Source: Bacteroidaceae bacterium
GTDB taxonomy: Bacteria; Bacteroidota; Bacteroidia; Bacteroidales; Bacteroidaceae
Direction: 5' to 3'
DNA length: 49,085 nt
Assembly: GCA_017615125.1 (NCBI GenBank)
Contig: JAGAAS010000035.1
Span: 1 to 49,085, forward strand
Part shown: positions 1 to 49,085 of the stretch, piece by piece
Position numbering within the stretch: the stretch's first letter is position 1
Layout of the letters: the number at the start of each line of letters is the position of its first letter
Notes under the pieces: generated by a model
Database searches by the model: none
What the model saw: the letters and a program-made list of their open reading frames with translations, nothing else
Told to the model about the DNA's origin: nothing
Program-made: the position numbers and the translations under genes

Positions 1-12
1 ATACGGATTTGT

Positions 13-213
13 TTTGTTCTTCGCTCACTTATTCGTACCTTTGAACTGCGTTCTAAGGTACTTTCGCTCGGAAATGAAAAGAAAAACACGTTTTCCTTTT
101 GCATTTCACTCACTTATTCGTACCTTTAACCTGCGGTTTTAGGTACTTTCGCTCGGAAATGAAAAGAAAAACACGTTTTCCTTTTGCATTTCCCTCGCTT
201 ATTCGTACCTTTG
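13..213 (+). repeat. Three direct copies of an 85-bp promoter repeat
   Basis: The boxes TTTG and TACCTTT(G/A) occur at 13-16/36-43, 98-101/121-128 and 183-186/206-213, always separated by 19 bases and repeating every 85 bases. This is the Bacteroidetes -33/-7 spacing. Two of the units also contain a long imperfect hairpin (71-107 and 156-192, GAAATG-AAAAG arm against CTTTTGCATTTC). The third unit breaks off just after its -7 box, 45 bases before the symporter start. The first may continue beyond the window edge. Confidence 0.85.
183..213 (+). promoter_or_regulatory. Promoter for the symporter-GH43-GH67 operon
   Basis: TTTG at 183-186, 19-base spacer, TACCTTTG at 206-213: an exact match to the Bacteroidetes primary-sigma pattern. 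Transcription would start near 218-220 and leave a leader of about 40 bases before ATG 258. The two upstream copies may add further starts. Confidence 0.75.
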
Positions 214-257
214 TAAAAGCAAATGAAAAACTACATTTTATATAACCCTAAGTGAAT

Positions 258-1715
258 ATGAGCAAGACTAACGAAGTGGGCAGGACGGGCTTTGACCGAC
301 TGTCGTGGACCGAGCGCATCGCGTTCGGCTCGGGTGACCTGGCGCAGAATCTGATATATCAGACTATCAGCATCTGGCTGGCATTCTTCTACACCAACGT
401 TTTCGGACTTGACCCTGGTTATGCCAGCGTCATGTTCCTGGTGGTACGTATCATCGACGTGATTTGGGACCCGATTGTGGGTGCCTATATCGACAAGCAC
501 AATCCGAAGCTGGGCAAGTACCGCGCCTATCTGGTGTTCGGAGGCATCCCGCTGGTGGGCTTCGCCATCCTCTGCTTCTGGAACGGCCTGTCCGATGCCA
601 GCGAGACAACCAAGCTCCTCTATGCGTATGTGACCTACGTGGGCATGTCGATGTGCTATACGTTGGTGAACGTACCCTATGGCGCACTGAATGCATCGCT
701 GACGCGTGACACGAACGAGATTACCATCCTGACGTCCACCCGTATGTTCATGGCCAACCTGGGAGGCCTGCTGGTGAGTGCTGGCATTCCTATCTTCGTG
801 TGCCTGATGACGGGCTATGGTGATATCCACAATGCCCTGAGCACCGCCCTGTTCATGGGCCTGGGTTCGCTGCCCGCTTTCATCTTTATGCCGCTGGTGC
901 CTGCCATCAAAAAGAAGGTGGGAAAGAGGGGAATGTTCAACATCTTCCTGACGGTTGCCATCGTCGGTATGGTGCTCCTGTATATCGTTGGCCTGACGGA
1001 GCTGAAGAAGAACGACTTCGTCATCAACGTATGTCAGTTCATCAAGTCGACGGGCGTCATCGTGGCTACCGGCTATATGTGGGCATTGGTGCCGGAGGTG
1101 ATCTCCTACTCGGAGTTCACGAGCGGCAAGCGCATCTCGGGCATTGTGAACGCGCTCACGGGCATCTTCTTCAAGGCAGGTATGGCACTGGGCGGATTTG
1201 TCCCCCTCTTCGTGCTGTGGCTCACGAAGTACAAGCCCACGGCTTCGGCCCAGAACGGCACCACCGACCCGAAGGCCTGGTTCACCACGATGCTGATCTA
1301 CGGCCTTGTGGCGTTGGCTCTGCTCATCTTCTGCTTCGCCAAGTGCAAGGAGCGCGTGGTGATGGATGAGAAGGAGACGAAGAACGTGAAGGTCAGCGAC
1401 CTGTGGATGGAGTTCATCCACAACCGTCCCCTGCGCATCCTGGCGTTCTTCTTCATTACCGCCTTCGCCATGATGTCGGTGGGCAACGCTGCCGGCGCCT
1501 ACTTCATGGCCGAGCGCACCAACGAAGCCATCTCGTCGTTCCAGTGGCAGGGCATCCTCTGGCTGCTGTGCATCATCCCGGCCATCCTGCTGGTGGTAGC
1601 GATGTTCATCATCTCGAAGTATGAGCTCTCCGACGAGGTCATGGACCGCATCAACAAGGAGATCGAAGACCGCCACGCCCAAGAGGCTGCTCCCGAGAGC
1701 AACACGGAGAAATAA
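258..1715 (+). CDS. GPH-family sugar:cation symporter (MFS_2)
   Basis: An inner-membrane symporter of about 485 residues with alternating hydrophobic segments consistent with 12 helices. The cytoplasmic-loop motif DPIVGAYIDKHNPKLGKYR near residue 70 is typical of the glycoside-pentoside-hexuronide family (MelB/XynP/UidB). A GTG two codons upstream (252) is possible, but ATG 258 is the simpler start. It is the first gene of an operon with GH43 and GH67 enzymes, so the cargo is probably xylo-oligosaccharides, aldouronic acids or their products; this is inference from context, because substrate cannot be read from the sequence. The C-terminus is charged and cytoplasmic. The next gene begins 25 bases after the stop. 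Confidence 0.9.
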   Translation: MSKTNEVGRTGFDRLSWTERIAFGSGDLAQNLIYQTISIWLAFFYTNVFGLDPGYASVMFLVVRIIDVIWDPIVGAYIDKHNPKLGKYRAYLVFGGIPLVGFAILCFWNGLSDASETTKLLYAYVTYVGMSMCYTLVNVPYGALNASLTRDTNEITILTSTRMFMANLGGLLVSAGIPIFVCLMTGYGDIHNALSTALFMGLGSLPAFIFMPLVPAIKKKVGKRGMFNIFLTVAIVGMVLLYIVGLTELKKNDFVINVCQFIKSTGVIVATGYMWALVPEVISYSEFTSGKRISGIVNALTGIFFKAGMALGGFVPLFVLWLTKYKPTASAQNGTTDPKAWFTTMLIYGLVALALLIFCFAKCKERVVMDEKETKNVKVSDLWMEFIHNRPLRILAFFFITAFAMMSVGNAAGAYFMAERTNEAISSFQWQGILWLLCIIPAILLVVAMFIISKYELSDEVMDRINKEIEDRHAQEAAPESNTEK

Positions 1716-1740
1716 AATAAACGAAAAAACCTCTATACCT

Positions 1741-2775
1741 ATGAAACTACCGAGATATTTGTTTCCTGCCGACTATATGGCAGACCCGTCGACACACGTC
1801 TTCGGCGGACGCGTCTATGTCTATCCCAGCCACGACCGCGATAGCGGTGATGCCTTCGACGACGACGGCGGGCACTTCCAGATGCGCGACTACCACGTGC
1901 TGTCGCTCGACGATGTGGCAGAAGGCGCCGTCACCGATCACGGCGAGATCTTGAATGTGGACAACGTGCCCTGGGCCGAGAAGCAGATGTGGGACAACGA
2001 CGTGGTGGAGAAGGACGGGAAGTACTACCTGGTATTTTCGGCGAAGGGCTACGACGGCGTGTTCCACCTCGGCGTAGCTGTTGCCGACAGGCCCGAAGGA
2101 CCGTTCGTTCCGCAGGAGCATCCCATCCGCGGCTCGTTCTCCATTGACCCCTGCCTGTTCAAGGACGATGACGGTCAAATCTACTGCTTCTTCGGAGGCC
2201 TCTGGGGCGGACAGCTGCAATGGTGGCGCTCGCTCTATCATGGCTTCGATACCATCCCGGGCAAGTATGGCGACAACAACGGACTCGTCGACCTAGGCCC
2301 TGCTCCCGACCGTACGACACAGCTCTTCGCGAAGCCTGAGGCACCCGCCCTGCCGAGCGGTGTGGTACGCATGAGCGATGATATGCTGCAGTTTGCTGAG
2401 GCTCCACGTCCCGTCATCATCCTCGACAAGGATGGACAGCCCTTGAAGACTGGTGACCCGCACCGCTTTTTTGAGGCATCGTGGATGCACAAGAAAGACG
2501 GGAAGTATTATTTCTCGTACTCCACGGGTGACAGCCACTTCCTCTGCTATGCTATCGGCGACTCGCCTTACGGCCCGTTTACCTATCAGGGCGTGATTCT
2601 GGAACCCGTTGTGGGGTGGACTACTCATCATAGCATCATCGAGTACAAGGGCGAGTGGTTCCTGTTCTACCACGACTGCGTGCCCTCCAACGACATCACC
2701 CACTTGCGTTCGCTGAAGGTGCAGCGCCTGTTCTACAACCCCGACGGCACCATCCAGAAGGTACGCAACGAGTAG
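1741..2775 (+). CDS. Glycoside hydrolase family 43 (beta-xylosidase / arabinofuranosidase type)
   Basis: A 344-residue five-bladed propeller enzyme. The three expected carboxylates are visible: Asp15 in YMADPS (base), Asp136 in SIDPCLF (pKa modulator) and Glu245 in FFEASWMH (acid). Tandem blade motifs such as KDGKYYLVFS and KDGKYYFSYS support the fold. The open frame extends upstream into the symporter gene, but ATG 1741 starts the conserved N-terminus (KLPRYLFPADYMADPS) and follows the symporter stop. No signal peptide is present, so it should act in the cytoplasm on imported oligosaccharides, fitting the symporter just upstream. Family GH43 enzymes release xylose or arabinose; which one is not readable here. 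Confidence 0.9.
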   Translation: MKLPRYLFPADYMADPSTHVFGGRVYVYPSHDRDSGDAFDDDGGHFQMRDYHVLSLDDVAEGAVTDHGEILNVDNVPWAEKQMWDNDVVEKDGKYYLVFSAKGYDGVFHLGVAVADRPEGPFVPQEHPIRGSFSIDPCLFKDDDGQIYCFFGGLWGGQLQWWRSLYHGFDTIPGKYGDNNGLVDLGPAPDRTTQLFAKPEAPALPSGVVRMSDDMLQFAEAPRPVIILDKDGQPLKTGDPHRFFEASWMHKKDGKYYFSYSTGDSHFLCYAIGDSPYGPFTYQGVILEPVVGWTTHHSIIEYKGEWFLFYHDCVPSNDITHLRSLKVQRLFYNPDGTIQKVRNE

Positions 2776-2856
2776 GGCAGCGAGCCATCGGACAAACGGA
2801 AAGGAAATAATAGGAGGGTGAGCGTGAGCAAGGTAGCAAGGAACTTCGGGCATCGA

Positions 2857-4773
2857 ATGTCGAGGCACTGCGTGATGCTGATAGCATTGTCGGCATGCCT
2901 CCTCTGTGCTCATCCGGCACGAGGGGAGGACGGCAGCAGGCTCTGGCTCCGCTACGACACCCTCGCGACGGCACATGTCGTGGGCGGTGAGGGCACGCAG
3001 GCAGCGGAGGTGCTGCGGCTCTTCTATCCCGGGCGGCAGGTGACGCTGAAGACTGACGATGCCCTTCTTTCAGAGGAGGGCTACCGCATCGGGGGTGAAG
3101 CCGACGATGCATGGCTCTATGCCCGTACGCCCAACGGGTGGCTCTACGGCGCCTTTGCGCTGCTCCGAGGGGAGAGGGGTACCTCCGAGCCTTGCTTTCG
3201 CCTGCGCATACTCAACCACTGGGACAATATTGACGGGAGCATAGAGCGCGGCTATGCCGGGAAGAGCATCTTCTGGACGCATCCCTCTAGCGAGAACGTA
3301 TCTAAAGGAGACAAGAAAGGCTCCCTGCAGGATGCTGCCCCCCTCACAGCCGAAGAGGCAGAGCGCATCCGACAGTATGCGATAGCCAACGCGTCGATAG
3401 GCATCAACGGTGCCGTGCTCAACAATGTAAATGCCTCTCCTCGCATCCTCACACGCGAATATCTTAATAAGGTAAAGGACATTGCCGATATACTCCGCCC
3501 TTGGGGCATCAGAGTGTACCTGTCGGTGAACTTTGCATCGCCCAAGGCGTTGGGAGAGGTGCACACCGCCCATCCGCTGGAGCCGAAGGTGCGTGAGTGG
3601 TGGCAGCAGAAGGCAAAGGAGATTTATGCGCTGATACCCGACTTCGGCGGCTTCCTTGTGAAGGCCAACAGCGAGGGGCAGCCGGGACCCTCCGACTATG
3701 GGCGTTCCCACTCTGAGGGTGCCAACATGCTTGCCGATGCGCTGAAACCCTACGGGGGCATCGTGATGTGGCGCTCGTTTGTGTATGGTGCCAACCATAA
3801 GGACGAGGACCGTGTCATGCAGGCGGTAAGCGAGTTCCAGCCCCTTGACGGGGAGTTCCGCAACAATGTCATCCTGCAGTCGAAGAACGGACCTCTCGAC
3901 TTCCAGCCACGCGAGCCGTATGCACCTATCTTCGATCAGATGGTGCTGACGAACCAGATGGTGGAGTTCCAGATTACGCAGGAGTACTTGGGACAAGGTA
4001 ACCACCTTGTCTTCCTGGCTCCTATGTGGAAGGAATTCTTCTCGTTCGTCTCGCCTTCACGACTGCTGGGTGTGGCGGGCGTAGCCAATGTGGGCGACGA
4101 CACCAACTGGTGCGGACATCACTTTGCCCAAGCCAACTGGTACGCCTTCGGGCGTCTGGCGTGGAACCCCTCACTCATGTCGGAGGAGATAGCCGAGGAG
4201 TGGGTGCGGCAGACATGGGAGCCCCAGCCATCGGCCGACGTTGTGGACATGATGCTCCGCAGCCGTGAGGCATGTGTCGACTACATGATGCCCCTCGGAT
4301 TGCATCATATCTTCCGCTTCGACCATCACTACGGGCCTGAGCCCGACGGCTACCGCGCCGACTACCCGCCCGAGTGGTGCCCCGTGTACTATCACCGCGC
4401 CGACAGAGAGGGCGTGGGATTTGAGCGCAGCATGCGTGGGTCGGGTGCCACAAGGCAGTACCGGGAACCCTTCCGCTCGATCTATGATGCCCTTGAAACG
4501 TGCCCTGAGGAGTATCTCCTGTGGTTCCACCATGTGCCTTGGGACTATCGGATGAAAAGCGGACGAACGCTCTGGGAGGAACTGGAGAGGCACTATCAGC
4601 ATGGCGTTGACGAAGTGGATGCCTTCCTGCATATCTGGCAGCAGTCAGAGCCGTATGTCGATGCCCAGCGCTTCGGGGAGGTAGAGCAGAAGCTGCGCAT
4701 CCAGCAGCAGGATGCCCGCGAGTGGCAGGACGTATGCCTGAAGTATTTTGGAAACTTCCTCCCCAGAAAATAA
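2857..4773 (+). CDS. aguA: Alpha-glucuronidase, GH67, secreted
   Basis: About 638 residues. GH67 removes (4-O-methyl-)glucuronic acid from the non-reducing end of xylo-oligosaccharides. The catalytic triad can be placed by spacing: Glu273 in KANSEGQPGP (acid), Asp348 in PLDFQPREPY and Glu376 in ITQEYLGQ (bases), the last two 28 residues apart as in the Cellvibrio and Geobacillus enzymes. Start: GTG codons lie at 2818 and 2824, the latter six bases after AGGAGG, but ATG 2857 gives a clean signal peptide (MLIALSACLLCAHPARG), so the protein is probably periplasmic; LSAC could alternatively be a lipobox. It completes a glucuronoxylan set with GH43 and the symporter. No SusC/D pair or regulator is seen, so the locus probably continues upstream of the window. 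Confidence 0.92.
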   Translation: MSRHCVMLIALSACLLCAHPARGEDGSRLWLRYDTLATAHVVGGEGTQAAEVLRLFYPGRQVTLKTDDALLSEEGYRIGGEADDAWLYARTPNGWLYGAFALLRGERGTSEPCFRLRILNHWDNIDGSIERGYAGKSIFWTHPSSENVSKGDKKGSLQDAAPLTAEEAERIRQYAIANASIGINGAVLNNVNASPRILTREYLNKVKDIADILRPWGIRVYLSVNFASPKALGEVHTAHPLEPKVREWWQQKAKEIYALIPDFGGFLVKANSEGQPGPSDYGRSHSEGANMLADALKPYGGIVMWRSFVYGANHKDEDRVMQAVSEFQPLDGEFRNNVILQSKNGPLDFQPREPYAPIFDQMVLTNQMVEFQITQEYLGQGNHLVFLAPMWKEFFSFVSPSRLLGVAGVANVGDDTNWCGHHFAQANWYAFGRLAWNPSLMSEEIAEEWVRQTWEPQPSADVVDMMLRSREACVDYMMPLGLHHIFRFDHHYGPEPDGYRADYPPEWCPVYYHRADREGVGFERSMRGSGATRQYREPFRSIYDALETCPEEYLLWFHHVPWDYRMKSGRTLWEELERHYQHGVDEVDAFLHIWQQSEPYVDAQRFGEVEQKLRIQQQDAREWQDVCLKYFGNFLPRK

Positions 4774-4878
4774 CGAATCTTAGGAATAGAGATATTCATT
4801 CCTTCTGTTATGTCGTTTTTCTTGGCTCTTTTTAGGTTTTTTAAACCGAAAAAAGGGACACTATTTCAGTCAAAGCAG

Positions 4879-4886
4879 TAACTTTG
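4879..4886 (+). promoter_or_regulatory. -7 box for the outer-membrane protein gene
   Basis: TAACTTTG matches TAnnTTTG and lies 27 bases before ATG 4913. No TTTG is found at the expected -33 distance, so the upstream box is weak. The gene probably has its own transcript, separate from the xylan operon that ends at 4773. Confidence 0.55.
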
Positions 4887-4912
4887 CAAAGTTTTTTGAA
4901 AAAGGTAAGAAG

Positions 4913-7900
4913 ATGAAGTATACGCTACGCTCGCTAATGTGCTGCCTGATGGTTTTCTGCAGCCTGTGTGTGATGTCCATAACCCGTGCTACGGCACAGC
5001 CCCGCATGGAGCTGAAGGTGACGGGAACCGTGATTGACAAGAAAACGTCTGAGCCGTTGGTGGCAGCTGTCGCCAAGGCCACATCATCGGCAGGGGGCGA
5101 GGGTACGTTTGCCATCACCAATGATAAGGGACTTTTCACACTCACGCTCGAAAGGCCTGGAAAGTACGTCGTGGAAATATCGTACATGGGCTATAAGACC
5201 TTCTCAAAGGAGTATAACTTCAATCCCTTCGGTTCGAATGCCTTGGGTAAAATAAAGCTCGAGGAAGATGCCGTGATGCTGAAGGAGACACAGGTGCTGG
5301 GAAAGAACATGCGTGTGAAGCAGACAGCCGACACCACCGTGATAAATGCCGACGGATACAAGGTGATGGAAGGCGCTACGGCTGAGGAACTCATCGCCAA
5401 GATGCCCGGCATGAAGGTGACAGACAGCGGCGTGGAAGCACAGGGAGAGACCATCGAGAAGGTGCTCGTCGACGGCAAGGAATTCTTCGAAAACGATCCT
5501 AAGCTTGCGCTGAGAACGTTGCCTGCCGAAGTCGTGCAGAGCGTAGCCGTCTTTGACAAGAAATCAGACCAGGCCGAGTTCACAGGCTTCGACGACGGCG
5601 AGAGTGTGAAAGCCCTTGACGTGCGCACACGCTCGTATAAGCGTAACGGAGTCTTTGGTAAGTTCACAGCACAGGGTGGACACGACCTTCCTGCCGATGA
5701 GAACCTGGCAGATGTGTTCACTCCCCGTTACAACACCAACTTCAACATCAACATCTTCAAGGGTAACCACCGCATCACGCTGATGGGACTCTCAAACAAT
5801 GTGAACCAGCGTAACTTCTCGTTCGACGATCTGATGGGCGCCGGAGCTATGGGAGGCATGGGCGGACGTATGTGGGGCGCGCAGACAGGTGTGGCTCGTG
5901 CCAATGCCCTCGGAGGCAACTACAACGATAGCTTCTTCGACGACAAGCTCACCATGCAGGGAAGCTACTTCTTCAATATGACCGATACGCATCAGGAAGA
6001 CTCCACCTTTAGTGACTTCCTCACGTTGCCGCGTCGTACGGAAGCCTACTCGACGAGCGACATGAAGAACTTCAGCCATAACTTCAACATGCGCATCAGC
6101 TACAAGCCCAGCGATAACGATGAAATCATCTTCCGTCCTCGCATGAGCCTGCAGCGCAATGGCTCGGAGAGCAGTTCGCGCAACTACACCATCACCAACC
6201 CTGCAGCGGCTGCTGATACCGCATCGACAACGAACAGCAGTGTTTCCGATGGACAGGGTTACAACATGGGTGGTAACCTCGTGTGGCGTCACAAGCTGGG
6301 AAAGGAGGGACGCACATTCTCGGTAGCAGCACAAGGCAATCTGTCTGGTTCGGACAGCAAGTCGCAGGGAGACAAGACCCTCCGCTCTCTTGCAGGCTTC
6401 GAACGTTATGAGCAACAGGTCAACAGCGATACACACAACTATAACTATGGTGTGGATGCTACTCTCACGGAGCCCCTTAATGAGAATATGCAGTTGTCGG
6501 CTTCGCTCCGCATGAACAACAACCACTCCGAGAGTGAGCGCGAGACACGCTATGATCAGATTACGAGAAACGGTATGGTTACAACTCGCGACTCCGTCGA
6601 CGTCAACCTCACGAATAACTTCATCAGCGACTATCGCCGTCAGAGTGTTGATTTCGGCTGGCGTTTTCACAATGACTCCTTCAACCTGATGGCACGTCTG
6701 GAGGCCGAGCGCGCCGACCTGAGCGGTAAGCAGATATATACGCAGTTCTCCTCCGACGATCCTAATAACCCGTCGTACACCATCGACTCGAAGATTTACT
6801 ACAACATTATGCCTATGGCAATGATGGAGTGGAACGGCTCGTCGGGCAACAGCCTCCACGTCTTCTACAACAGCGACACGAGTGCCCCTGGCATCAGCAG
6901 CCTGCAGCAGAGCGTGAACAACGCCAACCCCCTCTCGCTCTCAACGGGTAACCCCAACCTCGGGCAGGAGCAGAGCCACAGCCTTCACGGGCGCTTCATC
7001 CACAGCAATATGGAGAAGGCTACCAACCTGCAATTTCACCTTGGAGCTAGTCTTACGCACAATCCCATCGGTACCGTTACCACTATCACCAACGTTGACA
7101 CGCAGGTTGACCAGTTGCCTGTAGCTTTCTACCAGCAAGGCGGAGATCAGTTTGCGGGGCTCACGATGGTGAAGGGCGCTCAGATCACTCGCCCCATGAA
7201 CCTCGACGACAACACCTACTTTACCTATTTCGGAGTGACCTATGGTATGCCCTTCGATCTCATCATGAGCAACGTCAATTTCGACCTCACAGGTAGCTAT
7301 AACGTCTATCATGGCTTGCAGGAGTACATCAGCGCAGACAACAATGGCAACCTGTTGTTAGACGAGCATAAGACGACAAGCATCAGCCGAAGCCTCAATC
7401 CTGGTATCGACATCACCTCGAACATCAGCCAGAACCTCGACTTCACTTTTGGCTATGACCTCTCGTTCAGCGATGTGAAGAGTACGGACAATCCGCGCAA
7501 CTACCTTACCCACAATGCCAACGCCTCCCTCCAGTGGCTCATTTGGAAGGGCTTCACGATGGAGCACACACTAACGTACTCCTATTATGGAGGCTCGGCT
7601 ATGGAGGGCAACGAAATCCAGAACCTGTTGTGGAACGCTGCGCTGGGAAAGAAGTTTCTCAACAACAAGTTGGAAGTCAAGATCTCGGGCTACGATATTC
7701 TCGGCACACAGCGCTCCTACACGCGTAGCGTCAGCGATATGGCCATCACCACATCGTACTACAACGTGATGCCGCGCTATGTGATGCTCACCGTTGTCTA
7801 CAACCTTCAGTCGTTTAAGGGCGTGAACTCCACAACGACTAATGGTATGGGTGGCCCTGGCGGCTTTGGCGGCCCTGGAGGTCCAGGCGGAATGGGTGGC

Positions 7901-7936
7901 CCTGGTGGAGGCATGGGACGTGGCCCGCGCTTCTGA
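4913..7936 (+). CDS. Large outer-membrane beta-barrel protein, TonB-receptor-like
   Basis: 1007 residues. Order: signal peptide ending ITRATAQ, a carboxypeptidase-regulatory-like beta-sandwich (KVTGTVIDKKTSEPLVAAV through EISYMGYKTFSKE, about 35-110), a plug-like region (VLGKNMRVKQTADTTVINADGYKV and VLVDGKEFFEND, about 125-205), then a long barrel rich in alternating aromatic strands. This matches the Bacteroidetes outer-membrane beta-barrel family (OMP_b-brl_3) and not a SusC, which would be longer and paired with a SusD lipoprotein. It may import a ligand or act in export or assembly; no partner lies next to it. The end is odd: about 30 residues made almost only of Gly, Pro and Met before RGPRF, beyond what should be the last strand. 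A single-gene unit, with hairpins following. Confidence 0.85.
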   Translation: MKYTLRSLMCCLMVFCSLCVMSITRATAQPRMELKVTGTVIDKKTSEPLVAAVAKATSSAGGEGTFAITNDKGLFTLTLERPGKYVVEISYMGYKTFSKEYNFNPFGSNALGKIKLEEDAVMLKETQVLGKNMRVKQTADTTVINADGYKVMEGATAEELIAKMPGMKVTDSGVEAQGETIEKVLVDGKEFFENDPKLALRTLPAEVVQSVAVFDKKSDQAEFTGFDDGESVKALDVRTRSYKRNGVFGKFTAQGGHDLPADENLADVFTPRYNTNFNINIFKGNHRITLMGLSNNVNQRNFSFDDLMGAGAMGGMGGRMWGAQTGVARANALGGNYNDSFFDDKLTMQGSYFFNMTDTHQEDSTFSDFLTLPRRTEAYSTSDMKNFSHNFNMRISYKPSDNDEIIFRPRMSLQRNGSESSSRNYTITNPAAAADTASTTNSSVSDGQGYNMGGNLVWRHKLGKEGRTFSVAAQGNLSGSDSKSQGDKTLRSLAGFERYEQQVNSDTHNYNYGVDATLTEPLNENMQLSASLRMNNNHSESERETRYDQITRNGMVTTRDSVDVNLTNNFISDYRRQSVDFGWRFHNDSFNLMARLEAERADLSGKQIYTQFSSDDPNNPSYTIDSKIYYNIMPMAMMEWNGSSGNSLHVFYNSDTSAPGISSLQQSVNNANPLSLSTGNPNLGQEQSHSLHGRFIHSNMEKATNLQFHLGASLTHNPIGTVTTITNVDTQVDQLPVAFYQQGGDQFAGLTMVKGAQITRPMNLDDNTYFTYFGVTYGMPFDLIMSNVNFDLTGSYNVYHGLQEYISADNNGNLLLDEHKTTSISRSLNPGIDITSNISQNLDFTFGYDLSFSDVKSTDNPRNYLTHNANASLQWLIWKGFTMEHTLTYSYYGGSAMEGNEIQNLLWNAALGKKFLNNKLEVKISGYDILGTQRSYTRSVSDMAITTSYYNVMPRYVMLTVVYNLQSFKGVNSTTTNGMGGPGGFGGPGGPGGMGGPGGGMGRGPRF

Positions 7937-7973
7937 TGATAGCTTCGCGCGCTATAGCGGTTCTCCCCTAATA

Positions 7974-8010
7974 GAAAAAAACTCCGCACAAGCACAGAGT
8001 TTGTCGGAGT
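7974..8010 (-). terminator. Intrinsic terminator of the murF-kinase-S26-PqqD operon
   Basis: On the minus strand the stem formed by 8010-8000 with 7990-7981 (ACTCCG plus ACAA/TTGT arms, one bulge) is followed by TTTTTTT (complement of 7974-7980). It lies 65 bases after the PqqD stop. Confidence 0.75.
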
Positions 8011-8019
8011 AAGATATCT

Positions 8020-8051
8020 GATACTGAGCAAGATATACCGTGCTCAGTATC
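8020..8051. terminator. Perfect 11-bp hairpin between convergent genes
   Basis: GATACTGAGCA (8020-8030) pairs perfectly with TGCTCAGTATC (8041-8051) across a 10-base loop. There is no long T-run on either side, so it may assist termination or protect the 3' end of the outer-membrane protein mRNA. Confidence 0.5.
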
Positions 8052-8074
8052 GGCTTTATATGAAAAAGTGTAAG

Positions 8075-8341
8075 CTATTCGCAGATGCCTGCACGCTGCC
8101 AGGCTTCTGCCAGTTCGTTTGCATCGGCAAGGGCAGTAGCTTCGTCGACATCGTACTCTTCGCAAAGGGCTGCAGCCATATCGGCAAGGGTGAAATCGGT
8201 ACCGCTGACAGCTTCCCACACAAGGCGGGCGCTTTCGTTTAGGCTGATGATGCGGTTGAAGTCAACGTTTTCAATTCCCTTGGAAATGACGATATGTTGC
8301 CCGCAGATGGTGCGTAGCTCAAATCCTGGTTTGATTCTCAT
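8075..8341 (-). CDS. PqqD-like protein (RiPP recognition element fold)
   Basis: 88 residues. The pattern HIVISKG...FNRIISLNESARLVWEAV...DMAAALCEEYDVDEATALAD resembles the PqqD winged-helix family, whose members bind leader peptides and hand them to modifying enzymes. It is the last gene of a minus-strand run behind an S26-type protease and a kinase-like protein, 28 bases after the protease gene. The trio recalls lasso-peptide and similar RiPP loci, but no precursor peptide, cyclase or transporter is visible here. Family membership is fairly clear; a role in peptide modification is inference. Confidence 0.75.
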   Translation of the reverse strand: MRIKPGFELRTICGQHIVISKGIENVDFNRIISLNESARLVWEAVSGTDFTLADMAAALCEEYDVDEATALADANELAEAWQRAGICE

Positions 8342-8369
8342 AGTTGCTTATGTTTGAATGGTTTCGTTG

Positions 8370-8813
8370 TTAAATGAAAAAATGACGATAGATCCATAGC
8401 AGATATCGCCTTACGGGGAGCAGGCGTACCCACCACCAAGAGTAGCGGCGCCAGCAGCGTCCCTCTGGGTTGTATGTCTTTCCCTTGCGGATGAAAGCCT
8501 GCGCATTGGCTACCACGTCGCGACGTTGGCAGTGCTCAGTGCCTCGCACGTTGCCGTCGCCCATAAGGGTGATGTTGTCTCCGTCGACGGCTATGATGCG
8601 GTGGAATACATAGTGCCCAGGCGTCGTCTCCGCCAGCACGGCGTCGCTCACGTTGGCGTGTGTGGCTGACGTCAGCACGATGCTGTCACGTCGATCCTCA
8701 AGGAATGGACGCATGCTGTTGCCACGCACACGAAGCGTTGTCGTGTGTCCCTCTTCCAAAAGGTGACGCACCTCCTTTAGGAAGATATCGTTGGGCATTT
8801 CGATGCTATCCAT
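8370..8813 (-). CDS. S24/S26-type serine protease-like protein, Ser-His variant
   Basis: 147 residues. RVRGNSMRPFL (Ser33) is the substrate-pocket/nucleophile motif of signal-peptidase I-like and LexA-like folds. The second conserved block is YVFHRIIAV (His71) followed by ITLMGDGN. A His in place of the usual Lys is the arrangement of ER-type/SipW-like signal peptidases. The protein is short and the C-terminal 25 residues are Arg/Trp-rich with a hydrophobic stretch (WWWVRLLPVRRYLLWIY) that may sit at the membrane; there is no N-terminal anchor. An inner ATG at codon 6 is possible. It sits between the kinase-like and PqqD-like genes, so it may cleave a leader peptide; that is inference. Confidence 0.7.
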   Translation of the reverse strand: MDSIEMPNDIFLKEVRHLLEEGHTTTLRVRGNSMRPFLEDRRDSIVLTSATHANVSDAVLAETTPGHYVFHRIIAVDGDNITLMGDGNVRGTEHCQRRDVVANAQAFIRKGKTYNPEGRCWRRYSWWWVRLLPVRRYLLWIYRHFFI

Positions 8814-8820
8814 CTCTTGA

Positions 8821-8860
8821 GATAATCAGATAATCAAGTAATCAGATAATAGGATAATCA
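8821..8860. repeat. Five tandem copies of an 8-bp repeat
   Basis: GATAATCA, GATAATCA, AGTAATCA, GATAATAG, GATAATCA. It fills the gap between the kinase-like gene and the S26 gene, and its last three bases are the kinase stop codon. Copy-number change would alter the spacing between the two genes, not their reading frames. Confidence 0.9.
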
Positions 8861-9751
8861 GGTGGGCTGGTTATCTGCTTCCACACAGGCTTGACATACT
8901 TCGGCAGCTTCTCTGTCGGGACGGCAGCCGAGAGTGTAGCAAGGCGTGGCTCCGATGAGCAGAGAGATGCTGTCGCAGCAGCCATTATAAACTCGGTCGT
9001 CCCACTTCATCGTGGAAATGGAAGGAAGAAGTGAGGCAAACGCCTGCAACGTATTATCGCGTTTGATGCGGTTTTCCTTTTCCTGACGAATGCGCACGAA
9101 GGCACCTATGGGAGCCGAAACATTGCGGTAGCAGGGAGTCTTTCCACTCCAAGGCGAGCCCCAAACGGTAGCTTGTCCGTCGGAGGTGACGGTGACAACG
9201 GGATTGTCGTCGTTGATAAGCTCGCTTCCCTCTATGTGTCTCAGCCACTGCTGGCTGTGTGTGCTCTTGCCTGTGCCGCTCTTGCCGAGAAACAGGAATC
9301 CCTTCCCTTTGTGTCCGATGACGGAAGCATGGAATAGCATCGTCTGCTTATCCGCAGAGGCGAAGGCGTAGAGAAGCATCATGCAGTTGTTAGCGGCATA
9401 GGCGCGTGAAGAGTCGTTGCCGCGCAGCGCAGCGATGCCCTCGCTGAAGTCGGAATTTGTTTGCAGCATTCCGCAGTAGGCACCCCCTGGAGGGTTGATA
9501 AGGAACTGGTAGCTGCCGTCTTCAAGCTTGTAGACGCCGAAGTCACCGCCTCCGCAGTCGAACTGCCCGATGGTAGCGCCGCGCTCCGAAGGGTAGAAGG
9601 TGTCGTCGATGGTGAGGGTAAAAAGAAGGGACGTGCCGTCGTCAGGCTGGCAGACGAAGGGCGCAAACGAGGGCAGGTAGTCGCTTCCGTCGTTCTCGGG
9701 AACGCGGAAGGCAAACGTATGCTGGGCCACTCGGTAGTATGTTGTCTTCAT
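8858..9751 (-). CDS. HPr kinase/PEPCK-like P-loop protein
   Basis: About 297 residues from ATG 9751 (MKTTYYRVAQ). The frame could start ten codons earlier at 9781, but that would begin only seven bases after the murF stop. Walker A is FLGKSGTGKSTH (residues about 154-165), followed by ELINDDNPVV, the acidic pair that HPrK-like kinases use. Further on, WGSPWSGKTPCYRN is typical of the kinase-like proteins found beside PqqD genes and in lasso-peptide loci. It is not a true HPr kinase: the N-terminal half is different and no HPr gene is nearby. Predicted role: phosphorylating a peptide or protein substrate in the cytoplasm. Substrate unknown. Confidence 0.7.
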   Translation of the reverse strand: MKTTYYRVAQHTFAFRVPENDGSDYLPSFAPFVCQPDDGTSLLFTLTIDDTFYPSERGATIGQFDCGGGDFGVYKLEDGSYQFLINPPGGAYCGMLQTNSDFSEGIAALRGNDSSRAYAANNCMMLLYAFASADKQTMLFHASVIGHKGKGFLFLGKSGTGKSTHSQQWLRHIEGSELINDDNPVVTVTSDGQATVWGSPWSGKTPCYRNVSAPIGAFVRIRQEKENRIKRDNTLQAFASLLPSISTMKWDDRVYNGCCDSISLLIGATPCYTLGCRPDREAAEVCQACVEADNQPT

Positions 9752-9787
9752 AAGTGCTGAGGTTCTGGTGATAGGCATCACGATAGG

Positions 9788-11170
9788 CTACAAGGCTGGG
9801 ACGAGCGAGGCAAGGCGCATGCTGTTGGAGCCCTTGATAAGGATGGTCATGCCGTTGAGAGATGTCTGCTGCAGCTGTGCCAACACGTCTTCTACACAGG
9901 AGAAAGTGCGGAAAACGGGAGAATTACCCATCGTGTCATCGGAGGGCACCGAGCTGGCAGGCTTGTCGGATGTCTTGTCTCGGAAGTTATTGAGGGCTTG
10001 GCGGAAATTGTCGCCCACGAGCCACACCTGCTCGAAGCCGCAGCTTGCCAACAGCTGCACGATAGTGTCATGCTCGGTAGCGGAAGCCTCGCCCAGCTCC
10101 CTCATGTCGCCTGCGATAACCATCTTGTGGCTACCTGTCATCTGGCTGAAGTTGAGCAGAGCCGTACGCATGCTGGTAGGATTGGCGTTGTAAGCATCTA
10201 CGACAAGGGTGTTTGCTCCCGTTTGCACAAGTTGTGAGCGGCTGTTCGAGGGCGTGTAGCTTTCGATTGCGTCGCAGACGTCTGCGGCAGGCACGCCAAA
10301 GTGGCAGCCGACGGTAATAGCGCAGAGTGCATTGTCGATGTTGTAGCCACCCACGAGACGGGTGCTCACTTCGTGCCACTCAGCATCGCCGGCTGCTTGC
10401 CAGCGGAAGCGCAGATAAGGGTCACAGGCTATCAGCTCGCCCCTGACGTCCAGCGATGTGGAGGGAGAGAATGCTTTCCCGTAGCGGATAGCCTTCAACC
10501 CTTCGGCAATGGAGCGCAGATGCTCGTCCCCGTCGTTGAGGAAGATAGTCCCTGAGGGGCGCGTGCGCAGGAAGTCGTAGAGCTCTCCCTTTGTGCGGAT
10601 GACGCCTTCGAAGGAGCCGAAGCCCTGCAGGTGAGCGCGTCCCACGTTGGTGATGATGCCGAAGTCAGGCTCCGCAATTTCCACCAGCTCGCGGATGTCG
10701 CCCGGATGGCTGGCACCCATCTCCACAACGGCCATCTGGTGCGAGGAGGTGAGCTGGAGCAGCGTGAGAGGCACGCCTATTTGGTTGTTGAGGTTGCCGT
10801 GCGTGTAGTGTGTGCGCAGCGTGCGGCTGAGCACAGCAGCGACAAGCTCTTTCGTGGTAGTCTTTCCGTTTGTGCCGGTAATGCCGATGATGGGTGTGCC
10901 GAGCTCTCGGCGATGATAGCGCGCAAGCTGTTGCAGGCTTGTGAGCACATCGTCGACGAGCACCAGCCGCTTGTCGTCGGAGAGGTAGCGAGCATCGTCG
11001 ATGACGGCGCAGGAGCAACCTTTCTCCAGCGCTTGCAGGGCATAGGCGTTGCCGTCGAAGCGTTCACCCTTCAGCGCGAAGAACATCATGCCTTCCCCGC
11101 ATTGGCGCGTGTCTGTTGTCATGCCCGAGGATTGGCAAAACAAGTCGTATAAAAATGGTATCTGTTCCAT
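9788..11170 (-). CDS. murF: UDP-N-acetylmuramoyl-tripeptide--D-alanyl-D-alanine ligase
   Basis: About 460 residues. Joins D-Ala-D-Ala to the UDP-MurNAc-tripeptide, the last cytoplasmic step of peptidoglycan precursor synthesis. The ATP loop GITGTNGKTTTKE lies at residues about 96-108; further Mur-ligase signatures are VVEMGASHPGDIRELVEIAEP (near residue 150), ITNVGRAHLQGFG and VDAYNANPTSMRTAL. The open frame runs 13 codons further up, but ATG 11170 starts MEQIPFLYDLF and sits about 9 bases after a TATTTTTG box. The last 60 residues hold a poorly conserved Ser/Asp-rich insert (ASSVPSDDTMGNSP). It stands alone, away from the usual mur-fts cluster, and leads into the kinase/protease/PqqD genes. 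Confidence 0.93.
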   Translation of the reverse strand: MEQIPFLYDLFCQSSGMTTDTRQCGEGMMFFALKGERFDGNAYALQALEKGCSCAVIDDARYLSDDKRLVLVDDVLTSLQQLARYHRRELGTPIIGITGTNGKTTTKELVAAVLSRTLRTHYTHGNLNNQIGVPLTLLQLTSSHQMAVVEMGASHPGDIRELVEIAEPDFGIITNVGRAHLQGFGSFEGVIRTKGELYDFLRTRPSGTIFLNDGDEHLRSIAEGLKAIRYGKAFSPSTSLDVRGELIACDPYLRFRWQAAGDAEWHEVSTRLVGGYNIDNALCAITVGCHFGVPAADVCDAIESYTPSNSRSQLVQTGANTLVVDAYNANPTSMRTALLNFSQMTGSHKMVIAGDMRELGEASATEHDTIVQLLASCGFEQVWLVGDNFRQALNNFRDKTSDKPASSVPSDDTMGNSPVFRTFSCVEDVLAQLQQTSLNGMTILIKGSNSMRLASLVPAL

Positions 11171-11178
11171 ACGGAGCA

Positions 11179-11186
11179 CAAAAATA
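11179..11186 (-). promoter_or_regulatory. -7 box for murF
   Basis: The minus strand reads TATTTTTG, a TAnnTTTG match, ending 8 bases before ATG 11170. Transcription from it would leave almost no leader. No clear -33 TTTG; the divergent folP promoter lies next to it. Confidence 0.45.
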
Positions 11187-11214
11187 CAAATAAAAAAAGA
11201 AAGAACCACTATCC

Positions 11215-11246
11215 TTGCGGTAAAAATAAAAAAAGCCGTATATTTG
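11215..11246 (+). promoter_or_regulatory. Promoter for folP-cdaA
   Basis: TTG at 11215-11217, 21-base spacer, TATATTTG at 11239-11246. A start near 11252 excludes the in-frame ATG at 11248 and supports ATG 11269 as the folP start. Confidence 0.6.
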
Positions 11247-11268
11247 CATGCTAAAGGAAAGTGTAAGC

Positions 11269-12159
11269 ATGAAAAAAATCAGTATTCCGTTGCCCGTTGC
11301 TGCGGGAGAGTGCCTGCCAGAGAGCGTAAACGCTCGACTGGTATCGGTGGACCTGCCTGTAGTGATGGGAATTCTGAACGTCACGGACGACTCGTTCTAC
11401 TCAGCCTCGCGTCTCGGTAGCGAGGAGTCGCTTGTGGCGCGCGCCTTGCAGATGAAGGAGGAGGGAGCCGGCATCCTTGATGTGGGAGCCTGCTCCACGC
11501 GCCCGGGCTCGGAGCCTGTCGACGAGCAAACGGAGCTGCGTCGCCTCGTTCCCTCCCTTCGAGCCTTGCGAGAAGTGCTTCCTGGTATGCCTTTGTCGGT
11601 AGATACTTTCCGAGCCCGTGTTGTGGAGCAATGCGTGAGAGAGTGCGGGCCGTTTGTGGTGAACGACATCTCGGGCTGTCCCGATACAGAAATGGCAGCC
11701 GTCGTTGCCCGCTACCGTCTGCCGTATGTGCTGACGCACAACGGAGGAATGTGCGCTGAGGCGCAGAGAAGGGAAGGGGAGGACATCGTTGCATGTGCGA
11801 AGCGGTTCTTTGCCCAAAAGGTGCAAGAGCTGCGCGAGAAGGGCGTGGAGACAATCATCCTTGACCCGGGCTTCGGCTTCTGCAAGACGCTTGAAGACAA
11901 CTACCGTCTGCTGGCGCACCTCGAAGAGCTTTGCCCGAAGGGAGAGCCGCTGCTGGTAGGCGTATCGCGTAAGTCAATGATTCAGCGCGTGTTGGAGGTG
12001 GATGCCGCTCATGCGCTCAACGGAACAACGGCACTTCACGCCGTTGCCCTGCGGAAGGGAGCCGACATTCTGCGCGTGCACGACGTGAGAGCCGCCTGCG
12101 AGACAGTAGCCCTCATGCAGCAGCTCGGAAGGGCAGAGAATGATGCCGAAAACGAATGA
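11269..12159 (+). CDS. folP: Dihydropteroate synthase
   Basis: About 296 residues; condenses p-aminobenzoate with the pterin pyrophosphate in folate synthesis and is the sulfonamide target. All TIM-barrel signatures are present: VMGILNVTDDSFY, ILDVGACSTRPGS, LSVDTFRARV, VNDISGC, LDPGFGFCKTLEDNY, LLVGVSRKSMIQ, and ILRVHDV at the end. One difference from most family members is the T-D-D-S-F form of the first loop where TPDSF is usual. ATG 11269 is chosen over ATG 11248 because the promoter would leave the latter outside the mRNA. It is followed by cdaA in the same direction, a pairing widespread in Bacteroidetes. Confidence 0.95.
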   Translation: MKKISIPLPVAAGECLPESVNARLVSVDLPVVMGILNVTDDSFYSASRLGSEESLVARALQMKEEGAGILDVGACSTRPGSEPVDEQTELRRLVPSLRALREVLPGMPLSVDTFRARVVEQCVRECGPFVVNDISGCPDTEMAAVVARYRLPYVLTHNGGMCAEAQRREGEDIVACAKRFFAQKVQELREKGVETIILDPGFGFCKTLEDNYRLLAHLEELCPKGEPLLVGVSRKSMIQRVLEVDAAHALNGTTALHAVALRKGADILRVHDVRAACETVALMQQLGRAENDAENE

Positions 12160-12267
12160 TGTTGACCTTTTTTCCCACGAATGAAGCCTTCGGAATCGTC
12201 GAAGAAAATCCTCCGAAACGCACCCTTCTGAAAAGGTGTTCTGGCGCGGAAAAAAGAAGATGAAAAT

Positions 12268-12356
12268 ATGAAGAAAGAATCTCGCCGTATGAAGAAAGAA
12301 AAAAAATTTTTCCCTTCTCGAAAAAATTTTTTGGAGAAGGAATAATTTTCTCCCCT
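12268..12356 (-). repeat. Dispersed palindromic repeat, copy 1 (reverse orientation)
   Basis: The stretch 12268-12332 is, almost base for base, the reverse complement of the copy at 34.68-34.75 kb. It contains AATCTCGCCGTATGAAGAAAG and the arm CCCTTCTCGAAAAAATTTT, then GGAGAAGGAATAATTTTC. It fills the folP-cdaA gap and must be transcribed with those genes. Confidence 0.8.
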
Positions 12357-12387
12357 CAATAAATGATAAACTGAAACCTCGAATCGT

Positions 12388-13152
12388 ATGTTACTCGGAC
12401 TTTCCATATTAAATATTGTCGACATCTTCTTGGTGTCGCTTCTCCTTTTCTATTTATATAAGATGATGAAGGACTCAGGCTCGCTGAACCTGTTTCTCGG
12501 CATCTTCATCTTCGTGCTCGTTTGGCTTGTTGTAGCTCACGTCATCAAGATGCCGCTGCTGGGCTCCATCATGGATGCGCTTGCCAACGTGGGCGTGCTG
12601 GCGCTCATCATCATCTTTCAGGAGGAGATCCGTCACTTCTTCCGCGAGCTGGGCTCGCAGAAGCGGTTCCGCAAGTTCGTGAGCCTCTTCAGCAAGGACA
12701 AGTCGCAGGTGCAGGGCCAAAGCTATCTGCCCATCGTTCGTGCTTGTCAGAGTATGGCAGAGGGCAAGGTGGGCGCGCTGATTGCCGTTGAGCGCACGCA
12801 GCATCTGGGAGAATATATCCAGACGGGTGAGCGTATCGACGCAAACATCAATCGTATGCTCATCGAGAATATCTTCTTCAAGAACAGCCCGTTGCACGAC
12901 GGAGCTATGATTGTGAGCGGCGACAAGATCGTTGCTGCAGGGTGCGTGCTGCCCATTTCGCACCGCGAAGATATTCCCAAACGGCTCGGCTTGCGTCATC
13001 GAGCAGCCCTCGGACTATCCGAAGTGTCGGATTCTATCGTCATCGTGGTGTCAGAGGAAACGGGACATATCAGCGTGGCTCACGATGGGGAGTTCGAGCT
13101 GGATCTGACAGCTGAAGCGCTCGAATCCATCCTTTCGAAGGAGAAGCAGTGA
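12388..13152 (+). CDS. cdaA: Diadenylate cyclase (c-di-AMP synthase), CdaA type
   Basis: 254 residues. Three N-terminal membrane helices (about 5-22, 33-50 and 57-76), a short basic linker, then a DisA_N domain. The catalytic motifs are SPLHDGAMIV (about 166-175) and GLRHRAALGLSE (about 201-212), which match the DGA and RHR signatures that bind two ATP and form cyclic di-AMP. It acts at the inner membrane. The usual partners CdaR/YbbR and GlmM are not here; instead it follows folP, as in other Bacteroidetes. The stop codon at 13150 overlaps an inverted TGACA/TGTCA pair. Confidence 0.94.
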   Translation: MLLGLSILNIVDIFLVSLLLFYLYKMMKDSGSLNLFLGIFIFVLVWLVVAHVIKMPLLGSIMDALANVGVLALIIIFQEEIRHFFRELGSQKRFRKFVSLFSKDKSQVQGQSYLPIVRACQSMAEGKVGALIAVERTQHLGEYIQTGERIDANINRMLIENIFFKNSPLHDGAMIVSGDKIVAAGCVLPISHREDIPKRLGLRHRAALGLSEVSDSIVIVVSEETGHISVAHDGEFELDLTAEALESILSKEKQ

Positions 13153-13219
13153 CAGTTTGTCACTCTTTGCGACAGCACCCGCAGCCGTCTGTCACCGCCT
13201 GCGGCACATTCTGTCAAGA

Positions 13220-13244
13220 ATGCCAGGCTGGCATGCTTTTCGCT
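13220..13244 (+). promoter_or_regulatory. Palindrome and sigma-54-like site upstream of groES
   Basis: ATGCCAG-G-CTGGCAT (13220-13234) is a perfect 7-bp palindrome. Overlapping it, TGGCATG-N4-TCGCT (13229-13244) matches 10 of 12 positions of the sigma-54 pattern TGGCACG-N4-TTGCT, with GG and GC at the right distance. A start near 13255 would leave a 50-base leader. No TAnnTTTG box is seen for groES and no CIRCE element. Confidence 0.35.
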
Positions 13245-13308
13245 TGTAAGAAAAACGGTATTGGAAGAAATCAAAACCTAACATAATCATTAAAACCAAT
13301 TATTCATT

Positions 13309-13581
13309 ATGAACGTAAAACCATTATCAGATCGCGTCCTCATAGCTCCAGCAGCTGCTGAGGAGAAAACTGTCGGCGGCATCATCATCCCCGACACAGC
13401 AAAGGAGAAACCCCTCAAGGGACAAGTGGTGGCCGTCGGTCACGGAACCAAAGACGAGGAGATGGTCCTCAAGGTAGGCGACACCGTTCTCTACGGCAAG
13501 TATGCTGGCACCGAGCTTGAGCTCGACGGAGAGAAGTACCTTATCATGCGCCAGAGCGACGTGCTCGCAGTGCTCGGATAA
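13309..13581 (+). CDS. groES: Co-chaperonin GroES
   Basis: 90 residues, the 10-kDa lid of the GroEL cage. The N-terminus [12 protein letters not shown], the mobile loop [18 protein letters not shown] and the roof/base strand [15 protein letters not shown] are all normal. ATG 13309 is preceded by an AT-rich leader without a Shine-Dalgarno site. groEL follows 38 bases later, so the two are co-transcribed. Confidence 0.97.
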
Positions 13582-13598
13582 GGACATTTTTTGTTTAA

Positions 13599-15251
<1,653 letters not shown>

Positions 15252-15324
15252 TGCCTGCACGAATGGCTCTGTCGGCAAAGGATTCCTTCTCGGGTTCTGC
15301 CCGAGTAATATCTGCCGATAGATG

Positions 15325-15362
15325 AAAAAAGAGGACATATCGTTTGGATGTGTCCTCTTTTT
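15325..15362 (+). terminator. groESL intrinsic terminator
   Basis: AAAAAAGAGGACA (15325-15337) pairs with TGTCCTCTTTTT (15351-15362), ending in a T-run. The loop contains the TTTG used by the next promoter, so terminator and promoter overlap. Confidence 0.9.
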
Positions 15363-15372
15363 CGTATATTTG
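15343..15372 (+). promoter_or_regulatory. Promoter for the GH2 gene
   Basis: TTTG at 15343-15346, 18-base spacer, TATATTTG at 15365-15372. A start near 15378 supports ATG 15400 over the longer frame that begins at 15322 inside the terminator. Confidence 0.65.
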
Positions 15373-15399
15373 TGCCATCGAACAGAAAGAAAATCCGTC

Positions 15400-17610
15400 A
15401 TGAAAACGATTCGTCCCCTTTTCCTTGCTTTTGTAGCCTTCTGGTTCACACATCTCTTGCCTGCTGTTGCACAGCCTGGCTTCGGCGAAGCTACGCTTTT
15501 TAACGAAGGCTGGCAGTTCCGGCTCGACGAAGAGTCAAATTGGCGTCAGGTCAGCTTGCCACACGACTGGTCGGTGGACTATGCGCCTTCAGATACGCTT
15601 TTCAGTTGCACGGGCTATTTCCCTGGAGGCGTCGGCTATTATCGCAAGTCATTCGCAGTCAACCGCTACAACAACCATCGGCAGTACATCTATTTCGAGG
15701 GTGTTTACAACCGTAGCGAAGTCACCTTGAATGGTCATCTGTTAGGCGCACGTCCCAATGGCTATGTCTCGTTTTCCTACGAGCTGACCCCTTACCTGCA
15801 GGATGGGAAGAATCTCTTGGAGGTGCGTGTAGATCATAGCCGTCAGGCCGATAGCCGCTGGTACACGGGCTCAGGCATCTGGCGCGATGTCTATCTCATT
15901 GATGCTCCGCAAGTGCATCTGGCGCAATGGGGAACGACCTATCGTCTCGCGCAATATGAGAACGGTACGGCTAAGGTGGAGGTGGATGTGCAAACGGATG
16001 GGCAGATCCCGTCTGCCGAGAGCAAACTTTACACGGTAGCTGCCTGTCTCTACGATGCCGACGGAAGTCTGGTAGCGAATGCCAAGCTTCCTGTCAGGAA
16101 GGACGGAACGGTGAGCACGATGCTGACGGTTCCCAATGCCCGCATGTGGGATTTGGATAATCCTTACCTATATAAGTTACAGGTCATCCTGCTGAAGGAT
16201 GGCGTGCGCAGCGATGTGATGGAGTGCAAGGCAGGCTTGCGCACGCTTCGCTTCGATGCGAGCGAGGGTTTCTTCCTGAATGGCACCAACCGGAAGGTGA
16301 AGGGCGTGTGCTTGCATCACGACGCAGGCGTGCTGGGCGCAGCCGTGCCCGAGGAGGTCTGGCGCTGGCGTCTGCTTCAGTTGAAAGAACTGGGGTGCAA
16401 TGCCATCCGTTGCAGCCACAATCCGCAAACTCCCATCCTTTATGATCTCTGCGACGAGATGGGGCTTCTCGTGATGGATGAGGCAAGTGACGAGTGGGAG
16501 TTCCCGAAGCGGAAGTGGCTGAAAGGATGGAACAAAGGCGATCCAGGCTATGAAGGTTCGGCAGACTTCTTCGAAGAGTGGATTGACCGTGATGTTGCCG
16601 ATATGGTGCTTCGCGACAGAAACCATCCTTGCGTGTTCCTTTGGAGCATAGGCAACGAGGTAGACTATCCCAACGACCCTTATTCACATCCTGTGCTTGA
16701 TGGCACCAGTATTAATCAGCCTATGTTCGGAGGGTACAAGCCCGATGCACCCGATGCCAAGCGGATTGGTACGATAGCAAAGCGCTTGGCAGATATCGTC
16801 AGGAAGAACGATACCTCCCGTCCTGTGACAGGAGCCCTTGCGGGTGTGGTGATGAGCAACGAGACAGCCTATCCGCAGGCTATCGATGTTGTCGGATATA
16901 ATTATACCGAGAACCGCTACGAGCAGGACCATGCTGCTTACCCCGAGCGTGTCATCTACGGTAGCGAAAACGGGCACGGCTACGAGCAGTGGCTGGCTGT
17001 TCGCGACAACCCTTACATCTTCGGGCAGTTTATCTGGACAGGTATCGACTATCTGGGCGAGAGCGGCGCCTGGCCTTCGCGTGGCTTGGGAACGGGCTTG
17101 CTTGACTTCTGCGGATTCCCCAAGATGCAGGGCGTCTTCCGCAAAACGATGTGGATGCAGCAGCCAGGCGATACGCTGGCGTGGAACGGAAGAAACACAT
17201 TGGGCCGACAACGAAACAGAAGAGGATTCGGAGAACGTCCCGACGAAGCAGACTTGCCGCAGCCTGTCAGCATGAGGATGACGATTCTCAACGACAGCCT
17301 CCCCGCAATAGATCAACGTAGCAAAGGACATCCTCGCACATTGCTCGTGCTGATAGAACTATTAGACGAGAACGGGAAACGCTGCGAATTTGCCCGCAAT
17401 CCTATCGAGTGCACCATTGAAGGACCGGCGCGCCTGCTTGGTATGGAGTCGGGAAGCAATTTCGATATGTCGTCGCCCCATGCTACGACACGCTCGGCTT
17501 GGCAAGGGAGGATCTTGGCCTATATTCAAACGTCGCCCGACACAAAAGAGCCTTCTCTTGTCACGTTCTCATCACCTGACGTGGCCTCCGCCGTCATCCA
17601 GATACGGTAG
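15400..17610 (+). CDS. Secreted glycoside hydrolase family 2 enzyme (beta-galactosidase-like)
   Basis: About 736 residues: signal peptide (ending LLPAVAQ), N-terminal sugar-binding jelly roll (about 20-190, with LPHDWSVDY and SRQADSRWYTGSGIWRDVY), an Ig-like domain, the TIM barrel from about 290 (GVCLHHDAGVLGAAVPEEVW, NAIRCSHNP), and a C-terminal beta domain. Acid/base Glu420 is in WSIGNEV, nucleophile Glu523 in YGSENGHG. GH2 members cleave beta-galactosides, -mannosides or -glucuronides; the HHDAG and SHNP blocks favour beta-galactosidase-type subfamilies, but the substrate is not proven. Stands alone between groEL and a repeat-rich island, with no transporter beside it, so it probably serves a distant polysaccharide locus from the periplasm. 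Confidence 0.88.
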   Translation: MKTIRPLFLAFVAFWFTHLLPAVAQPGFGEATLFNEGWQFRLDEESNWRQVSLPHDWSVDYAPSDTLFSCTGYFPGGVGYYRKSFAVNRYNNHRQYIYFEGVYNRSEVTLNGHLLGARPNGYVSFSYELTPYLQDGKNLLEVRVDHSRQADSRWYTGSGIWRDVYLIDAPQVHLAQWGTTYRLAQYENGTAKVEVDVQTDGQIPSAESKLYTVAACLYDADGSLVANAKLPVRKDGTVSTMLTVPNARMWDLDNPYLYKLQVILLKDGVRSDVMECKAGLRTLRFDASEGFFLNGTNRKVKGVCLHHDAGVLGAAVPEEVWRWRLLQLKELGCNAIRCSHNPQTPILYDLCDEMGLLVMDEASDEWEFPKRKWLKGWNKGDPGYEGSADFFEEWIDRDVADMVLRDRNHPCVFLWSIGNEVDYPNDPYSHPVLDGTSINQPMFGGYKPDAPDAKRIGTIAKRLADIVRKNDTSRPVTGALAGVVMSNETAYPQAIDVVGYNYTENRYEQDHAAYPERVIYGSENGHGYEQWLAVRDNPYIFGQFIWTGIDYLGESGAWPSRGLGTGLLDFCGFPKMQGVFRKTMWMQQPGDTLAWNGRNTLGRQRNRRGFGERPDEADLPQPVSMRMTILNDSLPAIDQRSKGHPRTLLVLIELLDENGKRCEFARNPIECTIEGPARLLGMESGSNFDMSSPHATTRSAWQGRILAYIQTSPDTKEPSLVTFSSPDVASAVIQIR

Positions 17611-17782
17611 CTAAAAAGGGGAGATGAGTATAATTGGTGAATCGCAACCTCGCTGCGTGCCAAAGAAGAATAGTTCAGAGCTATCTTTGCCGAGGAGTAC
17701 TTTTGTTCAACAAGAATGCCGACTATATGGTTAGAAGGACGAAGAGAAGAAAGGGGACAATACACTTTAATAGAATAACGAA

Positions 17783-18226
17783 ATGACAAAGAAACAAGAA
17801 ATACAGCTTTTTCAGGAGCGTAAAGTGCGGACCGTTTGGGACGATGAACAGGAGAAGTGGTACTTCTCCATAGTGGATGTATGTAGTGTGCTTACGGATA
17901 GTAAGGACCCGACAGTATATTGGAGAAAGCTGAAACAACGTCTGAAAGAGGAAGGGAATGAAACGGTGACAAATTGTCACCAGTTGAAACTTCGTGCAGC
18001 CGACGGAAAGATGCGGCAGACAGATGTTGCTGATACAGAGCAGCTTTTCCGTTTGATACAATCCATACCATCTCCCAAAGCAGAGCCATTCAAACAATGG
18101 ATGGCTGGGGTTGCCAGCCGACGCATCGACCAGATGCAAGACCCTGAGCTGAACATAGACCAAGCCATTATCGACTACAAACGGCTATCAACTCAAAATT
18201 CTGCATTCATAACTCTAAACTATTAA
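17783..18226 (+). pseudogene. Truncated Bro-N / DinD-like gene
   Basis: 147 codons remain. The first 135 form a normal Bro-N domain of phage antirepressor / DNA-damage-inducible D proteins: RKVRTVWDDEQEKWYFSIVDV, then PTVYWRKLKQRL, RQTDVADTEQLFRLIQSIPS and DPELNIDQAIIDYKRL. Full-length relatives go on for about another 130 residues starting GYSEEW or similar; here homology stops at about base 18188 and the frame closes after a low-complexity STQNSAFITLNY. I infer a deletion or insertion junction near 18188. The N-terminal domain might still be made. Upstream 170 bases show no promoter box. Probably a phage or integrative-element remnant. Confidence 0.75.
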
Positions 18227-18315
18227 CTCTTGCTATCGTAGGCACGCAGTGCCTGGCTAAAGGCCAGTCGGAGAAAGGGTTAATTGTTTAATCGTTTTTC
18301 GCTATAGCTATTGCT

Positions 18316-18365
18316 ATCGTAACGAAGCGTATCGTAATGGAATGTATCGTAGCAAAGCGTATCGT
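18316..18365 (+). repeat. 15-bp tandem repeat, 3.3 units
   Basis: ATCGTAACGAAGCGT, ATCGTAATGGAATGT, ATCGTAGCAAAGCGT, then ATCGT. The same motif recurs inverted at 22048-22077. The pair brackets the lipoprotein and TPR-regulator genes. Confidence 0.85.
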
Positions 18366-18535
18366 TCCCTCCCTCCCCCTCTTAACTCTCTTCGCCTTTT
18401 CACCCTTCGCCCTTTAAAAGTCCTTCCTTTTGGGGGCGCAGCCACATTTAGCTGCCGCTCTCCCATTAGAAGAGGAATTCGGGAAGAATTTTATCTTTCT
18501 TCTTTGTCTTCCTTTCGCCAAAGTTTAACTATATC

Positions 18536-18598
18536 TATAAAAGCCGCCCCCTTTTATATAAAAGCCAGCCCTTTTTATATAAAAGGCGTCCGCTTTTA
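18536..18598. repeat. 21-bp tandem array A, 3 units
   Basis: Units at 18536-18556, 18557-18577 and 18578-18598. Each opens TATAAAAG and closes CTTTTA or TTTTTA, so each is a partial palindrome; the 6-7 bases between are GC-rich and differ from unit to unit (for example CCGCCCC, CCAGCCC, GCGTCCG). Confidence 0.85.
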
Positions 18599-18870
18599 TA
18601 AAAATCTCTTTACTCCGCCAACCAGCCGTAAAAGCGCCGGAGCACACTCCTTTGGCGAGAAAAACGAAAATGAAAAGCCGCTTTAGTCGGTGCAGAGATA
18701 AAGGAAAATCTCCGATTATCGGCTCATGTTAAGCAAAAAAATTGCGTAAATCAGGCACTTCTTGAGCCGATTTTATTTAATTGACTCATGGAAAATACGG
18801 CTTTGTACCGTAATAATGGTACTCCTCCCTTCCGGAAAGCGATATATTCCTCATGTTTCTTCTGTGTGAA

Positions 18871-18905
18871 AAAGCAGCGGAGCCGACAGCTGGTGTCAGC
18901 TCCGC
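18871..18905 (-). terminator. Second hairpin downstream of the lipoprotein gene
   Basis: On the minus strand GCGGAGCTGACA pairs with TGTCGGCTCCGC (one G-U pair) around a 5-base loop, then TGCTTTTT. It is about 190 bases past the lipoprotein stop and could be a back-up terminator or the end of an unseen small RNA. Confidence 0.5.
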
Positions 18906-19036
18906 GAAATTAGAAGGAAGAAACCAATGCTTTTTTGGGGCTAACTTCCTTTTTTCTCGGTTCCCGAAAGGTAAGGCTGCGTCTCTTCTCCTTATCGCGT
19001 GTCTGTCGTAGGGCACAAGAAGGACACATTGCCTTG

Positions 19037-19079
19037 AAGAAAAAGCCCTCCAAACATGAGGCATGCACGCTTGGAAGGC
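19037..19079 (-). terminator. Intrinsic terminator of the lipoprotein gene
   Basis: Minus strand: GCCTTCCAA (19079-19071) pairs with TTGGAGGGC (19053-19045) with one G-U pair, followed by TTTTTCTT. It starts 11 bases after the stop codon. Confidence 0.8.
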
Positions 19080-19090
19080 CGTCCCGATGA

Positions 19091-19519
19091 TTAGGAGCGA
19101 GGAGTATTATCGATGACGTAGATGCATTTCCAGTCGGAACTATTGTCGCAGAAATCCACCACGTCAGTCGTCTTTTCCCACTCTATCTGGCTCCCGTCAG
19201 CATAATAGGTGTCACACAACGTGCAAGAAGAGAAATTGTAGTGAATGTTATAGACAGTCTGTGACTTCCAGCTACACTGATACACCTTGTAGTAAGCCAA
19301 AGGATAAGCGTCCTTTTCCAGTTCAGTGACTTTCGTGGCCAGCCATTCCGGCATATCTTCCTTTGCCATCAGCGATGTCAGCGATTTCTCCATAAGTCGG
19401 GGAGTTTTTCCCAGAATCTCGTCGTTCACTTCGTTTCCTTCCAAGTTGTTGTTGCACGATGCGGCTGCGAGACAGATGGCCGCGAAAGCCATCAGTAATA
19501 AAAACAGAGACTTTTTCAT
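19091..19519 (-). CDS. Small Cys-rich lipoprotein of unknown function
   Basis: 142 residues. A lipoprotein signal peptide ends LAAASC (Cys21 lipidated), so the mature protein is about 122 residues, anchored to a membrane and facing the periplasm or cell surface. The mature chain has five further Cys (YQCSW, SCTLC, DFCD, KCIY), enough for two disulfides, and a beta-rich C-terminal half with aromatic repeats (VYNIHYNF, DTYYADGS, WKCIYVID). I recognise no family. It has its own promoter with two upstream direct repeats and its own terminator, and sits just downstream of a TPR membrane regulator with a possible DNA-binding end, which suggests it is that regulator's target. Confidence 0.8.
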   Translation of the reverse strand: MKKSLFLLLMAFAAICLAAASCNNNLEGNEVNDEILGKTPRLMEKSLTSLMAKEDMPEWLATKVTELEKDAYPLAYYKVYQCSWKSQTVYNIHYNFSSCTLCDTYYADGSQIEWEKTTDVVDFCDNSSDWKCIYVIDNTPRS

Positions 19520-19623
19520 TTTGTTGATTAATTAATGGTTAATAAAGTATAGAATTATGGTTACAATAAAAACACAGGAAGAAAAAAATGATGGTAAAAT
19601 AGATAGGATTAATAAATTTGTGT

Positions 19624-19654
19624 CAAATTTATCCCAACTCATTTTGCTATCAAA
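19624..19654 (-). promoter_or_regulatory. Consensus promoter for the lipoprotein gene
   Basis: Minus strand: TTTG (19654-19651), 19-base spacer, TAAATTTG (19631-19624). Both boxes and the spacing are exact. Start near 19617, giving a leader of about 98 bases, longer than for other genes here. Confidence 0.8.
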
Positions 19655-19662
19655 ATATTTTC

Positions 19663-19701
19663 TTGTCTCTTTTTTGAGAATGGTTGTCTCTTTTTTGAGA
19701 A
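19663..19701 (-). promoter_or_regulatory. Two 18-bp direct repeats, 21-bp period: probable activator site
   Basis: TTGTCTCTTTTTTGAGAA occurs perfectly at 19663-19680 and 19684-19701 (plus-strand reading). Each carries TCTC/GAGA arms. The inner copy ends 8 bases upstream of the -33 box of the lipoprotein promoter. Two identical sites two helical turns apart at about -45 to -85 are the layout of a dimeric or tandem activator. The TPR/HTH protein encoded next door is the obvious candidate binder (inference). Confidence 0.7.
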
Positions 19702-19805
19702 AAAACCTAACTAATTGATATCCAAATATAAACATTTATTTCTTTTGTCTGTATTCAAATGAAAAAACAGTTGCTTTTCTTCGATTAATCTTTGATAAGT
19801 GTCTT

Positions 19806-21599
19806 TTAGTCTTTGTAGAACGTCAGGTCTAACCATTCAGGCGTTAACTTAGACCTTAGTTTAGTAGCGCGGCAATAAATAGCATGTTCTGTCGTTCCCA
19901 TACAATAGGCTATTGTTTTTTTCGACAAACCAAGCATAGCGAGACAACATACATAAATATCATCTCTGTTCAAATCAAGGCAGTCGCAATACAGTTGCCA
20001 TTGCAAGTCGGCCATTAGTTCATTCAGCGTTTTCTTCAGTTCTTCCTGCTGTTTTTCTCCCATCATTATTGTTTCCTCTCCTAATTTGTATAGCACGCCC
20101 CACCTGCTTTCTTCAAATCTGGAACGGCTGTTCTCTACCATTGCTTTTCGTGTTTCATAAATATGCGTTCTTTCCTCTGGAATTGGAACAGCTTCCGTTA
20201 TCATTGACACCTCTTGGTCTGATTCCCCTTCCTCAAAAGTGTCTGGGCAAGCCGTATTTTCCATAGCTTGTATTTTTGTATCAGCATCTTCCTTTTGCCA
20301 TTTAGAAACCTTTTTCAGTTTCCTCAATTGCTGCAGAAGAACAACGATAGCAAGAATAGTTAGGAGAAAGAGATTTATGAACATTCTTGTTCTCTTCTCA
20401 AGAGTAGCCTTTTGAGCATGCATTTCATCCTCGTGATCCCTAATGATGGAAGTAATTTCAGCATTTTTCGTGAGCCTGTAAACAGAATCAAGAAGTGTCG
20501 TGTATTTTTCTGTATAATCATGGATAGGTTCGTCCTTTCCCAACAAGAATGATAATTCGGCAAGTTTCCGATACGAGTTACACTGGGAGAATAAATCTGC
20601 TTCGCTGCTTACGGCTGCTTTATGGTAAATGTAGGCCGAATCCAATTCTCCAATGGCATAGAGGACATCTCCTTTCACGGAAAGCCCTGCCGGATTCATT
20701 CCTTTATCACCAACCATCGACTGATATTTATTTATGAAATAGAGAGCCGAGTCGCAGTCATGTCTACCATGTAAATAAATCTTGGCTTTTTGAAACATCA
20801 CGACATCATGGTAAAGAGGTGTCGTCTGGCTGTTATTCCACACATCATCGTAACACGCATTGGCTTCCTCATATTGTTCTGAGCGCATCAAACTCATCCC
20901 CAAGAGATAATCAGCATGCACCATCAAGTCTGAATCGTTCTTTATAGCGCAAAGACGCTTAAATGCCCTTAATTGTTCCAATGCTTTGGGGTACATATAA
21001 TGGATCATGTATAATTTCCCTAGATTCTGCAGACAAAGGGAATAATACCTATTCAATGTGTCAGGAAACAAATCCTTTGCTTTCAGGTTAGCGTCAATAC
21101 CTTTTAAATCTTCCTGCATCAGCGTATAGACACATCCCAAGGTATACCACGCCATTGCTGCGTGGTAGTTTTTGCGAAGCGGAGTGCCGTAATAGTCGGT
21201 AGCGATGCGAACGAGGGAATCGGACGTGAGAGGCTTGTAATTCTTATAATCTGTCTGCGTGCGCAGGATGGCATAGAGCGCAGCCTCCTCGCCGCGCAGG
21301 GCGGAGGAGTCGATGCTGTCGAGCACGGCAGAAGCAGCGCGGCTGTCTGTCTCCATCACCTGCTCGGCCCGCTCCAGCTGCTCCCGCACGGAGGACTTAG
21401 CGCAAGAGAAGAGAAAGACGACAGAGAGAAGACAGAGAATGGAGGACAGAGGACTGCGGACGGAAGACGGAAGAAAGCAGACGGAAGAGGGAGGACAGAA
21501 GCCTACCCTAAATCCCTTCCAAAAGAAGGGACTTTGAATCTTGGGGTAAACATATTTGCGGTTTTTCCCGATGAAAGGGGCTATTCTATTACATTTCAT
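19806..21599 (-). CDS. TPR membrane protein with C-terminal HTH-like segment (putative regulator)
   Basis: About 597 residues from ATG 21599. N-terminus: a stretch of about 45 residues encoded by purine-rich and repeat-like DNA, then a hydrophobic segment ending FLFSC, which may be a lipobox. Residues about 70-370 are helical repeats of TPR type (YHAAMAWYTLGCVYTL, YSLCLQNLGKLYMI, ALYFINKYQSM). One transmembrane helix follows (MFINLFLLTILAIVVLLQQL, about 405-424), then a charged linker and a C-terminal domain with RDDIYVCCLAMLGLSKKTIAYCMG and YCRATKLRSKL, a LuxR/sigma-region-4-like helix-turn-helix pattern. This architecture (periplasmic TPR, membrane, cytoplasmic DNA-binding domain) is common in Bacteroidetes one-component regulators. 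The promoter at 21626-21656 rules out the earlier ATG at 21665. Confidence 0.75.
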   Translation of the reverse strand: MKCNRIAPFIGKNRKYVYPKIQSPFFWKGFRVGFCPPSSVCFLPSSVRSPLSSILCLLSVVFLFSCAKSSVREQLERAEQVMETDSRAASAVLDSIDSSALRGEEAALYAILRTQTDYKNYKPLTSDSLVRIATDYYGTPLRKNYHAAMAWYTLGCVYTLMQEDLKGIDANLKAKDLFPDTLNRYYSLCLQNLGKLYMIHYMYPKALEQLRAFKRLCAIKNDSDLMVHADYLLGMSLMRSEQYEEANACYDDVWNNSQTTPLYHDVVMFQKAKIYLHGRHDCDSALYFINKYQSMVGDKGMNPAGLSVKGDVLYAIGELDSAYIYHKAAVSSEADLFSQCNSYRKLAELSFLLGKDEPIHDYTEKYTTLLDSVYRLTKNAEITSIIRDHEDEMHAQKATLEKRTRMFINLFLLTILAIVVLLQQLRKLKKVSKWQKEDADTKIQAMENTACPDTFEEGESDQEVSMITEAVPIPEERTHIYETRKAMVENSRSRFEESRWGVLYKLGEETIMMGEKQQEELKKTLNELMADLQWQLYCDCLDLNRDDIYVCCLAMLGLSKKTIAYCMGTTEHAIYCRATKLRSKLTPEWLDLTFYKD

Positions 21600-21625
21600 A
21601 TCTAAGCGCCTTGTATATGTTGTCA

Positions 21626-21656
21626 CAAAGATAGAGACTTTTTGGGAAAAAAGAAA
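21626..21656 (-). promoter_or_regulatory. Promoter for the TPR regulator gene
   Basis: Minus strand: TTTC (21656-21653), 19-base spacer, TATCTTTG (21633-21626). Start near 21619, 20 bases before ATG 21599. Confidence 0.65.
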
Positions 21657-21686
21657 GAAACGCACTTTTTTCCTGTCCTTTCCTTA

Positions 21687-21751
21687 CGGAAACAGCACTC
21701 AGCATTCCGCGAAAAGAAGGAACCACTTCCAAAAAAGAAGAAATCACTTCC
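21687..21751. repeat. 21-22-bp tandem array F, 3 units
   Basis: Units at 21687-21708 (diverged), 21709-21730 and 21731-21751. The last two share AAAAGAAG(G/A)AA(C/T)CACTTCC. It lies upstream of the TPR regulator promoter. Confidence 0.65.
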
Positions 21752-21812
21752 CGCCTCAAGCAAAACACGCATTCTTCGTTAGGAACTAGGCATTTTCCTC
21801 AATGAAAAATTC

Positions 21813-21878
21813 AAACGACGCATGCGTCGTTTATAAAAGATGCATGCGTCGCTTATAAAAGTCCCATGCGTCTTTTAC
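21813..21878. repeat. 22-bp tandem array B, 3 units
   Basis: Units at 21813-21834, 21835-21856 and 21857-21878. Arms AAA(A/C)G and CTTTTA/CGTTTAT/CGCTTAT enclose a shared core with CATGCGTC. The arms resemble those of array A although the core differs. Confidence 0.85.
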
Positions 21879-22047
21879 TGCCTCGAAAAAGACGCGCACA
21901 TAATGACGAAGGATTCTCCGTTATTGCACAAATTCCTCAACGAAGTAATTTGGATCTTCGGTTACAAGCAGGCGGCGCCTCGGAATAAAAACACGAATTA
22001 CCCGAATGTCACGAATAAGGGGAAATAACGATATGGTGCTTCGCACC

Positions 22048-22077
22048 TACGATACGCTTCGCTACGATGGTGATAGC
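22048..22077 (-). repeat. Inverted copy of the 15-bp repeat, 2 units
   Basis: TACGATACGCTTCGC then TACGATGGTGATAGC; reverse complement of the ATCGTA-CGAAGCGT motif at 18.3 kb. Confidence 0.75.
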
Positions 22078-22340
22078 GAGAGTTTCAACAAAAACCGGAA
22101 AGACCCTTTTCCCGGATTGAGACTTTGTCTCTGAAGTCGTGTCTGCATGCTTTTTCTTGTGAACAAGCTCACAGACAAAAGCCAGCCCTCACACCTTCAG
22201 CCCCTTCAGGGCAACAATCTGTGAAAAGAAAAACACCGCTTTGCTGGAAAACAGGATTTGAATAACGAATACGGATTTTTCGGCACCTCCATTGGAGGTG
22301 GAAATCAAACAAAATCTAATTCAAAATCTAACACAACTCA

Positions 22341-22583
22341 GCCGTTTGTCGTCCTTCGTCCTGTCAACCTGCCGCATGACTGAGCTCATGCAAACCTGGC
22401 TCTGTCTTGCAGCATGCCGACCGTCTATCGGTGCCCGATAGCTTGACAAACGACATCTGCGCTGAACTTCTTCCGAGGTAAAGGCTGATAATCAGCGATG
22501 TGATTTTTTGACCTTCCTGTCGATACTTGCGAAGACGACATACGAAATCAAGGCACCCCACTAAAGGAATGCCTTGATTTTTT
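22341..22583 (+). ncRNA. Candidate structured RNA ending in a strong terminator
   Basis: No plus-strand gene precedes the terminator at 22545-22583, yet its T-run is on the plus strand. The block before it holds several perfect pairings: CGTTTGTC (22343-22350) with GACAAACG (22445-22452), GCATGA/TCATGC (hairpin near 22373-22390), CTATCGG-tgc-CCGATAG (22424-22440), GCTGAT-a-ATCAGC (near 22483-22495), and TGTCGTC near the 5' end with GACGACA near 22534-22540. The first and last pairings compete, which could mean switching. I did not recognise RNase P, SRP, tmRNA or 6S RNA signatures and found no TAnnTTTG box upstream. A dispersed repeat is an equally fair reading. Confidence 0.4.
22545..22583 (+). 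terminator. Terminator with 11-bp stem between gcvPB and the island
   Basis: AAATCAAGGCA (22545-22555) pairs with TGCCTTGATTT (22570-22580) and runs into six T on the plus strand. On the minus strand the same stem is followed only by TTTCG, so it may serve gcvPB (stop at 22648) less efficiently. Confidence 0.8.
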
Positions 22584-22647
22584 CATATCTTCTGAAGGGT
22601 TAGCCGTCAGAAGGCTGAACGAAACAGCCCGATGATGTTGCCTTTTG

Positions 22648-24132
22648 TTAGGCTTCGGCAAGCAAGTCTCGGTAGTTGATGACGGGATGCTTGGCTGCCA
22701 GCGTATCGTCGGGACGGCCGATGGGCGTGTTACGCGGTGCTGCGTGAAGGATGTCGGGATCGTCGGCAGCTTCGGCAGCGATGACGTGCATGACATCTAT
22801 GAAGGCGTCCAGCGTTTCTTTGCTCTCCGTCTCGGTAGGCTCTATCATCAAAGCCTGATGGAAGAGGAGAGGGAAGTAAATGGTAGGCGCGTGGAATCCG
22901 AAATCAAGCAGCCGCTTGGCAACATCGAGGGTAGTGGCTCCTTCCTTGCCTTCGCGGGCTCCGTCGTTGATGAGGCCATCGAAGACGAACTCGTGCTTGC
23001 AGACAGAGGGGATGGGGAGCTTGAACACATCGCGCAGGCTTTCCTTTATGTAATTGGCGTTGAGGGTAGCGATGCGTCCTACTTCGCCAATGTGCTGCTT
23101 ACCCAAAGAAAGAATGTAGGCACAAGCGCGAAGGATGATGCCAAAGTTACCCATGTGCCCGCTAATCATTCCTGCGCTGTGAGCCGTTCCTTCTTCTGCC
23201 GTCAGCTTGTCATCTGCTCTTTCCACGTGCGGGTAAGGCAGGCAATCTTTGAGGAATGCAGCCACGCCCACAGGCCCGCTTCCAGGTCCTCCGCCTCCGT
23301 GTGGCGTGGAAAAGGTCTTGTGCAGGTTGAGGTGCATGATGTCGAAGCCCATATCGCCGGGACGAACAACACCCATGAGGGGGTTCATGTTGGCTCCGTC
23401 GTAGTAGAGGAGTCCTCCGGCTTCATGTACGAGAGCCGCAATCTCCTTGATCTCATGCTCGAAGAGTCCCAGCGTGTTGGGGTTGGTCATCATGATGCCA
23501 GCGATATCGGGACCAAGCAGGGGCTTGAGGTCTTCAACGTCGACAAGACCGTTGGCATTTGACTTGACAACCACCACATCGAGCCCGCAGACAGCTGCCG
23601 AGGCGGGGTTGGTGCCGTGAGCGCTGTCGGGAACGATGACTCTTGTGCGTGCGAAGTCGCCGCGGCTCTGGTGATAGCTCCTCATAATCATCAGGCCGGT
23701 GAGCTCACCGTGAGCGCCAGCACAAGGATTTAAGGTGAAGTACTTCATGCCGGTGATGGCTGCAAGCATCTTCTCCATATCCTCATAAATGGCGTAGATG
23801 CCCTGAAGGCTCTCGGCAGGCTGCAGAGGATGGATGTTCTGGAAAGCAGGCATCGCGGCAACCTCTTCGTTGATCTTGGGGTTGTACTTCATGGTGCAGC
23901 TGCCCAAGGGGTAGAAGCCTGTGTCAACGCCGAAGTTCATCTGCGAGAGGTTGGTGTAGTGGCGTACGACGTCCACCTCGCTCACTTGCGGCAGACGGGG
24001 CTTTGTCGTGCGGAGCAACGAGGAGGGAACCTCATCGCTCATCCGCCGCTCAAAGAGATGCTCGTCGGGGAGGCTATAGCCTTTACGTCCTTCTTTTGAA
24101 AGATCGAAAATCAGTTTGTCGTAGTATTTCAT
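22648..24132 (-). CDS. gcvPB: Glycine dehydrogenase (decarboxylating) subunit 2
   Basis: About 494 residues; C-terminal half of the glycine cleavage P-protein, which carries the PLP cofactor. The PLP lysine lies in LNLHKTFSTPHGGGGPG; other conserved blocks are NFGVDTGFYPLGSCTMKYNP and IIVPDSAHGTNPASA-type VIVPDSAHGTNPASA. The frame continues 13 codons upstream, but ATG 24132 begins MKYYDKLIFDLS, one base past the gcvPA stop. Last gene of gcvT-gcvH-gcvPA-gcvPB. It decarboxylates glycine together with GcvPA and passes aminomethyl to the GcvH lipoyl arm. Confidence 0.95.
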   Translation of the reverse strand: MKYYDKLIFDLSKEGRKGYSLPDEHLFERRMSDEVPSSLLRTTKPRLPQVSEVDVVRHYTNLSQMNFGVDTGFYPLGSCTMKYNPKINEEVAAMPAFQNIHPLQPAESLQGIYAIYEDMEKMLAAITGMKYFTLNPCAGAHGELTGLMIMRSYHQSRGDFARTRVIVPDSAHGTNPASAAVCGLDVVVVKSNANGLVDVEDLKPLLGPDIAGIMMTNPNTLGLFEHEIKEIAALVHEAGGLLYYDGANMNPLMGVVRPGDMGFDIMHLNLHKTFSTPHGGGGPGSGPVGVAAFLKDCLPYPHVERADDKLTAEEGTAHSAGMISGHMGNFGIILRACAYILSLGKQHIGEVGRIATLNANYIKESLRDVFKLPIPSVCKHEFVFDGLINDGAREGKEGATTLDVAKRLLDFGFHAPTIYFPLLFHQALMIEPTETESKETLDAFIDVMHVIAAEAADDPDILHAAPRNTPIGRPDDTLAAKHPVINYRDLLAEA

Positions 24133-24133
24133 G

Positions 24134-25462
24134 TCAGGCCTCCTCTCTGATAATTTGGATGAGTTTGTCAATCTCAGCGCGGGTGCGCTTTTCCGTAACG
24201 CAGAAGGTGACGATGCCGTCGCCTATCGGCTGAGCTGCGAACAGCCCGTTGTCAACGAGCTTCTTCTGCAGCTTGGGAATGTCGACCCCTTGTGCGGCGC
24301 GTACGGCAAATTCCTTGAGGAAGGGCTTGTCGTACAGCTTGGTGAACTTACCCGTTGCCAGCAGGCTGTCGTAGAGATAATGAGCTCCGGCAAAGGACTT
24401 TTCGTTCACTTCTTTCAGTCCCTCCGTTCCCATGATGGAAAGGTAGATGGTCACCCAAAGTGCCATAAGTGACTCGTTGGAACAGATGTTGCTCGTTGCC
24501 TTGTCGCGACGGATATGTTGCTCGCGTGCCTGCAGGGTGAGAACGAAGCAGCGCCTGCCTTCTTTGTCAACGGTAGCGCCAACGATACGTCCCGGCAGCT
24601 TGCGCATGTGCTCCTTTGAGCATGCCATGAAGCCCAGGGAAGGACCTCCGAAGGAAAGGGGAATGCCAAGGCTCTGTCCATCACCGACGGCTACGTCGGC
24701 TCCATTCTCTGCGGGGGACTTGAGGACTGCAAGCGTGGAAGGATCGCAATACTCTATCAGCAGGGCTTTTGCCTCGTGGATGGCATCGGCGAAACCACTA
24801 TGGTCTTCGATAATTCCGTACTTGTTGGTGGTAGGAACGATGACGCCAGCAACAGCATGCGCGGCAAGAGCTTCGCGAAGGGCTTCAAGGGATGTCTGCC
24901 CGTCTTTCTCAGCTATCTCGACAACGACGGTGCCTGCATAGCGGGCATACGTCTTCACGACCTTTTTCACCTGAGGGAGCAGGGTAGAGGAGATGAGCAT
25001 CGTATCTTTCTTGCGAGCAGAGGTGATAGCCAAGCGTGAAGCCTCGGCAGCGGCTGTGGGGCCGTCGTACATGGAGGCGTTGCTCACCTCCATACCTGTC
25101 AGCTCGCAGATCATGCTCTGGTACTCAAAGATGTAGCGGAGCGTTCCTTGGCTGATCTCAGGCTGGTAGGGGGTGTAAGCTGTGAAGAACTCGCTTCTCG
25201 AGGCGATGGCAGCGATAACAGATGGCGTATAGTGGTCGTACCATCCTTGTCCTACGAAGGGAACGAGGGGCGTGGTGCGAGAGGCCATCTCCTTGAAATA
25301 GCGTCGTATCTCCTCCTCGCTTTTGGCATCGGGAAGGTCATATTCGCCTTGGTACAGAAAGTCGGAGGGGACGTCGCTGTAAAGCTCGTCCAGACTTTTC
25401 ATACCAATCTTGTCCAGCATCTGCCGGATGTCTTCTTCGGTATGAGGAATGTATTGGTTCAT
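24134..25462 (-). CDS. gcvPA: Glycine dehydrogenase (decarboxylating) subunit 1
   Basis: 442 residues, the N-terminal half of the P-protein (non-PLP subunit of the alpha2beta2 enzyme). Starts MNQYIPHTEEDIRQMLDKIG, followed by FVGQGWYDHYTPSVI and TAYTPYQPEISQGTLRYIFEYQS-type blocks that define the family (here beginning FFTAYTPYQPEISQG). Ends with EIDKLIQIIREEA. The split into two genes is the arrangement of clostridia, Thermotoga and some archaea; single-chain GcvP is the other common form. It is separated from gcvH by 19 bases. Confidence 0.94.
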   Translation of the reverse strand: MNQYIPHTEEDIRQMLDKIGMKSLDELYSDVPSDFLYQGEYDLPDAKSEEEIRRYFKEMASRTTPLVPFVGQGWYDHYTPSVIAAIASRSEFFTAYTPYQPEISQGTLRYIFEYQSMICELTGMEVSNASMYDGPTAAAEASRLAITSARKKDTMLISSTLLPQVKKVVKTYARYAGTVVVEIAEKDGQTSLEALREALAAHAVAGVIVPTTNKYGIIEDHSGFADAIHEAKALLIEYCDPSTLAVLKSPAENGADVAVGDGQSLGIPLSFGGPSLGFMACSKEHMRKLPGRIVGATVDKEGRRCFVLTLQAREQHIRRDKATSNICSNESLMALWVTIYLSIMGTEGLKEVNEKSFAGAHYLYDSLLATGKFTKLYDKPFLKEFAVRAAQGVDIPKLQKKLVDNGLFAAQPIGDGIVTFCVTEKRTRAEIDKLIQIIREEA

Positions 25463-25481
25463 GTCTCCGAGAGTCAGTGGG

Positions 25482-25862
25482 TTATTCTCCGCAGAATGCC
25501 TTGTAGGCGTCAGCGTCCATCAGGTCATCCAATTCGCTGGCATCGGTGAGCTGTACCTTGATCATCCAGTTTGCGTAGGGATCTTCGTTGATGAGTTCGG
25601 GAGCGTCGTCGAGGCTTCCGTTGATAGCAACGACAGTGCCGCTGACAGGCGCGATAAGGTCGCTGGCGGCCTTGGTGCTTTCTACGGCGCCGAATTCCTC
25701 GCCCTTGGTGATTTCGTCGCCTTCCTCGGGAAAGTCGACATAGACAACGTCTCCCAGCTCATGCTGAGCGTAGTCGCTAATACCGATGAGGGCGATGTCG
25801 CCTTCTACTTTCACCCATTCGTGGGTTTCTGCATACTTGTAACCTTCTTTTACTGTAGACAT
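25482..25862 (-). CDS. gcvH: Glycine cleavage system H protein
   Basis: 126 residues. A small lipoyl-domain carrier; the lipoylated Lys is in GAVESTKAASDL. The rest (YAETHEWVKVEGD, IGISDYAQHELGDVVYVDFPE, NEDPYANWMIKV) is standard. Shuttles the aminomethyl group between the P-, T- and L-proteins. Second gene of the gcv operon, 60 bases after gcvT. The L-protein and lipoate ligase genes are not in the window. Confidence 0.97.
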   Translation of the reverse strand: MSTVKEGYKYAETHEWVKVEGDIALIGISDYAQHELGDVVYVDFPEEGDEITKGEEFGAVESTKAASDLIAPVSGTVVAINGSLDDAPELINEDPYANWMIKVQLTDASELDDLMDADAYKAFCGE

Positions 25863-25922
25863 ATCTTTTGTTTTTAAATGGTTAATGATTTATTCTGTTT
25901 CTGTTGATGGTGTAATCGGGAG

Positions 25923-27017
25923 TTATTTCTTGTAGTTCTTGTTGTAGAACTTCTTCTTCACGACGGTTCCCGGGAATGTCTTCTTGCGGATGCGTATCTC
26001 CACTTCGGTGCCAAGCGCTGCGTAGCGCGCATCGATGAGGGCCATAGCGATGCTCTTGTCGACGGAGAGTCCGTGATAGCCCGTAGTGACGGTTCCTATC
26101 TCTTCGCCGTTGACTTCTACAGGATAGCCGTTGCGGGGAATGGCCTTGTCGTTCAGTTCAATGCCGACGACTTTCTTTGCAACGCCGTTGGTTTTCTGCT
26201 CCAGGAGGGCTTCCTTGCCGATGAACTCTTCCTTGTCGAGTTTCACGAAGATGCCGAGTCCTGCCATAAGAGGACTGATCTCGGGGCTCAGCTCGTGCCC
26301 GTAGAGAGGGAGTGCTACCTCGAAGCGCAGCGTGTCGCGACAGCCGAGTCCACAGGGAGCCACTTCTCCCGAGCCGACGAGGATGTCCCACACACGATTG
26401 ATGTAGGCATGTGAGCCATAGATCTCGAATCCATCCTCGCCCGTGTAGCCTGTACGGCTGACGATGATGGTTTCGCCTTCGGTATTGATCTCCTTGAAGG
26501 TGTAGAAGGCGAGTTCCTTGACGTCGAGTTTCAGCAGGCGCTCTACCTTCTCTTCTGCCTCGGGACCCTGTACGGCTACCTGTCCGTAGACGTCCGATTC
26601 GTTGCGGATGTCAACGTTGAATCCCTTGCTGTTCTCACGAATCCAGGCTTCGTCCTTGTCGATATTGGCAGCGTTGACTACCAGCAGGTACTTGTCGCCG
26701 TGCATGCGGTAGACGAGCAGGTCGTCGACACTACCTCCGTCGGGATAGCACATGATGCCGTAGAGGATCTTTCCGTAGGGCATGTCGGTGACATCGTTGG
26801 TGAAGATATGATTGACGAACTTCTCGGCGTCGGCTCCCGAAACGAAGATTTCGCCCATGTGGCTGACGTCGAAGATGCCTGCTGCGTGGCGGACGGCCAT
26901 GTGCTCGTCTTTGATGCTTGAGTACTCAATGGGCATATCGAATCCTCCGAAGGGGCTGATCTTGGCGCCCAGCGCAACGTGTTTGTCGTAGAGACAGGTT
27001 CTTTTGTTTTCTTCCAT
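25923..27017 (-). CDS. gcvT: Glycine cleavage system T protein (aminomethyltransferase)
   Basis: 364 residues. Moves the methylene group from GcvH to tetrahydrofolate, linking glycine breakdown to the folate pool (folP is in the same window). Family blocks: FGGFDMPIEYSSIKDEH, AGIFDVSHMGEI (folate site), SRTGYTGEDGFEIY, PCGLGCRDTLRFEVALPLYGHEL, and KKTFPGTVVKK at the end. First gene of the operon. The 146 bases upstream are filled by a dispersed palindromic repeat; I see no glycine riboswitch and no consensus -7 box there. Confidence 0.96.
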   Translation of the reverse strand: MEENKRTCLYDKHVALGAKISPFGGFDMPIEYSSIKDEHMAVRHAAGIFDVSHMGEIFVSGADAEKFVNHIFTNDVTDMPYGKILYGIMCYPDGGSVDDLLVYRMHGDKYLLVVNAANIDKDEAWIRENSKGFNVDIRNESDVYGQVAVQGPEAEEKVERLLKLDVKELAFYTFKEINTEGETIIVSRTGYTGEDGFEIYGSHAYINRVWDILVGSGEVAPCGLGCRDTLRFEVALPLYGHELSPEISPLMAGLGIFVKLDKEEFIGKEALLEQKTNGVAKKVVGIELNDKAIPRNGYPVEVNGEEIGTVTTGYHGLSVDKSIAMALIDARYAALGTEVEIRIRKKTFPGTVVKKKFYNKNYKK

Positions 27018-27074
27018 GATATGTTGGTAATGATTTTTTATTCTTTGTCGATAAATCTTTTTTCTTTGTCCAAA

Positions 27075-27160
27075 AATTTTTTTCGAGAAGGGAAAAATTT
27101 TTTTTCTTTCTACATCTCGCCGGCTTCTTTCTTCATACGGCGAGATTCCTTCTCGATATT
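27075..27160 (+). repeat. Dispersed palindromic repeat, copy 2
   Basis: Left arm AATTTTTTTCGAGAAGG (27075-27091), right arm CCTTCTCGATATT (27148-27160). Between them GAAAAATTTTTTTTC and CTTTCTTCATACGGCGAGATT. Lies between purM and gcvT, where it probably also acts as the purM terminator. Confidence 0.85.
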
Positions 27161-27163
27161 TTT

Positions 27164-28336
27164 TTATCCTTTGTAGAAAAATTCTCCTTTCTCTGAACGG
27201 ATGATGAGTTCCTTTTGGTTGCTTTCCTCCACATGGCCCACGACTTGTGCGTCGATGTTGAAGGTCCGACAGATGTCAATGATTCCTTGCGCGTGTTCAG
27301 CGGGAAGGTAGATTTCAAGGCGATGTCCCATGTTGAAGACTTTGTACATCTCTTCCCAGGCTGTGCCGCTCTCTTTCTGGATGGTGCGGAACAGCGGGGG
27401 GATGGGGAACATGTTGTCCTTGACAATCCGCAGGTTGTCGACGAAGTGGAGAATCTTTGTCTGAGCTCCTCCCGTGCAATGTATCATTCCGTGAATGAGA
27501 GGGCGCATCTGACTGAGAATGGCCTTGACAACGGGGGCGTAGGTGCGCGTTGGGGAGAGCACGAGGCGCCCGGCATCGAGTGGCGTGCCCTCAACAGGAT
27601 CTGTCAGCTTCAGGCTTCCGGAGTAGACATACTCGTCGGGTACAGCATGATCGTAGCTCTCGGGGTACTTCTGCGCAAGGTACTTGGCGAAGACGTCGTG
27701 TCGCGCGCTGGTAAGCCCGTTGCTGCCCATACCGCCGTTGTAACTCTTCTCGTAGGTTGCCTGCCCGCAGGAGGAAAGGCCTACGATGACGTCACCGGCA
27801 GTAATGTTCGCGTTGTCGATGATGTCGTCGCGCCGCATGCGGCAGGTGACGGTGCTGTCGACGATGATGGTACGCACAAGATCCCCTACGTCAGCCGTCT
27901 CTCCTCCTGTGCCGTAGACGCCGATGCCTATGTTGCGGAGCTCGGCAAGCAGCTCGTCGGTGCCGTTGATGATGGCGCTGATGACGTCGCCCGGGATGAG
28001 GTGCTTGTTCCTGCCGATGGTGGACGACACAAGAATGTTGTCGGTGGCGCCTACGCACAGCAGGTCGTCGATGTTCATGATGAGGGCATCCTGCGCAATG
28101 CCTTTCCATACGGAGAGGTCGCCCGTCTCCTTCCAGTAAAGGTAGGCGAGCGAGGACTTAGTGCCCGCTCCGTCGGCATGCATGATGTTGCAGTAGGCAG
28201 GGTCTCCCCCGAGCAAGTCGGGAATGATCTTGCAGAAGGCTTTTGGGTAAAGCCCTTTGTCGATGTTCTTGATGGCGTTGTGGACGTCTTCCTTAGCTGC
28301 CGACACGCCACGCATCATATAGCGGTTGTTCTCCAC
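27164..28336 (-). CDS. purM: Phosphoribosylformylglycinamidine cyclo-ligase
   Basis: 390 residues, the long Bacteroidetes form. Closes the imidazole ring to AIR, step five of purine synthesis. MHADGAGTKSSLAYLYWKE and DALIMNIDDLLCVGA are the phosphate/ATP-loop and dimer motifs; VYGTGGETADVGDLVRTI follows. Start: codon 28336 is GTG and yields MENNRYMMRGVSAAKED; the RY-x-x-RGVSA pattern typical of Bacteroides PurM N-termini supports it over the ATGs at 28318 and 28315. Last gene of the oadA-like to purM operon, 21 bases after lemA. Confidence 0.94.
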   Translation of the reverse strand: MENNRYMMRGVSAAKEDVHNAIKNIDKGLYPKAFCKIIPDLLGGDPAYCNIMHADGAGTKSSLAYLYWKETGDLSVWKGIAQDALIMNIDDLLCVGATDNILVSSTIGRNKHLIPGDVISAIINGTDELLAELRNIGIGVYGTGGETADVGDLVRTIIVDSTVTCRMRRDDIIDNANITAGDVIVGLSSCGQATYEKSYNGGMGSNGLTSARHDVFAKYLAQKYPESYDHAVPDEYVYSGSLKLTDPVEGTPLDAGRLVLSPTRTYAPVVKAILSQMRPLIHGMIHCTGGAQTKILHFVDNLRIVKDNMFPIPPLFRTIQKESGTAWEEMYKVFNMGHRLEIYLPAEHAQGIIDICRTFNIDAQVVGHVEESNQKELIIRSEKGEFFYKG

Positions 28337-28357
28337 CGTAGTGTCTTATGGAAAGGG

Positions 28358-28939
28358 TCAGAATTCAACAGTCGGAGCTTTCTCGGTTCCCTCTTCAGCC
28401 TCGAAGTAAGGCTTCTTGTCAAAGCCGAGAACATTGGCGAAAAGGCTCTGCGGGAACTTGCGGATGTAGGTGTTGTAGGCTTTCACTACGCCGTTGTAGT
28501 TCTTGCGCTCTACGGCAATGCGGTTCTCAGTGCCTTCGAGCTGTGCCTGCAGTTCCTTGAAGTTCTCGTTGGCTTTCAGGTCTGGATAATTCTCGGCAAC
28601 GGCAATGAGTCGTCCGAGAGCGCCTGTCACCTGGCTCTGTGCCTCCTGGAACTCCTTGAGTTGCTCGGGAGTCATGTTTTCGGCATCAAGGTTGATGGAC
28701 GTTGCTTTGGCTCGTGCATTGACAACAGCCTGCAGCGTTTCCGACTCGTGGGCAGCATAGCCCTTCACGGTGTTCACAAGATTGGGAATAAGGTCTGCAC
28801 GACGCTGATACTGGCTCTCGACATTAGCCCAAGCTGTCGTAACGCCTTCTTCCTGGCTGACCATCTTGTTGTTGATTCCGATACCCCACAGCACGATAAG
28901 TGCGAGGAGAATGATAACGATGATAGTACTTCTTTTCAT
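28358..28939 (-). CDS. lemA: LemA family protein
   Basis: 193 residues. A short N-terminal membrane anchor (IIVIILLALIVLWGIG), then the LemA helical domain with VSQEEGVTTAWANVESQYQ-type start (VTTAWANVESQYQRRADLIPN), LVNTVKGYAAHE and YNTYIRKFPQSLFANVLGF. The bulk faces the periplasm. Function of the family is unsettled; pairing with a TPM-domain protein, as here (TPM gene 83 bases upstream), is common in bacteria and suggests a shared envelope role. Confidence 0.92.
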   Translation of the reverse strand: MKRSTIIVIILLALIVLWGIGINNKMVSQEEGVTTAWANVESQYQRRADLIPNLVNTVKGYAAHESETLQAVVNARAKATSINLDAENMTPEQLKEFQEAQSQVTGALGRLIAVAENYPDLKANENFKELQAQLEGTENRIAVERKNYNGVVKAYNTYIRKFPQSLFANVLGFDKKPYFEAEEGTEKAPTVEF

Positions 28940-29022
28940 AATAGTGTTGTTTTTATTGTTATTGGTGAATGTCGTAATTTCGTCTTTTCATGTTTTCCCG
29001 AGCGTAGGAGGAATCTTATGAC

Positions 29023-29925
29023 TTAGAAACGCGAGCCGGCTCCTCCGCCTCCAGTATGTCCGCCTCCGAAGTGCCCTCCTCCGAATCCTCCGCTGCCTCC
29101 GAATCCGCCTCCGCCGAAGGTGCCTCCTCTTCCGCTGAATCCGCCACTTGACGAATTGTCGTTAGGATAGGCTGTATAGAAGTCTCGGTAGAGGGTGTGC
29201 CCGCAGTTGGTGCAGGTGAAGTGGTAGCGTGTCTTCTTGCCCTTTTCTGTTTTATAGAGGATCTCGGATCTGACAAACTTGAGCTTGCATTTGCCGCATT
29301 GCGGGCATTTCCTTTGTCTCCTTATGGAAGCGAAGAGAAGACCAATAGGCGTGCAGAACAATAGGAAGATGAAAATCCCAAACTTCCCAAGGTCGTCCTT
29401 GTCGTCTTCTCGCTGCAACTCCCCATTGAGCAAGCGTTCCTTGATGGCTTCAGCTCCTGCAATCATGCCTTCGTCCCAGTCTCCTTTTGCAAAGGATTTG
29501 TTCATGTATTGTTCCTGGATGCGCTTGCAGATAGCATCGGGGAGAATGCCTTCAAGCCCGTAGCCTGTTATGAACTGAACGCATCGCTCGGACGTGCTGA
29601 GCAGGACGACGAGCCCATTGTCCTTGCCTTCCTGACCCACTCCGACAGTCTCAAATAAGTTATACGCAAACTCAAAGCAGTCTTGGGGATCGATGTCGCC
29701 AACTGCTACGATAACGCTCTGAACACCCGTGCTGTCTTCGATAGTACGGAAGATGGCATCAATAGCGTCGCAGGCTTGCTGGGAAAGAATCCCTTCGGGG
29801 TTGCAAACGTATCGGGTGCTGTCCTGAAGATGTATCATCGGGACGCTGGAAGGCGTGTATACGACAGCCTGCGAGGAGAGCACCGACGTCAGGAGAAACA
29901 GGAGAAGTATTAGCGTTTTTTTCAT
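29023..29925 (-). CDS. TPM-domain membrane protein with zinc-ribbon and Gly-rich tail
   Basis: 300 residues. Signal peptide (ILLLFLLTSVLSSQA), TPM domain at about 35-185 (NPEGILSQQACDAIDAI, GKDNGLVVLLSTSERCVQFITGYGLEGILPD), a membrane helix (FGIFIFLLFCTPIGLLFAS), then a cytoplasmic Cys4 ribbon (CPQCGKC and CTNCGH) and a Gly-Phe tail ending GAGSRF. ATG 29925 is fixed by the ATGA overlap with the aroE stop; the frame runs nine codons higher. TPM proteins are linked to membrane-protein quality control or photosystem repair in other lineages; here it is paired with LemA. The combination with a zinc ribbon is typical of Bacteroidetes versions. Confidence 0.9.
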   Translation of the reverse strand: MKKTLILLLFLLTSVLSSQAVVYTPSSVPMIHLQDSTRYVCNPEGILSQQACDAIDAIFRTIEDSTGVQSVIVAVGDIDPQDCFEFAYNLFETVGVGQEGKDNGLVVLLSTSERCVQFITGYGLEGILPDAICKRIQEQYMNKSFAKGDWDEGMIAGAEAIKERLLNGELQREDDKDDLGKFGIFIFLLFCTPIGLLFASIRRQRKCPQCGKCKLKFVRSEILYKTEKGKKTRYHFTCTNCGHTLYRDFYTAYPNDNSSSGGFSGRGGTFGGGGFGGSGGFGGGHFGGGHTGGGGAGSRF

Positions 29926-30671
29926 AGTTCGTCTGGGTTCCATATTTTCCAAGCTTCCTGGGCTTGCAAATAAAGCATTTCAAGTCCGTTCTTGATAGTC
30001 GCACCTTTTTCTTCTGCCTTCTGGAGGAAGAGCGTCTTTTCAGGGTTGTAGACGACATCGTAGCAGAGATGACGCTCACCTAGGAGCTGGTAGGGGATGT
30101 CTGCGCAGGAGTCCACATCGGGGAACATCCCAAGCGGTGTGGTGTTGACGACAATGGTGTATTCCTGCATGATGTTCTGGTCTAATTGCCCGTAGGCAAG
30201 TTGTCCTGTCGCAGGGGTGCGCGAGACGAAGGTGGTCTCTATCCCGAGTTGCCTCAGAGCGTAGTCGACAGCTTTCGATGCTCCGCCCGTTCCGAGGATG
30301 AGCGCCTTCCGATGATGGGGGCGGAGGAGGGGCTTTATGGAATCGCGGAAGCCGATAAAGTCGCTGTTGTGCCCGGAAAGGAAGATTCTACCGTCTTGAT
30401 GGCTTACGCGGATTACATTCACCGCCCCGATGGCGGAAGCAGATTCGTCAAGCGTGTCAAGATAGGGAATGACCTGTTGCTTGTAGGGAATGGTAACGTT
30501 CAGTCCGATCATCTCGGGATACTCCTTGACAAGTGCCGGGAAATCCTTAATGGACTCCAGGTAGAAGAGGGAGTAACGTGCGTCACGCCCCGTCTTCCCA
30601 AAGAACTCGGTGAAGTACTTTTGGGAGAACGATTGTTTCAAGGGGTTTCCGATGATGCCGTAGAGTTCCAT
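29922..30671 (-). CDS. aroE: Shikimate dehydrogenase
   Basis: 249 residues. Reduces 3-dehydroshikimate with NADPH in the aromatic pathway. Conserved: GIIGNPLKQSFSQKYF (substrate Ser pair is S-x-S in other species, here SFS), GLNVTIPYKQQVI (catalytic Lys), GHNSDFIGF (catalytic Asp), ALILGTGGASKAV (NADP loop), NTTPLGMFP. Start ATG 30671 lies one base after the purC stop; the frame extends 14 codons further into purC. Ends with an ATGA overlap into the TPM gene. Confidence 0.95.
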   Translation of the reverse strand: MELYGIIGNPLKQSFSQKYFTEFFGKTGRDARYSLFYLESIKDFPALVKEYPEMIGLNVTIPYKQQVIPYLDTLDESASAIGAVNVIRVSHQDGRIFLSGHNSDFIGFRDSIKPLLRPHHRKALILGTGGASKAVDYALRQLGIETTFVSRTPATGQLAYGQLDQNIMQEYTIVVNTTPLGMFPDVDSCADIPYQLLGERHLCYDVVYNPEKTLFLQKAEEKGATIKNGLEMLYLQAQEAWKIWNPDEL

Positions 30672-30672
30672 G

Positions 30673-31617
30673 CTATTTATGTTCTGCGAGCCAGGCTCTG
30701 ATGTTTGACTCAATGCGTCCGACGGTGTCGCTGCTTTCGTCTTTGTTAAACTTCTGCCCTACGATGTGCTCGTATAATTCGATATAACGGTCGGTGATGC
30801 TCTCGACGACGCTGTCTGTCATTTCGGGCACCTGTTGTCCTGCTTTCCCCATGAAGCCGTTGTCGATGAGCCATTGGCGTACGAACTCCTTTGAGAGCTG
30901 TCGCTGGGGCTGTCCGTTGGCAAAACGCTCTTCGTAGCCTTCTGAGTAGAAATAACGGGAGGAGTCGGGCGTGTGGATCTCGTCGATAAGGTACACTTTC
31001 CCGTCACGCTTACCAAACTCGTACTTGGTGTCGACGAGGATAAGTCCGCGCTGGGCGGCAATCTCCGTTCCGCGCTGGAAGAGAGCACGTGTGTACTTCT
31101 CCATCAGCGTGTAGTCTTCTTCGCTGACAATACCCTGTGCGATGATTTCTTCTCTTGAGATGTTCTCGTCGTGTCCTTCCTCAGCCTTTGTCGTAGGGGT
31201 GATGATGGGAGTGGGGAACTTCTCGTTCTCTCTCATTCCGTCAGGGAGAGGCACACCGCAGAGATTGCGGCATCCGGCTTTGTACTCGCGCCAGGCGCTG
31301 CCCGTGAGATATCCGCGGATAATCATCTCTACGCGGAAGCCTTCACACTTCAGCCCGATGGTAACCATTGGGTCGGGAGTAGCCAGTTTCCAGTTGGGCA
31401 CGATGTCGGCTGTGTCGTCGAGGAACTTAGCTGCAATCTGATTGAGGACTTGACCTTTGAACGGGATGCCCTTTGGAAGAACTACGTCAAAGGCAGAGAT
31501 GCGGTCTGTCGCAACCATCACCATGATGTCGTCGTTGATGTTGTAGACGTCGCGCACTTTTCCGTGATAGACACTTTTCTGATTGGGGAAATTGAAGTCG
31601 GTTCTAACTAATGCCAT
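30673..31617 (-). CDS. purC: Phosphoribosylaminoimidazole-succinocarboxamide synthase
   Basis: 314 residues, the longer yeast-like SAICAR synthase common in Bacteroidetes. Couples aspartate to CAIR. Signatures [59 protein letters not shown] and [12 protein letters not shown] are all intact. Its first 10 bases overlap the end of phoH. Shares the operon with purM, seven kilobases of mixed function. Confidence 0.96.
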
Positions 31618-32654
31618 GATAGAGAATATGAAGTGTTACTTTTTTCGTTTTCTTGTTTGCTTTCGGCCTTTGCGTTGCCCTCTACACTGTCGGAAGAAGC
31701 TTTTCTTGTGCTTTGTTCCTGTTTGTGGCTGTGCTCATAGGCTTCGACAACACGTGTCACGAGCTTGTGGCGGATGATGTCTTTCTTTGTCAGCCTGATG
31801 ATGCTTATTCCGTCGATGCCGTCAAGGATGTTGATGGCGTGGGCGAGGCCCGATTGCTGCGAGGGGGGAAGGTCGATTTGTGTGAGGTCTCCCGTGATAA
31901 TCATCTTGGTGTTCCATCCCATGCGGGTGAGGAACATCTTTATTTGCGAGATGGTGGTGTTCTGCGCTTCGTCGAGGATGACGACTGCATCGTTGAGCGT
32001 TCGTCCGCGCATGAAGGCAAGCGGAGCTATCTGGATGATGTTGAGATCCAGGTATTCCTTCAGCTTGACTGCAGGAATCATGTCCTCGAGTGCGTCGTAG
32101 AGAGGCTGGAGGTAGGGGTTGATCTTGTCGCGCATGTCGCCTGGAAGGAATCCCAGCTTCTCTCCTGCCTCCACAGCGGGGCGGCAGAGGATGAGCTTCT
32201 TCACTTCCTTGCCCTTGAGCGCGCGGACAGCCAGCGCAATGGCGGTGTAGGTCTTGCCCGAGCCGGCAGGTCCTTCGGCGAAGATCATGTCGTTTTGCTC
32301 GTAGGCCTTGACAAGGCGGAGCTGGTTCTCGGTGCGCGGGGTGATGGGCCTGCCGCTGATGCTGAACACGATGACGTCGCCTTCCTTCTCGACGACGGGA
32401 CGGTTGCCGTTGAAGATCTCAAGGATGACTTCGTCCTTCAGCGAGTTGTATTTGTTGCACCAAGCCTGGACTTCGGTGATGAACCGTTCGAACTGGCTGG
32501 TCTCTCCCTCCTCGCCCATTACCTTGATGACGTTGTCGCGGGCGATGATGCGCAGCTTCGGGAAGAGAGCCTTTATCATTTGCATGTGGCAGTTATTGGC
32601 CCCGTAGAAAACCACGGGGTCAATATCTTCCAGGATGATATGCTTTTCTATCAT
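31608..32654 (-). CDS. phoH: PhoH-family ATPase
   Basis: 348 residues. Walker [18 protein letters not shown], then [19 protein letters not shown], Walker [13 protein letters not shown] and [20 protein letters not shown]. The N-terminal 110 residues form the KH-like/phosphate-starvation N-domain of the PhoH/YbeZ group, which works with the RNase YbeY in ribosome and RNA metabolism. The C-terminus carries a 35-residue Ser/Lys/Glu-rich tail. 31 bases after the OadA-like gene, overlapping purC by 10. Confidence 0.93.
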
Positions 32655-32685
32655 GTATGCGCGTGATAGGTTTGTCAGCCGAGGG

Positions 32686-34461
32686 TTATTTTGTCTCCTT
32701 GTCGCGTTCTATCCAAACGAGCGGGTCACCTTTGCGCACGGTACCGCCCTGCTTGACAGCTACCTCAACGACTTTTCCGCTGAGCCCGGCTTTGACGGGG
32801 GCTATCTCGTGCCAAGGAGTGGAGATGTGACAGATAATGTCACCCTCGTTGTAGTGACGTCCGATGAACGGCTCGGTTGAAGGTCCTGCTACCGATACTT
32901 CCCACATGACCTGCCCGTTTTCGGGTGCGGCGATAGGGTCGCACATAGCGTGCTTCATCTGTTCTACGGTGGCGGGATCGAATCCTTGCTTGGCGAGGGC
33001 TTCGTCTTTGGCCTTCTGCAGGTCTGCCTCGAAGCGCTGCTTGGCAATGCCGCTCTTGTAGTCGCGGTACTGGCGCTCGTGCATAGCAAACTCGAAGAGC
33101 TCTTCGTCGTCTTCGCCCTCGTCCCAGCCGTTTTCCTTCATTTCGGCACGGAAACGGTCAAGTTCGTCGGGATAGTAGCTCTGCGGATCAGCATCGGTGA
33201 ACTCGCGTCCCTGTTCCTTTGCCAGCTCGATGATTTCGGGAGCCACCTCGCCGGGGAGCTTGCCGCTCTTGCCGAGGATCATGCCCCAGATGGCGTCGTC
33301 CATCATGCTGTAGCGCGGCTTGTCCATCGACTCGCACAGCAGGTTCATGAGGGCGATGTTCTTGGTATACTGCGAGAACGGGGTGACGAGTGGGGGATAG
33401 CCCACCTTGGGCCACACGTAGGCTACTTCGTTGAAGAGCTTCACGAGAAGTTGGTCTTCGGAGTAGGGTTCCAGCCCCTTGTTCTTGCGGTTCATGTTGA
33501 TGGCCTGCATGACTCCTGTGAGGTCTGCCATCATCGAGCCCATCATGCCGCCGGGCAGCCCGCAGCCGAGGAGTAGCGAGCTCATCAGCTTGTTGCCGGG
33601 ATTCATGAAGTAGCCGAGGAATTCGTCGATGAACTCCTGCGTCAGCTTGCGCGCTTTCATGTAGGCGTCCATGTTGATTTCAGGAACCTGGAAGCCAGCG
33701 TCTTTCAGCATAGCCTGCACGGAGATAACGTCGGGATGCACCTTTCCCCAGCTGAGCGGCTCGATGGCTGTGTCGATGATGTCGGCGCCAGCTTCGCACA
33801 CCTCAAGGATGCTTGCCATAGACAGGCCTGGGCCGCTGTGTCCGTGATATTGGATGATGATATCGGGGTGTTTGGTTTTGATGTCCTTCACGAGGCGTCC
33901 GAGGAAGTGGGGACGTCCGATGCCGGCCATATCCTTGAGGCAGATTTCGGGTGCGCCGGCTTCGATGAGCTTGTCGGCAATGCCCGAGTAGTACTCAACA
34001 GTATGTACGGGCGAGTAGGTGATGCAGAGGGTGGCCTGCGGAATCATGCCGGCTTCCTTCGCGTAGTGGATGGAAGGGATGATGTTGCGCACGTCGTTCA
34101 GTCCGCAGAAGATGCGCGTGATGTCGGTGCCCTGTGCCTTCTTCACCTTGTACATGAGACGGCGCACGTCGGCGGGGACGGGATTCATGCGCAGGGCGTT
34201 GAGGCCGCGGTCGAGCATGTGCGTCTGGATGCCTGCCTCGTGCAGGGGAGCCGTGAAGGTGCGAACGGCCTTGTTAGGGTTCTCCCCGTAGAGCAGGTTC
34301 ACTTGCTCGAAGGCTCCACCGTTGGTCTCCACGCGGGCAAAGCAGCCCATTTCGACAATGACGGGAGCGATGCGCGCAAGCTGGTCGGCGCGGGGCTGGT
34401 ACTTGCCCGACGACTGGAACATGTCGCGGTATACCAGGCTGAATTTGATTTCTTTTTTCAT
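32686..34461 (-). CDS. Oxaloacetate decarboxylase alpha / pyruvate carboxylase B-like protein with degenerate biotinyl domain
   Basis: 591 residues. Carboxyltransferase TIM barrel at about 5-270 (FSLVYRDMFQSSGKYQPR; metal/carbamate Lys in EICLKDMAGIG; QYHGHSGPG), then the PYC_OADA domain to about 480 (LPGGMMGSMMADL, FNEVAYVWPKVGYPPLVTPFSQY). The last 75 residues have the shape of a biotinyl/lipoyl domain (GKVVEVAVKQGGTVRKGDPL), but where AMKM should be they read STPWHEIA, with Trp about residue 550 in place of the biotinyl Lys. So it may use a separate carrier protein, or the domain is a vestige. No beta or gamma subunit gene lies nearby. First gene of the seven-gene operon with a consensus promoter upstream. 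Confidence 0.85.
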   Translation of the reverse strand: MKKEIKFSLVYRDMFQSSGKYQPRADQLARIAPVIVEMGCFARVETNGGAFEQVNLLYGENPNKAVRTFTAPLHEAGIQTHMLDRGLNALRMNPVPADVRRLMYKVKKAQGTDITRIFCGLNDVRNIIPSIHYAKEAGMIPQATLCITYSPVHTVEYYSGIADKLIEAGAPEICLKDMAGIGRPHFLGRLVKDIKTKHPDIIIQYHGHSGPGLSMASILEVCEAGADIIDTAIEPLSWGKVHPDVISVQAMLKDAGFQVPEINMDAYMKARKLTQEFIDEFLGYFMNPGNKLMSSLLLGCGLPGGMMGSMMADLTGVMQAINMNRKNKGLEPYSEDQLLVKLFNEVAYVWPKVGYPPLVTPFSQYTKNIALMNLLCESMDKPRYSMMDDAIWGMILGKSGKLPGEVAPEIIELAKEQGREFTDADPQSYYPDELDRFRAEMKENGWDEGEDDEELFEFAMHERQYRDYKSGIAKQRFEADLQKAKDEALAKQGFDPATVEQMKHAMCDPIAAPENGQVMWEVSVAGPSTEPFIGRHYNEGDIICHISTPWHEIAPVKAGLSGKVVEVAVKQGGTVRKGDPLVWIERDKETK

Positions 34462-34501
34462 ACGTTATGATTTTAGTTGAATGGTTCTCGTAATTAGCAC
34501 G

Positions 34502-34532
34502 CAAAAGTAGCAGTTTTTTTTGTATTCTGCAA
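34502..34532 (-). promoter_or_regulatory. Promoter for the oadA-like to purM operon
   Basis: Minus strand: TTG (34532-34530), 20-base spacer, TACTTTTG (34509-34502). Start near 34496, about 35 bases before ATG 34461. Confidence 0.7.
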
Positions 34533-34681
34533 TAGTTATTCCTTTTAAATTTTAAAAGGAGTTCATCTTCTTTTCCTGCGCCCTTCTTTGCCTCGCGGGA
34601 AGGCTCTTTCCCGCACTCAGGAGCATGCTTTGTTCGTGCCGTTTTTTTTTCTTCTTGAAAAAGATTTTTTCTTTGCCCAAA

Positions 34682-34769
34682 AATTTTTTTCGAGAAGGGA
34701 AAAATTTTTTGTCTTTCTTCATACGGCGAGATTCTTTCTTCATCTCGCGAGATTCCTTCTCGAAAAATT
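34682..34769 (+). repeat. Dispersed palindromic repeat, copy 3
   Basis: Left arm AATTTTTTTCGAGAAGG (34682-34698), right arm CCTTCTCGAAAAATT (34755-34769), core with TCTTTCTTCATACGGCGAG and a second GAGATTCTTTCTTCATCTCG. The best-preserved copy. The 417 bases from 34462 to 34878 contain this repeat, the operon promoter and a terminator, and no gene. Confidence 0.88.
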
Positions 34770-34817
34770 ATTTTCCCTTCTTCATATTTTTCTTTCCCTT
34801 TCCCACACTTTTGGGCA

Positions 34818-34858
34818 TAAAAAAGAAGCGGATGCCTTGCAAGAGAAGGCACCCGCTT
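34818..34858 (-). terminator. Terminator of the OB-fold protein gene
   Basis: Minus strand stem: AAGCGG-TGCCTT arm (34826-34838) against AAGGCA-CCGCTT (34846-34858), one internal mismatch, followed by CTTCTTTTTT. Starts 20 bases after the stop. Confidence 0.85.
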
Positions 34859-34878
34859 GTGTGTGGTAAACAGGAAGG

Positions 34879-36984
34879 CTAACGGATGAAGACTTTCGTT
34901 ACCTTCGTGCCTGTCTGCATGATGTAGAGCCCGTTCTTCGGTACGGCTACCTGCTTGCCCGTAAGGTCGAAGTAGATGGGCTTCTGCTCTTTCGCTACGA
35001 TGTCCTTGACAAGCGTGGTGCCTGGCTCGAGAATCTGGTACTCGGTAACGTTCTTCAAGCCCGGAACGCCGAAGTAGGCATCGCTTGTGCCGAGAAGGCG
35101 TACCTTTGCGTGCCAGTTGGTGGTGTTGTCAAACAGGTTGAGGGCTGCGCGAACGTCTCCTGCGGGCAACTGAACGGGAATGATGGATGCCGAGTCGGTA
35201 ACCTGCGGGTCATCGGAGAGGATGATGTTGGTTACAACGGAGTCGGAGGCAAGCGAGTAGTCGTTGAAGTGCCTGTCGGCAAAGGACTTGCCGCTTATAT
35301 ATCCTACGATGTAGCCTGTGACGTAGTGCGGATTCTTGTCGTTGTTCTTTGCAATCAAGCCCGCTACGTTCACTTCATCAGCTTCTTCTTTCTCTTTCGT
35401 CTCGGTTCCATCAATGATGAAAGCGCTTACGTTCTTGATGCCTTGCACGCCGAAATACTTCTGGAATTCTCCTTCGATAGCAATTTCCTTTCCAATCATT
35501 CCGGGATTGGAAGCAAGGTTAACAGCCTTGTAGAACTTTGAGTCCTTAATGACTTGAACGGGGATGCAGTAAGTCATATTCTGGCAGTCGGCCTTGTCGG
35601 CAATGAGGATATTGCTGGCGTATACGGAGTCGCCCTCGTTGATTCCGAACTTAGGCGAGTTGATAGTACCAGCCAGATAGCCGACAACGATGCCCTTCAC
35701 CCAGCCCTTCGTGTTGTCGCTCGTGCTTACCTCGTGGAATTTCGACACGTTGTATGGGTCGGCTTTCGTTCCAGAGCCAACAGGATCGACAAAGTTGGGA
35801 TTGTAGGGATTCTCGCATGTTACCGACGTCGCCATCGTGTTGAAGTACTTCTCGCTGCTGGTGCCGATGAAGTAGCCCTTGACGGTTACCTCGCAGCCGT
35901 CCCAGCTGGCGTCGATAAGCCCGCTGTTGGGGTAGGAAATGCTGCCGACAGCAGTCTGGCAGTCGGGAACGGTGACGTTGTAGTAGTTACCGCTAATAGC
36001 AAGGGTGCCGGTATATTGCCCGTATTGCACGACTTTCGTTCCTAACAAGTCATCCATATCCCTCTCGGTGAACTCGATGGCAGGCTCGCTGACGGTTGTG
36101 GTGCCTGTCTTGGTGATAGTAGCGGAAGAACCGAACTGAATCATCCCAGCGTATTCGGATGTGAAACCATCAATAGTCAGTTGGTCACCAACGGCGTATT
36201 CGGGCGTTGCTCCTGTGTAGACGAGGATGCGTCCTGTTCCGTCGGAAACGAGGAATCCGCGTGCGTAGGTGGCAACGAGCGTTGCTTCCACCTTGCAGTG
36301 TCCTGCAAATTGCTTTGCTACTAAATCGCTGATTTTGCTTGTCTCAATGGGCGTTTCGTCTCCACCTTCTCCTTCAACTTTTGTCGCCATCGTGTTGAAA
36401 TACTTGTTGCTACTGGTTCCGATAAAGTAGCCTGTAACGGTGATTTTCTTCCCATTAAGAGATGCGTTTACAGTGCCGTTGTTAGGGTAGGAGATGCTTC
36501 CTACGGCTTTTGTGGCTCCTTCAATGTTTTCAACATTGTAGTAACTGCCGTTGATGTTCAAGGTTCCTGTGTATTGAACATATTCCACTGTCTTTGTGCC
36601 TAAGAGAGCATCCATTTCAGCGCCCGTAAGTACCTGCGGTGTAGGGTCGGTAACGGTTGTTGTGCCTGTTTTTTCGATAGTAGGCTTGGGGCTGTTGGTA
36701 AATTGGAGCATCCCGGCATACGTGCTGGTGGTTCCGCTGATAGTCACTTGGTCTCCCTTTGCGTATTCGTGTGAACCTCCCAAATAGACAAGGATGTAGC
36801 CCGTTCCGTCTGAGAGCAGAAAACCGCGTGCATACGTCTCAACAATGGTGCCGCTAGTTGACTTATTCGCTCCGGTTCCTGCGCTGAGGAGCTCAGCAAT
36901 CGTTGATGCATTTATTGAAGACAAGGAAATCGTCAATAGAAGAAGCATCATCGAAATCTTTTTGATAAGTGTAGAAATTCTCAT
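34879..36984 (-). CDS. Secreted protein of four OB-like domains with a type IX-like C-terminal tail
   Basis: About 701 residues. Signal peptide to about residue 26 (MMLLLLTISLSSINA). Two near-identical units of about 175 residues follow (YARGFLLSDGTGYILVY against YARGFLVSDGTGRILVY; both end GYFIGTSS-KYFNTMAT), then two units of the DUF6359 type (GWVKGIVVGYLAGT and YVTGYIVGYISGKS). The end, YFDLTGKQVAVPKNGLYIM, resembles a short type IX sorting tail. The two N-terminal units resemble OB-fold nucleic-acid-binding domains; the true ligand is unknown. Start ATG 36984 is preferred; the longer frame opens with TTG 36990. Single-gene unit with its own promoter and terminator. Pairwise similarity of the first two units implies a recent duplication. 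Confidence 0.75.
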   Translation of the reverse strand: MRISTLIKKISMMLLLLTISLSSINASTIAELLSAGTGANKSTSGTIVETYARGFLLSDGTGYILVYLGGSHEYAKGDQVTISGTTSTYAGMLQFTNSPKPTIEKTGTTTVTDPTPQVLTGAEMDALLGTKTVEYVQYTGTLNINGSYYNVENIEGATKAVGSISYPNNGTVNASLNGKKITVTGYFIGTSSNKYFNTMATKVEGEGGDETPIETSKISDLVAKQFAGHCKVEATLVATYARGFLVSDGTGRILVYTGATPEYAVGDQLTIDGFTSEYAGMIQFGSSATITKTGTTTVSEPAIEFTERDMDDLLGTKVVQYGQYTGTLAISGNYYNVTVPDCQTAVGSISYPNSGLIDASWDGCEVTVKGYFIGTSSEKYFNTMATSVTCENPYNPNFVDPVGSGTKADPYNVSKFHEVSTSDNTKGWVKGIVVGYLAGTINSPKFGINEGDSVYASNILIADKADCQNMTYCIPVQVIKDSKFYKAVNLASNPGMIGKEIAIEGEFQKYFGVQGIKNVSAFIIDGTETKEKEEADEVNVAGLIAKNNDKNPHYVTGYIVGYISGKSFADRHFNDYSLASDSVVTNIILSDDPQVTDSASIIPVQLPAGDVRAALNLFDNTTNWHAKVRLLGTSDAYFGVPGLKNVTEYQILEPGTTLVKDIVAKEQKPIYFDLTGKQVAVPKNGLYIMQTGTKVTKVFIR

Positions 36985-37023
36985 AAGCAATATTCTTTAG
37001 TTGTTTGTTTCGGTAAATTGGGA

Positions 37024-37054
37024 CAAAGATAATATAAGAAGACGGAAGTTGAAA
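37024..37054 (-). promoter_or_regulatory. Promoter for the OB-fold protein gene
   Basis: Minus strand: TTTC (37054-37051), 19-base spacer, TATCTTTG (37031-37024), the same pair of boxes as for the TPR regulator. Divergent from the promoter at 37071-37102. Confidence 0.7.
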
Positions 37055-37070
37055 AATATATTTCATATTT

Positions 37071-37102
37071 TTTGCTTTTGTCCTCTTTTTGCCTTACCTT
37101 TA
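37071..37102 (+). promoter_or_regulatory. Promoter for the small membrane peptide and GH140 gene
   Basis: TTTG (37071-37074), 20-base spacer, TACCTTTA (37095-37102). Start near 37108, about 18 bases before ATG 37126. Confidence 0.65.
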
Positions 37103-37125
37103 CCGCATATTAAATAAGTAGATAA

Positions 37126-37269
37126 ATGGAAACAAACGAGAATCAGAAAAAGAGATTGGAGATAGAGAAGCCCCGACGTCGCTTTACGGGATTTCCCATT
37201 TGGGTTTGGCTGCTGCTGTTGGCGATAGTAGTAGCCATCTATATCGGCATTACCGTTAAGTATGGATAA
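37126..37269 (+). CDS. 47-residue single-span membrane peptide
   Basis: ATG 37126 to TAA 37269. The peptide begins METNENQKKRLEIEKP, continues with RRRFTGFP, then one hydrophobic segment (WVWLLLLAIVVAIYIGI) and TVKYG. Basic N-terminal side before the helix suggests the N-terminus stays in the cytoplasm. A promoter sits at the right distance, and the stop overlaps the start of the GH140 gene by 8 bases, so translation is likely coupled. Very short and without a known family; the coupling and promoter are the reasons to call it real. Confidence 0.7.
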   Translation: METNENQKKRLEIEKPRRRFTGFPIWVWLLLLAIVVAIYIGITVKYG

Positions 37270-38629
37270 GGCGCTGGCTCGCTGGGCTTTCGTTTTCCTT
37301 TCCGCAAGTCTTTTGGTGGCGTGCGGAAAGACGGAGAAGCCCGGCTCGTGGCTTCTGCAGGTGACTCCCGATGGGCGTTTCCTGCGGCATGCTGATGGAA
37401 CTCCTTTCTTTTATATGGGAGACACAGGCTGGCTGTTGCCCGAGAAGCTGAACAAGGAAGAGGTCTGTACTTATCTCGATGCCCTTCAGGCAAACGGTTT
37501 TAATGTGACTCAGGTGCAGACCGTATGCGGCGTACCTTGTACAAATGCGTATGGGAAACAGTCGCATCCGGCTGGGTATGATTTTTCTGCTGTCGACGCA
37601 GAAGGAGCCGACGGCTATTGGCCTCACATGGATTATATCATCCGCGAAGCAGAGAAGCGTGGCATTTATGTTGGGATGGTATGTGTTTGGGGAGGATTGG
37701 TGAAGCGCGGATTGATGTCTGTCGACGAGGCTCGCAGCTACGGAACATTCTTGGCTGAGAGATATAAAGACTCTCCGAATATCATCTGGATAATGGGAGG
37801 CGACATTCAAGGGGATTTGTATCAAGCTGAATGGGATACGTTGGCAACAACGATCAAACGAATTGACAAACATCACTTGATGACGTTTCATCCGCGTGGG
37901 AGGACATCCTCGGTTGACTTCTACAACGACAGGGAGTGGATAGACTTCAATATGTTCCAAAGCGGGCATCGCCGATACAACCAGCGGATGGGTGATGCGA
38001 ACTATCCTATTCCGGAAGGAACGGAAGAGGATAACTGGCGCTATGTTGAAACCGCTATCAGGCGAGAGCCCCGACGTCCTGTCTTGGATGGGGAACCAAG
38101 CTACGAGCATATCCCACAAGGACTACGTAATCCCGAGGAACCGAGATGGACGGCACGCGATGCACGGCGCTATGCCTATTGGAGCGTATTCGCAGGGGCA
38201 TGTGGGCACACGTATGGGCATAACAGCATCATGCAGTTCCACCGAGAAAGCGAGACTGCAGCGTATGGAGCGACGATAGAATGGATAGAAGCACTTAAGG
38301 CCGAGGGGTTCTGCGAGATGAAGCACCTGCGTCGTCTGATGACGGAAATACTGCCGTCCTATTTCGACAGAGTACCGGCTCAGGAACTTATCGTCGGCCC
38401 TGTTGGGGAGCGTTATGAGAGGATAGCTGCTACGCGCGGCACTAACTGGATGGCTTTCTACGACTTTGCTGGGCGTCCCTTCGAGGCAGACTTGTCCTCC
38501 CTGAGAGACAATCCGTACCTCTACTCGTTTTCTCCCGTAGACGGCTCTCTTGAAGAGGTGAAATCCTTTGAGCCGGAAGAGGGGAGAGATATGGTGTTCA
38601 TTGCCTCTTCAGTTCCTCTCCACCCCTAG
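37262..38629 (+). CDS. GH140-like lipoprotein (apiosidase-like, DUF4038)
   Basis: 455 residues. Lipoprotein signal peptide ends SLLVAC (Cys21). The mature protein starts LQVTPDGRFLRHADGTPFFYMGDTGWLLP, the hallmark of DUF4038/apiosidase-like TIM barrels, followed by NIIWIMGGDIQGD, MTFHPRGRTSS and DGEPSYEHIP (candidate catalytic acids Asp in GGDIQ and Glu in GEPSYE). A C-terminal beta domain (putative collagen-binding-2-like) follows from about 380. The characterised member cleaves apiose linkages of rhamnogalacturonan II; this one may act on another plant glycan. It is on the outer or inner membrane surface. Begins inside the end of the 47-residue peptide gene. Confidence 0.85.
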   Translation: MDKALARWAFVFLSASLLVACGKTEKPGSWLLQVTPDGRFLRHADGTPFFYMGDTGWLLPEKLNKEEVCTYLDALQANGFNVTQVQTVCGVPCTNAYGKQSHPAGYDFSAVDAEGADGYWPHMDYIIREAEKRGIYVGMVCVWGGLVKRGLMSVDEARSYGTFLAERYKDSPNIIWIMGGDIQGDLYQAEWDTLATTIKRIDKHHLMTFHPRGRTSSVDFYNDREWIDFNMFQSGHRRYNQRMGDANYPIPEGTEEDNWRYVETAIRREPRRPVLDGEPSYEHIPQGLRNPEEPRWTARDARRYAYWSVFAGACGHTYGHNSIMQFHRESETAAYGATIEWIEALKAEGFCEMKHLRRLMTEILPSYFDRVPAQELIVGPVGERYERIAATRGTNWMAFYDFAGRPFEADLSSLRDNPYLYSFSPVDGSLEEVKSFEPEEGRDMVFIASSVPLHP

Positions 38630-38631
38630 CC

Positions 38632-38653
38632 AAAAGAGCGTGTTGCTTCTTTT
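38632..38653 (+). terminator. Weak terminator after the GH140 gene
   Basis: AAAAGAGC (38632-38639) pairs with GCTTCTTTT (38645-38653) with one bulge; T-rich sequence follows. Confidence 0.45.
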
Positions 38654-38709
38654 ATCCGTCTTTTTGGGTTTTTTAGCAGAGATCCTATGGGCTGTTAGAT
38701 AAAAAAGTG

Positions 38710-38717
38710 TACTTTTG
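38710..38717 (+). promoter_or_regulatory. -7 box for ruvX
   Basis: TACTTTTG, a TAnnTTTG match, 9 bases before ATG 38727. It sits in front of ATG 38727 and overlaps the in-frame TTG 38715, ruling that out. No TTTG at -33. Confidence 0.5.
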
Positions 38718-38726
38718 CACCTTGAT

Positions 38727-39155
38727 ATGGCAAGGATATTAGCTATCGATTACGGAAAGAAACGTACGGGACTTGCGGTGACAGACCCCCTGCAGATAAT
38801 CTCAAACGGGCTGACAACCGTCAGTACGGCGTCGTTGGAGTCCTTTCTCGTGGATTATCTGGGGCACGAGGAGGTAGAGCGAATCGTTGTCGGCAAGCCT
38901 ACGCAGAACAGCGGGGAAGACTCCGAGAACATGAAGCGTGTGGCGCCGTTTGTGAAACGCCTCCAAGAACTTTTTCCTAATACTCCTGTGGAGCTGTACG
39001 ACGAGCGTTTCACCTCCGTGCTGGCTCACCAGGCAATGATCGACGGAGGATTGAAAAAGAAAGCGCGCCAGAACAAAGCCCTCGTGGATGAGATAAGCGC
39101 CTGCATCATCCTGCAGAGCTATATGGAATCGTGCCGAATAAAAAAGAATCAATAA
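38727..39155 (+). CDS. ruvX: Putative Holliday junction resolvase / pre-16S rRNA nuclease
   Basis: 142 residues, YqgF/RuvX family with an RNase H fold. The catalytic acids are in ILAIDYGKKRTGLAVTD (first Asp), VGKPTQNSGED and ALVDEISACIIL (last Asp/Glu). Members trim 16S rRNA ends and may resolve junctions. def follows 18 bases later and a TPR gene after that; this is a usual Bacteroidetes trio. Confidence 0.93.
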   Translation: MARILAIDYGKKRTGLAVTDPLQIISNGLTTVSTASLESFLVDYLGHEEVERIVVGKPTQNSGEDSENMKRVAPFVKRLQELFPNTPVELYDERFTSVLAHQAMIDGGLKKKARQNKALVDEISACIILQSYMESCRIKKNQ

Positions 39156-39173
39156 AACAGCGTATTCAGAGAT

Positions 39174-39731
39174 ATGATACTACCTATTTATACGTACGGG
39201 CAGCCCGTACTGAGAAAGATAGCCGAAGATATCACTCCCGACTATCCGAATCTTTCGCAGTTGATTGAGGATATGTGTGAGACGTTGACTCGTGCAGACG
39301 GCGTGGGCCTCGCTGCGCCTCAGATAGGTCTTCCTATTCGCGTCGTCATTATCGATTTGCGCCCGTTGGCGGATGAGTTTCCCGAATTCTCGGATTTTCG
39401 CAAGGTGTTCATCAATGCTCATATCATCGAGACGGAAGGAGAAGACGACGTTATCGAAGAGGGCTGCCTGAGTCTTCCTGGCATCCACGAGAGAGTAACA
39501 CGCCCCAGCCGGGTTCATGTGCGCTACTGCGATGAGCAGTTTGTCGAGCACGACGAATGGGCCGAGGGGTATCTGGCGCGCGTTATGCAGCATGAGTTTG
39601 ACCATCTCGACGGGCACATGTTCATTGACCATCTCTCGCCCTTGCGCCGTCAGATGAACAAGAGTAAGCTCAATGCCCTTGTGGCAGGCAAGGTGCGTTG
39701 TGACTATAAGGTGAAGCCTTTCCGCAAGTAA
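39174..39731 (+). CDS. def: Peptide deformylase
   Basis: 185 residues. Removes the formyl group from new proteins. The three motifs are intact: GVGLAAPQIGLP, EEGCLSLPGIHE (metal Cys) and MQHEFDHLDGHMFIDHL (two metal His and catalytic Glu). C-terminal tail is basic. The stop is immediately followed by array E. Confidence 0.96.
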   Translation: MILPIYTYGQPVLRKIAEDITPDYPNLSQLIEDMCETLTRADGVGLAAPQIGLPIRVVIIDLRPLADEFPEFSDFRKVFINAHIIETEGEDDVIEEGCLSLPGIHERVTRPSRVHVRYCDEQFVEHDEWAEGYLARVMQHEFDHLDGHMFIDHLSPLRRQMNKSKLNALVAGKVRCDYKVKPFRK

Positions 39732-39732
39732 G

Positions 39733-39795
39733 TGAAGTCATATTGGCATTTTGCGAAACCCTTCTTCAGGTAAACGAAACCCTTCCGATAATTAG
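39733..39795. repeat. 21-bp tandem array E, 3 units
   Basis: Units start at 39733 (TGAAGT), 39754 (CGAAACCCTTC) and 39775 (CGAAACCCTTC), and the motif recurs as TGAAACG at 39796. Exact 21-base spacing throughout. The array fills the whole gap between the def stop and the TPR gene start. Confidence 0.65.
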
Positions 39796-41876
39796 TGAAA
39801 CGAATAGTAGCATCCGTATTCCTTGTGCTGGCGACTCTCTTCGCTCATGCGCAGATTAACACCGACCATATGATGATTGTCGGGCGGAATGCCTTGTATT
39901 TCAAGGACTACGTGCTCTCTATTCAGTACTTCAATCAGGTAGTGAATGCCAAGCCGTATCTATACGAGCCGTATTTCTTCCGAGGGTTGGCGAAATTCTA
40001 TCTCGACGACTATCTCGGCAGCGAGCAGGATTGCACTGAGGCGATTGAGCGCAATCCGTTCGTCTCCGACTGCTATGAGCTGCGTGCCTTGAACCGTCTG
40101 CGGACAGGCCATTTCGAGGAAGCCATCTCCGACTATCGGGAAGCATTGAAGCTCGAGCCGGAGGCAAGAGGGCTTTGGCACAACCTGGCTCTTTGCTATG
40201 GGCAGATGGATAGGCTTTCCGAAGCCGTCGGGGTGCTCGATACGTTGCGGAAGATAGCTCCTTCCTACGCTCCGGCACTTATCATGCGTGCGCAAGTTCA
40301 TGTGCAGCAGAAAGATACAGTCGCGGCTATGAAGGACATCAACGAAAGCCTCGCCCTCGACAAATACAATCCCGACGTCTATTCGATGCGCGGAATTATC
40401 TATCTCCAGCAGGGGAAGTATGCGGAGGCGGAGGAGGACCTGACTTATTCCATTCATCTTCATCCTTCTTCGAATTGCTATATCAACCGAGCTCTGGCGC
40501 GTGTGAACCAGTCGAATCTGCGCGGGGCTATGGCTGACTACGATTTGGCTATCGATTTGAATCCGAACAGTTTCCTTGGGCACTTCAATCGGGGACTTCT
40601 GCGTGCGCAGGTAGGAGACGACAATCGTGCGATAGAGGATTTCGACTTCGTCATCAAGCAAGAGCCCGACAACTATATCGCTCTCTTCAACCGAGGCTTG
40701 CTTCGGGCGCAGGTGGGTGACTTCGGAGGCGCGGAAGCGGACTTTTCGAGTGTGCTCGAGCAGTTTCCGAGTTTTCTCTACGGCTATCAATGTCGTGCGG
40801 AGGTGCGACAGAAGCTGGGGCAGCGCCGATTGGCTGAGGAAGACCGACTTGTCATCCTGAAATCGCAGCTTAACAGCTTCAACGACAAGGGAAGTGCAGC
40901 GGAGAAGAGCGCAGAAGAAGAGGATTCGGCTTCCGTGCGTAGGAAATCGGATAACAACGTCAGGAAATACAAACGCCTTGTGATTGCCGACGATGAACTG
41001 GCGCTTGAGGGAAACGAATTCGCTTCGGAGTACAAGGGAAAAGTGCAGAACAGGAATGTCCACGTGGAGATTCTTCCGATGTTTGCCCTCACGTATTACG
41101 AGCAGGTGAGCGAAGTCTCGAAGCAAGTCCGTTTCCACAACGATATCGATGTGCTTAACAAAGGCGGAGAGCTTCCTCTTCCGCTCATCCTGACGGCTTC
41201 GGAAAAGGCGCTGGATGAGGAGCAGATAGAATTCCATTTTTCCGATATCAACACGCAGACGGAAGCTATCGTGCAGCCTGTCTCGGATGAGGACGTTTCG
41301 GCGTCGGCAAGCCGAAAGTCGGCTGTCCATTGGTTTGCGCGCGGGCTCGACTTCTATCTCGTACAGGACTTCAATAGTTCCATTGCCGACTATTCGAGCG
41401 CAATTGCAGCCGACGGCTCTCTGTGGATGGCCTATTTGAACCGCGCTGTGGCGCGCAGCAAACAAGCCATCATGGAGGCGGAAGAAAAGGAGGGGCTTTT
41501 CGAAGACAACGAGGGGCTCTTCTCGCATGAGCTTCACAAGGGAGAAAAGGCGCAAGCATACAAGGGACAGTCGCAGGTATCCTCGTGGCAGCTTTGTCTG
41601 GCTGACCTTGAGAAAGTTATCGACTTGGCTCCCGACTGTTCGTATGCTTATTACAACCGAGCCAACGTGTATGTGCGGCTCAACGACTATCAGGCAGCTA
41701 TTGCCGACTACAACGAAGCCTTGCGTCTCAATCCGCGTTTGTCGGAAGCTTATTACAATCGGGGGCTCACCCTTGTCTATACCGGGAAGAACGAGCAAGG
41801 TATTGCCGACCTTAGCAAAGCGGGCGAGCAGGGTTTGTACAGCGCGTACAATCTTATCAAGCGCTTTGCCGAATAG
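39795..41876 (+). CDS. TPR protein, secreted
   Basis: 693 residues from GTG 39795 (no ATG fits the signal peptide). Signal peptide VFLVLATLFAHAQ, then about ten TPR units in two blocks: residues 25-360 (YLYEPYFFRGLAKFYLDDY, NSFLGHFNRGLLRAQVGDDN and its near-copy NYIALFNRGLLRAQVGDFGG) and 510-690 (CSYAYYNRANVYVRLNDYQ, LSEAYYNRGLTLVYTGK). Between them lies about 150 residues of charged, non-TPR sequence. Typical of Bacteroidetes periplasmic or outer-membrane scaffold proteins; partner unknown. Follows ruvX and def, and its start codon is part of the 21-bp array. Confidence 0.85.
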   Translation: MKRIVASVFLVLATLFAHAQINTDHMMIVGRNALYFKDYVLSIQYFNQVVNAKPYLYEPYFFRGLAKFYLDDYLGSEQDCTEAIERNPFVSDCYELRALNRLRTGHFEEAISDYREALKLEPEARGLWHNLALCYGQMDRLSEAVGVLDTLRKIAPSYAPALIMRAQVHVQQKDTVAAMKDINESLALDKYNPDVYSMRGIIYLQQGKYAEAEEDLTYSIHLHPSSNCYINRALARVNQSNLRGAMADYDLAIDLNPNSFLGHFNRGLLRAQVGDDNRAIEDFDFVIKQEPDNYIALFNRGLLRAQVGDFGGAEADFSSVLEQFPSFLYGYQCRAEVRQKLGQRRLAEEDRLVILKSQLNSFNDKGSAAEKSAEEEDSASVRRKSDNNVRKYKRLVIADDELALEGNEFASEYKGKVQNRNVHVEILPMFALTYYEQVSEVSKQVRFHNDIDVLNKGGELPLPLILTASEKALDEEQIEFHFSDINTQTEAIVQPVSDEDVSASASRKSAVHWFARGLDFYLVQDFNSSIADYSSAIAADGSLWMAYLNRAVARSKQAIMEAEEKEGLFEDNEGLFSHELHKGEKAQAYKGQSQVSSWQLCLADLEKVIDLAPDCSYAYYNRANVYVRLNDYQAAIADYNEALRLNPRLSEAYYNRGLTLVYTGKNEQGIADLSKAGEQGLYSAYNLIKRFAE

Positions 41877-41925
41877 CCATTTTCCGCCTGTCGCTTTAGT
41901 CATTTTTGAGAAAAAAAATAACGCA

Positions 41926-42055
41926 GCGAGAAGGGTTTCTCAAGCGGGTGAAATTTTCCCTTCTCGAAAAGAAATTTTCCCTTCTTCATACGGCGAGATT
42001 CCTTCTCGAAAAATTTTTATTCTTTGAGTAAAATTTTTTCTAGAGAAGGGAAATT
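41926..42055 (+). repeat. Dispersed palindromic repeat, copy 4 (rearranged)
   Basis: Holds GCGAGAAGGG (41926-41935), CCCTTCTCGAAAAG (about 41958-41971), the shared CTTCATACGGCGAGATTC core (about 41983-42000), CCTTCTCGAAAAATTTTT (42001-42018) and TAGAGAAGGGAAATT (42041-42055). Same parts as the other copies, reshuffled. The 321 bases from 41877 to 42197 contain only this repeat and the thrS promoter. Confidence 0.75.
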
Positions 42056-42118
42056 ATCGCTTCCGGATTTCAAAAGTCGGAAATGATAGACGAAGCTTGC
42101 AAACTTTTCCCCTGGAAT

Positions 42119-42149
42119 TTTGCGATATAAATAAAAAGAGGTAACTTTG
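42119..42149 (+). promoter_or_regulatory. Promoter for thrS
   Basis: TTTG (42119-42122), 19-base spacer, TAACTTTG (42142-42149); exact. Start near 42155, leader about 43 bases. No T-box. Confidence 0.8.
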
Positions 42150-42197
42150 CACCCAAATTTGCAAATCCGAAAAACAAACAATAAGAAACAACGAAAA

Positions 42198-44150
42198 ATG
42201 GCAACGGTAAACATTACTTTCCCCGACGGCTCCGTCAGAGAATATCCGTCAGGAGTTACGGGCCTTCAGATAGCAGAAAGCCTCAGTCAGCGATTGGCAC
42301 AGGAAGTGCTGTCGTGCAGCGTCAACGGCGAAATCGTGGAACTCAATCGTCCTATCACCGCCGATGCTGCCATCAAGCTTCACAAGTGGGAAGACGATGA
42401 GGCCAAGCACACCTTCTGGCACACAAGCGCACACCTGCTCGCCGAGGCTCTGCAGGAACTTTATCCCGGCATTCAGTTCGGTATAGGCCCCGCTATCGAG
42501 AACGGTTTTTATTATGACGTCGACCCGGGCGAGGGAGTTGTCATCAAGGAAAGTGATCTTGACGCGATAGAGAAGAAAATGTACGAGCTTGTCAAGAAAG
42601 GCGAGCCCGTCGTACGTCAGGATATCGCTAAGCAGAACGCCCTCAACATGTTCGGGCAGCGCGGCGAGACGTACAAGTGCGAACTTATCAGCGAGCTTGA
42701 GGACGGGCACATCACCACTTACACCCAGGGCGCCTTCACGGACCTCTGCCGCGGACCTCACCTTCTCAACACCGATCCCATCAAAGCCATCAAGCTGCTT
42801 TCCGTTGCCGGCGCCTACTGGAGAGGAGACGAGCACCGCAAGATGATGACGCGCATCTACGGCATCACCTTCCCCAAGAAGAAGATGCTTGACGACTACC
42901 TCATCCTCCTTGAGGAAGCTAAGAAGCGCGACCACAGGAAGATAGGGCGCGAAATGGAACTCTACATGTTCTCCGATATGGTGGGCAAGGGACTTCCCAT
43001 CTGGCTGCCGAAAGGAACAGCCCTCCGTCTGCGCCTTGAGGATGCCCTGAAGCGTATTCAGAAGCGCTTCGGCTACCAGCAGGTCATCACCCCGCACATT
43101 GGCAACAAGAACCTCTACGTTACCAGCGGGCACTGGGATCACTACGGCAAGGACAGCTTCCAGCCTATCACCACACCGGAGGAAGGGGAAGTCTACCTGC
43201 TCAAGCCTATGAACTGCCCTCATCATTGCATGATCTACAAGTATACTCCTCGCAGCTACAAGGATCTGCCTCTCCGCTTGGCGGAATTCGGAACCGTTTA
43301 CCGCTATGAGCAAAGCGGCGAGCTGCACGGATTGACTCGCGTGCGCTCTTTCACGCAGGACGATGCACACATCTTCTGCCGTCCCGATCAGGTGAAGGAG
43401 GAGTTCTGCCGCGTGATGGATATCATCGACATCATCTTCAAGGCACTGAACTTCGAGAACTACGAAGCCCAGATCAGCTTGCGCGATCCTAACGATCATG
43501 AGAAGTATGTCGGCAGCGACGAGCTGTGGGCTACGGCAGAGCAGAACATCATCGATGCCTGCAACGAAAAAGGACTGAAGGCTCGCATCGAATACGGCGA
43601 GGCTGCCTTCTACGGACCAAAGCTTGACTTTATGGTAAAGGATGCTATCGGACGCCGCTGGCAGCTGGGAACCATCCAGGTCGACTACAACCTTCCCGAG
43701 CGCTTCCAGCTGGAGTATACCGGCAGCGATGGGGAAAAGCATCGTCCCGTGATGATTCACCGCGCACCCTTCGGCTCTATGGAGCGCTTCGTTGCCGTTC
43801 TCGTTGAGCATACGGGAGGCAAGTTCCCCCTCTGGCTCACTCCCGACCAGGTGGCCATACTTCCTGTCAGCGAGCGCTTCAACGACTATGCCCATCAGGT
43901 GCAGGAAGAACTGGAGAAGCAGGACATTCGCGCTATCGTCGACGACAGAAACGAGAAGGTGGGAAGGAAGATTCGCGACAACGAGCTGAAGCATATTCCC
44001 TTTATGCTTGTCGTTGGTGAGAAGGAGCAGGCTGAAGGCACCGTGAGCGTGCGTCGTCAGGGCGGTAACGGAGAAATGGGCCAGATGAGTCTTTCCGATT
44101 TCAGCAAGGCAATCCAAGCAGAAGTGGAGGAACAGAAAGGCCAATGGTAA
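42198..44150 (+). CDS. thrS: Threonyl-tRNA synthetase
   Basis: 650 residues, full length. TGS domain (1-62, [19 protein letters not shown]), editing domain ([11 protein letters not shown]), class II catalytic core with zinc ligands in [10 protein letters not shown] and [25 protein letters not shown], and the C-terminal anticodon domain ([14 protein letters not shown] onward). Charges tRNA-Thr and removes mischarged Ser. The open frame starts 17 codons earlier but ATG 42198 (MATVNITF) is the family start and follows the promoter. Confidence 0.98.
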
Positions 44151-44188
44151 GAACCTTCTTGCGAAAAAGTAAAAAAACGGCAGAAAAT

Positions 44189-44219
44189 TTTGTATATCTC
44201 TGAAAATGCGCTAATTTTG
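44189..44219 (+). promoter_or_regulatory. Promoter for infC-rpmI-rplT
   Basis: TTTG (44189-44192), 19-base spacer, TAATTTTG (44212-44219); exact. Leader to ATG 44308 is about 83 bases, long enough to hold a control element, though I see no clear L20-type structure. Confidence 0.75.
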
Positions 44220-44307
44220 CCGCGCTTTTTCAGAAAACAAGAGAAAAAGCACTGAATTCAACATATAATCAAAAAGCGACAACAAGAGAAAACACGGTAA
44301 ACTCCGA

Positions 44308-44937
44308 ATGAAAAACGACAACCTAAAAGATCAGTACCGTATCAACGAACAGATACGTGCCAGAGAAGTCAGAATAGTAGGCGACGACATCGAATCGCGG
44401 GTCGTTACCTTGCAGGAAGCACTCCGCATAGCAGAGTCGAGAGAAGCTGACTTGGTCGAGATTTCACCGACGGCCGTCCCCCCTGTTTGCCGCATTATTG
44501 ACTATTCTAAGTTCATCTACCAACTGAAGAAGAAGCAGAAGGAGCAGAAAGCCAAGCAGGTGAAGATCGATGTCAAGGAAATCCGTTTTGGCCCCCAGAC
44601 CGATGATCACGACTACAACTTCAAGCTGAAGCATGCCCAAGGCTTCCTCTCAGACGGCGACAAGGTGAAAGCCTATGTGTTCTTCCGCGGAAGATCCATC
44701 CTATATAAGGAACAGGGCGAAGTACTTCTGCTCCGTTTTGCCAACGACTTGGAGGACTACGGCACCTGCACGCAAATGCCCGTGCTCGAAGGAAAGCGCA
44801 TGACGATTTTCATTAGCCCCAAGAAGGGCGCAGGACAAGCCAAGAAGAAAGATGCTTCACCCAAGCCTATGCCCAAGGAGAAGGAAGTGAAACCTTCCCC
44901 CGCCCAGGAGGACAAGGAGGAGAAAACCGAAGAGTAA
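44308..44937 (+). CDS. infC: Translation initiation factor IF-3
   Basis: 209 residues. N-domain [17 protein letters not shown] through [22 protein letters not shown], linker [12 protein letters not shown]-domain [42 protein letters not shown]. The last 40 residues are a Lys/Pro/Glu tail longer than in E. coli. Starts with ATG, not the AUU seen in enterics. First gene of the infC-rpmI-rplT unit. Confidence 0.97.
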
Positions 44938-45007
44938 AGAGAAGGCGCGTACGCCTCTGGTATAGTGCGTACCGCTAATTAATAATAACAATTAAACAAT
45001 TAAAAAC

Positions 45008-45205
45008 ATGCCAAAAGTTAAAACGAACTCCGCTTCCAAGAAAAGATTCGCTCTTACGGGAACCGGTAAGATCAAAAGAAAACATGCTTATCACAGCCAC
45101 ATTCTGACGAAGAAGTCGAAGAAACGTAAACGTAACCTCGACAAGTTTGCTATCGTTGACGGTACGAACCGCAGCCAGGTGCGCGCCCTCCTCGGCATGA
45201 AGTAA
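45008..45205 (+). CDS. rpmI: 50S ribosomal protein L35
   Basis: 65 residues, highly basic: [34 protein letters not shown] in two parts ([37 protein letters not shown]). 70 bases after infC, 99 before rplT. Confidence 0.97.
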
Positions 45206-45304
45206 TCGAGAAGGAACAAAAAAGTAAGTTTTCAAAAGAGTTATTAATCGAATTGTCAGCAACAAAGTCCGAAAGGCGCTGACGTTCACAAAAAGTTCAA
45301 AACT

Positions 45305-45655
45305 ATGCCAAGATCAGTCAATCATGTTGCTTCAAGAGCAAAAAGAAAGAAAATCTTAAGTTTAACCAGAGGTTACTTTGGCGCACGCCGCAACGTGTGG
45401 ACCGTCGCCAAGAACACATGGGAGAAGGGCCTCACCTACGCTTACCGCGACCGTAAGAACAAAAAGCGTAACTTCCGCGCACTTTGGATCCAGCGTATCA
45501 ACGCTGCCGCCAGAATGGAAGGCTTGTCTTACTCGCAGCTCATGGGAGCCCTCCACAAGGCAGGTATTGAGATCAACCGCAAGGTCCTTGCCGATCTTGC
45601 CATGAATCAGCCTGAGGCTTTCAAGGCTATTGTCGACAAGGCAAAGAATGCCTAA
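45305..45655 (+). CDS. rplT: 50S ribosomal protein L20
   Basis: 116 residues. [17 protein letters not shown], then [33 protein letters not shown] and [21 protein letters not shown]. In other bacteria L20 represses its own operon. Ends 30 bases before an intrinsic terminator. Confidence 0.97.
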
Positions 45656-45684
45656 AGCACAGTCCCATTACAGGTAAACAAGAG

Positions 45685-45720
45685 AGAGGAAACTCCATTT
45701 ACGGAAGTTCCTCTTTTTTT
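45685..45720 (+). terminator. rplT terminator
   Basis: AGAGGAA-ACTCC (45685-45696) against GGAAGTTCCTCT (45703-45714), two mismatches, followed by seven T. Confidence 0.85.
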
Positions 45721-45736
45721 ACGCCTGTTTTTTCCC

Positions 45737-45835
45737 GAATTCCGTTCCTTTTCCTCCTAAATGCCGCTCCCGCTTTTCTGAATTCCGTTTCCTTTCCTCC
45801 TATATTCCGTTTCTTTTTTTACTGAATCCGTTTCC
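45737..45835. repeat. 22-bp tandem array D, 4.5 units
   Basis: Units at 45737-45758, 45759-45779 (21), 45780-45801, 45802-45823 and a 12-base remnant 45824-45835. Consensus start GAATTCCGTTTCC, end TTTCCTCCT or variants. It fills the space between the rplT terminator and ATG 45837. Confidence 0.8.
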
Positions 45836-45836
45836 G

Positions 45837-46472
45837 ATGCCTGCTCTCCTGATATTTCTCCTGGCTTCTCTTGTCAGAATGCAGCCTGTTCACGACGTCA
45901 GCGTTTGTGTGGACGGGCGTCAGGTTGTGGGAGCTGAAACAATCCCGGTTCCTGCCGTTCGGCACGACTACGGAGGCTTCGTTAAAGTTTGCAGCACCTC
46001 TGCGTTCATAGGAGGAAAGGACTCGTTGCGTATTGTCAACGAGGGAGATATAGCTGTGCGCGCTGTGATGGTGGGAACGAAGGTTGCTTCTTCCGCTTCG
46101 CGCGCTGTCACCTTGTTTTTCGAGGGGCAGGAGGGCGTTGTGCGCGATGTCGAGGGGAAGGGCGTGTTGGAATTTTCCGTTATCGTCCCTCCGCAGGGCT
46201 CTGTGGGCATCAGCTTCGGCGTTGACTATAACACGCCGGAGAACTACGGAACCGTTGTCTCCACGCTCTCTCTCCGCTGGGGAGCCGAAGCTGCTGTCTT
46301 TCTTACTTTCAATCACACGTATGACGAGAAGTCTCCTGTCGTCAAGGAGACTATTGATGAGCGTCTGTCGAATGGAGCGCGCGACGTATACGGGCGACGC
46401 ATGTCCCTGAAGGGGAAACGCTGGGCGCCCGGGCTCTATCTGATCAATAGAAAGAAGGAAACGGTTCGCTGA
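45837..46472 (+). CDS. Secreted protein of unknown function with a type IX-like tail
   Basis: 211 residues. A short signal peptide (LLIFLLASLVRMQP) is followed by one beta-rich domain (RIVNEGDIAVRAVMVG, VLEFSVIVPPQGSVGISFGVDY), which looks like an immunoglobulin-like fold, and a C-terminal segment DVYGRRMSLKGKRWAPGLYLI, which resembles a type IX sorting tail. I recognise no specific family. The ATG directly follows array D, with no promoter box seen. Convergent with the next gene; stops are 15 bases apart. Confidence 0.65.
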   Translation: MPALLIFLLASLVRMQPVHDVSVCVDGRQVVGAETIPVPAVRHDYGGFVKVCSTSAFIGGKDSLRIVNEGDIAVRAVMVGTKVASSASRAVTLFFEGQEGVVRDVEGKGVLEFSVIVPPQGSVGISFGVDYNTPENYGTVVSTLSLRWGAEAAVFLTFNHTYDEKSPVVKETIDERLSNGARDVYGRRMSLKGKRWAPGLYLINRKKETVR

Positions 46473-46487
46473 CGTTCTCGTCGGAGC

Positions 46488-47609
46488 CTATAACCAGTTG
46501 AGGTCTACCCACTCGGTAAGGCTCAGGTTGACGCCGAAGGTGATGGAGTAGGTTTCGCCCAAGCCCCTGAAGTCGGTGCGGGAGCCGAAGAGGCGGAAGT
46601 TGACGCAGCTCTCGCGATAGCCTAAGTCTACGGTGTCGAAGCGCCGTTTGTACTTGTAGCTGAAAACGGCGCCAGCCATCAGGCGAAATCCCGCCATCTC
46701 GCTGCTTACATTGCCGTCCGACTGATCGAGGAATCCTGCCCCCAGGCCTATCGTCGGGCGCACGGCGAGGTAGGGCCCGTCGACGAGTCGGTATCCGCCT
46801 GCCAGCCAGGCACTTCCCCCGGAGCAACGCCTTCCTTTCTCCCACTCGTAGTCCTTCCTGTCGTCGTAGAAGAAGTTGTCCTTCTTCAGCCTGCCGCATC
46901 CCCCCATCATCATCCCAAGCTCGTAGGTCATCTGCCCGCACTCCAGCGTGAAGCCGTACTCGAAGGCGTTCGTCATCGTGATTCCCGCAGCAACGGGCGC
47001 AAAGTAGTAGTCGCCGCCGTAGCCTACCCAGCCGCCGAGTCCCCAGCGGGGCTTCTGGAAGTCGGGCGTGCGCACGGGCGCTTCCTCGTAGCTTTCCAGC
47101 TCCTTGCGGTTCTGCTCCTCCATCCTTATGATGGCGAGGGTGTCGGTGCCTTTCTTCGACTCCTGTTCAAACTTCTCCAGCTCGTTCTGGAAGAGGCGCT
47201 TGTAGTAGTCGTACACCTGCGACGTGTAGGTAGGGTTGGCGTTGAAGTCGTTTTGCATCCTGCGGCGTATCACTTCCACTCTGTCGAAAGAAGCCTGATT
47301 GTAGCGCAGCGCCCACGAGGGATCCAGATTCGAGCTGTACCAAGAGAGCAGCCTGTCCATAACAGCCTCGCTCTTGACGACGTCAAACCTGAAGTTCCCG
47401 TCTTTAGCGATACTCCGGTTCAAGTCGACGTTCCACGCGAGGCAGGATTGCTCCGCTTCGGTGCTGTCGATGGTGCGCTGATCAAAGTCGTCGAGCGTGA
47501 GAGGTCCGTCGGCCCAATGCTTCTTCGAGTCGTCCCAGAAGTCTTGTCCGAGCATAGAGGATGCCGTGCAGAGCAGCAGCGCGGCAAAGGAAAGAATGGT
47601 TCGTTTCAT
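46488..47609 (-). CDS. Secreted protein with DUF922-like N-terminal part and beta-barrel C-terminal half
   Basis: 373 residues. Signal peptide ends SSMLGQ. Residues about 28-160 (HWADGPLTLDDFDQR, CLAWNVDLNRS, YDYYKRLFQNELEKFEQ) recall the DUF922 protease-like pattern, but no clear HExxH is present, so it is probably inactive or unrelated. From about 185 the chain has alternating Gly/aromatic strands (GLGGWVGYGGDYYFAPVAAG, RLMAGAVFSYKYK) and ends YSITFGVNLSLTEWVDLNWL, as in small outer-membrane barrels. A promoter is plausible at 47644-47675 (TTTG-N20-TATCTTCG). Function unknown. Confidence 0.7.
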   Translation of the reverse strand: MKRTILSFAALLLCTASSMLGQDFWDDSKKHWADGPLTLDDFDQRTIDSTEAEQSCLAWNVDLNRSIAKDGNFRFDVVKSEAVMDRLLSWYSSNLDPSWALRYNQASFDRVEVIRRRMQNDFNANPTYTSQVYDYYKRLFQNELEKFEQESKKGTDTLAIIRMEEQNRKELESYEEAPVRTPDFQKPRWGLGGWVGYGGDYYFAPVAAGITMTNAFEYGFTLECGQMTYELGMMMGGCGRLKKDNFFYDDRKDYEWEKGRRCSGGSAWLAGGYRLVDGPYLAVRPTIGLGAGFLDQSDGNVSSEMAGFRLMAGAVFSYKYKRRFDTVDLGYRESCVNFRLFGSRTDFRGLGETYSITFGVNLSLTEWVDLNWL

Positions 47610-47993
47610 AAGGCAGATAAATGATTCTAGTTGTTCCTGCGGGCGAAGATACGCTTAAGCGAGCAGAAAAACAAAAGAAATCCGCTTTTATTTTTTCTCC
47701 CGAGCGTGAGTGTCTTTGCTTTGCAAGCGCATTTCATTCATTTCGTATGCCTATGGCCTTTTCCCTCAACAATTTCCCTTCTTCTTTTGTTTATGCCATC
47801 ACGAAGGCACACGTGTTCCTTCATGAAGGCTTACGTGTTCCATCACGAAGGCGAACGTGTGCCTTCGTGAAGGTATAAACAAATGGAGAAGGAAAAACAC
47901 TTCGTCGAAAGGTCTTGCCTTATTCGCGAGAGCGTATTCTCAGCCGAAAACAGTTAAAGAGTGTTTAAAAAGCGAGAAGGGCAATTTTTTCCT
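47610..47993. other. Intergenic stretch with a tandem array and no gene
   Basis: About 380 bases between two divergent genes. Contains the minus-strand promoter at 47644-47675, array C (47796-47873) and the motif shared with the downstream paralogue (GTTAAAGAGTGTTTAAA, about 47953-47969). Short open frames here overlap the array and are not credible. Confidence 0.65.
47796..47873. repeat. 22-bp tandem array C, 3.5 units
   Basis: Units at 47796-47817, 47818-47839, 47840-47861 and a 12-base remnant. Each carries CC(A/T)TC-(A/G)(C/T)-GAAGG, near-palindromic, and ACGTGT. Confidence 0.85.
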
Positions 47994-48001
47994 TACCTTT
48001 G
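47994..48001 (+). promoter_or_regulatory. -7 box of the first tandem paralogue
   Basis: TACCTTTG, 43 bases before ATG 48044. Instead of TTTG, the upstream region has GTTAAAGAGTGTTTAAA, shared with the second paralogue. Confidence 0.6.
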
Positions 48002-48043
48002 TACCCGGAAAAAGAAACTAACTCAACTAAAATGCGAAACGAT

Positions 48044-48574
48044 ATGAAACGGAACTTTCTACTTTTATGCCTTTGCCTGGCTTTCGCAGGCGTGGGAATG
48101 GCCCAGACGGGCAGCGAGGACGAGAATCAGCTGACGGAGGAACGCGTTGACACGATTTCCATTCAGAAAAAGGGCTTGGGATATTCGTACACGATGGGCT
48201 CACGGATGCTGACCGGAAACAACATTGCCTCGATTCTCAAGAGCAACGAGAAAGCCTACAAGATGTACAAAGGAGCCTATTGGATAAGTTATCTGTCGTA
48301 TCCGTTTGCCTACGCAGGCGGTGGTTTGCTGGGCTACGAGGTAGCAGATATCCTTCTCGGCAAGCAACTGGATACGAAGAGATTGGCTATTGGAGGCGCT
48401 TGCTTGGCAGCAGGAATAGGAATCGCATCTATTGCCGAATGGAAGCTGAAGAAATCCGTTGAGAAATACAACGAGGGGCTTCTGAATACAGCGCCTTCGT
48501 CCTCGTCCGACGATGTGGCGATAAACTTCGGCGTCACGCCGAGCGGAGGCCTGGGCTTCACGCTGACTTTCTAA
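48044..48574 (+). CDS. Small secreted/membrane protein, first of two paralogues
   Basis: About 176 residues. Signal peptide ending GVGMAQ. Then DTISIQKKGLGYSYTMGSRMLTGNNIASIL, a possible membrane or amphipathic region (AYWISYLSYPFAYAGGG), a second hydrophobic stretch (LAIGGACLAAGIGIASIA), and a C-terminus (SGGLGFTLTF) resembling the last strand of an outer-membrane barrel. ATG 48044 is fixed by comparison with the paralogue, which starts with the same GATATGAAACGG. I recognise no family; many Bacteroidetes have similar small proteins with DUF-like annotation. Confidence 0.75.
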   Translation: MKRNFLLLCLCLAFAGVGMAQTGSEDENQLTEERVDTISIQKKGLGYSYTMGSRMLTGNNIASILKSNEKAYKMYKGAYWISYLSYPFAYAGGGLLGYEVADILLGKQLDTKRLAIGGACLAAGIGIASIAEWKLKKSVEKYNEGLLNTAPSSSSDDVAINFGVTPSGGLGFTLTF

Positions 48575-48642
48575 TCGGGGAGGGGAAGCTGGCCTTTCGC
48601 GCGGCTTCCCTATACCTTATTTATTATTTTCCTTTGCAGATT

Positions 48643-48674
48643 GTTCCCTTCTTGACGTATGACAAGAAGGGAAC
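48643..48674. terminator. Perfect 12-bp hairpin after the first paralogue
   Basis: GTTCCCTTCTTG (48643-48654) pairs perfectly with CAAGAAGGGAAC (48663-48674), 8-base loop, then TTCTTCTC. A weaker GGGAAGC/GCTTCCC stem lies at about 48583-48610. Confidence 0.6.
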
Positions 48675-48772
48675 TTCTTCTCACGGAGGAGGAGAAACTG
48701 GTGCCCAGAAAAAGAAAAACCGGCTGGATATGAGTTAAATAGTGTTAAAAAATAGGGGGGTAATTTTTTGCT

Positions 48773-48780
48773 TATATTTG
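48773..48780 (+). promoter_or_regulatory. -7 box of the second tandem paralogue
   Basis: TATATTTG, 40 bases before ATG 48821, preceded by GTTAAATAGTGTTAAAA, matching the first paralogue's upstream motif. Confidence 0.65.
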
Positions 48781-48820
48781 TACCCCACAAAGGAACTAAT
48801 CCAATTAAAAAAGAAGTGAT

Positions 48821-49085
48821 ATGAAACGGATTTTTTTGTTTTTAAGCCTTTGCTTGGTTTTTGCAAGCGTAGGAATGGCTCAGACGGACAACGAGGACGA
48901 GAATCAACTATCGGAAAAAGTTGATACAATTACAATTCTAAAGAGTACATTTGGAAGATATTATTCATTAGACGGTGAAGTGCTGACAATGCATAAACTT
49001 GCTGATGTGCTTAAGAAGGGTAACGAGAAATCATACAGGATGTTTTTGGGAGGATACTCCTTATACGCAACATCATTTGTGCTTG
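48821..49085 (+). CDS. Second tandem paralogue, cut by the window end
   Basis: 88 codons visible from ATG 48821: signal peptide (LFLSLCLVFASVGMAQ), then TDNEDENQLSEKVDTITILK, GRYYSLDGEVLTMHKLADVLKKG and a hydrophobic GGYSLYATSFVL at the edge. It aligns along its whole length with the gene at 48044 (SEDENQLTEERVDTISIQKK, MLTGNNIASILKSNEKAYKM). A tandem duplication that includes the promoter. The rest lies outside the window. Confidence 0.8.
   Translation, partial: MKRIFLFLSLCLVFASVGMAQTDNEDENQLSEKVDTITILKSTFGRYYSLDGEVLTMHKLADVLKKGNEKSYRMFLGGYSLYATSFVL

Follow-up and report, generated by a model that had tools for sequence, protein, structure and literature searches.

Does a gene for a TPR membrane protein control the small lipoprotein gene beside it through the direct repeats lying between the two, and how far does such an arrangement extend in the genus? 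The locus lies in a 49,085-nucleotide stretch of DNA from a Bacteroidaceae bacterium (the window), in which the initial annotation had seen a regulator, its operator and its target in one place. We analyzed the locus together with the regulator loci of 18 other genomes of the genus.

Layout of the locus

On the minus strand, the regulator gene P0001 (21599–19806) is followed by the repeats (19701–19684 and 19680–19663), 8 bp, TTTG, 19 bp, TAAATTTG and the lipoprotein gene P0002 (19519–19091). The features are:

21016..21999, minus strand: 5' cassette of P0001 (up to 400 bp upstream and the first ~140–195 codons), by blastn against paralogs
19806..21599, minus strand: regulator P0001, 597 aa, with TPRs, a predicted membrane helix and a C-terminal HTH; N-terminal ~45 aa doubtful
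19684..19701, minus strand: operator copy 1 (distal), TTCTCAAAAAAGAGACAA, by repeat search and orthologous sites
19663..19680, minus strand: operator copy 2 (proximal), the identical 18-mer, 21 bp from copy 1, by repeat search
19651..19654, minus strand: -33 box TTTG, 8 bp past the operator, from the sequence
19624..19631, minus strand: -7 box TAAATTTG, 19 bp past the -33 box, from the sequence
19532..19735, minus strand: 67-aa ORF across operator and promoter, unlikely to be a gene (-7 box inside the ORF)
19091..19519, minus strand: cargo lipoprotein P0002, 142 aa, with four conserved further cysteines, by ORF and ortholog alignment

Each repeat copy reads TTCTCAAAAAAGAGACAA on the coding (minus) strand, and the two perfect copies are 21 bp apart from start to start. 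A gap of 8 bp (19662–19655) separates the proximal copy from TTTG, and the promoter, TTTG-N19-TAAATTTG, fits the Bacteroidetes -33/-7 consensus exactly. Coordinates and repeat search confirmed the earlier description of two perfect 18-bp repeats, 21 bases apart and 8 bases before an exact promoter of the lipoprotein. A dyad present within each copy leaves the half-site ambiguous. The AGAGAC word of the proximal copy starts 39 bp upstream of the -7 box; in the tabulation of 76 loci described below, the distance for this locus is given as 49, measured from the TTCTCA word instead. The 67-aa ORF overlaps both operator and promoter, and a coding role was rejected: it is probably not a gene because the -7 box lies within it.

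At up to three mismatches, the 18-mer was matched twice in the window, both times by the repeats themselves, against 0.04 matches expected. A search of the assembly with the 28-bp core (up to three mismatches) returned a single site, and two patterns detected no second P0001 site in this assembly, which is 87% complete.

The putative regulator and its orthologs

Profile matches and a fold model (mean pLDDT 86.7) bore out the view of P0001 as an adjacent TPR membrane protein with an HTH-like end: they contained TPRs, a membrane helix and HTH-type C-terminal helices. A hydrophobic segment at residues ~403–428 is followed by basic residues, and the last HTH helices lie at ~545–584. The first ~45 residues from the annotated ATG had pLDDT values mostly below 50, and the signal peptides of orthologs begin close to a later Met, so the annotated start is doubtful. 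The cysteine in a lipobox-like context at position 66 is nearly invariant in an alignment of 63 relatives (63 of the 75 regulator references), which makes a lipid anchor at the N-terminus and a periplasmic location of the TPRs probable. We infer the sensing of envelope signals from this predicted topology only. Peptide receptors of the RRNPP kind (Rap, NprR type), which have a TPR peptide-receptor fold, are cytoplasmic, with the HTH, where present, at the N-terminus; the predicted order in P0001 is a lipobox, periplasmic TPRs, a membrane helix and a C-terminal HTH.

At E ≤ 1, Pfam matched only TPR and a weak DUF6377 in P0001 and none of its HTH families; among the 63 relatives, it placed Sigma70_r4_2 in four and GerE in three. 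The structure search was run with whole proteins rather than the HTH alone, and TPR matches filled the list, so the missing HTH rows carry no meaning. The best informative NCBIfam hits of P0001 were BT3442_fam (37.7 bits; cut-off 940) and SusR_regulator (22 bits; cut-off 480), both far under their cut-offs, and the BT3442 profile matched 48 of the 63 relatives at E ≤ 0.01. P0001 is a remote relative of the broad BT3442/SusR kind, outside both curated families. P0002 matched no Pfam family and gave three weak N-terminal NCBIfam hits far under cut-off; it had no convincing PDB fold match either (best E = 0.55), a result of little weight given a model of pLDDT 70 built on five sequences. The initial annotation, which could name no family for either protein, was close to right.

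At the DNA level, the 5' cassette of P0001 shares 83–88% identity with four paralogs in its own genome, within limits that vary by paralog: the similarity runs from upstream on in L002 and L004 and covers the coding part only in L003 and L005. Beyond the cassette, blastn of the P0001 DNA against the four paralogs found no match. The pattern points to a constant 5' part having been joined to variable sensor and HTH parts by recombination or gene conversion.

Orthologs of P0001 were found in only 3 of the 18 other genomes (L016, L017, L018; 53–56% identical in the multiple alignment and 57–59% in the genome search). In the remaining genomes, no match exceeds 44% identity apart from a 113-residue fragment in G015 at 80%. 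Directly past the stop codon, the three orthologs have TGAGAT/TGAGAC words 22 bp apart (TGAGATAG in L016), followed by 8 bp, TTG, N20 and TACCTTTG; the corresponding gap to TTG in the window is 9. A 30-bp operator pattern (up to three mismatches) had a single match in each of G001, G009 and G017; the remaining 16 of the 19 genomes searched gave no match, and neither did any of the 19 with the backward control. The pattern misses the GAGACAA variant that the window genome (G000) carries once, and diverged sites elsewhere could escape it too. With one site per genome by these patterns, the P0001 operator looks like a dedicated local switch.

Repeats, promoters and words across the genus

From 118 matching ORFs, with up to 20 regulator matches per genome, we retained 76 regulator genes, leaving out ORFs that had no stop codon in the fetched DNA and ORFs whose last 60 residues were the same as in one already retained. 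Related loci among them are not independent, and the genomes are incomplete MAGs. Within 250 nt past the stop codon, exact 6-mer direct repeats at an offset of 11 bp occurred in 39 of the 76 loci, against a shuffle mean of 3.45 and a maximum of 9 over 20 sets. Offsets of 12 and 10 bp followed with 14/76 and 11/76, and no other offset between 7 and 44 was above 12; those of 22, 30, 31, 42, 43 and 44 were slightly over the shuffle maximum and far below that of 11. In control regions, the 11-bp repeats were found in 11/73 upstream, 8/76 within the gene and 6/66 at 600–850 nt downstream, and 12-bp repeats upstream of 16/73 genes. Repeats at 21 and 22 bp occurred in 6 and 10 of 76 loci after the stop, vs. 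13 and 8 of 73 upstream and 12 and 12 of 76 in the gene. Because they are not enriched after the stop as a class, the 21-bp site of the window rests on its conservation among orthologs.

A direct repeat with a -7 box (TAnnTTTG) 15–60 bp further on was found in 43 of the 76 loci, compared with a mean of 0.4 and a maximum of 2 in 50 sets of shuffles, and in 7 of 289 control regions in all (4/72 upstream, 0/76 and 1/76 in the gene, 2/65 further downstream). The distance from word to box was 38–41 bp in 28 of the 43, 17–18 in 3, 28–29 in 4, 48–52 in 7 and 36 in 1; the test allowed spacings of 10–12, 21 and 22 bp and took one repeat per locus, and choosing another 6-mer may move the distance by a few bp. 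The distance classes differ by steps of about one turn. Three relatives (L036, L074 and L095) have three words, and the 21/22-bp spacing of the P0001 clade may be the 11-bp pattern minus its middle word.

Operator words could be assigned by eye at 62 of the 76 loci; six of the 14 loci without an assignable word have a cargo start 13–21 nt past the regulator stop. HTH identity and word similarity were correlated in a Mantel test on 61 proteins (r = 0.51, p = 0.0002), a value favored by the by-eye words, of which that of L004 was relabeled from TGAGAAA to TGTAACG after the tree, that of L096 came from an incomplete repeat and that of L077 was left out as doubtful. With 10 bp at a fixed place in lieu of by-eye words, the correlation was 0.43 (p = 0.0002, 43 proteins). 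The same word was shared by 41 of 56 pairs with at least 80% HTH identity vs. 9 of 1,315 pairs below 30%.

All 15 pairs with differing words at 75% identity or more belong to one seven-protein group, in which proteins with TGGGACG, TGTCACG and TGCCACG have different recognition-helix sequences; a few further HTH positions differ in the group too. Between regulators at 84–91% HTH identity, different words occurred together with different recognition helices. At L103 and L105 the repeat is imperfect, TGCCACG followed by TGCAACG. None of TTGCAGC, TGTCACG, TGGGACG and TGTAACG is restricted to a single clade, so there is no one-to-one code.

Two further clades have several sites per genome. A long TTGCAGC pattern, with the flank spelled out too, matched in two of the five genomes with a regulator so labeled (G003 and G009, and not G001, G006 or G015), and in these two, sites are present on either side of their regulator. 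Sites of the TGTAAG type were found only in G001, G009 and G017 (five, three and four sites), each of which has such a regulator, before lipoproteins and other exported genes and several of them in trans; the regulator of G001 is split over frames and is absent from the tree. The positions suggest autoregulation and small trans regulons in these clades.

Cargo, proposed mechanism and related systems

P0002 has a lipobox-like AASC at Cys22, and its C82, C99, C102 and C132 are invariant in five aligned orthologs. Its orthologs occur in 4 of the 18 other genomes (62–65% identical in L011–L013 and 53% in L014), with one weak match in G016; a pattern scan of viral contigs found no relatives. None of the orthologs stands beside a P0001 ortholog: they lie behind TGTAAG, TGCAGC or TGCAACG repeats, and a TGTAAG or TGCAGC regulator is present in the same genomes, adjacent in G001 and G017 and elsewhere in G009. 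No regulator with the TGCAACG word, the operator of the L014 lipoprotein, was identified. Conversely, none of the three orthologous regulator loci has a P0002 homolog behind its operator: L016 has a 292-aa exported protein, L017 a short or broken ORF and L018 other ORFs with a signal peptide. Because the regulator orthologs precede other genes and the lipoprotein orthologs follow other operators, P0002 is by this comparison not a conserved target of P0001. Regulator and operator apparently travel together, and their cargo is exchanged. Of the circuit originally proposed, a regulator with a cognate direct-repeat operator is well supported by the comparative evidence, and the lipoprotein can be its target at most in this genome.

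Across the genus, cargo proteins were picked by a rule that takes wrong starts in places (at L001, the 67-aa ORF), and 49 of the 73 passed a crude signal-peptide rule. A Pfam scan of 60 of the 73 matched 12 families, including DUF3244 (22 proteins), LRR_5 (15), two OMP barrel families (2 each), the T9SS sorting tail (2) and serpin (1), with no SusC/SusD family among them. BVU_0276, with PDB structure 3d33, is presumably a DUF3244 protein as well. With the L001 cargo set by hand to the lipoprotein and the short ORF taken for L017, cargo was homologous in 28 of 80 pairs of same-word loci, 187 of 1,631 pairs of different-word loci and 0 of 6 pairs in the P0001 clade. Regulators with the same word share cargo more often, yet in a minority of pairs, and the P0001 clade is the extreme case.

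Operator, geometry, co-occurrence and co-variation can be read from the DNA itself, and given the predicted topology we consider it probable that P0001 is a one-component transmembrane regulator paired with the operator downstream, its HTH binding the words and activating the cargo. The N-terminus would be held by its lipid anchor in the outer leaflet of the inner membrane, and the periplasmic TPR superhelix would sense a ligand, perhaps a peptide or protein. A single long helix would span the membrane and place the C-terminal HTH in the cytoplasm, where it would bind the operator just past its own gene. In the putative oligomer, two HTHs would bind the same face of the DNA, separated by two helical turns and with the proximal word against the -33 box, and most likely aid RNA polymerase in turning on an exported cargo, here the Cys-rich lipoprotein. 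P0001 would be one of a paralogous repertoire, most of whose members have the operator word of their own clade in the same geometry, and regulator and operator would evolve as a single module while the cargo is swapped.

The same pairing would hold if P0001 were a repressor released by its ligand, and a promoter with consensus -33 and -7 boxes might indeed fire unaided. The site lies upstream of the -33 box and not over it, however, as for an activator touching polymerase, and 10 of the 28 loci with a distance of 38–41 bp have no TTG 17–27 bp before the -7 box, as for activator-dependent promoters. SusR, the nearest characterized relative, is an activator in the passages of PMC3878776, and repression seems unlikely. 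It is more doubtful still that the repeats bind another, unlinked factor with the TPR protein as a bystander: such a factor would agree with the weak recognition of the HTH by profiles, but the operator was found once per genome where an ortholog exists and not at all in the 15 genus genomes lacking one, the words track HTH similarity, and sites of the TGTAAG type are confined to genomes with such a regulator.

The repeats could form an RNA structure, a terminator or attenuator of the regulator gene, and at L004 and L005 the operator is combined with a strong dyad and a T run and may double as a terminator. In the window, the folding of the stretch is unremarkable (z = -1.45, with 18 of 200 shuffles equally good), no site at the repeats came up in a terminator scan, and 11-bp repeats at a fixed distance to a -7 box are not terminator traits; we rejected this highly improbable role. 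Chance repetition is favored by the AT-rich composition of the region (GC 0.30–0.36), but the 0.04 matches expected in the window and the similar site at the same place in three orthologs of 53–56% protein identity leave it a negligible probability, and it was likewise rejected.

The wider finding is a putative family of regulator–operator modules with separate words and changing cargo, a variant of the SusR-like kind. A broader reading, to which we give even chances, is that the genus keeps a natural library of one-component membrane switches insulated from one another, in which recognition helix and private 6–7-bp word change together and which provide portable wiring for surface proteins. 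In such a library the geometry would be fixed, with head-to-tail words one or two turns apart and the proximal one ~39 bp from the -7 box, and the cargo would move between switches; the homogenized 5' cassette suggests that new specificities may still be arising by recombination. A DNA code can be read from sequence here, since closely similar regulators differ in word and recognition helix together and the word keeps a fixed position with respect to the promoter; the specificity of the regulator class can therefore be tested with a few swaps. The modules offer candidate orthogonal regulator–promoter pairs for commensal Bacteroidota, in a layout that lets the controller of a surface-protein gene differ from one species to the next.

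According to passages of PMC3878776, the glycan regulators of the SusR type in Bacteroides (NF058541) are inner-membrane one-component proteins with a periplasmic sensor and a C-terminal HTH; their predicted operators are direct repeats, with centers 67 or 77 bp apart, and operator motif and HTH similarity are correlated. Such regulators control SusC/SusD-type polysaccharide genes and respond to oligosaccharides. P0001 is alike in its predicted periplasmic sensor, single membrane segment and C-terminal cytoplasmic HTH and in the tracking of the HTH by the words. It differs in its score (22 bits vs. a cut-off of 480), in repeat spacing (21 bp in the window, 22 in the orthologs and 11 in most relatives with a repeat, vs. 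the predicted 67 or 77) and in what follows: its adjacent gene encodes a small lipoprotein, and cargo consists of single exported proteins, often DUF3244 (22/60) or LRR_5 (15/60), with no SusC/SusD. The same passages describe hybrid two-component systems, with sensor and DNA-binding domain in one protein and direct-repeat operators ~21 bp apart (PMC3878776). The ~21-bp spacing and the union of membrane sensor and DNA-binding domain recur in P0001, in which Pfam, in contrast, found no kinase, receiver or AraC-type domain. Titles and abstracts listed by searches of the open-licence PubMed Central literature yielded no description of this operator geometry.

BT3442 (NF053779) is a TPR protein heading a cluster of exported-protein genes in Bacteroides thetaiotaomicron, in which BT3441 is homologous to BVU_0276 (PDB 3d33); passages of the paper describing it state no regulator role (PMC2954219). 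P0001 matches the family at residues 361–586, the membrane part and HTH, and likewise has exported proteins downstream, but scores 37.7 bits against a cut-off of 940. L131–L133, above or near this cut-off, had no repeat at the spacings tested. Of 28 BT3442-type loci (30 fetched), 9 had an 11-bp repeat, against a shuffle mean of 1.8 and a maximum of 5 over 30 sets, and 5 of 14 further relatives (15 fetched) had a repeat and a -7 box, L190 being doubtful. Loci in other genera with words 38–41 bp from the box at 21- or 11-bp spacing are L183, L191, L193 and L194; the layout is clearest in this genus. TPR–membrane–HTH proteins are common in the family, with BT3442 profile matches in 111 of 151 genomes.

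Shared 5' part of the regulator gene

The regulator P0001, a TPR protein with a membrane helix and a C-terminal HTH, shares 83–88% DNA identity in the 5' part of its gene with four paralogs of the same genome (L002–L005), and the remainder of the gene shows no DNA match to them. As only the 5' part matches the paralogs at the DNA level, the pattern suggests gene conversion or recombination. The following features of the window are considered here:

21016–21999: shared 5' part of the regulator, comprising upstream DNA and the first ~140–195 codons; limits vary by paralog
about 21560–21595: short GCCC(A/C)TTTCATCGGG-like element
18536–18598 and 21813–21878: tandem palindromic arrays, each of three 21–22-nt units

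The short element is dispersed and recurs close to regulators or promoters, being also found at L002 and at two lipoprotein-ortholog loci (L013, L014); at P0001, it falls in the reading frame of the doubtful N terminus. The palindromic arrays lie one on each flank of the locus, and a comparable array is located close to the lipoprotein ortholog of another genome (L014, about 2745–2820).

Operators and the genes behind them

The TGAGAAA operator of the L002 locus is also present at the promoter of the gene following the L004 regulator, at the end of contig C6 of the same genome. This promoter additionally contains an apparent dyad of its own and may be cross-wired. In the BT3442-type loci L131–L133, a direct repeat with longer spacing follows the regulator (TGTCTATGCATAAG, present twice, in L131) and is perhaps an operator of different geometry.

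In a single regulator clade (L006, L070, L073, L075, L080 and L081), the downstream gene starts 13–21 nt past the regulator stop; given this short gap and the lack of an operator within it, the two genes probably form one operon. A small membrane protein (MDKADFTFL...) is a recurrent first gene after differing operators, with 86 amino acids in L002, L005 and L048 and related ORFs in L103 and L105.
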